A DNA stretch of 64,000 nt. Source: Macrocystis pyrifera. Its lineage: Eukaryota > Sar > Phaeophyceae > Laminariales > Laminariaceae. Location: assembly GCA_031763025.1 (NCBI GenBank), contig JASSKH010000039.1, forward strand, positions 2,728,001-2,792,000, in the 5' to 3' direction. Below are positions 1-64,000 of the stretch, one piece after another; position 1 is the stretch's first letter, and each line of letters starts with the position of its first letter. The notes beneath the pieces are model-generated. The model did not search any database and was not told where the DNA came from. It saw only the letters and a list, made by a program, of their open reading frames with translations. The translations under genes were made by a program, and so were the position numbers.

Positions 1-877
1 CGTGGTAAACTCATATACAAATCCACCCCCACATTCGCTACGAGTAGTGCCAATAAGTCGAAGCACGCGAAGTATACGAAATAGAACTTTATACCATTGG
101 AGGACACCAAAATATAACGATGACTCGTCATGAGCGTGTTGCAGCCAGCGGTAAACCCATCTACGAAACCACCTCCACATTCGTAAAGCACATCCACACT
201 CAATGTAGGGAAGTTGAGATCATCGCCAGAAGCAAAGCACACCATGAATCTAAAGGTGATATCCGCACAGAAACAGCTAGACAAACGTTAGGGTGGAATT
301 TTTAGTTTTTTGGATTCCTAATTTTTCCTTCCCGAGATGCCTTGGGAATTCTATTTTGTTTTATATTGCTATCTTGAAGAGTATTTTTCTGCTCTTTGGG
401 TTTACTTTCAACGATTCGTTGTCTCGGTCTGAAGACATCGAACGTGGGGGGATGTCACGGCGAGCAGGCGTGGACATTTCACCATTTTATTTGTGAGCCC
501 GGAGTTGTAGTACCTCGGAAGGATAGCATAGAAGGGGATCGACTAAACGTGCGTGGGGCTCTGGGGGAGCTGGGTACGTCGATCACTGGAAAGCACAGAC
601 TTGAACCAAAACTGAGAACATGTCCTGAACTTGTGAATCCCTGGCACGAAACGCATGCTCTGAACGCACGGAACACTCGCCCTGAATGCTTGGAAAGTTA
701 TCTGCACACTCGGGAGTCACCCACCAGACCTACCCCTCCGATTTGACACGATCTCCGGGAACCAACACAGGTCATACCGTAGAATGAAATGCATGCTTTA
801 ATTCGATGCCTCACGCAATACTAGCACAATACACAGGTGTACAAAATCGTGATGCGCATAGGGTCGCTTCCCGTAAC
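1..877. other. gene-free stretch with a short local repeat
   Basis: No open frame here looks like a protein. A 34-bp near-repeat occurs at 4-37 and 150-183 (5 mismatches by eye). On the minus strand both copies read as CGAATGTGG-GGTGG, a sequence that could come from the Gly-Gly end of a beta-helix exon, but the frames are not convincing. The remainder shows nothing recognisable. Confidence 0.35.
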
Positions 878-940
878 AGATCGTCGAGGGTAAAACCTCC
901 TACGAGTGGGCTGGAAAGTAAACGTGATGATGAAAAAAAA
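878..940 (+). repeat. 63-bp dispersed repeat, copy 1, A-tailed
   Basis: This 63-bp segment begins AGATCGTCGAGGGTAAAACC and ends in a run of A. It recurs at 1680-1742 with two mismatches, both in the last third. The A-rich end in both copies resembles the 3' end of a retroposed (LINE- or SINE-type) sequence. No target duplication could be assigned, so the retroposon reading is inference. Confidence 0.75.
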
Positions 941-942
941 CA

Positions 943-1679
943 AAAAAAAGTGTCCCTTTTGTTCTGTCACATGCTTTCGTTGAGTTCAATCATTCGGGAG
1001 CGACATTTCTAATATCCAGGCGAACAGGATGATCTTTGCCACGGCCGGAGATCAGATTGGAGAAGTAAGGTCGCGGTGAAGGTATCCGTCCCCGATTCGT
1101 AGCAAGGGGGGCGGTAGATGATGCACACCTACACACATTCCAACGTGCCTGGAGTGGAGACCCCTATATTTGTTTGATTTCACAGGTGGCCACTTGGGTA
1201 CGTTGCGGGACGTGGTGGCGAAACCACAGCCTTGGCACGTTGCGGCGACAGGAAAAACTTATATCGCACCGCTTGCGTAATGTACCAAATGCACCTCGAT
1301 TGTGAGACGTCCTGTCGTCAAGTTTGGATAAAAACGTGTGACGTTGTCGTTAGGTTTGCGGGTGTTCTTGCTACGTTTGTTTTTTTTTTTTTCTCCCAAC
1401 ACGTATGACACATTTTGCGATTAATTGTATACCGTATACGGTAGGTGGTCCGCGAGCCTATCAAGATCAATTTCGTGAGTTCGAGTCTAACCGAGTGCAT
1501 GCTCATAGGGACTTTTTCTTGCATAAAATTGATTAGCGGAAAGCGCGAGAGCGTGAGTTAGCTGTACATTCGATGATAATCGACGAGCAGTGGGAATGCT
1601 GAACCCTATGCGCGATAAAAAATAAAGGCACGTACCGGGGGGGAGAAGGGACGACACCTGTGACCACGGCTTGTTCAGA
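943..1679. other. no gene seen
   Basis: Sequence between the two A-tailed repeats. It includes a T13 run near 1379 and no frame that resembles a known protein. Confidence 0.4.
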
Positions 1680-1742
1680 AGATCGTCGAGGGTAAAACCT
1701 CCTACGAGTGGGCTGGAAAGTAAAAGTGATGATTAAAAAAAA
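1680..1742 (+). repeat. 63-bp dispersed repeat, copy 2, A-tailed
   Basis: Second copy of the segment at 878-940, 802 bp downstream and in the same orientation. The match ends in the A-run, as in copy 1. The sequence before it (TTCAGA) differs from copy 1, which argues against a simple 800-bp tandem duplication and for two separate insertions or a short duplication. Confidence 0.75.
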
Positions 1743-3847
1743 GAACGCCGTTATATGCCATATATTGACGAAATACAACATGGAATATTGAACGAAGGAA
1801 ATATGGGGCTTGTGGAGGAGTACTGAGTCGCGGGCTTGTTTGAGATGAAGGGGTGTGGGAGAGGGGCATGAAGCTGACAATGGGTGCAGTTGATTAAACT
1901 GCGAATTGTCGTCTACGAGGTATCTGTGCAATAAAATCATGTTAGCATCGTACAAGAGGTGAGTGTGTGTGGATCGCGATTTTTGACCAAAACGTTGGGC
2001 AATTTTTCGTTTCATGTAGCACAGAGGTGGGATCCACATAAAAAAGTGAAAATGGTACAAAGCGTTCTTCTTCTCCGAACGTGGTGTGCACCGAAGTTCA
2101 CCTTTTTTGCATAATTTTAATATACGTTTTGGGTGGTTTTTGGGTATAGAGTACGTGTTCGCATATGGTGTCGATTTTGTACAGTGCACAACCACGAGTG
2201 AGACCAGAAACGCTCTACATAAAGGAAAAAAAACAACACATTGTTAATCAAACAACAAGTCGTGAATTGTTGTTGTTGTGGGTGTATGCATTTCCCCGTG
2301 TTGTCTTCTCCAATTTAATTCTTACTTTTTTTCGCGTACATATCATGTTCCCCCGAGTAATTCATTTTTTTAGTTTGTGTTTCGTTTTTCATTTTGAGGT
2401 TTGTTTCTCGGTTCGATTTCGATTCTTGTTTGACTGTGCTGTCAAATACTACCGCCGTAACAAAAAACACGGCCTTTGACCTGGAACGTTTCCCAACCTG
2501 AATACATTGTGACGCGTACATTCGACAATCCGGGGACGTTGCGATCGTTTACGTAAGGCAATGGTCGACCTTGAGATTCGTGGTTCAAGGTGTTTTAGTC
2601 AAGGTCCACCAGCGTACGCTCTCAAGGTACTCCAGTGGCCGCCTGTGGAAACCTACATAGTATCGTAACTGGACTGTGTACCCCTCTCCCCCCCCGTCTT
2701 CCCCGCGTGTGCGTATAATGTACGGTATGCAACAACATATTCGTTTGCTCGGGTTTTCAATTTGTTGGGTGAGTTGGAAAATGTTGGGATTTTCGTGTGT
2801 TTACTGGCTCTTGTTTGGATACCCCCCCCCGCCAGCTGTTGGAAATTACTGTTGTCAGTGTTACGGTATGTATAAAGTACGGCCACGTACGTAAGGAGGA
2901 GCTATAAGACTTTGGCTCTTCTTACCTTGCACGTACCTGCGCATTGTTATTCAAATACTGTAATGGGTATTTTAGTAGTTGGTTCAAAAGGAAGACATAG
3001 CTTTGGTAAGCTATACCGTCAAGAGAGTCGGATAGTAGCGTAATGAATTGGAGGAGTATGGTATTGTGGATTTGATCGGGGTTTTATAATTCTAAGGGTC
3101 ATGTGTGAACAGTCAGGAGGCGATGGTACGTCTATAGTAGGTTTTGAACGAATTACCGTTTGAGTATCTCGGACAGAGGTCCGCAGTTACGGCGGTTGAT
3201 TGTTGGGGAGTTTTTTGAAGCTGACGCCAGCACAGTTGTACCGTTTCAGTTTTAGAAATTTGCATTGATTTTGAGTATTTGGATTTTGGATACTTGTTTG
3301 CTGTTCTCTAAGCAAGGCGGCAGTTGTTTTATGGCCCTGGAATTTCTGTGCTTGAATTGATGGCACTACTACTTCTAGTGCCAAGACAACAACACCCATA
3401 TGTTGGGTCATTGTAGAATTACAGTAGTGTGGCATTAAAACTACGATCATGAAAGTGTGCCGCGAATGGGGAGACTGTACGACATATCAGTTACTCACAG
3501 TTGCGCAAATGTCTGATGCATTCTGGTTGCGCTGATTGTGTGATGTGCATAGCGGCCAATCGACCGAAGGAAATATGCGGTGGCTTTTATGTTCCCCGAA
3601 TGGGTTGCAATATATATATATATACAAGGCTTTCCTTCGGAGTGGGTATTCCGTCGTTTCTTGTACATATAACTGCAATTAATTGGGGCAATTGCCCAAA
3701 TCCAACCAAACTAAATCTATTTGTGTGAGAAACGGTGAAGGATGTAATAATCGCCTTTATTTATGAATGTAATGTGAAACGTAAGATCGGGTGACGCAAG
3801 AGTAAGAATGACATTCGTCTAATAATAAGAATAAACATCTTTCATCA
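1743..3847. other. no gene seen
   Basis: Longest open frames here (for example 1533-2195 on the minus strand) have biased, protein-unlike composition. There is a C-run near 2821 and an (AT)n tract at about 3611-3625. Nothing else stands out. Confidence 0.4.
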
Positions 3848-4400
3848 GTGTGGGGAGAGAGTGGAGTAGTGCTTGGCATGTGGATGATATACAACATACA
3901 GGCTGTTGTTTAAAGAAAGGTTTGGGACAGAAGAGAAAGCAGCAGTGCCGGCAACGACAACGGTTATGGAAATGTTGTATAGTTGCTGGGCGGCCGCGAT
4001 TTCGATGTAGCCAGCATAGGAGTTTGGATGAGACATGATGTGTAAATAGTCTTCCAGGCTGCTGTAGTAACGAGGCGTGAGGCCCAGAATGTGGATCTGT
4101 TCGCTGTTGAACCCGTTGGATATGCGTAGGAAGAAATACTCGTGATTTTGGGAAATGTGGGAAACAATTTGTTTCCTTTCGTTCGTCCTGGATGGCGACA
4201 ATCTGCTTGGCGTACTGCTTCGGAATTCCGCGAAGCCCTGGAGCAGGCGAAATGGAAGGGAGTCTTTTTGCGCTTGATGACGTCTCCGTCTTTGATGGTG
4301 GAGTCCGTCAGGCGGCAGTTGTAGCACTTGCCACGGACCTGGTCGAAGTAAACATAGGGTGCGCGGGGCGGGAGTTGCGTGCAGGGAATGGCGGGGGAGG
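3845..4400 (-). pseudogene. decayed OTU-like cysteine protease fragment with zinc-finger-like segment
   Basis: Three minus-strand frames each carry protein-like sequence. From about 4356 down to 4225 one frame has GKCYNCRLTDSTIKDGDV followed by FHFAC, a CxxC...HxxC zinc-binding pattern. A second frame (about 4231-4170) reads IPKQYAKQIVAIQDERKE. A third (about 4176-3848) reads RKQIVSHISQNHEYFF, then SLEDYLHIMSHP, YAGYIEIAAAQQLYNISITV and finally LYVVYHPHAKHYST before a stop. That last part follows the C-terminal half of the OTU deubiquitinase fold: helix, E-Y-L-x-x-M, G-x-I-E-x-x-A, and the catalytic His followed by Tyr. The N-terminal D-G-x-C-L-F motif with the nucleophilic Cys is not found. 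The frame changes suggest a broken gene, although short introns cannot be excluded. It may form one transcription unit with the zinc-finger exon at 6.2-6.6 kb. Confidence 0.5.
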
Positions 4401-4420
4401 GGGAAGGGGGGGGGGGGGGG
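4392..4420 (+). repeat. G-rich tract with G15 run
   Basis: Four G-runs occur in 29 bases, ending in fifteen consecutive G at 4406-4420. Such a run is prone to length error in sequencing and to quadruplex formation. It separates the OTU-like fragment from the CAG-rich array. Confidence 0.8.
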
Positions 4421-4483
4421 CAGAGTTCATTATTTGTACTGCTCTACAGCGGCACAACAGCAGTACGTAATCGCTTGCTATAC

Positions 4484-5872
4484 GACGGCAGCAGCAGCAG
4501 CAGAAGCAGCAAGTACGCAATTTTTCATTGATGATACAGAAATATGTACACACACAAGTGTAGTACAGTACACACACAAATCACGTCCAGCATGATGTAG
4601 GCAACAACGCAGCAGCACCACAAAAAAATCATTGACGATACATGTAGGCACGCACAAGTTAAGTGTAATAGACACACAAATCATGTCCAGCATGATGTAC
4701 GGCAACAACGCAGCAGCGCCACAAAACGACCAGGAAACACAATTATCCGAATACATACAAAAATTCAGTGAATATTGTGGCAGCACTAAAAGCAGAGCAG
4801 CAGCAGCAGCAGCAGCAGAAGCAGCAACGGATCGCCACAGCATTGGCAGCAGCAGCATAGCAACGATATGAAAAGAAGGGAGAAAAACAGTATGTACCCC
4901 GAGGCCGTCCGAAAAGTATTTTTGGTACCTCACTATAGACCCACCTCCGCATGCTGTACGGCAACAACGCAGCAGCAGCATAGCAACAATACGAAATACG
5001 AGACAAAGTAGTACGTACGCAAAATGCAGCAGCAAAACACCCGAAATATTTTTTTTACGTATCAAAAAAACCATTTGGGTACAAAATGGCCAATAAAAAC
5101 AATAATCCGCGTTGGCAGCAGCAGCATAGCAACGACATGAAAATAAGGAAGAAAAAAAGTATGTACCCTGGTATGCCGCAATCGCGAAACCTACGGAATT
5201 TCATTGACGATACCGAAATATGTACACACACAAGTGCAGCATGATGTACGGCAACAACGCAGCTGCACCACAGCAGCAGCATAGCAACGAAATGAAAATA
5301 ACCAAGCCAAAAACGAGAAAAAGCAGTATACGTACGCAAAATGCAGGAGCAAAACGACAAAAATATTTTTTTACGCATCAAAAGAACCATTTGGGTACAA
5401 AAACGACCAAGAAAAACAGTAATCCGAGTACATACGAACATTCAGTGGATATTGCGGCAGCATTAGCAGCAGCAGCAGCACAAGCAGGTACAGCATTAGC
5501 AGCAGCAGAAGCTGCAACGAATCGCCGCAGCGTTGGCGGCAGCAGCAGCATAGCAACGATATGAAAATAAGGAAGAAAAAAAGCATGTACCCTGGGATGC
5601 TGCCATCGCAAAACCTACGGAATTGACGATCCGAAAATATGTACGCTTCCAGCATGATGCACGGCAACAACGCAGCAGCACTACATACAGCAGCAGCAAG
5701 TGCACAGGAGCAGCAGGTGCACAGCACGGCAACAACGCAGAAGCACTACAGCAGCAGCGAGTGCACAGGAGAAGCAGGTGCACAGCAGCAGCAGCACTCA
5801 TGGCGTGGCGCTGACAGCAGCAGCAGCAGCAGCAGCGGCAGCCGCAGCGGCAGCCGAAAACGAGCAAAATGA
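4484..5872 (+). repeat. CAG-rich minisatellite with higher-order units
   Basis: A complex tandem array. Anchor sequence CATGATGTACGGCAACAACG or close variants recur near 4590, 4690, 4950, 5239 and 5653. Blocks following GGCAGCAGCAGCATAGCAAC recur near 4843, 5112 and 5540, with nearly identical 100-150 bp downstream in the last two, so the larger unit is about 420 bp. Between the blocks lie (CAG)n and (GCA)n tracts, and 5690-5870 is a shorter GTGCACAGGAG-based array. Long open frames on both strands are polyA/polyQ/polyS artefacts of the triplets. If the flanking minus-strand fragments belong to one gene, the array sits in its intron. Confidence 0.8.
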
Positions 5873-6208
5873 GTACGTAGGGTCACCATAACATGTACAC
5901 ACAGAAATCGTGTGCATGCACCGAAAAAGCACCACAGTAGCAGCAGCACTCACGTCGTTCGGTGCAGCGGTGACGGCGACAGCTGAATCCTCCGTTCCTT
6001 CGTTCACGTCCCGCAAACAGTTGTGCATGTGCGCGTTCGCGTGCACTATGCGTAAGAGGAGCCGACGCAACGCACGAAGGGGAAAGAACGAGCATGGATG
6101 AGTAAAAAAAATTATAAACGCTTTGACGTAGATTTGTATGCAAAAAGGCAATTGAAAACCCCCAAAAAACGTACTGGCAACATACAGCATGCACAATAGA
6201 CGTAAGAC

Positions 6209-6600
6209 ACTCACCACCGTCAGCAGTCTCGAGGGAGTACGAGACAGTCCCTTCCTTGATCGGGCGAGCACAGAACTCGCAGTCGGTTGCCCTGTCAGGA
6301 TGATCCCGCCACCAGCGCACGTGAGATCCTTGCAGGTGGCGAAGGCCACGTTTTTGCCACCAGGCGCGGAGTTCTTGACCAAGTGCTGGTCCGTGCACTG
6401 GTCGCAAACAACAGCCGGCACCAGGTCGGTCTTTGTCGTTGCCGCTCTCTTGCCAGAGGGCGAGGGCGAGGACCACGCGCCTCTCGACGAGGGGGAGGTG
6501 AGCTTAGGGGGCGTGGAGAAGGGAGAGGCGGGGGTTGCAGCACCAGCAGGTTCGCCACCGACAGCAGCAGCTTGGCCGCCGACAGCTGCACCTATCTATG
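6209..6600 (-). pseudogene. zinc-finger-like exon fragment (CDQC / CEFC)
   Basis: Minus-strand sequence encodes VVCDQCTDQHLVKNSAPGG with a later TCKDLTC in one frame. In the next frame it encodes DCEFCARPIKEGTVSYSLE, ending at an ADGG followed by a GTGAGT consensus splice donor at 6214-6209. The C-x2-C-x3-I-x-x-G spacing resembles the start of PARP-type zinc fingers, but the matching H-x2-C is not in this exon. One frameshift separates the two halves. Upstream (6450-6590) is a Pro/Ser/Ala-rich lead. The exon lies on the same strand as the CYNC/OTU-like fragment 1.8 kb downstream, so both may be parts of one decayed gene. The 291-codon plus-strand frame through here is a shadow. Confidence 0.4.
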
Positions 6601-7580
6601 CCGTTCGTCGAAGGCGAGACGCATCTTTTAGGCGCCGTGCGAAGAGCTGTCTATTGGTTGGCTGTTTGGCTGTTCGGCTGTTTCAAAGAAGAAGGGCTGC
6701 TTGCGAAGAGCTGTCTATCAGTCGGTCTGTCTGCCAAGAGCTAGCAAGTGACAACGACCTCAAAAATCGTAATTATAGTTGTATTTATATATATATTTGG
6801 ATGATTCTCCAGGGTCGTTGGGAAAAAAGATACGCGGTACCTCAACCAACAACTTTAAGCGATACGACACAAAACTATCTACTAGTTTACTTCCGCGCCT
6901 CATGGCAAGGTCGAGCCGTGCATCACCCGGCGCACGAGTTCTTCCCTTACATTGGTCACGACGTGAGTAGCGCTTTGTTTTTTGCCATGGCTTCTTTGCC
7001 GGATAATGATGGAGATTCCCCTAAAGGAGTGAACTCGCGACGTCTTGGACCTTTCAAGCGGTGAATCGTGGCTGTCATGTAGGAGGACGGGAGATTACTC
7101 GTCGGAAATCGCAAGTTTCTTTCTTTCGACCCTCGGGCAAATGCCTTGGTCTTGGTGAGAATCGCACCGCACATAAAAAATATCGAAACTTGTTCGGAGG
7201 CGAGGTTCGCTCGTTGGGTATGTCCTTGAACGTAGATAGCACGTTGCCAGCCCGAGTCCGCAAAACTGCCAGCCAGGAGTCGAAAAGCCATGAAGCCAAA
7301 CAGTTGAATCCTTGTACCTATCTTACCATGATCAACAGCAAAATGAAAATTTGTCGGAAATCGCGATTGCTAGACAGTTCGTATGCAAACGTTGCTAATA
7401 TTCAGGTTCCCTGTGTTCTGTTGCATTGAGGTATTCCGCTGGCGACCTGACACCAAGGCATCGCCATAGACATTCATACTATTGTTAGAATGTTGAGCTA
7501 TCTCGCCGTTGGCGTGTGTCGCGAGAGGCGGATTCGGGGTCTATCCATACCACGTAGACGAAATGATACAATTCACAGGA
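6600..7580. other. no gene seen; weak duplicate of 19.9-20.35 kb
   Basis: Segments at about 7130-7240 and 7430-7520 resemble 19890-20000 and 20262-20350 in the same order and orientation. An example is the shared pattern GACCTG-C-CCAA-GCATCG-CATAG. The similarity is old and no intact frame persists. Confidence 0.35.
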
Positions 7581-7795
7581 ATCACCTGCTGTGCTCCAAT
7601 TTCGTGCATTCAACTTTGACAGACGCTCTTCTTGTGCAAGCTCCTGAGGTACTACGGCACTGTTGATACATACTGTAGCATCTGTACACCACCATATCTA
7701 GCCCCGACAGCGCTACCACAACGGCGGCGATACATATGATGTATCGCATCGTTAAACACATTGCACATACCAAAGCTGATATAATAAACTATACG

Positions 7796-8997
7796 AGCTG
7801 GATTGGCCCAGAGACTCACGTTCAATCTTTTAGTCACAACAACTATGCAATGTCGAGGAGTCGGGAAGAAAGCGGCATAACGGTGTAATCAGCCAATCAC
7901 AGCGCCTTTGCACTCTCTGATGTTGTCTTTGACACTTGTCTGAATTCAACTTAACCCGTCGCGTTTCATGTATAGGTTTTAGACTGCAGAAAATATTTGA
8001 AACCGTATATTTTTGCAGTTGAATGACAGTTTTGTTTTTCGAAAACACAGCAAAAGCAGCAACACATGAGCAGCAGACACACAGAGACACACATGATCCC
8101 AGCTCGCACACACGATGGCGACAGCATGGCTTCCAGCCGCCCTCTCACAGCTACCTGGTACACACCAGTGGCAGGAGACGTCAATCCTCGACTCACCGCA
8201 ACATTCTAGATACGAAACCTGATTTCCTTGCCCAGCAATAACCTGGGCCTGCCGGCCAGCTGGGGGGACACAGGGGTAAAGTTTGGTGTTCCCTACGGTT
8301 CAGTATGTAGTGCATGCAGAGAATACGTTGTTGAGTACGTGGTGTTTGTATATCTTGACATTTGAACGTGTGACGCAGCTGTGCACAACGCAGAATATTA
8401 TTTTGATAACAATAAATACCGTCTGTAAGGCCCAACTTTATCCATACCGGGCGTCACAGAAGTGACAGACTATGGTACTACTACCGTAGTACTGCTGTAC
8501 CGTATAACCAAACAACACGTTATGAGAGAGCTCTACGTAAACTATATATTTCTAGTGCCACCCTTGTCGGTATTGTCGTTGCTCTTGGCGGGGAGACGTC
8601 AAGGCTTTAGCTACGTAGGGGGGTGGTATCCTACACTGTGGGGGTGGCATACTACGTCACCCACAATCCTGACGTCAAAATGAAATACAGGAATATCCAC
8701 GCGGTTTTTACTTTTATTAATCTGAATTTTAGACACGTTTTGATTGGTGGGTAGTACAAATGTAATTGCGACTGCCCCTTATATTTTTTTTCACAAGTTA
8801 GGCCGATATTCTGTCGCAAAACAAAATTTCCCATAATGAAGAATATCGGCCTAACTTGTGAAAAAAAACTAGGTGCAGGCGCGATTACCTTTGTACTACC
8901 ACTGAAAATCACGAGTCAAAATTTCATATCAAAATTCGCAAAAACCGCGTCGATATTCTCATCCAACCTTGTTTTCATCCTCTGGGCCAATCCAGCT
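7796..8997. mobile_element. 1.2-kb terminal-inverted-repeat insertion
   Basis: The 18-bp sequence AGCTGGATTGGCCCAGAG at 7796-7813 is repeated exactly in inverted orientation at 8980-8997. Copies B and C of the surrounding unit lack everything between these ends: sequence before the left TIR matches B near 17205-17215, and sequence after the right TIR matches B from about 17216. This marks the interval as an insertion. No transposase is visible, so it would be non-autonomous. A long palindrome occupies its right end. Target duplication is unclear; ACGAG and ATGAG near the junctions are possible remnants. Confidence 0.65.
8691..8958. repeat. 268-bp imperfect palindrome
   Basis: The left arm starts GAATATCCACGCGGTTTTTA and the right arm ends in its near complement, AAAACCGCGTCGATATTC. 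The inner part TTTTCACAAGTTAGGCCGAT is repeated inverted exactly across a loop of roughly 35 bp near 8825. The arms are about 120 bp each. The element lies inside the 1.2-kb TIR insertion and may be a MITE nested there or that element's own subterminal structure. Confidence 0.8.
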
Positions 8998-9898
8998 GGG
9001 ACAATGAGACGCAGGTTCCGCTCAAATTTCGTGTTGATAATGGCCTAGTGTTACGTATTTGCTTGTTTCCGTTTGCTGGACTTAATCAGGTGTGTTTCGT
9101 AAAAAAAGGCGGAACAAACCCGAGAGGATGGACATTGTCTACGCGAAGGTCTTCCACAGTGCTTAGGCCAATCGGGTTGAAAAATACCCAGTGTTCTGCA
9201 TGTGTGAGTTATTTGTTTGTTTACCTTTGCTGGACGTTACCAAGTAGCTTTCGTAAAAAAGGCGGACCAGACACGAGAGGGAGGTAAGCTTCAATGGGAA
9301 GGTCTTCCAAAGTGGTCAGGAGCACCTAAAACCCGATTTCGTTGACAACCAGGACGATTTTGACCCCTTGCTTGTTATTCGAGCTATTACGTCTAAGTAG
9401 TGGTGAATGATGAGGGAAAGGCTGTTCGCCCATCAGCTGCACTGTGCGGACGTTTGATGTTTAGTTGGTTTTGACAACAAAAATATCAAACACTATGATA
9501 TAATAACTTTACCAAACACCGTAGCCAAGGGCTTGGATAAACATAAAGTGAAATACGCATGCTGTAGAAGAACCATGTGGGATATTTTTTAACTGATATA
9601 TGCACGTTCTGCGCGAGCCGTCTTTTCTCCATTAAGATCAGGCGATGGGATATTTGTTCTGCTAGAAATAAGTTTTGAGCAGGGCCGCCATAAAATGTCA
9701 CAATATGTTTCCGAACTGTGTGTCATTGACCGTGCTACAACTAGTGGAAGACCCTTACGCGCCACCCACATCTAACGACTGCCAGGAGTATGCTATTGTT
9801 CTTTTCCGCGTTACACTATCGCCGCGAACAATCCTGGATGGATTTCAAGAGATCAGAGTGTACTCACTAAGTGAAGCAAGCGTCAGATCACCCACCAC

Positions 9899-10009
9899 CT
9901 ATTACGGGGGTCCATAGTTAATGGGACCAAATTTTGTTCGTAAAAATAGGTAAACATGTAGTTTTTTATGTATACCACAGGTCCTATTAACTATGGGCCC
10001 CCGTAATAG
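9899..10009. mobile_element. 111-bp palindromic MITE, copy M1
   Basis: Begins CTATTACGGGGGTCCATAGT and ends in its inverted complement, so almost the whole element folds into one hairpin. Other members are at 39564-39674, 40397-40507 and 53488-53600. The TA just inside the first C and before the last G could be a TA target duplication around a 105-bp TTAC...GTAA core. Copies B (around 17940) and C (around 36530) of the host unit lack it. Confidence 0.85.
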
Positions 10010-10484
10010 CAAAAATTAGTGTTGGCCACGTCAAAAGCCGACAGCACACAATTTACAGTTTCGAATCGCGTTGCATTGCACACAACTACCAGTGCACATT
10101 CTGCAAGTGTTTCGTTATGGAACTGACAATGAGTGAAACGCCCTGCCAGCAGAAACAAATCAGGACCAATACCCCGAAGCGCCGTACAGTCCGATCATGA
10201 ACTCGTGGGTGCCGGTTGTGTGGGGATGGCTGTCGTACATGACAGACGCGTTCTATCGTCATCCGTTCATATTCAACAGAGGTTTATTATCCGTATACAT
10301 CACTTCTCGTACCAATACTGACTCCGTGATGAGACTAAACGCAACGGAAGCGAATCAGGTGCCGCCAAGCGTTGGTTACGTATTATTGCATATGGCTACG
10401 ACGTTGCTTTCACGCAAGAAAATACTATTGCCGTTGTAACATCAACGTCATTTCACGTGAAACACGACAGGTGTCTTTTCTCAC

Positions 10485-10565
10485 CTCCACTTCTCTTTGC
10501 TGAGTTGTTTTTGAAGATGACGTTACCGTCGATGCCGACCTCCGCTCCTACAACGTAAATACCAC
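10485..10565 (-). pseudogene. beta-helix (Pmp-type) exon, copy A
   Basis: An 81-bp open exon. The minus strand has acceptor CTTCAG before it and donor GTGAGA after it, both in phase 1. It encodes GGIYVVGAEVGIDG then NVIFKNNSAKRSGG. The GG[AI] and FxxN[ST] pattern is that of polymorphic-membrane-protein/right-handed beta-helix coils. The adjoining upstream frame (LSLTLSDKEASRRFEPG) has weak counterparts in copy C. It may be a real exon of a large gene or a relic in a decayed duplicate, and no complete gene could be assembled. Confidence 0.5.
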
Positions 10566-11299
10566 CTGAAGCAAACCAATATGGACACAGTTGCAAGTTT
10601 GCAAATCGTCTTGATAACAATGCCGACAGTGCACGACCTGGTTCAAAACGACGTGAAGCCTCCTTGTCAGATAAAGTTAGCGACAAAGCGCTTTCTCTGA
10701 GGGAACGTTGACATATATTTTAACCCACAATGTTTCGGTAGAGTACTCAAGTAGGGTTATCCATGCCGTAGATTAATATGTTTCTTGTAATATTCTCGAT
10801 ACATAGCGGGAAAAAAAAGCAGGCCCCTGCTTGACTCTCCTGATCCCACCCGGATGTGATTCAAGTTAGCACCGTTCTCCGACCCACAAGACGCAGAAAA
10901 ATACCTAGCCCTCCGGAGAGCCGCCGAAGCCCGTAAACGGTCAGAAAGTATCGAACCGTCTAAAACCGCCGGGTGCAATAATTGAAAAAACCGTCGCAAG
11001 TGGTGAACCCAGCTCCAAGTTTTTCGATGACAAGAGCAGTATAGCACTTCGCGCAGCATACTCAATATTCTAAACTTCGCCACTTAAATATGTGGATACC
11101 ACATGTGCGTTGTTTGAAGCAGTGTGAACAGGTATGCATGACGAGTAAGACGTGCTACGGGTCGGCGTTCAACAGCATCATCGTTCGGTCTGGGTGTATG
11201 CTAGATACCCCTGCGAATGGTGAATCGGAATCATGATGCTCTCGGGAGCATTAGCGCAGGCAATATCACCGGAACCTTGACATGACACAAGAGAGGACA

Positions 11300-13050
11300 G
11301 GGTAATTATAAGAAGGGATGCGTGTTACGAGTTACACGTTCGTTCGCGTTCGCATATTCAGAAGACGTTTGCACAAGAAACAGGCTCACCTACCATTGGT
11401 AGGGGTGACCAAATATATATCTACATGGATCATTCGTGCGAAGCGCCAAAAAACTATAAAGGCGTTCTCGGGCGTGTTCAGCGCAGGACACTTATTGGTC
11501 TTAAGAAACAACAATAAACACGAAGGCTGGCCCTGGTTGGATTTCTTACTATGGAAAATGCATTTTACACTGAATAACAGTACAAAGGATCTCGAATTTC
11601 TTGTTGTCGTCTAATAGCATTTTTACGTCTCGTGTACATTTTCAACTATAATCAGTGCAAGTGCGTACTCTGTTATGTTGTTCATCATGGCATCATGGCG
11701 GAGGAGCAGAACATTATTCACAGAGATATAAGTCGATTTCAAGTAAGAGTGGGTAGCTCTTCGAGATAAGGTCCGATTCACAAGCGGTTTTTCAAGTTTA
11801 TATATTTGGTACTATTCGGATAAAGTGCTTGTGTCGGGGTGTTGTTGCAGGTAAGGGGTTGTACAGGCGGCATGGTCAAAGTAGGAAACCCCAAAGAAAT
11901 AAACGTAAACCATGCGACAGCGGCGATCTGCTGATAGCTTTAAGGAATGCAAGGATGCCATGATGAGTAACGACCAAACACGAGTTATGCACCTCTTGTG
12001 TACCGCGATTCTCATTTCTTTCGACTCGTTTAGAACGCGAATCTTGTATTTATACAAACCCGACTGAATTTTACCAACGCACACAAATGAACCATCCACG
12101 ATTTACGACCATCTGGCCCTCTCAAAACAAAAACGAAACCTCAGGCGTTGCTTAGAATAGCTTACCACTCTTTCAGACGGGCTGCGCAGAGTTGAACAGC
12201 AGTAGCAACAAAAACGGTCATAGTCGCTGCGTTAGTAATGACGGCGGAACTTGTTCGGGGACGCAGAGAAGCAAACCAGAAAAAGAGTACCTGGTACTGG
12301 TTTGGGAAGCATGAAAGCTCAGGGTAAGAAATTCAAATGTTATATACATGATAAAACATATAGAACACGTACACCCGACGTGCCACGCACTACAGAAAGG
12401 GCACCATAGTATCATCTCAAGCGGTCGCACTCACAGCTGACATGGGAATCAATATCGTATTACACAACTGACGTCCGCGCGTGTACTGCCATTACCGCCT
12501 CGCATCCTGGCAGGCAATGTATCCTCACGTATACAAGCTACTGCATAGAGAGTGGTAGTGCTGGTTGGTCGTAATGCCATGTGCAAAACAATGATTAACG
12601 GAGACGACGGAAGAGGAATACCGCACTTCCAGTCGACAGATATTAAATGCGTTAAATGTTTAGGTAGGAGTCTGCACACTACAGGGGCACCAGAAACTGC
12701 TCAAGACCCAACGAAACAGCCGAGCTCGACGTCACGACGATAGCCTCGAGATCAGTTGAGTGCCATCGCCAACAAACCATTATCAGGATGGTTTCTTTTC
12801 GTAGGTTTAAGAAAACATGCAACGCATTCAATGTTTCCTCCTCTCCTTGTAGAGCCGCCCAAATATCGTATAAACAAGTCGAGGAAATTGGGCCAACTCA
12901 ACACGTGATTTTCGGTGGCAGAATATACACCTCGCGGTCGATTATGGTAAACACATAAGTAGAATACTATAAGCACCAGAGAAAATATTGTGACTCACAC
13001 CGAATTACAACCAGGTGGCACACTGAATCTTTCGTTAGCATAATAATTAC
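11300..13050. other. no gene seen
   Basis: A minus-strand frame at 12830-12930 reads GVYSATENHVLSWPNF after an AG, which superficially resembles beta-helix repeats. It lacks the FxNNS part and a good donor. No other coding signal is visible. Confidence 0.35.
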
Positions 13051-13640
13051 GAATGAGTCATGATTCAGGTTAATATACCGCTGCTCGCGCTTCCCGCCGC
13101 ACGAAGATTCGTCATCAGGACGAGTGAGTCATAGTTAAGGTTGGTTTAGTTTCGGACCCTTCCCTTATTTTTCCTCTCGTTGGAGATACTGCTGCTCGCA
13201 TTATCCGCTGCTGGAGTTTGCGTTTTGGCTGACATGTCTGGGTACGTTTGTTTGGTCGATATATCGCTGATCGCTTCTCCCGCTATCACGGTTGATTTCT
13301 TGTTTTTAGTACGGCACGGAGCGGTTGAAAAACACTGGTTTATTTGTCTTCCTGGCGCGCGACTGCATCGTGCGGTCGATATACCGCCGCTCGTGTTTCT
13401 GCCGCTTGCAGGGACGACATAGCTAACGTGCTTGTGCCATCGTCATACTTGACAAACCGCATACCGCTGTTTCCCCTGCACGCAGCTAACACATTGTCGA
13501 CACCGGGATTCATAGGGACGGTATATGGACAGCTCATCTTGCTCCTGCGGCTCGTGGTTGACATAATGTTGGCCCAGCCAAGTCGTAGCTATCGTTGAAA
13601 TACCGATGATCGTATGTACCACTGCTCGCGGTTGAAAACT
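13050..13640 (+). repeat. diverged tandem repeats of about 75-140 bp
   Basis: Variants of GATATACCGCTGCTCGCGCT occur near 13073, 13184, 13257, 13377, 13459 and 13598. They are commonly preceded by GGTTGA- or GAGTCAT-type sequence. Spacing is irregular (73-139 bp), so the array is old. Confidence 0.55.
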
Positions 13641-13678
13641 AGCTGGGTGCCGTCTCGTCGCTTGAAATTAGGCTACAC

Positions 13679-14690
13679 CTACGTCTGACACGACTTGGTT
13701 TCAGGGTAGGTTAGCATACCGACGCCAACATTTCCGTGATGAATGTCGTCTTCGCGGACAACTGACACTGCCTGGCGGCGGTTACACGCCCGCATCACTG
13801 TGGATACAAAATCCAGCATCACTGTGTACACCAAGGTGTTGCTGACACTGTTGACATAGGGGCGATTGGTACACCCAGGACACGCAGCGATCCGTGACAC
13901 GTTCATATTGTCGCTGCTGTGGCAGGTACTACCAGTGCGAAAACTACCCCACAGGAGTCGAAGGGTGAGGTGACCCGGGGTAACACTTGAGGGAAACAAC
14001 GCTGCTTTCCCTTCAGGCCACTCAATACGTACACGATGTCGTTCGCGCCTACACGCCCCCGGTGAAACCCATAACTCTGCTCAGACCCCCACCCCCACCC
14101 CTCCGGATATCCAAGAGAGAAAATAATGTGAAATGTGGTAAAACTAGACAATCATTATGCACAGACTCCAAGCTCTGAGGAAGGTGTTGCCGTTTGTTGT
14201 TTGTTCGGTTGACCTAACGATTCTTTGTTCGTATGCTTGTTCGTATTTCTGGTATCGACATCTGTAAAATATCAATCGGCCTCTAAAAGGGTTCAGTCGT
14301 TTTTCAACTACTAGAAGTACGAGCTCGGAAAAACCTGCGTCTGTCGTACGTTTATCCCGCGTATACTTGGGATTATATGTTTCGCTAGTATTACACTTGA
14401 GGTCTTTCCCTCCCATTGTACACCAACCAGCATGTTTTAGGATTTACCAGAACCAATCATCTCTGCCGTCGTTGTCCTGCGTTCGATACTGCACTACAGT
14501 ACAGCGACACACCGGAAACGTCCGCCTGGAGTGGGCCAACTGGATCTTTGTATATATATGCAGCTCAATGTTTCTTTCGAGGGTTCTCTCGCTCGGCTTG
14601 CTGCGTAAGTACGGCTTCGCTGAGATGACGTGTTCTGGGTGCGGTTGGTGTATCTCGGGCTGCTTGTATCATGCGCTGCTGTTGTTGAAC
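13679..14690. other. unassigned; no supported gene
   Basis: A minus-strand frame at 13679-13999 contains VNSVSNTLVYTV, loosely like MNSVSNLFVLVAQ in copy B (19.1-19.5 kb). The similarity is too short to claim homology. Otherwise nothing is recognised. Confidence 0.3.
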
Positions 14691-15050
14691 GGCTAGAATT
14701 AATGACACGAGTGTATCATCCGTTTTTGGTACGATGTTGTTGCTCCGCTAGTCACGTTTGAAGTACATCGTCGGGCAGATACGGCTGCGTCACGACGCGG
14801 CAAATTTGTAGTTTGTCACGGAAAACGCGGCTCGGCGTTGGTATATCTATGGGTTTGACACGATCGCATCAAAGCGGTGGTTGATATGTTCACTGTTGAC
14901 TAAGAGTTCATGCAAAAACGGCCTAACTACGGGTGTTGTCTCGCCGCACGATGCATTGAATATATATTGTTTCACGAGACTACGGTTACAGAAAAAGTTG
15001 TGTCATTACGGCAGTGACTGGTAGTTCCAATCCCACCCACCCGCCTGAAA
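14580..15050 (+). repeat. old duplicate of 33340-33800, copy 1
   Basis: Ordered matches to 33340-33800 include GTGTTCTGGGTGCG with GTGTTCTGGGCGTG, GTACATCGTCGGGCAGATAC with GTACATCGTCTGGCGGATAC, and GTTCATGCA-A-ACGGCC in both. Both copies run in the same direction. No open frame is conserved. A G9-10 run lies at about 15101. Confidence 0.6.
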
Positions 15051-15332
15051 CCGTGTGCAGGGTGTAGCCACGTGTTTGCGTTTGTTGTCATAAATACGGG
15101 GGGGGGGGGTGTACTATTTTTATGCTTGCCTTAGTCATTTGACCGTTGACCACGCATCCCTTGCGAGACGGAGCACCGTTTCTACTCCTCATAGACACCT
15201 CCAACAATTGGGTGCTCATTACTTTGTGTCCATAGATTACATTGAAACGTTTTGCTAATATTACCCCCTTCCCGTCTGGCCGCCTGTGGCCACCATCTAT
15301 CTTCTAGGATAGAGATCGTTTCTCGCTGCTAT

Positions 15333-15860
15333 TCAGTGTATCAACTCCTCCATGTCACTTTCGTACATTGCCCTCATCTCTTGTTCTAACACACCCCATT
15401 CCTCCTTGTATATTTCACACTCTCCTACTGTGTGAGTCCTACTATCTATTGCCTTGCCACACGAGCACATCTGTGTATCTACTTTCTCCTGCTCCTGGCT
15501 ACTGGTATACCTCTTTCTTCTTTCTAGGAGGTCCAGTTCACCTACACGAAAGCGCAGGTTCATCGTTTTCGCGAAGTCCATCGGGCCGTGCAGACACATT
15601 TACATTCATATTCCTGCCCTCAATCCCCCGAATGTGTTTTTATTATTCCACCTTGTTCTCTACACTAGCCTTTCTATTCTTTCTATCTTTTCTTTTATTT
15701 CTGCCTTGTATCTCCTAAAACGTCCCGGCGGACATCATCTCTTCTTGGTTTCCCCCTATATCCTTCTATAGTTTCGCAAATACACCATCCCACCCTGTTC
15801 TAGTACGCCCTTTACTTTCTTTCTCCATACAGCTCTATCAACGTTCGAGACGGGGGGGGG
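15333..15860 (-). pseudogene. non-LTR retrotransposon-like C-terminal fragment
   Basis: A minus-strand frame (15333-15599) reads FRVGELDLLERRKRYTS, then MCSCGKAIDSRTHTVGECEI, then YKEEWGVLEQEMRAMYES. The C-x-C-G-K...H...E-C pattern near the end of a charged frame is typical of the C-terminal zinc-like motif of LINE reverse-transcriptase proteins. Upstream (to about 15860) the same strand has protein-like segments such as DRAVWRKKVKGVLEQGG and RRYKAEIKEKIERIERL, broken by stops and frameshifts. Only the tail of the element survives. A family assignment would need a protein search. Confidence 0.5.
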
Positions 15861-16850
15861 GGTCTATACCACGCTGAGGACGAACTCAGTGTGAGGTGTT
15901 TTTTTTTTGTTCATCCTCCGGCGGATTGGCAAAAATATAGTTCAAGCTCACCACACTTCCACGTTTCAATTTCGTGTTGAGTTTCAACTTATCCCATAGC
16001 TCCCGTTGCAACATCACAACAGGCTGCTGTTACTCCTGAAGGTTGGAGACGTGGACCCGACCTGACCCCCGAGGGGAGCAGGTACGGTGGAGATAGCCAC
16101 CCGGGAGAGTAATATGTTCCGGGTGGTGGTGTATCGGGGTAAGAGACTTGAACTAATCCAATACCGACCATAGCTGGTCGACGAAAGTAACGAACAATAA
16201 TTCCGTATTGCAAACAGACAGCACAATGAATCGCTTGCCTGCAGGTGCGTGGTTGATTAAGGGACAGGTAATGCATTCATGTGCTCCTCCAGAAATCTCA
16301 AGGTTGAAAAGAGACTTCAGGGGGCGATACTCACATATTTATTGACTCGTGGGAACCGGCAATGTGATGAGTGGATTTTTCTTCACTAGGACGATACATT
16401 GATCCGTTTCGATTTACATTCCAGTATATCAGCCCCGTACTTAATATACCATGTGTCAGCACGAATGTCGACGAAACACCCAGAATTGCGCTTGTTCGCC
16501 AAGAAGGGAAACCACGTATTCTAGCGCAGGAATAGTAGAATTTTTACGATATGTACAAGACCCTTTCTCCATACTATTGGCTTTAAAAAACTTAGCATTT
16601 TCCATGCCTGGCACGAGTCCTTCACTGCCTGCTGTTGAAGGCGTACACCCGGAATGCTGCGAACGACGAAAGACATGTGCTTCGAAAACAGGTAGATGGC
16701 AAGGGTTTGTAAAGGGGTTGAAAGACGGCCACGTGAATATACTGTATGGGCTAAACCGTTGAACGCTGGGAGTAACGTCGGTCGTAGGTGCGTCAATGGC
16801 GATGGGTCATTAGGTGTCTTCTATTTCGATCGATAATGTGTACAGTAGAA
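15861..16850. other. no gene seen
   Basis: Contains a G10 run near 15852, a T-run near 15900 and a Pro-rich minus-strand frame at 15989-16276 without recognisable domain features. At 16420-16460 the sequence TCCAGTATAT-GCCC-GT-CTT resembles 16911-16935 and 35503-35520, the edge of the dispersed unit. Confidence 0.3.
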
Positions 16851-18431
16851 CTCAGACATTGAATGGGGTTCGATTCAAACGGACGATGTTTTGGGCCTTT
16901 CCGAGTTAAATTCCAGTATATTGCCCAGTTCTTGATATATCATGTGTCAACACGAGTGGCGAATAACCGCCCAGAGAGAGAGTGAGACATCTTGCTGAGC
17001 TTTGTTTCCTTATTATTGCATTCGATTTTACCAAGGCGCTTTTTTTTTGTGCAAGCCCCTGAAGTACTACGGCGGTATTGATACATACTGTGGGATAGGT
17101 ACACCACCATATCGAGCCCAGACAGTGTCACCCTACCAGCGGCGTTACATATGATCTAGTTTCATTCTTACACGCGTTCAAGACAAGGGATGCTGAGGTA
17201 ATAAACAACACAACGAGACATAGTTTCTGCGCAATTTCGGCTTGAAAATGGCCCATTGTTTTGCATGTGTTTGGTATTGCATATTTGCGTTTCATGGACG
17301 TTACCAGCAATGTTTGTTTAAGGCGCAACACACCCGAGGGGACGGCAAGGAGCACCTTCGATCGGGTTCCCTTGACAACCACGACGAGCTTAACCCTTAG
17401 CTTATTATACGAGGTATGATATCCTAGTATTGTCGACTGACAAGAGTAGGGCCGTTCGCGCATATGCTGCACTTTGCTGACGGTTCATATTTTTGTTGGT
17501 TTATACAACATAATTATAAACAATATATGAACAAAAAATTACAGTGTATATGCGGGATAGGGTGACGAACTTGGATATAAAAGAAGCGTAAACCCGTGCT
17601 ACAGAGGAACCATGCACATTTTATTTCAACTGATACACGTTCTGCGGCCTGTCTTTCCTCCATCAAAACCAGGTGATGGGCTACAAAAAGCGTATTCTTC
17701 AGCTAGAATGTACGAGTACTGTTAGACGGGGCCGCCAGAAACGCTTTCACATGATCTCGAACTGTGTGTCACTGAGCACGCGACAACTAGTGGAAGCCCT
17801 TGCGCACCACTCAGATGCAACGCTGCCAGGGTACGCAATTCTTCCTTTCGGCCTTCTACTACAACCACCAACAATCCTGGATGGATTTGAAGAGATCGAA
17901 GCCTACTCACTGCGTGGACCAAGCGCCAAATCACTCACCCAGCACGAGTTATCGTTGACCACGTGTAGTGCCGACAGCACACGATGAACAGGTTCAAACT
18001 CGCATGGCATTGCACACAAATATCAGTGCATATTCGGCGATTGTTCCGCTGTGGAACTAACAATACGTCAGATGTCCCTGCCAGCAGAAATAAATGCAGA
18101 ACCAAAACTCCGGAGCACGGTAGAGTCCGATGGTTTAGTCGTGGGTGCCGGTTGTGTGGGCGCAGCTGTTGTAGATGACAGACACGTTCGATCGCCATCC
18201 ATTAATTTTCAACTCAGGTCTATAATCTTGTAAATAAAGCTCTTCTCGTACCAATACGAGATTCGTGAGGTACACGAAACACGAAAGGAAACGAATTGCA
18301 TGCCGCCTTGCTTCAAATACATTTGGTGGCATAGTACTACGAAATTTCTCTCCTTCAAGGATATAGGTTTGTCCTACTGTAGTCACATCCACCTTTATTA
18401 CAGGCAAATTGCGACCAACGCGCTTTCTCAC

Positions 18432-18512
18432 CTCCGTCTCTCAAAGCTGAGTTGTTCGTGAAGATAGCGCTACCGTTGATGATGATCTCCGATCTCCACG
18501 AGTGAATTGCAC
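18432..18512 (-). pseudogene. beta-helix (Pmp-type) exon, copy B
   Basis: An 81-bp open exon with acceptor CACCAG and donor GTGAGA, phase 1 at both ends. It encodes GAIHSWRSEIIING then SAIFTNNSALRDGG. The frame, the GG borders and the FTNNSA core are kept, although flanking sequence has diverged from the other copies. Confidence 0.55.
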
Positions 18513-19015
18513 CTGGTGGAAACCAATATAGAAACAGTTGTACGTTTACAAATCATCTGTCGGCAGTGCACCACCTAGTTCACAACCACGTCAAACTCCT
18601 TTGTGAGTGAAATTATGCGACGAAGCGCTTTCGACGAAAGGGGAAACGTTGACATGTATTTTCTAGCCCACAGTGTGTTCCATGACAAGAGCAACCACAC
18701 ACTGCGCACAGCTTACTGAACTGGAACGGCCGCCAGGTAAGAATGTGAATACTACATGTGCTTTGTTGAAGGCGGTATGAACTTCATGGGTGTCGGGTAA
18801 GACGTACTCGGGCCGGGCGCTTACCTGCACTAGCGTTTAGTGGGGGTCTATGGCAATAAGAGCTGCGAACGGAGCATCAGCATCATTTTTCTCACAGGAG
18901 CATTAGCGTAGGCAACATCACCGGAGCCCAGTTTTGTCAAAAGGGAGGATTGGGCTAGTACATGTCACGTATGTGGTAAAATTAGAACAGTACTGTTGAC
19001 CAGGTTTCGACCCGT

Positions 19016-19475
19016 TTACGAAGTTTGTGCTAGGAACCTGGGCTTTTCTCGGTCTACGTCGAATATGAAAATAATTGCACATTGAATCGTGAGTGGGTCC
19101 CAGGAAAAACATACCGGGTGAATATCAGGAAAATCATGAATAAGGGGGGGAAACGACGACATCGGTAGGGAAATACATATATGCTGTTCCACGAACATTC
19201 ATCAGAGGGAGACGGAAATTATGTTTAGGGGAATCTGCCAAAGAAGGACGAATGCAGCTCTGGATGTCACTTGCGGAGAATGCAGTACACCTTCGCGGGA
19301 CCGTGGGGTAGAGAATGATGTCGGTGCGGGGTTCGGGATAGTTTACTCCATATGATAATGTAGACCTCGCCAGTAGGTCCAACGGCATGCACTCCGTATC
19401 GGGGATGGATATTTTACCGGGGGTTGAAGGCGTCAGTTGAGCTACAAGCACGAAGAGGTTCGATACACTGTTCAT
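19016..19475 (-). pseudogene. unidentified coding-like remnant shared with copy C
   Basis: A minus-strand frame (19134-19475) reads NSVSNLFVLVAQLTPSTPG, then CTAFSASDIQSC and YFPTDVVVSP. The next frame continues PDIHPVCFSW. Copy C (37556-37789, minus) has FFSTDVVAPSIDMVPDIHP and GPTHDSV at the matching place. The shared peptide words suggest descent from a coding sequence. I do not recognise the protein. Frameshifts and stops in both copies indicate decay. Confidence 0.35.
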
Positions 19476-19619
19476 AGCAGAGGTGGGATACGTCGACCTC
19501 GGTGAAGGGGCGAAGAAGTATTTGTTTCACGTACTCGGGTATTGGTTACGTTCCACTGCTATGCGTGTCATGTGTCCCTGGTTGCGAAGGTAGCCAGGGG
19601 CCATGGCGTTGACCCAGAA

Positions 19620-21060
19620 CCTCATTGTCTACTTGGTGCAAGCACATTGACTCCAGCAATTGTCACAGAGTTGAAACCGACAAGCTCTTACGACACATAA
19701 CCACGATACGGCCCGGGTAATGTGTGCAACACATTGGATGCAATATGCGCAAGGATGCGGCTGTTCTCTACGCTTATTCACTAGACATCGGCAAATATTG
19801 CCCCACAAACGGCAAGTATGCTCGACACGAATTTGATGGTTCCAAGCGATGGATACTGGTCGTCCCGATGGAGAACGGGAACACCCCGGCCTTCGAGCGA
19901 ATGCATTCGTGTTGGGGTTCAAATACATTTTGACGTGCAAAATATTGAAAAATCGGTTTGGAGGCGTGGCTCGCACTACATGGGAATATGCTTTAACTTA
20001 TAGACCATGCTGCTAGCCCCGTCTACAAAACAAGACAACCGACAACTGAAGTACCGTCAAGTCACATAATTGGATACTCATAAATATCTTTCCGCCAACA
20101 CGAGCAGGAGTAGGAACCTGGCCGGAACCGAACATCAACGGATATACGAAACGACTGGGAGAGAGGTGTGTCATCCTTCGCCAGTTCATGACTGCTGGAT
20201 CGGAAACGTGAACATCGCTCCAGAGTTCTGTTTTTTCCGCCGTACATTCGTATGTTCCGTTTTGTGACCTGGCGCCAAAGCATCGGCATAGCTTGAAAAT
20301 AGTTATGTAGTCTTCTTCTGTAGCCTTTGCTGCGAGAGACAGATTTCAGATTTACCCGTTTAACCAATATGAAAAAATACATACTATGTATATCCACAGT
20401 AATCAGCCCTCCTCCCATTCACCTGGAGAAGGTGTTTTCCTTCGACAGGGCGTGGCCTACTCTAGTCTGCCGGACGCACCGCTCATTTTCTGCTCGTGGT
20501 AAATGTTTTAACACTCAGTAACGTAGATATTCGTACACTGCCCCCCGGTATGGGAAATTGACGACAGTACGCGACGGATAGAGCTGACCGAAGGTTGTCG
20601 AAACAATTAAGCGCCTTTCAGGGTGTGAGCGAAAGGCCAATACAGTCCCGTTCACCACGAATTGGATAGGGGTGTCTGATTAATCCGTTTTTGGAGAAAA
20701 GGTACGGATAGCGCGGATGCCTGAGCTTTTGGTGAGGAGGCCAGCTGTCGATTCCGACGAAGAAGGGTCGTGGAAGAGACTGTTAGGATAAATGGTGGCC
20801 ATTGATCGCTTCCGCGTTAGACAATGGATTCCATCTGCGTTTTTCGAGAAACACGCTGGCCGGTCAAGCTGGTTGACATTTAAAATACGGTAAAAAAGAG
20901 TGTTTGCCGAGTAGCGTTTTCAAAGTACACATTCCCAACACGAACGCCGAATGCACGAGTAGCAGCATGTTCTTGAAAAACAATCAAGCACGTACTTGAG
21001 CGAAGGTAAACATTTAACGAAATATACGGTACGTCTATTCTCTCCATACCGTTGTCATAA
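19620..21060. other. no gene seen; weak duplicate of 7.1-7.5 kb
   Basis: 19890-20350 is an old duplicate of 7130-7520. The minus-strand frame at 20062-20418 (GGGLITVDIHSMYFFI) begins after a CCAG and could be exon-derived, but nothing supports a function. 20540-21060 shows no feature. Confidence 0.3.
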
Positions 21061-21062
21061 AA

Positions 21063-21720
21063 TCACATATCATCCTTAATTCCTGGCTCGCACGCACGAC
21101 GCACCTCGCGCTGTATAACGTCTACACAAAAAGACAACAGCTTCGACCACAAGTCCTCGAGAGGTGTACTTAGGGTGTGACGCGGGGTAGAAGCTTTTGT
21201 GTGTTTCAGCGGGCCGCCGCCGGCCTGCTGCTGACGACTCGTTCTACGCACACTTGGTGTTGTGGAGGACATGTCGTTCTTGATCTACTACTTCTGTAGT
21301 TTTGCTCTTACCTCCCTTCACGGCGAGTGCGACAGCATCAATGTTAGTTCATGTAACATTTTTTATTCACAAAAATGAGGTAACAGGCGCCGCAGCAGCA
21401 ACAATAGTCACCGCATCGATGACAGTGACGACGCGGTGTGAGGTCACCGTGGCCTCAGTGACGATCGTCCGCAATGAGGAAAGTGGAGCACGCCAGAGCG
21501 GCGGGAAGTGCCTTCGAAGAACGCCGCGAACGCCGTGGTACGAAACTCGAATAATGAAAACGTAAGCGCCTTGCTGCTCAGGTGTTGGAATTGTTGCTTG
21601 TTTTCTGCCGCCGGTAGCTGCCGCGAACGATTCTGCTAGTCTGTGTCTGTGTAGGAAGCAAAAGGTACTGCGGTCAACTTTAACGCCGATATCGTTGCTG
21701 GCCTGATCCTTGCCACTCAA
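21063..21720. other. unassigned open frames on both strands
   Basis: Minus-strand frame 21063-21272 (LSTPLEDLWSKLLSFCVDVI) and frame 21367-21720 are protein-like in places, and plus-strand frame 21302-21565 overlaps the latter. None shows a recognisable motif. A GTAAGC donor-like site follows the plus frame at about 21561. Confidence 0.25.
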
Positions 21721-22790
21721 ACTCTCTGTTCTGTTTTGTTGTTCCGCGATATCAGGTCTGCGTTACCCCCACCGCACCTCGGCAGAAAGGGGTTTGACAT
21801 GACGGGTTTGATTTTGTTTTCCTCGAACACAGCAAGGTCATGATGGGAAGGTAATTCTACTACTTTGCGGAAGGACTGTGTTTCCAAAATAGATTTGCCG
21901 CAAACTTTCCAGTTACTGAACACAAACAGCGCAAACAGGTGCACACTAACGTGTTTTACTTGGCAGTCGGCTCCAATCCACTTTTCGTGATGTTGATATG
22001 GCAGCAATACTGCAAGCCTTGGGGGTGCCGCACTCTCGATATATGGTTCTTGATTATCTCATCGAGGAGGTGTCGGCGTTGAGAGTGAAGTGGAACATGA
22101 GCAGACCTGACATCGTTATGTTTAGACCTCTAATAATCAGATACCACATTTCCCCCAATATCAAACAACCATTAAAATGCTTTTGAACAACGTTAGATAC
22201 TGCTTTTTTCATCATATACACTTCGTAGCTCCCACGTTAAGTACACAAAGAAAACAGCCGGCCGAACGTACACAACAAAAACACTCGTGTGCACCTGTAG
22301 TGAGAGAACCAGGGATGACTTCGGTACCCCCCGTTTGATATAGGTTCGAAACAATAATATTTTTGCAAAGCGCAATTTTAATCGCTCTCAGAGACAAACG
22401 GTTGAAATAAGCACAACTGGAAATAACGAGGTAAATGAAAGGATTTGTGATCGCGATAAATACAGCGAGAAGGAAACCTAAATCACTCCCACCTGAAGTG
22501 TAACAGGTACTTCTTGTAAAGAACCGCAAGAAACAAAACCAAGCGATCGAATAAATGCGTAAATCTTCTAGCCAAAGGAGAGGAACCGAAAGGAGAAGTG
22601 TCTGTCACCTCGACGTCCATGTTCCCAAGATAGGGTGGCAAACGGAGGAAAAGGGTCGTATTGACTTGTAGACACTCACTCGCCAGTTTGTCCTTATGAG
22701 TAATTTCTGTCTGGCATAACAACGAGAAAGATATCTTGGCCGTGTTTATGCTGGTGGGAACTATGGATTGCCAGCGCTTAAACAAGCAGT
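21717..22790 (-). pseudogene. unidentified minus-strand frames with hydrophobic segments
   Basis: Three consecutive minus-strand frames look more protein-like than background. 22483-22785 contains RRFTHLFDRLVLFLAVLYKK. 22212-22529 contains DLGFLLAVFIAITNPFIYLV followed by ISSCAYFNRLSLR, consistent with membrane segments. 21717-22007 contains SHHDLAVFEENKIKP. The first frame ends next to CTTCAG/GTGGGA, which could be a splice site. They may be exons of a membrane protein, or relics. No family was recognised. Confidence 0.25.
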
Positions 22791-22799
22791 GACAAATCT

Positions 22800-25700
22800 C
22801 CCCGATAAATTATACACTTGTTGGCACCGACCCTCTCCCTGGTGATGTTCGATCACTGCAGTGACATTATCGTACCAAGGTATGACTGCTTTAACCTAAT
22901 TAAATCAGGGGCATAGACGTCATAATGTACTCGAACGTGGAAGAGGACACCAGCTGTTGTAGGCACAGAAAACAGGACTCTATACCGCACCTCCAACGGC
23001 CAAAATGCTTCGTATTGAGAATCAATTGAACAAAACATCGAACGAAGATATATCAAATACGCATGCGATTGATCGCGGTGCTATACATGTGACTGCGCCA
23101 CCACCTCTCACGCATACCACGACTGTCCTCTACTGGGCGTGATAAACGTGAAGACAAGGTTTGGTTGTTGTGAGCTGTTTTGAAACGTCTCGTTACCCAA
23201 GGACGAAGAGGAACATAGGAGGAGTGCTGGAATGTTTTGATCCAGTGTCTACGACAGGTTGGCAAATGCACGATGACCGAGGTAGTACCTGTTGCTGCCA
23301 TGCGGCTTATCCGCTTACGACCCCTTCACATATATGTAGCGTATAGCCAAGTACTGCCCTCGCAAGAAAGCCAGGGGTTACGAATTGATTGTGGCCGTAT
23401 GCTCTTTGACAAGGGTGTCACTCAATATTCAAACATCTGCCATCGAACAGTGATGACCGAGACCGAACTTTACTTTTCGTGCCGTTTTTTTTTTGTTTTC
23501 GTTTCCCTCGATCGGACTCAAACTGCTGCCTTTGTGCGATGAATCGGACGTATGTTGTTTATGGTATATTTTTTTTCGTTTTTCACTTGGTTGTGCCGGT
23601 CCTTCGTATTGCCAAAGAGTGCAGTGTTGGTTTGGTCTTGCTTGAAGTAGGCCCTTACTGGTTCTTTTCCTGAAATCTGCCGTCATCCGAGCTATGCAAT
23701 TTTGTTTCTCCCAAGCACTTAAACACTGTGGAATGAAAAATGAACTAGTGGAGCGCTCTGAACTATCACAACAGCGACCCTAGGAAAATAAGTAAAAAAA
23801 ACACGTTGTGTCGGAATGCTTTGATAGATTCTCGCCGCCTTGCTGAAGTTGTGCTACCTTCAGAATTCCTCCCCAGAAGACTAGGCGTGGTCGTTTAAGG
23901 GGACGATAAGCCTTCACAAACATATGATCGGAGCATAGCTCAGCTGAGATGGGTGCGAGTACTTTGATTTGTACGAAATCCACGGCCGGTAGAAAATATT
24001 GTATTGAAGAGATGAAGTCGGCGCTAAAGCGATGTTGTTCCCGCGGCGTTATGCTGGACTTCAAAATGTCCGAGCGATTCAGAAGACAGGGGATTCTTAC
24101 GAACTATCCCCGGGGGCTGGTTTGACCGTTTCGCGCTCCTCTTTCACCGTTGAGCTTTTGATATCAGCTTCACCTCACATGCACCGAAGGCGAGCGTACG
24201 TCGTATGTATTGGTGAATTTGGCGCACCTTCTAACGCATTTGTTGACCGTGAAGACAAATATGAATGAAAACACGGACACGCGTAACCAACGTTGGTGCC
24301 AATACCAGTATACCGTTAAACGTTGCCTGACCAACCTAAAAAGGGGGTGTCGAAATAAACTTGAAATTCGTGTGCAACCCGAAAATGGCTGAGTCTGCTG
24401 TCGGCATTCCTTCATGTCACATGATTCGGACTTTGTTTGAACCAATGATTATTCAAAGTATTGAAGGCACACGTTGTTCATGACAATCGATGATAATATT
24501 TCCCCTTCCTGGAAGCGTTTTCCAGGGGTGGCGTTTGTTCCTAATGGTTTCCTGTTGTACAGGGTAAGAAATAATAAATACAGCCACACTCGCCATGTCG
24601 GAACAAAAAACAAACTAGTTGGTTGGACTTTCTGTCATGAATTAAATAATTCGTTTTATCATTATTTTTTTATATTGAAGTTCAACCCTTGTCCGAGACA
24701 CAAAATTTGAGATTCGTGTCGAGATCTTTTTTTCGTGAACCCTTCCATCGTTCAAAATGGGGACGTGTTCCGTTCAGTGTGAATCTCGCCACATCAAGCA
24801 GCCTGGAAATACCTTGCGTTGTAATGTGAAAGTAATTGTGTGGTCCGCGAGTTTTCTGACTTGTTTGGTGTCTAATTCAATAGACATACCCGTACATCGT
24901 CGAAGTTGAAGTATTATCAAGGTTCGTTTCCCACATCTCTGCTGTAAAATAAAGAGCGAAACGCCCCGTGATATCATCATCTATAGTGTCTGGGCCAGCT
25001 GTATTCCTTCCAGGTTCAAACGCCGCTATGGGAATCGCTCAATCCAATTAGTACCATCCGTATACCAACAGCGACTAATGTTATGGTTGTGCCTGGCAAA
25101 ACGTACTTTGGATGTAATCATCGAAAAACGAAGTCGGAGGAACCTAACCAAACCATTATTCTGGCGATAGCCAACCCAGCCATCACAAAACGAAAAAACA
25201 AATACAAAACACTTCGCAAAGTCGATCGAGTCAGTAGCGATGGCGTAGATTCATACGTTTGAAGGTGATGACGCCCAAAAATATGTTTTTCGAAGGTCGA
25301 ACCGATGTGACATTGACATTATGTCATACAGCCCGTCAGGATGATACCTAGGCGAAACTTTTGCACTGCAATAGACGTAGATATATTCTTGTGCCAAAAT
25401 ATTGGCTAAACTTTAAACTTCATTCGATAATCGTCGACTGATCCCCTACGAACGATTTCCACGCGATAAGAGACACCGGTGCGCAGAACGTCGAATCCGG
25501 CCCTGGACATTGGAGGACACTATTGTTCAAGGAAATAAGTAGGCAACGATGTAAGTGCGTTCAGTGATCGTGATATACGAATATTAAACTTGAGCGAAGT
25601 TCAAGTTGAGTTCAAGGCTCGGGGAGCAATCGGTGTCTTCACCTGGAGGACCGCACTGCTTGTTTGTACCACCGCACGTCCAGTCGAGATGAGACGGTGG

Positions 25701-26040
25701 CCATTGACAGCCGCCTTCGTGAATACGTGACGCATGATAGATGTTACGTAGAGTCACGTGTTGTCGACATTCAGCTACTCTAAGCGTGTCAACTCCAGTG
25801 AGAGCAAACATGCAAACATGATGAGTAAGCATGGCGCAGGCCGAATTACCACGGTTGTCCGTTGATGACGACAATGATAGACAATCGTAGTATTGCTGCT
25901 TAACGCCCTTGGGGGACCTATGGGGTTTCGGGTACAAACCTGCGCGCCGGGGTGTTTGGTATGTGACCTGGGCGTATTCTGGAAACAAACTACTGGAACT
26001 CACTTTCTCCGGGGCGACACAATCGCGAATCAGGTTGTTT
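22800..26040. other. no supported gene
   Basis: Scattered frames of 60-140 codons occur. The longest (25584-26003, minus, with CQWPPSHLDWTCGGTNKQCG) is Cys-rich but matches nothing I know. No tRNA, repeat array or mobile-element end was found. Confidence 0.3.
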
Positions 26041-26054
26041 CACGATGTGGGTTT

Positions 26055-26430
26055 GCCAAAGGTGCGGTGCAGTTCGGTGCGTATTCTTTACAAGCGAATC
26101 GCGCTGTACGCTTTCCCACTCGAATTATTCGCACCGAAACGCACCACACGGTAGTCGTAGAAGTCCGGAAATTCCTCATCCGCACCGCACCGCACCGTAC
26201 CAGATATTCAAACGAAAATCCGCCAACCGTTTGGCTCTAACAACGCAACATACCGAGAGGCGATACTAGAGTCATTGAACTTTGCTGCCAGGTGGGAACG
26301 GGGCTACGCGTGTTTTATTTACCTCGTTTTCCCACCCTGTACCGCATCGTACGGATTTAAACCGCACCGCACGCCATCTAACCGCCCCGTTTCGTACTCA
26401 AAACACCACCGCACTGCATCGTATGGAAGT
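26055..26430. repeat. CGCACCGCAC-rich segment, possible decayed TIR element
   Basis: The left side carries GGTGCGGTGCAGTTCGGTGC and the right side carries repeated CGCACCGCAC and CACCGCACTGCATCG in the opposite sense, with CCGCACCGCACCGCACCG near 26180. The inverted arrangement of short GC-rich motifs resembles subterminal repeats of hAT-like MITEs. Ends and target duplications could not be fixed. Confidence 0.35.
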
Positions 26431-26819
26431 CCGATGCCAACCTCCACACCACATTGATGTTTGATGCACAAGTAGTAGGGGTACTGTAGCATCTACTGTA
26501 CTGTGGCGATCCTGACTTGAGGAGCTCGACACCTCACCTAGACTGATCTTGAGGAAATTCATTAATTTAACCTGATCAGTAACTCTTACATGGCAGGTGC
26601 AACCGAAAACCAATGCTCGGCTCATATATCCGGTAGGTCTTCATTTCAGGCGCTAACTCCGTCAGTCAGACGTGGCTTCTCCAGAATGTGTAACGTACCA
26701 CAAGGTACTTGAAGTATATTGGGGATCTTGTATTTAAATGAACCACACCGTTTATCGGTAGTACACCGTAATCCGCATTTGAAAAAAATATGTGTTTCTC
26801 CTGTTGTTTCATCGTTTCG

Positions 26820-26827
26820 TATTTTAG
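26820..26827 (+). repeat. left 8-bp target duplication of hAT element
   Basis: TATTTTAG directly precedes the left TIR. The right flank at 28487-28494 is TATTTTAC, 7 of 8 identical. Eight-bp target duplications are the hAT hallmark. Confidence 0.7.
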
Positions 26828-28486
26828 GGTGGTGCTCGGTAATTTTCCCGTCGTTGTTGTACCGCCCTGGTGGACGGTCCCGGAATTCCGCCGGTTTCCC
26901 GGCACATTTCGTGTTACCGTCTACCGCCAAGGGCAGTACCGCCCGAAAACCGAAATGCCGTCTACCGTCAAAAAAATTACCGTCGTATTGAATCACCGTC
27001 AAAACAATGTCCGTCAAGGTTCACTATCTACCGTCAACCGGCAATTAATTACCGTCAGATTCACATATCACCGTCTACCGGCAAATAAATACCGTCAACT
27101 CTAGGCACCGCCAGAAAAAATTCTGGGAGCACTGGATCCCGCCCAAAAGACACCGTCAGTACTGGATAGCGCCCAAACGACACCGTCAGTACTGGATAGC
27201 GCCCAAACGACACCGTCAGTACTGGATACCTCCGGCTTCCGTCACCACCGGGCGGTGTATGCTACTCGCGCGAGAGCTGCTGGTGTACTTGGTGGAGGCG
27301 GACCAGATAGACGTGGATGACTTCAACGTTCTGGGTTTCTGGAATAGGACAGCGCATGCCCGAACACGGGCAAGGTCACGTCTCCTGCGGAAATGCCGTA
27401 CCTAGCGTTTTCAACGCGGTTGTATCACGGAGTCGAAGCCACCAGCTGTCAGGCCGAGCGCAATTTTTCAGTGCTCGCCCACCTCATTGGTCAGCTGCGC
27501 AGCAACATGCTTGAAAGTAAGGTCGAGCGCATGATGTTCGTGCGGCTGAATAGACACATGATTGACGAGGTCTGCGAGTTGGACGCCGCGAATGAGCAGG
27601 CACGTGCCCAGCAATCGGCGGCGGCGCAGCTGCAGAGGGAAAAATGGTGGTTGAGATTTCCTAGATGCCACGACTTGTTATCATCGAGCGAGATCATGAG
27701 TAGCTAAAGTCCTCAGACGTGCATTCATCAGTTGTTGGCTTCGTGTAGGCGAGTAGCTCTTCTTGTGGGTGAGTGAGGCGGGGAGAACTCATGATAGGTT
27801 GGGTAGAAATGCAAAAATGGCAGATGAGAGGGGGGGGGGTTAGACGAGGCTCGGTCGGGCCTATCCCCTGAACTTCTATCTTTTATTTTCTCCGGTGTTT
27901 GCTGTTTAGATGATGAGACTGCTCAGTTTCGATTAATGCGAGGAAAAGAGAAAAGAGAGCCTGTCCGCCTGTGAGGTACGTATGTACATATCCAACAAAT
28001 GCAAAATGTCGGCGAATTGATGTTTGTTTCCGTTTACGGCTGAGGGCTTTACCACCGAAAAACGAAGTACCGTCCACCGTCAACGAAAATATCGTCGTGG
28101 CCTAGTAAAGCCGAGATATTACCGGCATATTTTGGCTTTTTCCGTTTCCGTCAAATTGGTTACCGTCAAAATACGAAATTCCGTCTACCGTCAACGAAAT
28201 TACCGTCGTGTCCAGATACTGCCGGGATATTTACCGGCATGTTTTGGATTGCCCGTTTCCGTCAAATTAGTTACCGTCAAAATACGAAATTCCGTCTACC
28301 GTCAACGACATTACCGTCGTGTTCTATTGCCGCCTAGATATTTACCGGCAAAATGAGGGATTTTCCATTTCCGTCAAATTGGTTACCGTCAGAATACCAA
28401 ATACCGTCTACCGTCAAAAATATCACCGCCAAATGCATTGCCGTTCCGTCTGAGTTCCGTCTGAAATATCGTTACCGAGCACCACC
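26828..28486 (+). mobile_element. hAT-type DNA transposon, internally deleted
   Basis: Terminal inverted repeats GGTGGTGCTCGGTAA (26828-26842) and TTACCGAGCACCACC (28472-28486) are exact. Both ends are followed inwards by long subterminal arrays of ACCGTC, CCGTCTACCGTCAA and TTACCGTC motifs (about 26845-27240 and 28030-28460), the presumed transposase-binding regions. A 27-bp unit (ACTGGATA-CGCCC-AAACGACACCGTCAGT type) is repeated about three times at 27130-27230. The middle retains only the C-terminal part of a hAT transposase. At 1659 bp it is far shorter than a complete hAT element. Target duplications of 8 bp match at 7 positions. Confidence 0.85.
27259..27707 (+). pseudogene. hAT transposase C-terminal dimerisation region, frameshifted
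   Basis: The first frame (27259-27405) encodes ARELLVYLVEADQIDVDDF then NVLGFWNRTAHA and stops. The next frame (27393-27707) continues YHGVEATSCQAERNFSVLAH, then LIGQLRSNML and KVERMMFVRLNRHMIDE. This is the hAT dimerisation block: (I/V)LGWW, then ATS-x-x-xER-x-FS, then RN-x-L...E-x-x-x-(F/L)L-x-x-N. The frameshift falls between FWNR and LAFSTRLYHG. The N-terminal BED zinc finger and catalytic RNase H-like core are absent, so the protein could not catalyse transposition. Confidence 0.85.
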
Positions 28487-28494
28487 TATTTTAC

Positions 28495-29170
28495 GGTTTT
28501 GCTAGCATGTGGTATTGGAGGATCGTCAGAACGGCTTTTGAATTGAAAGACGGACCACCGCCAATACCACCACGATCACCACCACTACTACAGTACAACT
28601 ATACACGTAGGTGCGTAGGACAATGACGCCTTTCTTCTGCTTGCCTGTTCCAAGCATTTGTGTTTCACTGTTATCCGATCCGGGAATACAGTTCCTTTTT
28701 TCCCATTATCAGTTGGCGTTCAAGCTTGACCCCAATGCGCACACCCTCACAATTGTAAATCGGCACGTTTTCCCCCGGATGTGCTTCGCATTTAGTTTGT
28801 AGGCAGGGGCGTTTATTCCGGATGGTCAACTTTTTACTCAAACCATTGGCACGGGGCGAATACTAGAAAGGAGGGAGTTGCCGGCATCAGTATGTATGGT
28901 AAACGCAAATCGTGTGGACAGCAGCTCGAATCTTCCGCAACGGTCGGGCCAGCATGGGCGGTTTAAGACAGAGATGTCTATCCGTGTGGATATAGTGACC
29001 TACATCTCTGGATGTCCGAAAGAGAATCCACCGTGGAAATGCCGTACGAAAAATGTTGTGAATGACGAGCGTCATACTATGACGAATGGAGGTGGTTACA
29101 AAAGGAACTCGTTCAAGAGAACCGGACCGACTCGACGCATGAATCCGGTTGATGATCAGTTGTATGTTAT
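28495..29170. other. no supported gene
   Basis: Open frames at 28878-29237 (plus) and 28887-29189 (minus) overlap and match nothing recognised. The stretch directly abuts the 5' LTR of copia copy 1. Confidence 0.3.
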
Positions 29171-29444
29171 TGATTGTGCTCAGAAACACGACGGAGACGT
29201 TACATCAAATATTAGGGAGTTCCATATATTGACATAGGATTATAGGAGAGGGATATTTAGTCGGATATTCGGGGGATAAACGGGAGGTTTATTCCCGCGT
29301 CATGTTGGATAATAACCTGCATACGATGCATGAGCTGTCACTCGACAGCTCGGATATAATATAAGAGGAGTTCCGTGTTACTGTCTGGAGTCAACCACGC
29401 GTTCCCGTGCCAGCTGCGCCTATACCTTTAGAGATCAATCAACA
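29171..29444 (+). repeat. 5' LTR of copia copy 1
   Basis: A 274-bp segment starting TGATTGTGCTCAG and ending CAATCAACA (TG...CA). It matches the 3' LTR of copy 2 (60015-60289, reversed) with only scattered differences. The left border is defined by comparison with copy 2, where a polypurine tract ends at the same base. No clear initiator-Met tRNA primer-binding site follows. Confidence 0.85.
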
Positions 29445-29691
29445 CACTAGTGAGTCCGGCGATCTTCTATTGGCAAGCGTAGCCAAGGCCAACCTAGAGA
29501 GGTGGGAACCTGCTTCGGCATGCCTAGTTTCGAGGACATGCCCAGTCAAGAAGCCAGCGTGGAGAGTGAAAAGACCATAGAGGAGATGAAGAAGAAAATA
29601 GAGGTCCGCGCAGGGAGCAGGAAAGGAAGGGGGGGCCGGTGGCGGGACGAGAGGAGAAGGAACTGCTGGAAGACAACAAGCAGCGTCGACG

Positions 29692-31278
29692 GTGCCGACA
29701 CCTGGGCTGGAGGCCCGATCAGGCATGTCACTACCTTCTTTGTACCGCCCAAGTTTGTCCCAGTCGAGACCCCCGAAGTTCGATAACGTAGAGGCCCACT
29801 TTAGCATGTGGCGTAGTAAGTTTTTGGCATACCTATCATCGCTTGGGTGCTTGCATGTACTCAGTAGCACAGCAAACCCAGTTATGGTGGGTGACATGAG
29901 GGTTTCGCCGGAGGAACTAGCCTCCAGACATTCCCCCCAGGAGATTAGGGACGCGAGATTGGTGTATGGATTGATGATGGAGGCCATGACAGGATACGAT
30001 ATGGCTGAGTTTAGAATGCAAAAGGCAATGTCTCCGAGTGGTGCTTGGAAGGAGTTGGAAGACTATTATATGCCGAAGACGATAGCCGCAACTCATAGAT
30101 TGAGGAGGGAATTTGATACAATCCGAATGGCCGAGGATGAAAACCCCTTGCTGTTCCTAGGAAGGGTGGACAAGGCAGCAGATGAGCTGGCGATGCTAGG
30201 ATGTGGTAAGAGTACAGAGGAAGTAAACCGCCACATTGTCACCAACCTCTCATCTTTGAATACTATTCAAAGCAAGTCCATCCTTTCCCGCCCTTCCATC
30301 CCCCGTTCCGAGATCGATGAGATCATCCGTGACGCGTATGCTAACGACAAGGTAGAGAAGGAGATGGTTTCTAGGGCGTTGGGCGTGCAGGGAGTGGTAG
30401 GTCAGCATGCCTTGTATGCCGGAGGAGCGCAGCCTGCCGGTGGCGGAGGTGCGGGTCCAGGAGGGGGAAGGAGGAACAGGAGAGGTGGGAGGCTCAAGGA
30501 TGGGCAACAGCAGCAGCAGCAGCAGCCCCAACGACAGCAGCAGCAGCAGCAGCCCCAGCAGCAGCCCCAGCAGCAGCAGCAGCAGCAGCAGCAGCTCCAG
30601 TATCAGCAGCAGCAGCAGCAATATCAGCAGCAGCAGCCTCAGCAGCAGCAGCAGCAGCACCAACGGCAGCAGCAGCATCCTCAACAGCAGCAGCAGCACC
30701 GTCCCCATCAGCAACGTGGTAACCGGGGAGGAGCTTCGTCGGGGGGGATAACCGGCCCCAAATGGCGTTGGGATGCCGTGGCCTGCAGGTACCGTTGGGA
30801 TGACTCAGCCCCAGACCCCTTCGGTACGGGTGGAGTAGTTCCCCCCATGGGTTGGGTACCTACCGACCCACCACCAGGGACGTTGCCGCCGATGCCCCCG
30901 CCGCCCGCAGCGACTCCGGCAGGCTGGGGTCCCCCACCGAACAACCCATGGAGGCGCAAGGGGCCCTGCTTCCGGTGCGGCAGACCGGGCCACCACGCCG
31001 CGGAATGCTCCCGCGCAAATGAATATCGCTTTCCCGGGTGCTGCTTCTCCTCAAGGTGGCTGGCTGCAGGAGACGCCCTACGGCAGTGGTGGGTATACCT
31101 CGGCCGGAGCTTCACCGCCACAGCAACCCTCCTTCAGCACTTCCCCCTCCCCTGGCCCAGCGAACAACGGCAACCCTACCTACGTTCGATCCGCTATCGA
31201 TCCTCACCGCGCAGTTTGCGCACCAAGGCAAGGGGAATGATGATTTTTTTTGGGTTAATGGGAGAGAAGAGTGGGTAG
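29692..31278 (+). CDS. gag: Gag-like protein with polyQ tract and CCHC zinc knuckle
   Basis: A 528-codon frame. Residues about 29-240 (KFDNVEAHFSMWRSKFLAYL, EDYYMPKTIAATHRLRREFD) follow the copia Gag/UBN2 alpha-helical capsid pattern. A Gly/Arg-rich stretch and then a Gln-rich block (about residues 272-343, encoded by CAG) follow, then a Pro/Gly/Trp-rich segment. A knuckle CFRCGRPGHHAAEC (CX2CX4HX4C) lies at residues 426-439. Beyond the knuckle the frame continues about 85 codons with unlike composition, while the next frame (from 31016, MNIAFPGAASPQGG) looks like the ancestral continuation. An indel there is therefore likely. The true start may lie further upstream, since frame changes obscure 29500-29700. 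Confidence 0.75.
   Translation: MPTPGLEARSGMSLPSLYRPSLSQSRPPKFDNVEAHFSMWRSKFLAYLSSLGCLHVLSSTANPVMVGDMRVSPEELASRHSPQEIRDARLVYGLMMEAMTGYDMAEFRMQKAMSPSGAWKELEDYYMPKTIAATHRLRREFDTIRMAEDENPLLFLGRVDKAADELAMLGCGKSTEEVNRHIVTNLSSLNTIQSKSILSRPSIPRSEIDEIIRDAYANDKVEKEMVSRALGVQGVVGQHALYAGGAQPAGGGGAGPGGGRRNRRGGRLKDGQQQQQQQPQRQQQQQQPQQQPQQQQQQQQQLQYQQQQQQYQQQQPQQQQQQHQRQQQHPQQQQQHRPHQQRGNRGGASSGGITGPKWRWDAVACRYRWDDSAPDPFGTGGVVPPMGWVPTDPPPGTLPPMPPPPAATPAGWGPPPNNPWRRKGPCFRCGRPGHHAAECSRANEYRFPGCCFSSRWLAAGDALRQWWVYLGRSFTATATLLQHFPLPWPSEQRQPYLRSIRYRSSPRSLRTKARGMMIFFGLMGEKSG
30506..30716 (+). repeat. CAG-coded polyglutamine tract inside gag
   Basis: About 70 codons, mostly CAG, interrupted by CCC, CTC, TAT and CAC codons. 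It is in frame in gag. The complementary polyL frame on the minus strand is an artefact. Confidence 0.9.
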
Positions 31279-33053
31279 CGGATTCGGGAGCAACTTTTCA
31301 AGTGACTGGCAACCCTTTTGGTATGGTAAACTGTACTCCCCCTCCCCCTGGTAAGAGCCGTTTGGTGGTCGGTGACATGAGGTCACTGAAGATAGAGTAC
31401 TTCGGTCAGATTCCAATTGTGATGCACAGCTCTCAGGGTGACGTTCAAGTTAGGCTGATGGACGTAGCATACGTACCCGGTGTTCGCTTCAATTTATTTT
31501 CGCTTCATGCAGTTATGTTGAAATGCCCGGTGACACTTGATGCTCAGGGAGCTCACACGTTGAATGGACAGCTGTCTTTCGTGCGTAGGGACGCGGGTTC
31601 ATACGTAGACGCCACGCGGATTGTAGAGACCCCGATTGCTGCCGCTGTTTTGGCTCCTGGAAAAATGAGGAGGATCGATATTGACGACCTTCACGTTGCC
31701 CTTGCCCACTCCCATGCTGACACTCTCCGTGAGACGGCACGCCAGATGGACATTAAGGTTTTTGGGGAGTTGGTTCCGTGTGCTGGGTGTTCTGAGGCGA
31801 AAGGGAGGAGGATGGCGGTGCCGTGGACGACCGAGTGCCGTTCTACCAGGCCTCTGGAGCGTCTGTTCGTGGATCTGTCGGGACAACAGCCTACGTCTGC
31901 TGGCGGTGCGTCATACGTGATGATGATCGTCGACGACTACTCGCGACCTGGATGGCCGTATTTCTTGAAGCGGAAGTCCGACGTCCCGAAGGTCTTCGCT
32001 GGTTTCCTGGCCGACATCAACGCGAAGGGTGTGCCGTCCATCGTGGAGTGCCTTCGCTCGGACAACGGCACCGAGTTCACCAAGGCGGAGTTCGTGGAGT
32101 TGCTCAACCACCACGGCATCCGCCGCGAGTACACGCCCGTCGATTCTCCGAAGCATAACGGGGTGGTCGAGCGACGGATCGCCATGACGCTGGAGCTTGC
32201 AATGGCGTCCCGCCTGGAGGCCACCCGCCTGTTCGGCGATGCAAGGATGCCGGCGACGCAGCCCCTCTGGGCTGAGTCATGCGTGTACGCGAGCGATGTG
32301 ATCAACATGACGGCGAGGGTAAGGGACAAGCCGGAAATGCACTCGCCGTACCGAAAATTCAACGGGAGACCACCGTTTGCGCGGCTTCTCCCGTTTCTGA
32401 AGCCGGGCTTCCACCACGTCAGGAGGACCCTGAAGACCGAGCCGAAGGCGGAGGCTTGCTTCTACCTCAACGGCGGCAACCACCACGCAGCTGACTGCAG
32501 CAAGATCCTGCTGATGTCTGGCCGAAGGTCGTTCTCCCGTGACGTCACTTGGGAACACCCGAGGAAACCGTTTGTGGGGTTACTGCCTTCGGAGGAGGAG
32601 AGCTCCCCGCCGCCGCCGTCGCCGTCGCCACCGCCGCAAGGTGCGCCGGAGCCTCTGAGGGGCCCCGACGTATGGCCCGAGCCACCGTCCCCATCTCCAC
32701 TGCTGCCGCCGCAACCGCCGTCATCAACGCCGCTACCGCCGCCGCCGCCGCCGTCGCCGTCGCCACCGCCATCGCCGTCACCGTCGCCGTCGCTGCCGCC
32801 GTCATCGTCACCGCCGCCGCTACAGCCGCCGTCACCGCCGCCGCCGTCGCCGTCGCCGCCGCCGCCGTCGCCGTTATCATCGCCGTCGCCGTCGCAGCAG
32901 TCTCCGCAGCCACAGCTTTCGCAGCGTGCTGCCCGGGCACTGGGTTATTATATCCCGGACCCGGCGGATGGCGATGTGCTGAGGGGGCGGACAAGGGGGG
33001 GAGACTGCACGACACCAGGAGAGCGGTGGCGCTGTGCAGAGAGGACGGACTAG
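31038..33053 (+). CDS. pol: copia Pol fragment: protease, GAG-pre-integrase, integrase, proline-rich tail
   Basis: A 671-codon frame, genuine from about 31190 (LTAQFAHQGKGNDDFFWVNG). Protease motif DSGA is at residues 82-85. The H-x4-H...C-x2-C pre-integrase zinc motif is in LHVALAHSHADT...PCAGC. Integrase triad Asp279 (LFVDLS), Asp342 (RSDNGTEF) and Glu378 (NGVVER) has the D-D-35-E spacing. YRKFNGRPPFARLLPF is the typical copia integrase tail. Residues about 520-625 are Pro/Ser-rich. The frame ends early at 33053, because a G7 run at 32995-33001 has one G more than in copy 2. It overlaps gag by 240 bp in the -1 frame. Confidence 0.85.
   Translation: MLLLLKVAGCRRRPTAVVGIPRPELHRHSNPPSALPPPLAQRTTATLPTFDPLSILTAQFAHQGKGNDDFFWVNGREEWVADSGATFQVTGNPFGMVNCTPPPPGKSRLVVGDMRSLKIEYFGQIPIVMHSSQGDVQVRLMDVAYVPGVRFNLFSLHAVMLKCPVTLDAQGAHTLNGQLSFVRRDAGSYVDATRIVETPIAAAVLAPGKMRRIDIDDLHVALAHSHADTLRETARQMDIKVFGELVPCAGCSEAKGRRMAVPWTTECRSTRPLERLFVDLSGQQPTSAGGASYVMMIVDDYSRPGWPYFLKRKSDVPKVFAGFLADINAKGVPSIVECLRSDNGTEFTKAEFVELLNHHGIRREYTPVDSPKHNGVVERRIAMTLELAMASRLEATRLFGDARMPATQPLWAESCVYASDVINMTARVRDKPEMHSPYRKFNGRPPFARLLPFLKPGFHHVRRTLKTEPKAEACFYLNGGNHHAADCSKILLMSGRRSFSRDVTWEHPRKPFVGLLPSEEESSPPPPSPSPPPQGAPEPLRGPDVWPEPPSPSPLLPPQPPSSTPLPPPPPPSPSPPPSPSPSPSLPPSSSPPPLQPPSPPPPSPSPPPPSPLSSPSPSQQSPQPQLSQRAARALGYYIPDPADGDVLRGRTRGGDCTTPGERWRCAERTD
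31243..31250 (+). promoter_or_regulatory. possible -1 ribosomal frameshift site (T8) at gag end
   Basis: Within the gag/pol overlap the gag frame reads ATT TTT TTT GGG, so the heptamer T TTT TTT lies in register. A -1 slip would continue directly into the protease frame as F-F-W-V-N-G. The gag stop is 28 bp downstream. Evidence against is that ancestral-looking peptide in the third frame (31016-31240) suggests simple indels instead. Confidence 0.25.
32598..32905 (+). repeat. proline/serine-coding low-complexity tract, copy 1
   Basis: CCGCCG/CCGTCG-type repeats encode about 100 residues of PPSPSP, SPSPPP and LPPSSS type after the integrase. The same tract is in copy 2 (about 62880-63190) with length differences, including an extra PP pair there. 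Confidence 0.9.
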
Positions 33054-33190
33054 GGGGGAGACCGCACGACACCAGGATGGTGGTGGCGGTGTGCAGGGTG
33101 ATCGGGCCAGGGGGGAAGCTGGGCGACATCCGGAAGGTGGAGATGTGCTGAGGGGGCGGACAAGAGGGGAAACTGCGCGGAAACGCGAGG
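32973..33190 (+). repeat. 57-bp tandem repeats after the proline tract, copy 1
   Basis: About four diverged units, each carrying GGGCGGACAAG-GGGGAGAC or a variant and coding for GRTRGETARHQE-like peptides in the correct frame. Copy 2 carries the same array in frame. In copy 1 an extra G shifts the frame. Confidence 0.8.
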
Positions 33191-33245
33191 CTATGGGGCA
33201 TGGGCTGCTGTCGTTGATGGCAGCGCGGGAAGGTATAGGCCATGT

Positions 33246-35460
33246 CCTGCATTCAATATTACTCTACGGTACAACGAGAAACCGGATGCTTCCGCCTACA
33301 CGGCTATATGTATACTCTTGAATATTGTTTGTTTCGTTCAAGGTTTGTCCCCCTCGGCTTTTCCGCTCAGCACGGCCTGACTGACGCGACCGTGTTCTGG
33401 GCGTGATTGATATTTTTTGGGCTGCAACCATACTAACACGCGCGTTTCGTGATTTATCGCGACGGTTGTTGCCCCGCTAGACGTGCTTTAGGTACATCGT
33501 CTGGCGGATACGGCTGCGCCAGGTCGCCAAACAGTTGCGGTTAGTCACGCCCCAATCGACTCGCCCTTGATACACGTATGATGTTGACAGGGCTGCGTCA
33601 AGTAGGGTTGTATGTGCGATCCTGATAGACAGTTCATGCACAGACGGCCCAGCCACGGGTATTTTCTCGCAGCAAGGTCGATATACAGGTACTACTGGAA
33701 ATATAATTTCAGACGTGCGGTTGATATACTCTTGATACGCAGCTATTACGGACAACACTGTGTCGCCACGGCAGAGATTGGATGCGCCAGTGCCAACACT
33801 ACTCCGAGGTCACTTGTCCGCCTGTCTTCGCGCGGCGAAACGTGTAGTTTGCACCGCCTTCGCTTTCCGCTGATTCGAAACATCACAACACAACCACCGT
33901 ACGCATGGGCCGACGACGCCTTTCATACCGACACCGCTGCACGCCCCTTCCCCCTTGACCCGACGATGCTCGCGTGCCATATATATATATATATATCATC
34001 TCTCCAACTTCGTTCGTAGACAGGGGGAGATATCAGGTCTGGGTCGGAGTCGTGATAGCAAGTTTAGTTGGTCGTGTCTCCCGCGGGTCGGTGTGATAGC
34101 GACCACCGCCTCGTCTGCGCAACGTGGGCGACACTGCTATTACCGACATTTGATACACTATAGTGACTGCCTTTCCTAGCCCGCAGTGAGCGTTCCGGCC
34201 CAGTCCGGGTGGAGGGCTTGCTGATCAAGCGGAAATGAGACTGTGAGAATGGGGGATTGGATCATGAAATAGTCAATGGCACGGGATATTTTGGGTTGAC
34301 CACGAGTAGTACAGCGCCGGTTGTGTCTACGTCGTTCTTGCGATGTCTAGTCCACTAATACTGTCTCACAGGGTTGGGACATAGGTGCCGTTTCTTGCTC
34401 ATACGGCCATCGCCATGGCTAAAGAACTCGTCGGCAGATTCTACTGCGGACAAAGCTTTTCCTGCGTGACGAGGATACGTTAGAGCGGTGAAGCATGCAC
34501 GCCCTTCCAGTAAGGAACCGGGCAAGGAGGCTCGTAGCGAGAACAGCCATAGACGCCATCGTCAAGGTCAGGGGTTACAACGTGAAACTAATGCCAATCA
34601 ACTGTGTATGGAGGCGACCACCGGTAGCGCCTTTGCAGCGATATGTTAAAAACCACACGACGGTGCTTCTAAACGGACGCGTGACACTCCAATGCATCAT
34701 TTGCTGACAACTACTTCCCAGGGTTCGAAACGGAGGTTTGCCTCATATACTCCGCTGAATTGGTGCATGGTAGTTTTGGGTGAGACCACGGTCAAACAAG
34801 GTATAACTAACCCCAGGTTAGGGGAAAACAAAGTGTGCATGAGATAGAGAGCACAAGCAACTATGTGCATGATACACTGGTTCGGGCAGTAAGCTTCAGC
34901 TGATCGCGTAATTGCATTAAATTATAGAAGAAGTTGTTGAAGAATAATGAGGTATAGCCGCGAGTTAACCTATTGGAGCAACACATGGTATATACGCAGT
35001 TCTAACTGTTAACCGCAACAAGTAGTTGGCCTTATCTTCCAGCGCACCTGAAAGCCGAAGCATCGAGACTTTTCATGTAGAATTGCTCACCATCTCACAC
35101 GCCCAGCTGGGAACGTATACGGAGTATAGACAGTAGTGTTTGCCATCAAAGTGATTTATGCCGGGATCGCAACGGGTCTGGTGAGGCACTTATCCCGGAG
35201 GTGCGTTATCTCGGTTGAAGGCCGCAAGAGGCCTAGATAATTCATATGCTCACTTTATATTCGACGCAGAAGATAGCTACTGCATCCAAACAGGCGGCCA
35301 AATCCATCGTTCGCATGCAGGTGCGTGCTTGTGCATGGGACTGGCAATGCGCCGATGTGCTCTGTCAACACCCTCAAAGTTTATGTGAGACGTTGTGAGG
35401 CTGTCCCCACATATATACTGACTACTGGCAGCCTGAAAAGTGGTGACTGAGGTCATACTT
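33246..35460. other. no gene seen; old duplicate at its left end
   Basis: 33340-33800 duplicates 14580-15050. An (AT)n tract lies at 33978-33996. 34180-35460 holds no frame or repeat I can support. Confidence 0.4.
33340..33800 (+). repeat. old duplicate of 14580-15050, copy 2
   Basis: Same-order matches as described for the 14.6-kb copy. It starts about 95 bp after the truncation point of copia copy 1. Confidence 0.6.
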
Positions 35461-36996
35461 CACAATGGCGAGTGATTGGTTGTTTTCGATTTACGTTGGA
35501 GTTTATTGCTCAGTTCTTCATATGTCGCGTGTCAACACGAGCGGCGAAGAAACGCCCAGAGCGACAGCAAGTCCCAACCTGCTGAGCTCCGGGTTCTTTT
35601 TATGTATTCGATATTAACAATGCGCTTCTGTTGTGCATGCTCCAGACGAACTACGGCATTATTCATGCATCCTGTCATAAGGTATATACACTGCCATATC
35701 GGGCCCAGAACGTATCGCCCCAGCGGCGGCGTTACGTATAGACTAGTCACAACGTTGAACAGATTGCAACCCGAGAGGTACTGAAATAATAAACCATACA
35801 ACGAGGCTATGTTTCTGTGCAGTATCGGGTTGAACTTGTCGCAAGTTGTTTGCATGTTGTGGGTATTTGCTTGCTTTGGGGTCCTAGATGATACAAGTCA
35901 TGTTAAGATGATGAAGAAACACATCCGAGAGTGAGGTGAACTTCAATGAGAGGATTCCTAGAGCAGTGCTCATGATCACCAACAATCGGATTCCATTCAC
36001 GACCAGAACGAGTTTGGGCACTTGTTGATTCTACGAGGTGTTACTCACTTTGAAGACCGGCTCAATGGTGTAGGCCTGTTTACCCATCTGCTGCAGTTCG
36101 CGTACGTTTTATGTTTTTGTTGGTTTCGACAGCACAAATGGCGGAGATAGTTTACCTAAACTAACGGTACCGGACACAGTAGTCCAGCGCTTAGATGAAT
36201 AAAAACGCATCAACCTATCTTACAGAAGGGGCATATGCACTACATTTCATCGGCTACAGGTTCTGCGCCCTTTTTCTCTCTATATGGACCTGTTGGTAAC
36301 ATAATATACACAAGGCTTCATTCTTCAGGTAGAATGTCGCACTGAGCGGGGCCGCCATTAACTGGATATTTTTTTATTCCGAACTCGGTGTCACCGACCG
36401 GTTGGCAATGAATGAAAACCATGCCATTCTTCAGTTCTGCCTTCCACTACCGCCGCGAACTTCCTACCTGGATTTGAAGAGATCAAAACCTGATCATTTC
36501 GTGAATCCAGCGCCTGATCACTTCTTTAATACGCGTTAATGCTGAACACGTAGGGTGCCGAGAGCACACGATAAAGTTCATAAACGCGTTACATCGGACA
36601 AACGAAACCAGTGAACCGTCTGCAGTGGTTTCCGTATTGTACTGACAACGAGGCACGCTTCTTGGCCAGCAAACGCAACGAAATAATAATACTTCGGGAG
36701 CGGGGGGAACGTGCGATTACTGGCCCGTGGGCGTCCGTTGTGTGGTTACGACCGTTGTCGATCACGAACGGGGAGATCGATCGTCATTGATTTATATTAA
36801 GCTAAGTGCTAGTGCTCTATTACTTTTCCGTGAGCCGACAAAACGCCTGAAGTAAACTTACACAATACTGCCTTGCTTCGTTTGCTTTCCATCACATATT
36901 TCTGATACTGTTCTTTCACGAAAAAAATACTATTAATTGGAGTAGTCACATTCACCTCCTTCCAAGTAAGTGATGGCAACGGGCGCCCTTTCTCAC

Positions 36997-37080
36997 CTCC
37001 ATCTTCCGAAGCCGAGTTGTTTGTGAAGACGGCGTGACCGCCGATGTCGATCTCCGAACCTAAATATGCGTAAATAGCAC
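36997..37080 (-). pseudogene. beta-helix (Pmp-type) exon, copy C
   Basis: An 84-bp open exon, acceptor CGTCCAG, donor GTGAGA, phase 1-1. It encodes GAIYAYLGSEIDIGG then HAVFTNNSASEDGG, the best-preserved version of the coil. The upstream minus-strand sequence (37108-37230) resembles that before the exons in copies A and B. Confidence 0.6.
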
Positions 37081-37555
37081 CTGGACGGAACAAACATGGA
37101 AACGGTGGGACGTTGAAGAATCTCTTTGATTACAACGTTGCCAGTGCACGCCCTGGTTCACAACCACGTCAAGCCCTTTTTCGAGCGAAACTAAGAGACC
37201 AAGAGCTTCCGCCGACAGGGACAGTATTGGTACGTACGGTTGGGATAAGGATGAAAAGAGCATCAAAACACTGCACCCAGCTCACAGAATATTTACACCG
37301 ACCGCCACTTAGAAAGAAGGATACCCCGTTGGTTCTGTTAGAATATGTATAAACCTGGCTGGATCACGAGAAACACCTCATCCGATCGGGCGCTTGACAA
37401 CATCGTGGTTCAGTCTGGGTGTATGATAGGGACAGCTGTGGAACGGTGCATTGACATTATGTTTCTCTCGGGGCCGTTACCGCAGGCATTTTAACCGGAA
37501 CTCAGTTTGGTTTCAGGAGACGATTGTGTAGTTTTACGTCGTGTGCGTGGTATCA

Positions 37556-37789
37556 TTAGAACCGTGTTGTAGACCAGGTTTGGCTCATTTCACGGTGTTG
37601 TGTTAAATTCGTGAACTTTGGCCGCGTGTAGGGCGAAATATAAAAATATCGCACCTTGTAGACGGAATCGTGGGTAGGTCCAAGTGAATCCCATAATGGA
37701 TGGATATCAGGAACCATATCAATAGACGGGGCGACTACATCGGTGGAGAAAAAGATATTCTGTTCATCAATAATGCAATAGATGCACAC
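37556..37789 (-). pseudogene. coding-like remnant matching copy B
   Basis: Contains FFSTDVVAPSIDMVPDIHP and LGPTHDSVYK, matching the remnant at 19.0-19.5 kb. No function is recognised. Confidence 0.3.
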
Positions 37790-37909
37790 GGGATGATGTT
37801 GTTCAAGGAATTGACAAACGAAGGATGAATCCAGCTAGAAGGTCTGCTCTGTTTGTCAACGAAAATGTGCATGAATTTGTCCTGCCTCCCACCTTAGGGT
37901 AGCTGTGGA

Positions 37910-38785
37910 CTAGAAGAAATTGACATATTCACAAGTCCGAGCATGTTCACTCATGGTCGTGCTCCTAAATGCACCCAACTTCAGTGAAAAAAAAGCACAA
38001 TGCGATACATTTTGACACGAACAATCCAAGATCCGGGTGTAAGATTTGAAACCAATTATCGAACCAATAACATCCATGAAACAAGACCCAAGTATCGCTT
38101 CGCGGCGATGGGATGCCATACTTAATTGAGCAGGATCAGCATCCAAACCAAACGCTAGCTTGTTTGGGCATGTTGGGGGAATATCCGCCTGACTGGGACA
38201 ATCCCCTTCGACGCCGACGTGGAATATTCGTGTGGCATAATGATTTTAGTATGTATTAGGTAGACGGGGTGACAGTTTTGTTCGTTTTGTCGATTATTTA
38301 TAGTTTGTTTGTTCTGTTTTTTTCTCAGGGGAGGGCTTCGCGCTAGTCATATTTAGATTTCTGGCGCAGACTAAACAAGTAAATAGCAAGGCACACGAGC
38401 GCAAAGCGCGAGCCTTTTTCTTCTTGGTTTTCCAAGGAAAAGAAGCACCTTCATAACAGCTCGCATACGAGGGTAGATTGACTCATTTTTGTTGCAAAAA
38501 TTGTGTGTGTCGTCGCTTGATTCAACTTTTGGTTCGGCCACGTTTGACTACCGCGCTGAACGCACGCGGCTACAATTCCAGTCCCTGCGGGCTCTGTGCA
38601 CGCACACACGAACGAACCCTTCTCACGCTGGTGCGGTGGTAGGTTGTTCATAGTTGGTCCAGGCACAGTAGGTGCGGCAACGTGTGTAACGAGATCGCTG
38701 GGCCATGGTTTAGAACAGACATAACCGTGAAATATCAATGTTTTTAGGAGTTCTAGTTCTACCAAACGAAACTCAAGTCTACGAG
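37910..38785. other. no gene seen
   Basis: AT-rich patches and an A-run near 37988. No coding or repeat structure was found. Confidence 0.35.
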
Positions 38786-39790
38786 TACTTACTCGTAGGC
38801 AGACTGTGGCTGTCCACAGCCATGTTCGGCCCGTGTTTTACGATATGCTGCAGATGATGTTGTCAGGCCCATTGCCCTGCTTCTGCTGATCAAGGAACGG
38901 AGAAGCAGACGAAGAAGCTCTGGTGCAGGTGTGGTGTGGTGGCACCTCTCTGTCGTAACGGTTGTGAATGTTTGAGTTCTACCTAAAACTAACGAAACTC
39001 ACGACTCTACGTGTGTGTACTCGTAGGCAGAATGTGCCCATCCACAGCAACGTTCGGGCCGTGTCCTAATGCATGCTCCAAGTGGTATGGCCCACCCTCC
39101 TACTGATGAAGGGACGAAGAAGATGGAGAAGCTGTGCTGGAGATGTCGCACAGCAGTAGTAGTGGTGGCAACTACAACGAGAAGCTTATATTGGACATGC
39201 CAGTTGTACAGGTTTCATCCGCATGTTCATATGCCGAATTTCGAGGTGGGAAGCAGGAAACATGTATACAAAAAAAAAATCGAGGACGTGTACGCATACA
39301 AGGGGTGCAAGGGTTAGACCGGCAAGCCGGGCGTTCAGCGACGCTGACTCTGGCCTCGTGTGCCATACTGCTGCTGCTGCTGCCACTGGTTTGCTGCTGG
39401 AGAAGTTCTGCTCTAGATGTCGTACATCAGTAGTAGTGGTGGCACCTGCCATGAGAAGCTCTGGTGGACAAGTCAGGTATTAGATTTTTCGTCTCCAATG
39501 TTTTGTGCTGAAACTCGAGGTGGGAAGCAAGAAACATACATAAAAAATCGAGTACGAAGTGTACCTTTACAGGTGACCATAGTAAATAGAACCAAATAGT
39601 GCTATTAAAACTATATAAATATGTAGGTTTTTGTATGCACCGTAGGTCAAATTTAATGTGGACCCCCGAAATAGTACAAAGGGCGCAAGGGTTAGACCGA
39701 CAAGCCGACCGTATAGCGACGCAGACCCTGGCTGCTGCTATTGTTGCCGCTGTTGTTGCTGCCGCCAAGTCTGCTGCTGCTGCTGACGAC
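38786..39790 (+). repeat. three diverged tandem units of about 280 bp
   Basis: Blocks at about 38897-38960, 39117-39330 and 39396-39740 share GGAGAAG-T-TGCT--AGATGTCG, the AGTAGTAGTGGTGGCA-CT sequence, TCGAGGTGGGAAGCA-GAAAC and GCAAGGGTTAGACCG-CAAGC. ACTCGTAGGCAGA-TGTG and GTCCACAGCC/CATCCACAGCA begin earlier blocks near 38800 and 39028. The third unit contains MITE M2. Confidence 0.7.
39564..39674. mobile_element. 111-bp palindromic MITE, copy M2
   Basis: The most diverged member: CCTTTACAGGTGACCATAG at the left and GTGGACCCCCGAAATAG at the right, same length as M1 and M3. The preceding tandem unit (39290-39315, GTGTACGCATACAAGG) is nearly uninterrupted at the matching place. Flanks GTGTA and TACAAAGG fit insertion at a TA-containing site. 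Confidence 0.75.
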
Positions 39791-40396
39791 TTTTCGTTTC
39801 TTGAAACAATGAAAACGTCACTGATACGTATGACTGCGTCCGCACGTAAATGTTCTCGTTCTTGTTGGTGCAGCATACTGTAATCCGTATTCGCCCAGCG
39901 TGATGGCATCGAAGATATGACTACTGCAGGTGCTGAGGTCGCGCCTCATGACCACCAATTACTAGTCCCTGGTAGCTTGGTTGACTAGTCAGGACGCGCA
40001 TACATCACGGTCGGTTTGTGCATTAAGTGACACGCCATTTTGTTTTTTTTCTGCATGCATGCGCACGACTGTAGCTAAAGCAAATACATATATTGTTTTC
40101 GCGGTTCAAGGACTACTTCAGTTCTGTACGCGCACAGACTAATCGACGCGGACCACGATGCAGCGTTGCTGGGGCACCGGCGAGCGGTGGAAGGGCCCAA
40201 CCACTCCGGGCCCCCGGGCGCGTAAGGGACTATATGAGCACGTCATTAGCGGGTACGTCCGGAGACGAGATTATTAAAGATCGGGAGGTGGAAGCCGAAG
40301 AGAATAGCCCAGTACGACATAGGGTCGACCACTGGTACAAGCGTCCAACCAATAATATCAAACACAACCAGGAATATATGCGACCGCGATCGAGTG
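39790..40396. other. no supported gene
   Basis: A plus-strand frame from 40093 (VRDYMSTSLAGTSGDEIIKD) runs into MITE M3 and uses its first bases as its end. No motif is recognised. Confidence 0.3.
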
Positions 40397-40507
40397 CTAC
40401 TGCTGGGGACCATAGGAAATAGGACCTAAGTTATACATAAAATAATACAAATTTCCCACTTTTCACTAACAATACTTGGTCTTATTTACCATGGTCCCCC
40501 GTAATAG
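40397..40507. mobile_element. 111-bp palindromic MITE, copy M3
   Basis: Starts CTACTGCTGGGGACCATAGG and ends ATGGTCCCCCGTAATAG. Length equals M1 and M2. The right terminus is identical to M1 and M4. Confidence 0.85.
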
Positions 40508-40739
40508 TGTCCTCAGATTTTGAGTAAGCTTTGTCCACGAGCGCCCAGAAACCTCCTAACGTACACCGGTACTACTCTGACCCGAAATATAGGGACATTT
40601 AGCATATAGTTATTCATTCTAAACGGCCCTTATGTTTTGGATCGGAGGGTACATATCAACACAAGTGTGGGTGAGACAACACAGCGCCCGGTGGGTGGCC
40701 AATGAAGGACCAACAAATACAAGAAATACGAGAACGTTT

Positions 40740-41170
40740 GGGTAGGACCACCGACCTAGGCAGGAGGCCTCATCCAATCCAAAACTTACACTGAATGGTC
40801 GGCTACAGCGTATAAGGTCAATTGAATAAAACTAGTCACCCAACCAGATGAATACACAATTGGCACAAACATGAGGAGTCACGATTTGATGAGATCAACT
40901 TTTACATGAAAATCAACGCGCAAGTCGATCACTTTGTTGAAGGCCACCTCGACTGCCAGAACAGGGTAAGGAAAAAACAACAACCTACAGGCTCAGTTGT
41001 CGGTATCTGCAAGATCATTTCAACCCCTGGGATGGGCGCCGCGCTGGGAACGTTCCCAGCACGAAGTTTATCTCGAGTGAAGCCCCACCGGTTCGGGGCA
41101 GGAGGCCTCATCCAATCCAATACGTACTTTTGAATGATCGGCGGCAGCGTATAATACTATTGTAGTTAAT
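40740..41170 (+). repeat. direct repeat pair around 340 bp apart
   Basis: GGCAGGAGGCCTCATCCAAT is present at about 40760 and 41097, followed in both by CCAA-AC-TAC-, GAATG-TCGGC and CAGCGTATAA. The repeated block is about 75 bp. Confidence 0.7.
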
Positions 41171-41224
41171 CAAGATGCTGGTCGCACAAGATAATACTCA
41201 GAGACACAGCACAGAAGCTCTGCA

Positions 41225-41790
41225 CAGCGGAGAGTGCGTGCTCGTACTTGTACCTACTCGAAGTACGTGCTCGCACTCGTACAACGCTTACGCTGTATGC
41301 CCGTACGAAGTATTCATACATGCTCATTCAAACGTGTTTTTGAAGACGAAAACTCTTTGATCTACAATGAAAGGGAAAATATTCACACTAAAAATCCTAG
41401 AACCAGCCTCAAGATCCGAAAACCGGAAAAAAAATAATCTCGCCGAAACCACAGGGACACTCGTACCGGTACCACACACAACTGTACTATTCAGTAGATG
41501 AGTCTTTCAGCAGTGAGCGAGTTCACGCACTTCACACCGTGAGTTAGCTGTGAAGGGGAGTTGCTGTAGAGGGGTTGTTGCTCTGTACAGCAGTAATGCT
41601 TGTGTCACACAAGCTCGAGCACGCACGTGTTATCACAATGTGTCATTTCACGCAGCATACCAGACTGACAGACAGAGGGCGCGTACTCGTGCTCGTACAA
41701 CCTCATATGTGGGTGTACTCGTGCTCGTACAATCAAATATGTGCCTGTACTCGTATGCATACTCGTGTTGCTCTTGCTCGTACATGAACG
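41225..41790 (+). repeat. scattered GTACTCGTGCTCGTAC short repeats
   Basis: GT(A/G)CTCGTGCTCGTACAA-type words recur near 41240, 41270, 41685, 41716 and 41742, partly tandem with about 32-bp spacing at the right. The overlapping frames are repeat artefacts. Confidence 0.6.
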
Positions 41791-41799
41791 TTCGATACC

Positions 41800-42590
41800 A
41801 GGCTGCATCTACTGCCGCAACTGCTGTGTGCAGCTTGTTTCCTCATACATTCACTTTGTAAGATGTGTTGACGAAAACAATCCACACACACAAAATGAAC
41901 TGCACAAACTGTAGCTTTAATCCGAGAACATTTGCACGACCTCTCCATACTGTGTCAAGACTCAGGGAAAAGCTCGAGACTAACGCCCACAATCCAAGAT
42001 CGTGCATGCTTCTCCCATGCCTGTTGGCCCACGTACGCGTTCTCGGTGGGTTACGCAAACATAAACGAAAGGCAGGGAGCATTGAGGACGATCCTCGACG
42101 AGAACGCTCGAAGAAATGAAAAACACCCTTGCGAATTAGAGGTTCAAGTTTCTGATAATGTGCGGCATGATATCAACTTCTTGCCAATCCCTGACCTATC
42201 GTTGTTCGTACACCATTTTACATACATACCAGGGAACTTCGCCGCGGCCGGCTAACGCCCGCCGGCGGCTCCGCGCACGCCGGTAATGGCTGAACGCGTA
42301 CCGGTACGCAACTCAAGGTTGTTACGTAGTGTGACAGCACTGCCAAGGGGTGCATTATAAAAAACAACTTCGAGTGAAATAAAAGAAAACGCTGAAACTA
42401 CAGGAAAAACGACCACATTGCCATCCGTCATCCAGCAGAACAACGCATAACTCGTCGTACAAAAACATGCAGCACTATTTTTTAAAACGTACGAGACGCT
42501 CGGTGTCCGTACTGTATACGGCGTGTGCAGATAACCACAAAACCGTAGGTTGAGCAGGCTATTCAACAGTGGGAAGCGCCGGCTATTACG
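41800..42590. other. no gene seen
   Basis: Frames of 80-130 codons overlap on opposite strands without recognisable motifs. Confidence 0.3.
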
Positions 42591-42599
42591 TGGCTGCAG

Positions 42600-43150
42600 A
42601 AAACTCAGCAGCGTACAAGCAGCAGCAGGAGCATAGCGCACAGGTACGTATCGTACGAAACCTGCGCTGGCACGAGACCTCCGCCGAGACGCCTAACAAG
42701 GGTCAATGAGGAGACGGCACTCATACAACTTCCGAATCTGATACATCCGTCTTTCAACTTCAACATGCGGAGACACATTCCCGAGAGGGGGTGGCTTGCC
42801 TAATAACCATTCTCACGGGGGTTAGCAGCAAAAATATAACGGAGCCAGCAAGAGTAGCAGCAAAACAGCACAGTGGTAGCACGTGCATAGCAGCAGCCCC
42901 AGAGCAGCGGCCAAGTACCGGCAGGAGCAGCCGCAGTACCACATCATGCACGCCCGAGGCTACCCCCGGCACATCAGACGAGGAAGGGGAGCCCGGTGGC
43001 ACACGAGGAGGAAAAGCAGAATACTATATCCCAGGCCGTCCAACTGCGTCAGCAGCGGCAGCAGCAACAGCAGACCAACACAACAGCTGCACGAAGCAGC
43101 TGCAGCAGCAGCAGCAGCGGCAGTGGCAGCAACAGCATAGCACATCACGC
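42600..43150 (+). repeat. CAG/GCA-rich low-complexity region
   Basis: Interrupted (CAG)n and (GCA)n tracts, densest at 42885-42930 and 43050-43140. GTGGCACACGAGGAGG and GTGGGGCACGACGAGGGAAG, and a related TAGGCACGACGAGGAAAGG near 43331, suggest an underlying degenerate tandem unit of about 150-190 bp. Confidence 0.6.
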
Positions 43151-43514
43151 ATGCCCGACGCCGCTCGTAGCACAGCAGTCGAGGCAGGGAAGCACGGTGG
43201 GGCACGACGAGGGAAGGTAAAATGGCGTCTCCGATGGAGTTACTTTGTACTGGGTGAATCTCGTCCCTACTTCAGTTAAGTTGTTGGTTCGTGTCTCACC
43301 GAGTGCGTACTCCATTCGTCTCCACAGCAGTAGGCACGACGAGGAAAGGCACAATCATGCCCTCGAGGGTCAGCAACGAAACATATGGCAGGGTGAGCGT
43401 AACGCGCACATACATGCATACATGTACTCGTTCACACCGCCTTCTTCTTTTTTCCTTGAAAGTTACATGAGAATGCCAAACGCCTTCACAACACAACCAA
43501 ACCTTCACGGTGCA

Positions 43515-43594
43515 TGTAGGGAAATGTAGACTAAAAATGTTACCTAACAAACGCTACATGAATTTAAGGCTTATAAACTCGATTTCCACCACAT
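43515..43594 (+). repeat. 80-bp direct repeat, left
   Basis: Starts TGTAGGGAAATGTAGAC and ends TTTCCACCACAT. It recurs at 43891-43970 with one mismatch (C to G). The pair brackets the tRNA-related segment. Confidence 0.9.
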
Positions 43595-43890
43595 TCTCCC
43601 TCACTAAACCTGACTTATCTCTCCTTGCGAGGAAGTCAGGAACCCCGATGAGACTCTGATTATCCAAGTTTTACCTCCGACTTTTCGGTACCGGACTCAG
43701 TATGCAATGATCGCATTGCTCTCATCGTTCCTTTCTACCAGGTAGGTGTTTTCTAAGTGAGTGAGTTTTCAACGTTCTTGAACATGAGACATTCCCCTTT
43801 TTTTTTTTTCCTTTTTTCTTGGGGGACGAAGACGAGAATCGAACCACAGACCTCGCTCTTCAAAATCTCACGCCCTGCCTGCGACGCCAT
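43595..43890 (-). mobile_element. SINE-like insertion with tRNA-related head
   Basis: The 296-bp interval between the 80-bp direct repeats. On the minus strand it begins with a tRNA-like 70 nt, then an A-rich stretch (complement of 43798-43817), then about 200 bp unrelated to the tRNA. A pol III promoter at one edge of a segment bounded by direct repeats is SINE architecture. An 80-bp target duplication is unusually long, and the A-rich tract is internal rather than terminal, so a tandem duplication that trapped an older SINE is an alternative. Confidence 0.5.
43820..43889 (-). ncRNA. tRNA-like segment with A and B boxes
   Basis: On the minus strand TGGCGTCGCAGG (A-box-like) starts 44 nt before GGTTCGATTC (B box, 43845-43836), the spacing found in tRNA genes. 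It ends GTCCCCCA. The 5' acceptor strand is missing and the T and anticodon stems pair poorly, so this is not a functional tRNA. Confidence 0.5.
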
Positions 43891-43970
43891 TGTAGGGAAA
43901 TGTAGACTAAAAATGTTACGTAACAAACGCTACATGAATTTAAGGCTTATAAACTCGATTTCCACCACAT
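43891..43970 (+). repeat. 80-bp direct repeat, right
   Basis: Second copy of 43515-43594, directly abutting the tRNA-like head. Confidence 0.9.
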
Positions 43971-43974
43971 GCAT

Positions 43975-44065
43975 GTGACAGTGTCTGCCAGTGCTGCGTA
44001 TACAAAATTCACGATTCATGTGACACTGTCTGCCAGTGCTTTTTTGTATACAAATTTACTTTCGT
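43975..44065 (+). repeat. two-copy tandem repeat of about 45 bp
   Basis: ATGTGACAGTGTCTGCCAGT and ATGTGACACTGTCTGCCAGT, each followed by GCTT/GCTG, GTATACAAA and TTCAC/TTTAC. Each unit also contains an A/T-rich end. Confidence 0.8.
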
Positions 44066-44514
44066 TAACACCGTTTGTACCTGCACCACCGTACCGCTCC
44101 TGTGCCGCGGCGTAGGCTCATGCGATTCGATCCGCACTGACGACCCCGTCCTCTCTGACTTACGGAGTCTGGTCGCCCGGCGTGCAGAGCGGCCGAAGAG
44201 GCTTGCGACGCTCGTTTGATGATCATATGCTACAGCCTACGAATCTCAACAGTTGTGCGCAAAACTCGTGCCTTCACACGTAAAATAGTCCGAATCGGAA
44301 TTTCGACACTCGTTTCTCGAACGTCCAACCCTCAACGCACAAGGAACGGCGGAGCATGCCACTCGTCACCCCAGCCCATATTCCCCACACTCTTGCCGCC
44401 ATGAGCTGTCAGAAGCCGCGGCGAATGCGGCCTCTCCCGTTTCGGCCAAAGGAGAAGAGGTCCAATCTGGGTGCTGGCATCAAAATTTGAATATTTTTAC
44501 CGTCTCGAGCCAGC

Positions 44515-44935
44515 ACATTTGCGCCTTGACGGACAGCCATCAAGGACATCCCAATGCTCAAAACGATTATATTTCAGAAGAAGGCTTGACGGGCCAAACG
44601 TATTCCCAAAAGGGCGAAGGTAGGCCGTCAACCAAAATATTTGATCTTGAAACTGTGATAAGTCAAGCAGGGCCCACTCGACTAGTCCCACTGACAGCTG
44701 AAGTTTCAATAAAAAGTTTCTGTAAGAAACGAGCACTGTACATGCGGCCACAGTTGTCAAGAAAGTCCCAATGGTGAGAAGTAGTAGATTTTTTGAAGAG
44801 TGTCTGACGGGCTAGACGTAGGCCTGACGGGGCAAAGGTAGGCCGTCAACCAAATTCTTCGGCCACGAGACGGGTATACATCAAGTATTGACCATTCAAC
44901 CGGTCCGACTCACAGCTGACGTACTCACACCTGGC
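44515..44935 (+). repeat. two diverged tandem units of about 235 bp
   Basis: The two copies share AGGTAGGCCGTCAACCAAA (44620 and 44841), TGACGGGC-A-ACGTA (44586 and 44805), TCCCAATG before it and CTGACAGCTGA/CTCACAGCTGA after it. No intact frame is conserved. Confidence 0.7.
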
Positions 44936-44939
44936 CAGC

Positions 44940-46470
44940 CGGTAGCCAGGGCAAAGCGCAAGCACGCCCGAGACCGCCCCCAACACAGTCGGGGTCGGGG
45001 ATCACGTTTAGGCAGTTTCGCCCCGTGATGTAAGCCTCATCTTGCTCTAGCACGAACATCGCTAAACAATACGTCTAAGAAACGCTGAGGAGCGTTGAGA
45101 GCACACGGTCAAGATTATCGTACTTAGATCTTTATACGTATCAATAGAGAGATTCGACGATTACAGATCGACCACATGATGCAGACCTAATCACTGAATG
45201 AGGTGACCTTCACCCGTGGGACATTTACAGCGCACGCGCAGTATTATGATGTTCTACTTGGAATTATTTGTGAATAGGTGGTTTCGCTCTAGTGAGAAAG
45301 TACGGCTATCCGCAGGGCATTTTCACACTTCTTCGTGAAAAACAATAATTATGTACTATTTCTTTGACAGTGGCGCCCCAGCCGCCATCGCCTGATATTG
45401 GCAGGCAGGAGCGCCGTACGGACAAGATAGTGGCACAGCAGGTAGCTCCAGCTGGTATCAGCAGAAGCAGCAGCAGCAGCAACATGCAGCAGAAGCAGAA
45501 GCAGGTCCTATAGAAGCAGGACTAATGTCGGCACCAGTAGCAATACGATAAGAGGCGAGAGGCTCCTTCCCGCTCCTTTCGAGATTCGTTTGATGCTGAT
45601 AATGGTGCCAGTCGTGCCATGTAACAGTTTAGAGCAGTACAGCCGGCATACAGCACACAGCCTGCCGGCGCCACCGCACCCGGGTGTTGCGCTCGAAGAA
45701 CACCCGCCGCCCAACTTGGATGCTTGGCAAATACACGGCGGAGACCTTGCACCGCCATCCTGCTACTCCGCTGTTGCTGTTGCCGCAGCTGCTGCGTTCG
45801 GTATCTGGGAAGATCGTGACAGCACGATAATTGTGCTGCTGCTGCTGCTGTGGAGAGAGCTGAAAAATGAAAAAAACAGAGCAGTGAATAGACCGGGTTG
45901 GGTGCGGTGGTGGTGATGGTTGCTTCCTCTCTTGACTTCGTCTCCCAGAATTCGGAAAGTATGTAATTGGTAAGCTGTAAGATAGGCCCGGATGATGTGC
46001 GCTGGTTGGCTGAATGGTGGCGGAGGCATTCCACCAAGCTACAGTAGTAGGTACCGTGCCCGTCCCACGCAAGGAAGCCTTGCCGTATAGTAATAGAAAG
46101 TGGCACATATTTGTATATGTATGATATGCACCTTTTTATTAGGCATGCTGCTCTCCGGTGGCCGAGGGTACTTTCTCGCACTTTGGGGTGAGGGACAAGC
46201 AAGGGATCCGTGGGTACATTCCGACGCATGTCTGGGTCCCGGCCGAGCACCCTGGCGGTGCTTGGGGGGTTTCACGTCGTTGAGGTGGCTCTACAAAACA
46301 TGGTATTGCTTTCCGCCTCGACTCGCCAAGTAGGTGACATTGAAATACCCACATTTTATTTTTTCAAAAGTACATAGCCCGCCACCCCCAAAAACGTTTT
46401 AAAACCCCCTCTGCTGTACACATGTTGTCAACCTCAGCAGAAGAAGTAGCTGTAGCAGTAGCAGAGGGAG
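44940..46470. other. no supported gene; CAG patches
   Basis: (CAG)n occurs at 45462-45490 and (CTG)n at 45835-45850. The long minus-strand frame 45522-46250 is interrupted by simple-sequence peptides (polyQ, polyT) and has no recognisable domain. Confidence 0.3.
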
Positions 46471-46475
46471 ACAAA

Positions 46476-47935
46476 CTGCAGCATCCGCAGTATACTTCTA
46501 TCGCCCGTCGTATCTGTTTTGCACTAAGCCATTTGCCGGGCAATGTACACCGAACACCGAGCACGTTCGTGACCACAAAACTGCCTCTCTCGGTCCGTCT
46601 ACTTGTGAGAGAATTCGGTATGCCTGGTATTGGTGTCATACCTAGCTAGTTATCCAGCAGCAGCAGCAATAACAACATACTGCAGCTACACAATGCACAT
46701 CTATCGGCCGTCGTATCTGCTGCACCAAGTCTTTTGATGGGTCGTGTACACTCAACACCGAGCACGTTCGTGACCACAAAACTGCCTCTCAAGGTCCGTG
46801 TGCCTGGGGGATTTTGGTACCATAGGTATTATTGGTGTCATACCTAGCTAATTGTCAAATCGCACTCTCTCAGCAGCAAGAAACCGCAACGGGCAAGAGC
46901 CACAGAGACAGGCCCATACTGCCTCCCGTGTCACTGTACTGCCCCGTGTGGCACCGGGCACCAGCTCCCGGGCACAGCTCACACAGCCCGACTGCCTGAC
47001 TAATATTCTATTAGTTAAAATTCGCGTACGGTACGACGAGCTGCGTGCACTTCCAACAACGAAGAATTTTCTCCGCTGAATTATCTCTGCTTTGAAAATC
47101 TCTACAATTTTGAAGTTGCATGCTTTTTACCCATCCGTTTGTTTATCAACCTCAGCAGCAGCAGATACAGCGAGGTCCTATTACAATCTGTGAGCTCGGA
47201 TCTTCAGGTTTGTAGGCTGTTCAGGCATATTGGCTCCTGTTGGGATCAAGGTACGGGCGAAGACCAAACCCAACTCCTAACCTTAACCCTGACCCCAAAC
47301 CGCAGCCAAACCGGGCCAAAAACTGGCCGTAAACGCGGCGCAGCCGCGTGTACATCGAACCCTGAAAATTCTCAATTGCGGACGACGATTCCATAGTACA
47401 GACCGCGCTACGCAAGTTCAAAGTCAAAAACACCCCTAAAGGCCCAAGTTTAAAGATTGTAAAACCTACTCAACAGCAGCAAACGTCTGTCGAGCATCAC
47501 GTATGTTTTATCTTTGAGGTCCACCAGAGACCTCACACTGAGCACGTACGTGACCACAGAACTGGCTCCCTCGGTTGGTCTACCTGGACCAGATATTTAT
47601 TGTCTATGTAAGTATCATACATAGCGAGTTGTCCTGTCTCACGCCCTCAGCAACAGGTAATCGCACAGTGCAAGAGCCACAGAACCAGGCTCATTCTGCC
47701 GCCCGTCTCCCTCTCCCCCCCCTGTTTCGGTGTGTATCCGGTGTAGTAGTAGTAGTAGTAGTTGAAGTGGTATAGGAGTAGCAGTAGTAGTAGTAGTATT
47801 TATTTGTCCAGTCACACGCTCTCAACAAACAGGTAATCGCACAGAGCAAGAACCACATAACCAGGCTCATTCTGCCGCAAGTCTCTTACTACCCCCCCCT
47901 GTCTCGGTGTGCATCTGGCATAGTAGTATGTCATA
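46476..47935 (+). repeat. nested tandem repeats (about 190-bp and 125-bp units)
   Basis: Unit 1 occurs at 46476-46655 and 46676-46857 (shared GAGCACGTTCGTGACCACAA and ATTGGTGTCATACCTAGCTA) and, more diverged, at 47468-47633. Unit 2 occurs at 46858-46985, 47636-47745 and 47812-47935 (shared CGCAC-G-GCAAGA-CCACA, AGGC-CAT-CTGCC and CTGT-TCGGTGTG). The order of units 1 and 2 is repeated, so the composite itself was duplicated. Confidence 0.75.
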
Positions 47936-48113
47936 GTAGTAATATAATAGTATAGTATAGTAGTATAGTAGTAGAAGTATTAATTGTGGTAGTTGTGGCA
48001 GTAGTAGTAATAATATTAGCAGGAGTAGCAGTAGTAGGAGTAATAATAGTAGCAGTAGTAGTAGCAGTAGAAGTATAGTAGTATTGGTGGTAGTGCTGGC
48101 GTTGCCACGAGTC
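47743..48113 (+). repeat. imperfect (TAG/AGT)n microsatellite
   Basis: Long imperfect arrays of TAG/GTA at 47743-47800 and 47925-48113, with further patches near 48900, 49135 and 49160. Open frames through it encode Ser/Thr/Ile repeats only. Confidence 0.85.
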
Positions 48114-48119
48114 TGCTGA

Positions 48120-50610
48120 TGTAATCACGAGGATATTATACTGTTTTTGAAAGACAAAAATATAACGGTGAACAAAAACACGATAAGTCCATATATGTTT
48201 TTCACGATACCCTTAATCGCATGTAGACTTGATGTTGGAGTTCTACTGCTGCAACCGCGAGTCAGTTTCTGTTGCCACAATTCAGCTGCTGTTGCCGTGA
48301 TAAGTTTCTTGACAGGCTGCATATTTTTTTCATGACAAATAGATGCAGATACATTTTTCATCTTGCCCCAACCTATACATCTGTACATGAAAAAAAATCA
48401 GAGAAGCTGCCTTCTACCATTATTATTATGCCTGTCATCCGACAATAAGCAGCATGAGCTTCAATGTTGATCACTCAAAACATTCCTGAAAGAAGAATCC
48501 CCGGAAACAAAGGCAACCTATGCACAAGGTATATCTACCTTCTATGTCTACTTTACTCTATGCTTTATCTACGACACTCTATTTGTTGTCCTCGCTCCTT
48601 CCTCCATCTCAACATGCACTCGCTATTTTCTATTCATAAATCCTAATCCGCATTCGAGCTCAATCCCCACCCCATCGGTGTTGGTCTGTCATTCCCCCCC
48701 CCGCTGCTCCTTCTCGATTCCAGACGACTCCTTCCTACTAATCGTGATGTGTTCGGTTATTTGGCCTTCTGTAATATTGAATCTGCGTGGTAGTGGTAGT
48801 GGTACATATTAAGGGTAACACTATTGTAGTCATGCCCCAAACCGATGGTACCGCTTGCATGCTACGTTGCCGTTGTATGAAAGTTGTGCTATAGTAATTG
48901 TAATGTAGTAATAGTAGTAGTCGGAATAGGGGGTAGTTTAGTATTTATTCATGCTGCATCTACCTGTTTGGAATCTACAGTACGTATTACTGGCCGTGTA
49001 TAGTGTAACAGTGTTATATAGTAGTCATGTCCCAACCCGTGGTATCGCGTGATTTTTATACCCCTCTTTTCACCATGACGTTGTATGTGCTATATCAGCG
49101 ATCGATCATGCTTTAGCAGTACTGTAGTCCTTAGTAGTGGTATAGTTAGTAGTCGTAGTAGTATAGCGTGCCAGGTCGTATTCTTTAGAGTGTATGCTCC
49201 TTCTACCTGTACTACGACGGCGTAGTTGTGGTAGTGGTGTATATGAATAGTATAGTAGCCAACTCATGGTACCGCGTGCATGTGTAGTGTAGTATTAACC
49301 ACAGAAAGAGTAGTACTCGGTTTCTGCTGACTATTAATAGTATTCTTACTCGTTCCTTCGAGCAATGCGCTAACCCATAGGTGACGTTTCCGCCAATAAC
49401 AGCTATGCGTGTGATATCTGTGACTCCCTTTTCGCTTTGCAACGCTCCCGGTATTTCAAACCACCTACATCCCGAAGGGGAACCTTGTATTATTTTGTAC
49501 CAAATGGCAGTTTTTTCGGGAATAGTTCATTTTTCTCGTTTGGGCGTGGGTCTTATCTCGTGCTTCCTGCTGCGGGGCACGTTGGGGGGCGGCGTGGACA
49601 GTACGGTGCAAGCGTTGGCCCCGGCCGGGCACCGTGGTGCGTGCTCTAGACCTTCAAAGTCGCGAAATCTGGCAAATAATGTACTGGGGGTCATTCCGAC
49701 CATCTATTAATAGAGAACCAAGAATAGCAGGAAAATGGAGACCCCACAATTATATATTTTTTCCGCTGCTGGTTGCTGCTGTATTATGCCTGATCACACC
49801 ATTCCTCGAGCTCTCTACAGAGGCAGCTACGGCACAGCAGCAGTCGTTTACCAAGCTCTGCCTTTTGTGACCGCCGCGGACAGCGCATTCTGTGTGTAGC
49901 GTGATTTCTGTCGACCTATGGAGTAGCATCGAACACATGCAATACATAATCTCAAGAAAGGTGGAATTAATTGGATGCTGCGCAAGGGCAGGACGACGAT
50001 TCGTACGACTCCCGCGTCCTCGGTATTTCTAAGGCAACCGCGCAGCCGCGGTGCGCACTACAACAGCAGCAGCAGTATATTGCAGCGTTGGTCGTACAGT
50101 ATGTGTGTGCAGTGTTCACTAGGAGACTGCAGCAGAACAATTTTAAAATATAGCCTACATGTCGTCGAACCTCGTCCTGTCACAAATCGGCATACAGCAA
50201 TACTCGGAGTAAATAGGGAGACTGACGATGATGCTGCTCTCCAAATTTCAACTTGCGACACCCACGGGATTTCAAGTCGGCGGCGTCATGAAAAGGAGCC
50301 TTGTATACATTACTAAATTCAAAGCAGTATGATACACATCGTGCGTGAAGAACAGATCGTACAACTTGATGTTGCCCGTGTCCTAAAATAATTGTACTGC
50401 AATATAGATGAGTATACTCGTGACAAAGAAGATATTTCGGGATCGCGAATCGATATGAGAATAACCTGCAGTGTGTTGTCGTAGAGAGAATTCGGTGTTG
50501 TGGTTCATATGATCTAGGTAAATACATTTTGCGTAGCTTACATCGACAGCAACAACTTTCTTTACTCGGTTGGTCTCGCTTGTCATAATTACGCATGGAT
50601 ATCGCACGGA
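48120..50610. other. no supported gene
   Basis: TAG-type microsatellite patches to about 49190. Then frames of 60-140 codons without motifs. The GG--CCGGCCG-GCACC-TGG region at 49615-49640 resembles 46240-46255. Short (CAG)n occurs at 50062-50075. Confidence 0.3.
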
Positions 50611-50613
50611 ACC

Positions 50614-51895
50614 TGTAGTGCGTTGTTAGTGGATCACCTGGTTTAGTGGATCACATTGTCAAAAATGAGTGGTGGATCACCGGGTTAGTGGATCACAATT
50701 TCAAAAAAAGCTGGTGGATCACCATGTTTCGTGGATCACATTTAGGAGAACGAGTGGTGGATCACCGACTTAGTGGATTGTGCCATTTGGAAAATGAGTG
50801 GTGGATCACCGGGCTAAGGGATCACAGTTTCAAAAATAGCTGCTGGGCGTGAGTCATGACATTTTTTTCGATTTATTTGTTTTGAGGGCGACCCTTGCGA
50901 GTACGAGATCGTACGTACCAGAAAAACATACAAGAAGTACGATATAGTACCAGAGATCAATAAAAAACATGCATGGTGGATCACACCGGCGGAAAAACCG
51001 CTGGAAAACCGGATAGTGCATCAAAATGTGTGAAGTTGAGAAGTAGTTGATTTATGAAGTAGACAACGTTGATTTTGAACCAGAGAAAGGCAACAAGAAA
51101 TACGATGTCGTACCATAAAGATGAACTATTTATTAAATATCCGATTTTCCAGCGGTTTTTCCGCCAGGGTGATCCACTAAGCCTGCATGGTTTTTATTCA
51201 TCTCTGGTGCGATAACGTACTTCTTGCATGTTTTTCTTGTGCGAAATCGTGGTTGTTCATCCATCTGGTGTTAATGCTGTTTCACATGAACTTATCAACT
51301 TCCTACTACCTTGTGATGCACTATCCGGTTTTCCAGCGGTTTTTTTCCGCCAGTGTGATCCACTAAACATGGCCTTTATTCATCTCTGGTACGATATCGT
51401 ACTTCTTGTATATTTTTCTGGTGCGAACTCGTGGTTGTTAATTTGGTTTTAACGCTGTTTCGCATCAACTTGTCAACTTCTTACATTGTGATGCACTATC
51501 CGGTTTTCCAGAGGTTTTTCTTCCAGCGTGATCCACTAAGCCTGGTGTTTTAAGTATATCTGGCACGATATCGTACTTCTTGTATGTGTTTCTGGTATAC
51601 GTACGATGTCGTACTCGTAAGGGCCGCCCTCAAAACAAATAAAACAAAAAAATGTAATGACTCACGCCCAGCAGCTATTTTTGAACTTGCGATCGGCTAG
51701 CCCGGTGATCCACCACTCAGTTTCCAAAATGTGATCCACTAAGCCGGTGATCCACCACTCATTTTCCTAAATGTGATCCACTAAACATGGTGATCCACCA
51801 GCTATTTTTGAAATTGTGATCCACTAACCCGGTGATCCATCACTCGTTTTTGACAATGTGATCCACTAAACCAGGGGATCCACTAACGCACTACA
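50614..51895. mobile_element. 1.28-kb foldback element with GTGGATCAC-repeat arms
   Basis: The left end starts TGTAGTGCGTTGTTAGTGGA and the right end is its inverted complement. The first 95 bp of the arms differ at only a few positions, and inverted similarity continues for about 400 bp. Each arm holds alternating GTGGATCACCGGGTTA and GTGGATCACA-TTTC-AAAA units, at least eight GTGGATCAC-type words per side. Inside lies a block (CCGGATAGTGCATCA next to GGCGGAAAAACCGCTGG and a GTACGATATCGTAC-like palindrome), once in the left arm and three times inverted in the right half. No transposase frame is present. A target duplication was not evident. Confidence 0.85.
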
Positions 51896-51949
51896 ATATT
51901 TCATGGTGCGACATTGCGCGTACAGTACGCGTCCTGTACTCGCAGGTGG

Positions 51950-52165
51950 TTGGGCGGATGCTCCCAGTCGGTTTCTGCTGCCATCCTGCTACTACTGCTG
52001 CTGCTGCTGCTGTGCTACATGCTGCTGGTCTTGCGGCTGCGGCTAAACAGGCAGCAGCACTGACAGCAGCAGCAGCAACAACCAACCTCAGCAGCAGCGA
52101 AGCCTGCTACTCCTAATATGCTGCTGATGCTGCTGCTGTTCTTGCTGTTGTACTGCTGCTGTTGC
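51950..52165 (+). repeat. CTG/CAG-rich tract
   Basis: (CTG)n at 51990-52010 and (CAG)n at 52050-52095, then (CTGCTG) again at 52120-52165. The inverted CTG/CAG arrangement can form hairpins. Confidence 0.75.
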
Positions 52166-52169
52166 TGAT

Positions 52170-53487
52170 ATCGCCATCATGTGCAGGTCATCTCTCCCGT
52201 ATAAACGCCGTTGGCAGTAGGTACATTTCGCCGTACGTAGGTGTATTCCGTCGGCGTGGGTATTGGGTACTTGGCGGCTGGGGAGATAAAGGGCAGCATG
52301 CATTACTATATTGTACACAAATCCAAGTAATCTAAGTTCTGAAAAATGTGAGAAATCTCTCAGAACTGAGCTAATTAACTGCCCCCTCCAGGCACTAATA
52401 TAAAAAAGTATCGATGAGTTTCTGGCCCGTAATAGACGGTTCTGATTTTTTGGCTTCAGAGATCGGTGAAAAAGACTTTCATAACGTCGCAAAAATTAGC
52501 CATAAAAGTTGGTCTATAATTCGAGTGAATACCAAAACTGAGAACTGAAGCCGGCTTTGCCTTTCCTGCACCACTTAGCATCGACCTGATCCTGTTCGTA
52601 CTAAGATCAAATTGTGTATGTATGTTAACTTGCTTGAACATAATCACAAATTGGCACTGAGGTATAGAACTTACTCTAGATATCCCACACTCTGTGCGAG
52701 CTCGTTTGGTACATATCTTGCCTCTTAGGGCTCTCACCTGGAAATCGCCGCCATTTTTGACTTGCCGGACCTTTCCAGCGGCTCTTTTTGTTCTCTGTCG
52801 CTCTTGGCACGTTCGGTTATTTTTCTCCTTTTTTCTTATTTTTCTTCATGTGCGTGCGTGTACTCGGAGCACGGCACCGCGGGCTAGCCCGGCACAGTCG
52901 GGGGTGTCAGCGGGTGCTGGTGGGTAGAGGGGGAGCTCCAAGGAGCGCCGTCGCCCCTTTCGTGCCTAGGCGTCGCGTGTGCCTCGAGACACGAGGGATG
53001 CATGAATGAGCTCTGTCTGGCCTCCATTAAAATTTTGAATAGAGTATGTACGAGTTTTTAAGGGTCGTTCGGGATTGCAAGATAACATTCAAGCGGTGCT
53101 TATTTTTGCGACCGGGTTTGAGCTCAAGGAGAGGGCTGCGCAGTCTGAGCACCAACATTGTCGAGCTGGCGAACGACGGCTACGTTGAGCACCGGGCTTC
53201 ACGCGAGGCGGGCCACGGGGCTCACTGTGGTAGAGAGTGAAGAACCTTTCCCCGGACCAAATCGGTGGCGAGATGGTCGCGAGAGAGTGGCGGGCGTCGT
53301 ACGAGGCTGAGAGAGAAAATCTGCTGTTCGTTTTTTATTTTTATTTCTGATCGGTGTAACGTGTTCCAATCAGACAGGATATCACACGAGAGGTGACGGG
53401 GATTCTTTTCGTTGTGGAGTTTTCGGTTTCATTTTGATTGTTTTTGCGGTGCTGCTGTGCCGCGCTGTGCTATCTCTTTCGAACACA
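52170..53487. other. no supported gene
   Basis: The GC-rich stretch 52860-53230 has short plus-strand frames (LSTNIVELANDGYVEHRASR) without a recognised family. Otherwise nothing is seen. Confidence 0.3.
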
Positions 53488-53600
53488 CTATCACGGGGGT
53501 ACATAGTTAATAGGACCTATGGTATACATAAAAAAAACTATATATTTACCTATTTCTACTGACAAAATTTGGTCCCGTTAACTATGGACCCCCGTAATAG
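53488..53600. mobile_element. 113-bp palindromic MITE, copy M4
   Basis: Starts CTATCACGGGGGTACATAGT and ends ATGGACCCCCGTAATAG. The interior GTTAATAGGACCTATGGTAT matches the right half of M1 in inverted form. It is the closest relative of M1. Confidence 0.85.
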
Positions 53601-55640
53601 TAGAGACATAGAGCATACCACAAGAAGAAAGTATGTGCCCTACCTGGGGTATGTACGTACGTACGACATGTGAGTGAGCGCAGCGGAAAACCGCCGGCGA
53701 CGCGAAACGCATGTAGCGTCGGAGCTGTATTTTCGTGAAGCATGGTGGCGGGACTCTTGGTATTATCAAGTCGCCAGTTTGCAACTCTACTACAATTATA
53801 AAAAAAAACACAGTATATTCAACCTCTCTGTCCGCTTCGCATTGTCTGATGCATGCTTCCTTCCTGAGCAAGCGTAGCGGGCGGCGTAGGCCGCCCGCGG
53901 AACGAAGCGCCTTGTATTTCCTTATCCAGAGCTTGGGTGCCCGCAGGCACCCACGAGGAGCCCTTGTATATATCAATGATTTTTTCTTTACGGGGATTCA
54001 GAAGTACTTTTTTAGATCCTTGACACGGGGAAAGTCCATTTCTTTCAAAAAATGCGTTTATCGGGGTGGACGTGATATTTGAATTCGCGATCAACGACCC
54101 ATGTGCTGCCGATGATGCCATTTGTTACGGTTTTAGTCCGTTGGGCTATGGCGAAAGGTTCACCCATCGCCTACCCAATTTAAGCCTTCTAACACAATGC
54201 GTCAAGGAGCAATAGGTTAACATATTTTAATCAGGACTACTCTTGTTGATCAGGTACGGATCAATATTTTTTCTTGAACGCGCCCTAAACATCGAAAGCT
54301 GCCGTTTGCCGCCGGCGGTCGTTAGCTTCGACTCTTTGCATCGTAAACTGCCGTTTGTAGTTGGTTGTCGGGTACGGGCCATAGCTTCGTTGCGTGCGGG
54401 CCTTAGCTTCGTCGGCGGCCCTTTGCTAGGCCCCAGACGGAGCGTCCTAGTATGTATCTATGATATTGCTTTGCACATATTCAAAGTAGAACACCTCTGA
54501 ACTACTGTACTACTCATGCTGCTGTGGTAGTACTCATACTTCAATGTGCCTCCAGAGATCAGACCTTGCAGTAGCGGTAGACAGGCCGAGCATGTACGAC
54601 CACCTGACTGTATGATATCCTCCGATGTCATTGGTCGGCTTTTCTTCTCGACCTCACACCACTGGGCTGAATTCATACTCTACACCAACCTCCATTCGTT
54701 TCCACCGGCAAAAACAAATCCCGTGCCGAATTAAAACACACCAAATAAATCGCCAGTGATTTGGTAGAGAACGGCGCGATGCGCGTGTAGTTTACCCGCG
54801 AACGGAGAGGGGCAAGGGAGGGCAGCCACCGTGTAAGGCAAGACCGAGAGGGTCAAACAGGCCGATGGCGGCCCGCAAAACAAGGGAGTCGGGAGAAAGC
54901 GGTAGCATCAGAAAGGCCGAGAGATCGAACCTCGGAGAGAAAAAGCTAAGATGGGGTATATCACAATAAGCGCTTCGCGGAGCAACAGCAGCGAAACTAA
55001 TCTCCAGGACCGAAGAAAATCGAACCTCTGAGTCTCCTTGCCCCAGAGCAAAGAACCTTCGAATTCGGGGTCGCCGCGCTTGTCGGTGGCACGAGATTCC
55101 GACATGCGCGCACGGACGAACACCCGTCGGAGCCCGGCGAGCGTGAGGCTCGAGGAAATCGGAAAAAAAGCAAGCGCGAAGCCAGGAAAGCGAAGGCGTC
55201 TGTAATCCAACCTAAATTCAACACGATTTGTTCGCAATCGAAAGCGAATACTTCACTGTGGCGGAAAGCAAAGAGAGCAGAACCAACTCAACGCGAACAT
55301 GTGATACCAGACCACCAACCGTGCAAGCTCACGTGCTGAATGCGCAGAGGCCAGAGAGTTCAATGGACAATGTATGGATTGTGTCATCCACCACATTACA
55401 ACCGGACAAAACTACATCATTGAAAAATTGTGTACCTGCAGGTGCTTGCGAATGACAATGCCCCAATTTTACCTGCCTACAAATATATGTTTCAATTGGG
55501 GTTTTGAACAGCGCTGTATACCAAACGTTAGCTCGTGGGCTCTTTCTTGTGTGGTGATTGGTGTTACTGTCGATGGCCACGGACGAGTGGGCCATATCCA
55601 TCTCCTTTGAGATGGATCACCCTAGATTCTACTTGACAAC
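53601..55640. other. no supported gene
   Basis: Contains GC-rich, locally palindromic stretches (GGGCGGCGTAGGCCGCCCGC near 53879) and a purine-rich block at 54780-55210 with two GATCGAACCTC or AATCGAACCTC words that resemble tRNA B boxes but lack a partner A box. No protein family is recognised. Confidence 0.3.
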
Positions 55641-55729
55641 AATTTCTACACGTGGGGCGCATCTAAAATAGAGCAGGATGTCTGTGTTGCGTTTCGTGTT
55701 TTGGACGTGAAACACAGTTAACGCAGGGC

Positions 55730-56350
55730 TCTCTTGGGAGGTAATATACTACAGTATATCGTAGTCACTCGTGGTGAGATACAATCGATCCGGGTCCTTT
55801 CTCACCTCCAGCGCTACCGTGGTTGTTCGCAAACGTGGCCCTATCGTCGATGCCCACCTCCGTCAAATCAGCATAAATTACACCTGCAGGTACGATTGCG
55901 AGACAATGGTGAATTGTTGTATAGAGATCACGCTACGAAGAAGTACGTCAGGGGCGCCAGGCGTGGGTCATGATGAAGCAAGTCCCCAGTATGAGTGAAT
56001 AAATATATTAAACCATTTATGGCACGGGAAGAAAGCATCGGTGCAGACTCTAACGCACGATAAATTGATGAACGGATGAGCAAATCCCCCAGCAATAGAT
56101 AGTGATTTCTATACCCATAGGTGATACCATATGTGTTGTGTTCCGAGTAATACGAGTATCTCCATGAACGACGAGTAACTTATTCCAAGACCCCGTGCTT
56201 AACAACATCATGGTTTGATCTTACTGCGTGATCAATCCGACTGCGCTGAGATGCGACGGGGTGCTTATACAACCTTAAATTAGAAAACAAAATACCTGTG
56301 GCACTCTCATTTGTTGAACGAGAACATTGCAATACAAACTTGAGACGTGT
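55730..56350 (-). repeat. dispersed unit copy D (partial)
   Basis: The exon and its 70-bp 3' flank (55738-55883) match copies A-C. AACAACATCATGGTTTGATC near 56208 matches the block at 11180 and 37400. Other blocks are not recognisable, so only part survives or the unit ends here. Confidence 0.55.
55806..55883 (-). pseudogene. beta-helix (Pmp-type) exon, copy D
   Basis: A 78-bp open exon with acceptor CTGCAG and donor GTGAGA, phase 1-1. It encodes GVIYADLTEVGIDD then RATFANNHGSAGG. The first part closely parallels copy A (GIYVVGAEVGIDG). It is on the same strand as the other three exons. Confidence 0.55.
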
Positions 56351-56359
56351 ATCATCAGA

Positions 56360-59300
56360 ATCGTGCGCGTTCCAGGCCCGGGTAACTGGTGGGTGATGCT
56401 AATAAATTTACGTGTATACGAGTGAAAAAGGTTAGGGGTTAGCCGTAATCCCAACCCAAATCCTAGATGTTTTGTTTAAGTACATCCCGGGATGATTTCA
56501 TGAAACCCATCAACAGGGTGGAGACATGAACGGGCCGGGGACATGTCTACAACTCGGCTGCAAGCGAGGTCGAGCCACATAGTGGACTTTTCATTTTTCG
56601 AGTGCTGACATCGTTGGTAGCCTTGAATCCTTAAATCACCTTCCGAACGACCACGAAGACCACGCCCCGGATTTTGCGACTTGGGGAGGAACAAGGAGAC
56701 CTGCTTTGTGGTCGTTGATTGTCCGCCCTCCATATCCCCAGTCGAACACTAAAACAACAACTATTGACAGACAAACCTCCCTCTTAGGGTACAGTCAGTC
56801 CGAAACAATGATAGGTTGAGATGATGTCCCGACGCAACATACACAACGATAGAAGAGTTGTGTGTGAAAAAGACCTTACACAACACTTCAGTTGACATGA
56901 CGAGTGAAGGGAAATTACTTAATCTGCACGGGTTTGGAGCTAACCAAACCACGTGTATCAGTACTCGTTTTCATGAATACGATGAGATTGGCGCCTGTCA
57001 AGAGGGAACTTCGTTTGGATAAAGAGGACAGCGAGGTCACTTTAACGAGAAAAGGAAGATTGCTCAATGGTGCGGTCGTCGACGACAATGATGACGACAA
57101 TGATGTAGCGATTGGAATTGCAGGAGAGTGGTGACTTAATACGAGGCATGCCCAAATAGTGAGTGAAAATCATTGCGGCCGGGCCGACGAATGATACCCT
57201 GTGTTCCGCGTAATAAACAAAACATAAGCGCGCAACCTCGGAATCGAAGGCAACTTGACATATCGTCAGTGACATCACTTGTGGGGACGTAGTTCAAATA
57301 AGTACAGCTCCAACATGATAGATCTGTGAGGCCAACACCACCAGCTTTGTGCGTTCATAGAGATATACTAATCTGCTGGGCGAGTGTTTGGCGGCGGTGG
57401 GCAAGCAGATGTAGTAGAAATTGGCAAAGGTCAGGGACCTTCCTACTTATTGAGATCAGCGGGCGAGTCGGGGACGGAAGATGATGGATCCACAATACAG
57501 TGCCCAAACCCACCGTCAGCAAATTCGGATGTCCCCCGGTGGTTGTATGGGGGGGTGCTACATGCCCCTCCTCGTGTCGAGACAGGCGGAGATAATCATT
57601 CGCGACATATGAATGCTCATCGACGAGCGAGCGAGGTTGACGTCGTGCGTCGATAACAGTTATTACACAAGGTACAACCACCGGGCAATGTGCATCGAGA
57701 CGTGGTGCTGATACGACCTTAATTTGTATAGGTGCTCGAACAACACCAGCAGACTGGGTTCGATTCCTGGCAACGACGAGGAGCTAGTAGTTCGTACATG
57801 AAGGAAATATTAATTTTACCAAGCCCGAGGAGGCGTCCCATTAAGGGGAACAAAACAAACATAGATTTCGATGACGCCAACGAGCTGGAGATGGGGCGAA
57901 GGCGACGGTTTAACGGGCTCGGTGGCTTGATATTGTTATCCATATTTTCGGCAGGTATTGATGTGAGGAGTTATCCCCAGGTCAAGTGGTATGAGCTCGA
58001 CGAATACTTGGCATCGGTCATCCTGTTTTGAACGCGGCGAATGAAACGGTATATTATCGCAGGACGAGACCATGCCCGTTATCCGCAGCCCTCAATGTGA
58101 GCTAACACCGGCGGAACGCTCATGCTTCAATCCACATAAGGTCGAGAATCAAAGTGTTGATCGGGCGGGAGGTACATATTGCTGTCCCGACAGCATGTGG
58201 ACCAAGCCACTGCCGCTTCGTTCGCATGAGATGGTTGTGGTTTCGAAGAGGTTGGGTGTCGTCGGAGCTGCGGCCAAACTCACATACAAATACCACCTGC
58301 TGCTGTTGGAATATTTCCACCTCTCGCTCCTCGACGTCTGGAATTCCAGTTCAACTAGCGCAAGTGACAACCTTTCCCCCAACAGCTGGTTGTCTTATCA
58401 AGCAGATGGTACGAACTCGTTGTGCACTTGACATACCATCATTTTGAGAACACAAACGAAAGCGTATACGGGAACGGAAGAACGCTTTTGCTACGATCGC
58501 ATTATTGTCGCTGGTTCCAACTTCCAGCTCTACACCTACAAGAAAGACGTACTGCAGTCTCGTTCGGGTACTTGGTAGGTTGTTATATACCCACAATTTC
58601 AGACGGGCGAAGAAGCAACCGTGACGCTTCTCAGAATGTTCGCCAAGCTTGTATCCTGTGCGTACCCCGCTTACCGTGGCAGTGTAACGTTGGCGATAAC
58701 ATTGAAATATTCGCAGCTACGGAGTTTCACGAATGTCCCTGAAATACGCTTGTGTTGGTTGATTGCTGGATCCCGGTCGGTCGTTTGGTCTACCGGTCTC
58801 CTCAGCGACCTCTAACATAGTGTTTACTCTCTAAAATGGTTGTTGGCCCCGCCCAGCAAGATTGACAGCTGTACAAGTTAAAAATACACGTTTTACGAAC
58901 ACGCCACATTTTGTGGTTCAACGAGTAATAGCATTTAGTCAGATTTATGCGAACCCACACACCAGGTGAACCGATGTGTCATATTCGACCTTGTCGAATG
59001 CCAAACGACACTCTTCCACAGCTGCGGGTACCGTTGGGACATACTACGGACGAAATACTTAGATGAATTGAACCGTCAAGGGGGGGGTGGTTAACTTGTT
59101 TTGTGTTTGTGTGGTTTAGACAAGCTGTTGATGCTAACTTCAATCAACTCTAACGAAAAGAGAATAACATAATTTGTGCAACGGGATATATGACGAATTA
59201 AATCAAGGGATCTACTGTTGTTCTTTCTGTACACTCAAAAGCTGCATCACGGATAACAACCTTAAAATATCATATCGTAGCCTTGTCTTTCTCTCCTCCA

Positions 59301-60014
59301 GGTGGTAGGGCGTTCTGAACTGTAAGAAATAATGTCCGATCTACGGTAAATCATTACTGAAAGCTATCGCTCAGGAGGTTCACACGTCGTCACACTTGCA
59401 GCGGAGCCACATGAGCCAGGTCTTGATCAGTTTACCGCACCTACCACCCCCGTAGTTACTAGAATATCCGGGAAGGTGACAGGAAAGCAACTCCGGCAAG
59501 CCGCTCGTATGCGGCCTTGACGATTATTCGGACCGCAGAAAGCACATCGCGAAAAAAATACACGGACTCGTCACGAAATAACGGCGACCGCGGTGGTGGG
59601 TTGTGTTCCGATACAGTATTGTTGTTGTTCTCACATAATCTCTCGAATCAAGGAGTCCGTGGTCACACAAAGGTCCTGGAGCTCTTACGAATATTCGAAA
59701 ACCCTAAAAATCGAACATTCGGCTGGGAAGCACGACGTTTCTGACCTATAAACACACAAGGCCAATACGGTGCACACAAAATAGATCAAGGTACCAACTG
59801 AACTAACATGGTCGTGGGTATCCACCCAATTACAGCCTAGAGTCGCCCGCGTTCCCACAATTAACCAACTCGTGGGTACTGTCTACAGCAGATGCAGTCT
59901 GGAGTGCTGCGTGCACCACACGAAACACACGGTAGTCATGAACACAGAGATATACAGTGTTGATACAACATGATACGAGCGATGTGGAGCTGAAAGTAAC
60001 AGGGTACGTGCTTA
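56360..60014. other. no supported gene; unassigned frames
   Basis: Plus-strand frames 57384-57656, 57732-58031 (SSSYMKEILILPSPRRRPIK, then YPQVKWYELDEYLASVIL) and 58072-58431 are somewhat protein-like and consecutive, but show no recognised motif. 58800-60010 shows nothing. A G8 run lies near 59078. Confidence 0.3.
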
Positions 60015-60289
60015 TGTTGATTGATCTCTAAAGGTATAGGCGCAGGTGGCACGGGAACGCGTGGTTGACTCCAGACAGTAACACGGAACTCCTCTTATAT
60101 TATATCCGAGCTGTCGAGTGACAGCTCATGCATCGTATGCAGATTATTATTCAACATGACGCGGGAATAAACCTCCCGTTTATCCCCCCGAATATCCGAC
60201 TAAATATCCCTCTCCTATAATCCTATGTCAATATATGGAACTCCCTAATATTAGATGTAACGTCTCCGTCGTGTTTCTGAGCACAATCA
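60015..60289 (-). repeat. 3' LTR of copia copy 2
   Basis: 275 bp, on the minus strand TGATTGTGCTCAG...CAATCAACA, matching 29171-29444. It is preceded by the polypurine tract and followed by TAAGC, the possible 3' target duplication. Confidence 0.88.
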
Positions 60290-60304
60290 ATATCCCCCCT
60301 GCTC
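60290..60304 (-). other. polypurine tract of copia copy 2
   Basis: On the minus strand GAGCAGGGGGGATAT directly precedes the LTR. Such a tract primes plus-strand DNA synthesis and fixes the LTR start. Confidence 0.75.
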
Positions 60305-60951
60305 ATTATACACGACCATACTTTATTATCCCCCCAGTTCTGTACACTACAATGTACGACTCCGCTGGGTGGAAACATCTCAATATTATGACCAACTCAA
60401 ACGAAATTCAGAAACATAATTTCACTCCAGAACCAAAAATCAAACTCTCAATTTCCAAAATACTATCCAAACTCTCCAACTCAGAAAACATTTTCTATGG
60501 ACCGCACACGCCCCCAGGCGCTTCATAGTCTCTCTTTTAACCTTATCCAAAAAAAATCTCCCTCTATTTCATGAGGAATTAATGCAAATCATATGAAACA
60601 TCACAGTAGTCATACTCATCAGAATAAAAATTAAGCCAAGAAAATAAATGCCAGAGATCGCAAGGAACCCCGTTCCCTCGGACAAGGGTCTCCCCTTACC
60701 CCCTACTCCCGCCATAGATACACAGATCGCGACGGTAATGCGAGATAGCATACATTCCTTCACTTGAATTTTATTTGACGTGGGGACTACTCGAAAACAC
60801 CAAAAACTCTCGAAATCCATCACCAGGAACGAAATGGTATCATCCTCGGAATTAGCCAGGGAAAAACGGCAGCATCTTCGGATTTATACGTAGTTCACAC
60901 AAATCCTTCACTCAACAATAACATAAAACCTTCCACCTCGGAAAAACCGTG
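60305..60951 (-). other. 3' untranslated region of copia copy 2
   Basis: Sequence between the RNase H stop codon and the polypurine tract. AT-rich, no conserved frame. Confidence 0.6.
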
Positions 60952-61500
60952 TCAAATATTCATCAGAATATCCCGGTGGTAACGAAACACCGTGTTGTTG
61001 AGCGGCTTTGTCAAGAAGTCTGCATGCTGTTTCTCCGACTCGACATGGGTAATAACAAACTCCCCCTTAAAAATAAGCTCGCGCAAAAAGTGGTGTCGTA
61101 CGTCGATGTGCTTCGAATTCGACGTGCACACTGGATTTTGTGCCAGGTGCCTTGCCCCCTCGTTATCCTCGAAAACCGTAATGCATCTCTCCCCAAACCC
61201 CGGAAAAATAAAACTCCATACATAGCGCATGAACATTGCCTCCTTGATGGTGTCTGCCAGTGCTACATATTCGGCCTCAGTGGTTGAGAGTGTGACGCAT
61301 TTCTGCGTCCTAGAAAACCAGCACACACACGCCCCAGCACACATGATGGCCCACCGGAAACTGACCTCCTGTCAGTGGCTTTGTTGGCATAGTCTGCATC
61401 TGCAAACGCTACCAGCTCAAGCCCGCTACCCTTCTGGAACGTAATGCCGAAATCACTCGTAGAAAATACATACCCTAAAATACCGACTGCTGTCTTCCAG
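60952..61500 (-). pseudogene. copia RNase H domain, copy 2
   Basis: One frame (about 61500-61360) reads SGLELVAFADADYANKATDR with the first catalytic Asp region. The next (61344-60952) reads TLSTTEAEYVALADTIKEAM, then VFEDNEGARHLAQNP and SKHIDVRHHFLRE, the classic copia RNase H sequence, and ends at ILMNI and a stop. The two indels are compensating, so this part returns to the reverse-transcriptase frame. A single polyprotein is implied for the ancestor. Confidence 0.88.
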
Positions 61501-62355
61501 TGTACTATTCGTGTACCTCGCTACCGCCCTCACCGCGTTCGCAATATCTGGTCGTGTTTGGTTCGCAAGCCACATCAAGCACCCCACCAACTCGCGGAAA
61601 GGCCAATCACCCACGGGTTCATTCTCGTCAAACTCCTCGAGCTTCACACCAGTCGAAAGCGGGTTATTCCTCCCAGAACTAACACCAAACCTCGCCGCGG
61701 TATTTTCAGCGAACGCTTGCTGCGAAATCGTCCAAGTACCAGCATCCCAATCCCTCGAAAAACAACAACCAGCATACCACCGCAACTCGCCCAGATTGTT
61801 GATCGGAACAAGGTTGTTCAGGTCGTCACAGAACTGATCGCATCTAGCCTTGAGTCCTACAGCAAAAAGATCATCCACATGAACTACCGTTACAATGGAG
61901 ACAGAGCCCGACTCGACCAACCTCATGACACACGCGTCAGCGGGGCTCTGCTCAAATCCTAGACTCTTCATGTGAGTGAGAAGGTGGTTGTGCCACGACC
62001 TCGACGCTTGCTTCAAGCCGTAGAGACTGCGATTCAACCTGACCACCTTACCAGACATTTCGCCGCAGCCGGGAGGTAGTCGCATGAATACATCCTCATC
62101 CAAACTCGACTGCACGAACGCCTGCTCAGCATCAAAATGACACAAATCCAAACCCAACTCGCACGCAATAGCACCCAACAAACGGAAACAAGACGCTGCA
62201 GGCGTCGGAGCAAAAGTCTCAAAGAAATCAATACCCTCACGCTGCTTGAAACCTCGTGCCACCAGCCTTGCTTTCGCCCGCACCACGTCACCATGCTCGT
62301 TGGACTTCCAGGCGAACACCCACTTCGCCGAGATGACGTTGAGCCCCTCTGGTTG
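61453..62355 (-). pseudogene. pol: copia reverse transcriptase domain, copy 2
   Basis: Begins LNVISAKWVFAWKSNEHGD, continues ARLVARGFKQREGIDFFETF and FAPTPAASCFRLLGAIA, then LDLCHFDAEQAFVQSSLDED, LNRSLYGLKQASRSWHN and VVHVDDLFAVG. All copia RT blocks are present in order. The catalytic box is HVDD instead of the usual YVDD/FVDD; both Asp are kept. GDWPFRELVGCLMWLANQTR marks the RT-RNase H connection. The frame is the same as the integrase frame, from which a single TAG (62358-62356) separates it, and it is lost at about 61490 by a frameshift. The residue after the TAG is Gln. Confidence 0.9.
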
Positions 62356-64000
62356 CTACGTCGCTCCAAATGTCCCCGCGTCCGCCAGCCCATGGTACTC
62401 CTTGTCCATCGCCTGTCTCCAGATGGCCGAACACTCGTCCGCACACGCTTCAGCATACGAGTTCGGCGTCGAAAGCTCGCTCGCCGGGCGTGTGGGAAGG
62501 GGAGGGTTCTCGCGCGGTGGGGCTTGGTGGAAAAGTACATGGCCTATACCTTCCCGCGCTGCCATCAACGACAGCAGCCCATGCCCCATAGCCTCGCGGT
62601 TCCGCGCAGTCTCCCCTCTTGTCCGCCCCCTCAGCACATCTCCACCTTCCGGATGTCGCCCAGCTTCCCCCCTGGCCCGATCACCCTGCACACCGCCACC
62701 ACCCTCCTGGTGTCGTGCGGTCTCCCCCCTAGTCCGCCCTCTCTGCACAGCGCCACCGCTCTCCTGGTGTCGTGCAGTCTCCCCCCTTGTCCGCCCCCTC
62801 AGCACATCGCCATCCCCCGGGTCCGGGATATAATAACCCCGTGCCCGGGCAGCACGCTGCGAAAGCTGTGGCTGCGGTGACTGCTGCGGCGGCGACGGCG
62901 ATGATAACGGCGGCGGCGGCGGTGGCGACGGCGGCGGCGGTGACGGTGGCTGTAGCGGCGGCGGTGACGATGACGGCGGCAGCGACGGCGACGGTGACGG
63001 CGATGGCGGTGGCGACGGCGACGGCGGCGGCGGCGGCGGCGGCGGCGGTAGCGGCGTTGATGACGGCGGTTGCGGCGGCAGCAGTGGAGATGGGGACGGT
63101 GGCTCGGGCCATACGTCGGGGCCCCTCAGAGGCTCCGGCGCACCCGGCGGTGGTGGCGACGGCGACGGCGGCGGCGGGGAGCTCTCCTCCTCCGCAGGCA
63201 GTAACCCCACAAACGGTTTCCTCGGGTGTTCCCAAGTGACGTCACGGGAGAACGACCTTCGGCCAGACATCAGCAGGATCTTGCTGCAGTCAGCTGCGTG
63301 GTGGTTGCCGCCGTTGAGGTAGAAGCAAGCCTCCGCCTTCGGCTCGGTCTTCAGGGTCCTCCTGACGTGGTGGAAGCCCGGCTTCAGAAACGGGAGCAGC
63401 CGCGCAAACGGTGGTCTCCCGTTGAATTTTCGGTACGGCGAGTGCATTTCCGGCTTGTCCCTTACCCTCGCCGTCATGTTGATCACATCGCTCGCGTACA
63501 CGCATGACTCAGCCCAGAGGGGCTGCGTCGCCGGCATCCTTGCATCGCCGAACAGGCGGGTGGCCTCCAGGCGGGACGCCATTGCAAGCTCCAGCGTCAT
63601 GGCGATCCGTCGCTCGACCACCCCGTCATGCTTCGGAGAATCAACGGGCGTGTACTCGCGGCGGATGCCGTGGTGGTTGAGCAACTCCACGAACTCCGCC
63701 TTGGTGAACTCGGTGCCGTTGTCCGAGCGAAGGCACTCCACGATGGACGGCACACCCTTCGCGTTGATGTCGGCCAGGAAACCAGCGAAGACCTTCGGGA
63801 CGTCGGACTTCCGCTTCAAGAAATACGGCCATCCCAGTCGCGAGTAGTCGTCGACGATCATCATCAAGTATGACGCACCGCCAGCAGACGTAGGCTGTTG
63901 TCCCGACAGATCCACGAACAGACGCTCCAGAGGCCTGGTAGAACGGCACTCGGTCGTCCACGGCACCGCCATCCTCCTCCCTTTCGCCTCAGAACACCCA
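62356..64000 (-). CDS. pol: copia integrase and proline-rich linker, copy 2 (5' end outside window)
   Basis: An open frame from the window edge (GCSEAKGRRMAVPWTTECRS) to a TAG at 62358-62356. Integrase core LFVDLSGQQPTSAGG, RSDNGTEFTKAEF and DGVVERR keep the D-D-E triad. Substitutions against copy 1 include SRLGW for SRPGW and KHDG for KHNG. It continues into the proline-rich tract, then four GRTRGETARHQE-type repeats in frame, then AEACADECSAIWRQAMDKEY, which is the usual start of the copia RT region. Unlike copy 1, the repeat array is not frameshifted. Confidence 0.9.
   Translation of the reverse strand, partial: GCSEAKGRRMAVPWTTECRSTRPLERLFVDLSGQQPTSAGGASYLMMIVDDYSRLGWPYFLKRKSDVPKVFAGFLADINAKGVPSIVECLRSDNGTEFTKAEFVELLNHHGIRREYTPVDSPKHDGVVERRIAMTLELAMASRLEATRLFGDARMPATQPLWAESCVYASDVINMTARVRDKPEMHSPYRKFNGRPPFARLLPFLKPGFHHVRRTLKTEPKAEACFYLNGGNHHAADCSKILLMSGRRSFSRDVTWEHPRKPFVGLLPAEEESSPPPPSPSPPPPGAPEPLRGPDVWPEPPSPSPLLPPQPPSSTPLPPPPPPPPPSPSPPPSPSPSPSLPPSSSPPPLQPPSPPPPSPPPPPPLSSPSPPQQSPQPQLSQRAARARGYYIPDPGDGDVLRGRTRGETARHQESGGAVQRGRTRGETARHQEGGGGVQGDRARGEAGRHPEGGDVLRGRTRGETARNREAMGHGLLSLMAAREGIGHVLFHQAPPRENPPLPTRPASELSTPNSYAEACADECSAIWRQAMDKEYHGLADAGTFGAT
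62600..62812 (-). repeat. 57-bp tandem repeats, copy 2
   Basis: Counterpart of 32973-33190. Four units, in frame, each with a GRTRGETARHQE-like peptide. The G run that broke copy 1 is G6 here. Confidence 0.85.
62880..63190 (-). repeat. proline/serine-coding low-complexity tract, copy 2
   Basis: CCG/TCG-type repeats coding for PPPSPSP-like sequence between integrase and RT. Counterpart of 32598-32905 with small in-frame length changes, a sign of slippage under frame constraint or recent divergence. Confidence 0.9.

Follow-up and report, generated by a model that had tools for sequence, protein, structure and literature searches.

A foldback transposon family with 4-bp target duplications in the giant kelp Macrocystis pyrifera

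Foldback anatomy has been documented mainly in Mutator- and P-type elements. Tetris produces target duplications of 8–10 bp and has been placed in Mutator, where most foldbacks seem to belong (PMC4079207). Galileo produces duplications of 7–8 bp, with the consensus GTATTAC in D. willistoni (PMC4168063), and binding of its transposase domain to the subrepeats of the long terminal repeats has been shown (PMC3688188). Target words have also been described for Ginger elements, with CCGG or CCGT/ACGG being targeted by Ginger1 and RTATAY by Ginger2 (PMC2836005). Among brown algae, Ectocarpus carries giant KDZ, EnSpm, and Sola-1 elements, generally longer than 10 kb and reaching more than 30 kb, as well as several giant families without a transposase gene; most of its transposon families are still unclassified, and the terms “foldback,” “subterminal,” and “palindrom” are absent from the main text of the paper describing them (PMC12477816).

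We analyzed a stretch of 64,000 bp from the genome of Macrocystis pyrifera, hereinafter the window, in which a foldback of 1282 bp occupies positions 50614–51895. It opens with TGTAGTGCG at 50614 and closes with CGCACTACA at 51895, in agreement with the boundaries given in a preliminary description of the locus. The element consists of the following features, listed with window coordinates and strand.

50614..50622, plus strand: left terminus TGTAGTGCG, of the TGTNR type; the same terminus is found at many copies, with unlike flanks outside it
50614..50846, plus strand: left arm, module A, array of the word GTGGATCAC with a dimer period of 42–43 bp
50850..50914, plus strand: module B, a ~69-bp unit in single copy here but forming tandem arrays in longer relatives
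50914..51044, plus strand: module C, left copy, inverted with respect to the right-hand copies
51045..51137, no strand: central spacer, outside the main inverted pair and unaligned to the 15-kb relative
51138..51321, minus strand: module C, right copy 1
51322..51496, minus strand: module C, right copy 2
51497..51600, minus strand: module C, right copy 3, the outer part of which runs into the B/C junction
51601..51664, minus strand: module B, right copy
51668..51895, minus strand: right arm, module A array
51887..51895, minus strand: right terminus CGCACTACA, assigned from its position and from terminus matches in the genome

The outer parts of the two arms (50625–50778 and 51734–51887; 154 nt) are 95% complementary. 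The whole arms, however, each of ~430 bp, show 87.8% identity in BLAST and are identical at 379 of 424 positions (~89%) in a global alignment, so that their earlier characterization as near-perfect inverted copies applies to the outer part only. When inverted pairs of at least 40 nt were sought across the window (exact seed of 14, pair members at most 4 kb apart), 12 of the 13 pairs recovered fell within the element. The thirteenth, located outside, is a CTG/CAG match of 71%; a low-complexity CTG/CAG-rich stretch containing a 71% imperfect inverted repeat (51975–52170) adjoins the right side of the element.

The word GTGGATCAC, an interrupted palindrome of GTG-N3-CAC symmetry, is present in 19 exact copies inside the element (9 forward and 10 reversed) and in none in the remaining 62,718 bases of the window; 500 shuffles of the element yielded a mean of 0.004 exact copies. 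With one mismatch, there are 23 copies inside the element and 16 in the rest of the window. Several aspects of the preliminary description were borne out, including the composition of the arms as word arrays in two alternating contexts, GGTGGATCACCGG-like and TTAGTGGATCACA-like, which here recur with the 42–43-bp dimer period; the internal block, of which the left side has one copy and the right side three inverted ones, and its own palindrome, which is of the TACGATATCGTAC type; and the lack of a coding frame, the longest stop-to-stop frame wholly within the element being 78 aa. Three additional bases following TGTAGTGCGTT at the left end are absent from that description. Structure prediction for the single-stranded element gives mostly one long hairpin, a result obtained without a shuffle control at 1282 bp. 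Long inverted repeats composed of subrepeats fill most of the element, and its assignment to the foldback class is supported. No tRNA genes or Rfam families were detected in the window; comparison of the element with phages and plasmids yielded no match, and neither did a search of viral contigs with two exact patterns. Elsewhere in the window lie two Ty1/copia retrotransposon bodies in opposite orientation (29602–33053 and 61453–64000), with Pfam matches to gag-like, integrase, and reverse transcriptase domains and with proline/serine-rich and glutamine-rich stretches.

A similarity search of the Macrocystis pyrifera assembly (537,376,219 bases in 223 contigs) produced at least 280 matches at many places, a lower bound with 40 of 232 candidates scored. 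The 24-bp terminus TGTAGTGCGTTAGTGGATCCCCTG with up to two mismatches matches the genome 190 times (97 forward and 93 reverse), compared to zero matches for the reversed-pattern control. Among the terminus matches listed, there are at least 18 inward-facing exact pairs separated by 937–1802 bp, 14 of which were newly examined. Together with one pair spaced by 16.6 kb, these 14 constitute a set of 15 new inward-facing exact pairs from the matches listed (exact-end set), outside of which are four further exact pairs, L016, L026, L043, and L044. Copies with both ends measure between 0.9 and about 15.2 kb, and their flanks are unlike, except in some segmental duplicates. The genome search proposed in the preliminary description thus revealed a multicopy element with ends common to the copies and 4-bp duplications at many of them; neither of the two outcomes named there as arguing against a mobile element, a single-copy sequence or arm identity extending beyond the termini, was observed.

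On the small contigs C2, C15, C17, C158, and C180, exact termini of the same orientation follow one another every ~102–114 kb among the matches listed, and C2 carries one more exact terminus in the other orientation. The arm-bearing places L041 and L042, on C158 and C2, are 99% identical over 9.8 kb. This pattern suggests that unplaced contigs contain a repeated unit of ~105 kb with one arm.

Exact 4-bp target duplications were found in 7 of the 20 two-ended cases from the similarity search, compared to 10 of 380 mismatched flank pairings, and none of these 20 cases displays a duplication of 3 bp or of 5–10 bp. In the exact-end set, which is biased to intact ends, the duplication is 4 bp long in 12 of 15 cases and 5 bp long in one, with 4-bp matches in 4 of 210 mismatched pairings. 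Across the 35 cases of both sets, there is no 3-bp duplication and a single 5-bp one. It should be noted that one of the 20 cases is a second, inner boundary of L048, the duplication of which adjoins an altered left terminus, and that some cases have common flanks: those on C56, C157, and C184:98107 represent one site, and L007/L009, L014/L026, and L046/L047 are related. With each site counted once, 17 independent 4-bp duplications remain.

These duplications bear on several alternative explanations. CACTA/EnSpm elements have ends that begin with CACTA and duplications of 2–3 bp; the kelp ends begin with TGTAG and the duplications are of 4 bp, in agreement with neither feature. A foldback of the Mutator or P/Galileo lineage, like most of those described, would share the anatomy of the kelp element, namely long inverted repeats made of subrepeats and no coding capacity, but the 4-bp length argues against both Mutator-type (8–10 bp) and Galileo (7–8 bp) duplications; with none of the 35 cases showing a duplication of 6–10 bp, we consider such an origin highly improbable. 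Still less credible is an immobile satellite or palindrome spread by segmental duplication and ectopic recombination. Common flanks in the C222 trio, in the C206, C193, and C201 pairs, and in C56/C157/C184 are in line with such spread, as are the 16 of 35 two-ended cases without an exact 4-bp duplication, among them the window copy, L039 (6.9 kb), and the 16.6-kb pair on C205. Nevertheless, the 17 independent exact duplications, the fixed boundary, and the target preference refute this explanation for the family, although it is possible for single copies.

The target preference concerns the center of the duplication, which is a pyrimidine-purine step at 13 of the 17 sites (p about 2e-5 relative to the frequency of the step in the window) and at 32 of 45 other ends, by our own count from the listing, in which some rows have flanks in common with one another or with those of the first 17 sites. 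Further out, all 17 sites have a purine at the third base before the duplication and a pyrimidine at the third base after it, but this holds for just 26 of 45 held-out ends, which derive mostly from copies without duplications and partly have flanks in common; this outer pattern is therefore not claimed as a preference. While multiple copies, common termini, and target duplication characterize the family, the window copy itself, flanked by AACC on the left and ATAT on the right, has no target duplication. Given that its left flank is unlike the right one and does not have the preferred pyrimidine-purine center, which the right flank does possess, the left junction may have undergone rearrangement since the element inserted. 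By eye, no reciprocal-recombination partners for the window copy were recognized among the flanks available.

The window copy had been considered young, or else as having arms kept identical by strong selection. Because a DNA transposon is copied with both its arms at once, the 95% match of the outer arms gives no date for the insertion. In end-to-end comparison with 13 copies, the window copy reaches at most 90.8% identity, and this distance, together with the missing target duplication, indicates that the window copy is not young; the same evidence lends no support to strong selection on the arms. Among the genome matches listed, no other one of at least 500 bp exceeds 90% identity (rounded) to the window copy, and end pieces of 150–233 bp reach up to 96–97%. 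In a tree of arms with unsettled bootstrap, left ends do not form a group apart from right ends, and the arms of the window copy are not sisters. By contrast, L044 and L045, located on two contigs, are 99.2% identical, so that some members of the family have probably moved recently; of these two, only L045 is flanked by a 4-bp duplication.

Comparison with the longer relatives, of 2.6, 6.9, and ~15 kb, sheds light on the architecture of the small copies. The ~15.2-kb relative (L037+L051, C222:10401213 onward) opens on its left side with the 42-bp word array seen in the window copy, behind which lie arrays of 69-bp and 190-bp units, and has on its right side units of ~269 bp about 2 kb from the end, followed again by the word array. 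The window element aligns to these end regions in all but ~95 bp at its center, which are not found in the 15-kb relative, and hence looks like a transposon of which little but the ends is left: it is almost entirely end sequence, in mirrored order. Among 15 two-ended loci, ten span the whole window element (L013 without its end bases), and in the other five the likeness is confined to its outermost ~300 bp at either end, the interiors being different. The right terminus of the 15-kb relative is without its last bases and no target duplication is present, so that mobility of the giant element itself is not demonstrated. A 7.2-kb stretch of its interior is also found at six other places, the longest piece being 89–96% identical, and two of the six (on C219 and C220) are 99.5% alike over 1.78 kb on the left side. 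Between copies, the ORFs of the giant element display no clear protein-level selection, as judged by eye and with no formal test. A subterminal unit of ~68 bp is present in 22.6 copies at L053 (C220:4323401–4325200), to which L054 (C219:6176401–6178200) is 99.5% identical; this expansion could be a satellite in the making, as in Tetris.

To search for a transposase, we submitted to Pfam 35 ORFs, 32 of them distinct, from loci at family ends. No transposase was identified among the 32 distinct ORFs, an incomplete sample of the family, and none of them matched a THAP domain. Accordingly, the longer relative with a transposase between its arms, as envisaged in the preliminary description, was recovered in the first respect, as longer relatives do exist, but not in the second for the ORFs scanned. 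The matches of note are a copia-like gag with a zinc knuckle, just under the curated cut-off, as well as reverse transcriptase and Gypsy-like integrases; the rest are sub-threshold. One integrase (L040) is located inward of a family end and another (L012) just outside an element. We read the gag, reverse transcriptase, and integrases at family ends as belonging to unrelated retroelements. In L040, a Ginger transposase was considered and rejected: an RNase H-like stretch recognized by eye upstream of the integrase leads us to read it as part of a nested Gypsy retrotransposon. At L040 together with L088 (C220:13642401–13656800) and at L032, a Gypsy-like element adjoins, as judged by eye, sequence resembling Ngaro/PAT-like tyrosine-recombinase retroelements, the recombinase having no significant Pfam match at these loci.

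Three possible origins of the family remain to be weighed. It could be a foldback derivative of a Ginger-type element, with a transposase related to Gypsy integrases. The TGTAG ends conform to TGTNR, the duplications are 4 bp long, and CCGG or CCGT/ACGG occurs at some flanks; however, these words account for 2 of the 17 independent duplications, versus about 99% in Ginger1 (PMC2836005), and the kelp sites are not AT-rich like those of Ginger2. Moreover, the sole integrase inward of a family end is the one read as nested Gypsy, and Ginger is missing from the superfamily table for Ectocarpus (PMC12477816). Overall, we regard a Ginger origin as unlikely. Somewhat better placed, albeit still doubtful, is derivation from a giant DNA transposon, Sola-type or else unclassified, of the kind known in Ectocarpus, where a Sola1 element of 21.5 kb and giant families with no recognizable transposase have been reported (PMC12477816). 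Giant relatives are present in the kelp family too, and Sola2 duplications are 4 bp long; yet those in two slime moulds are AT-rich (PMC3627910), which the 17 kelp sites are not, and no Sola transposase was seen in the ORFs scanned. Equally tentative is a lineage of brown-alga DNA transposons with a new or unclassified transposase and independently evolved foldback anatomy. Such a lineage might combine 4-bp staggered integration at pyrimidine-purine centers with multi-site ends built of interrupted-palindrome words, and could perhaps range from ~1-kb elements consisting entirely of ends to giants with expanding subterminal arrays.

Whichever origin applies, the window element is very probably a non-autonomous, cut-and-paste foldback DNA transposon of giant kelp, composed almost entirely of the terminal and subterminal repeats of a larger family. 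The family is demonstrated by exact common termini, many copies, 4-bp duplications, a target preference, and a ~15-kb relative containing every repeated module. A transposase would be supplied in trans, from an element elsewhere in the genome, and would bind the arrayed GTG-N3-CAC words, probably as a dimer, as suggested by their symmetry. It would then pair the ends, cut at TGTAG/CTACA, and insert the element with a 4-bp stagger. That the GTGGATCAC words represent multiple transposase-binding sites is plausible by analogy with Galileo (PMC3688188). The small form may have originated when the interior was lost and subterminal repeats underwent unequal exchange.

The kelp family, with its 4-bp duplications, lends support to the view that foldback anatomy has evolved repeatedly from unrelated transposons, and its ends provide a natural set with which to ask what selects for arrays of binding sites. 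In addition, the inverted repeats could drive rearrangements in a species that is commercially used and ecologically important. The open-access literature searched, which did not extend to Repbase or paper supplements, contains no published account of the family.

Among the described systems, Tetris resembles the kelp family in its inverted arms of tandem subrepeats, variable interior, lack of a coding frame, and satellite-like array expansion (PMC4079207), but differs in its duplications, 8–10 bp versus 4 bp in kelp, a comparison made by description rather than by sequence. Galileo likewise has long terminal repeats of foldback-like form in which the transposase-binding sites are repeated, and it includes copies with extended arms, the longest of which are without a transposase (PMC3688188, PMC4168063); unlike the kelp family, it has duplications of 7–8 bp, a known transposase, and an animal host. 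The giant transposons of Ectocarpus are brown-algal as well, a likeness drawn by description (PMC12477816). Ginger1 and Ginger2 share with the kelp family the TGTNR ends and 4-bp duplications, with terminal repeats of up to 270 bp in Ginger (PMC2836005), whereas the target words differ and the ORFs scanned include no Ginger transposase. Collectively, the kelp elements constitute a real non-autonomous foldback family, which the 4-bp duplication sets apart from the described fly foldbacks; this length fits Ginger- or Sola-like elements, with the target words of Ginger1 at only 2 of the 17 sites.
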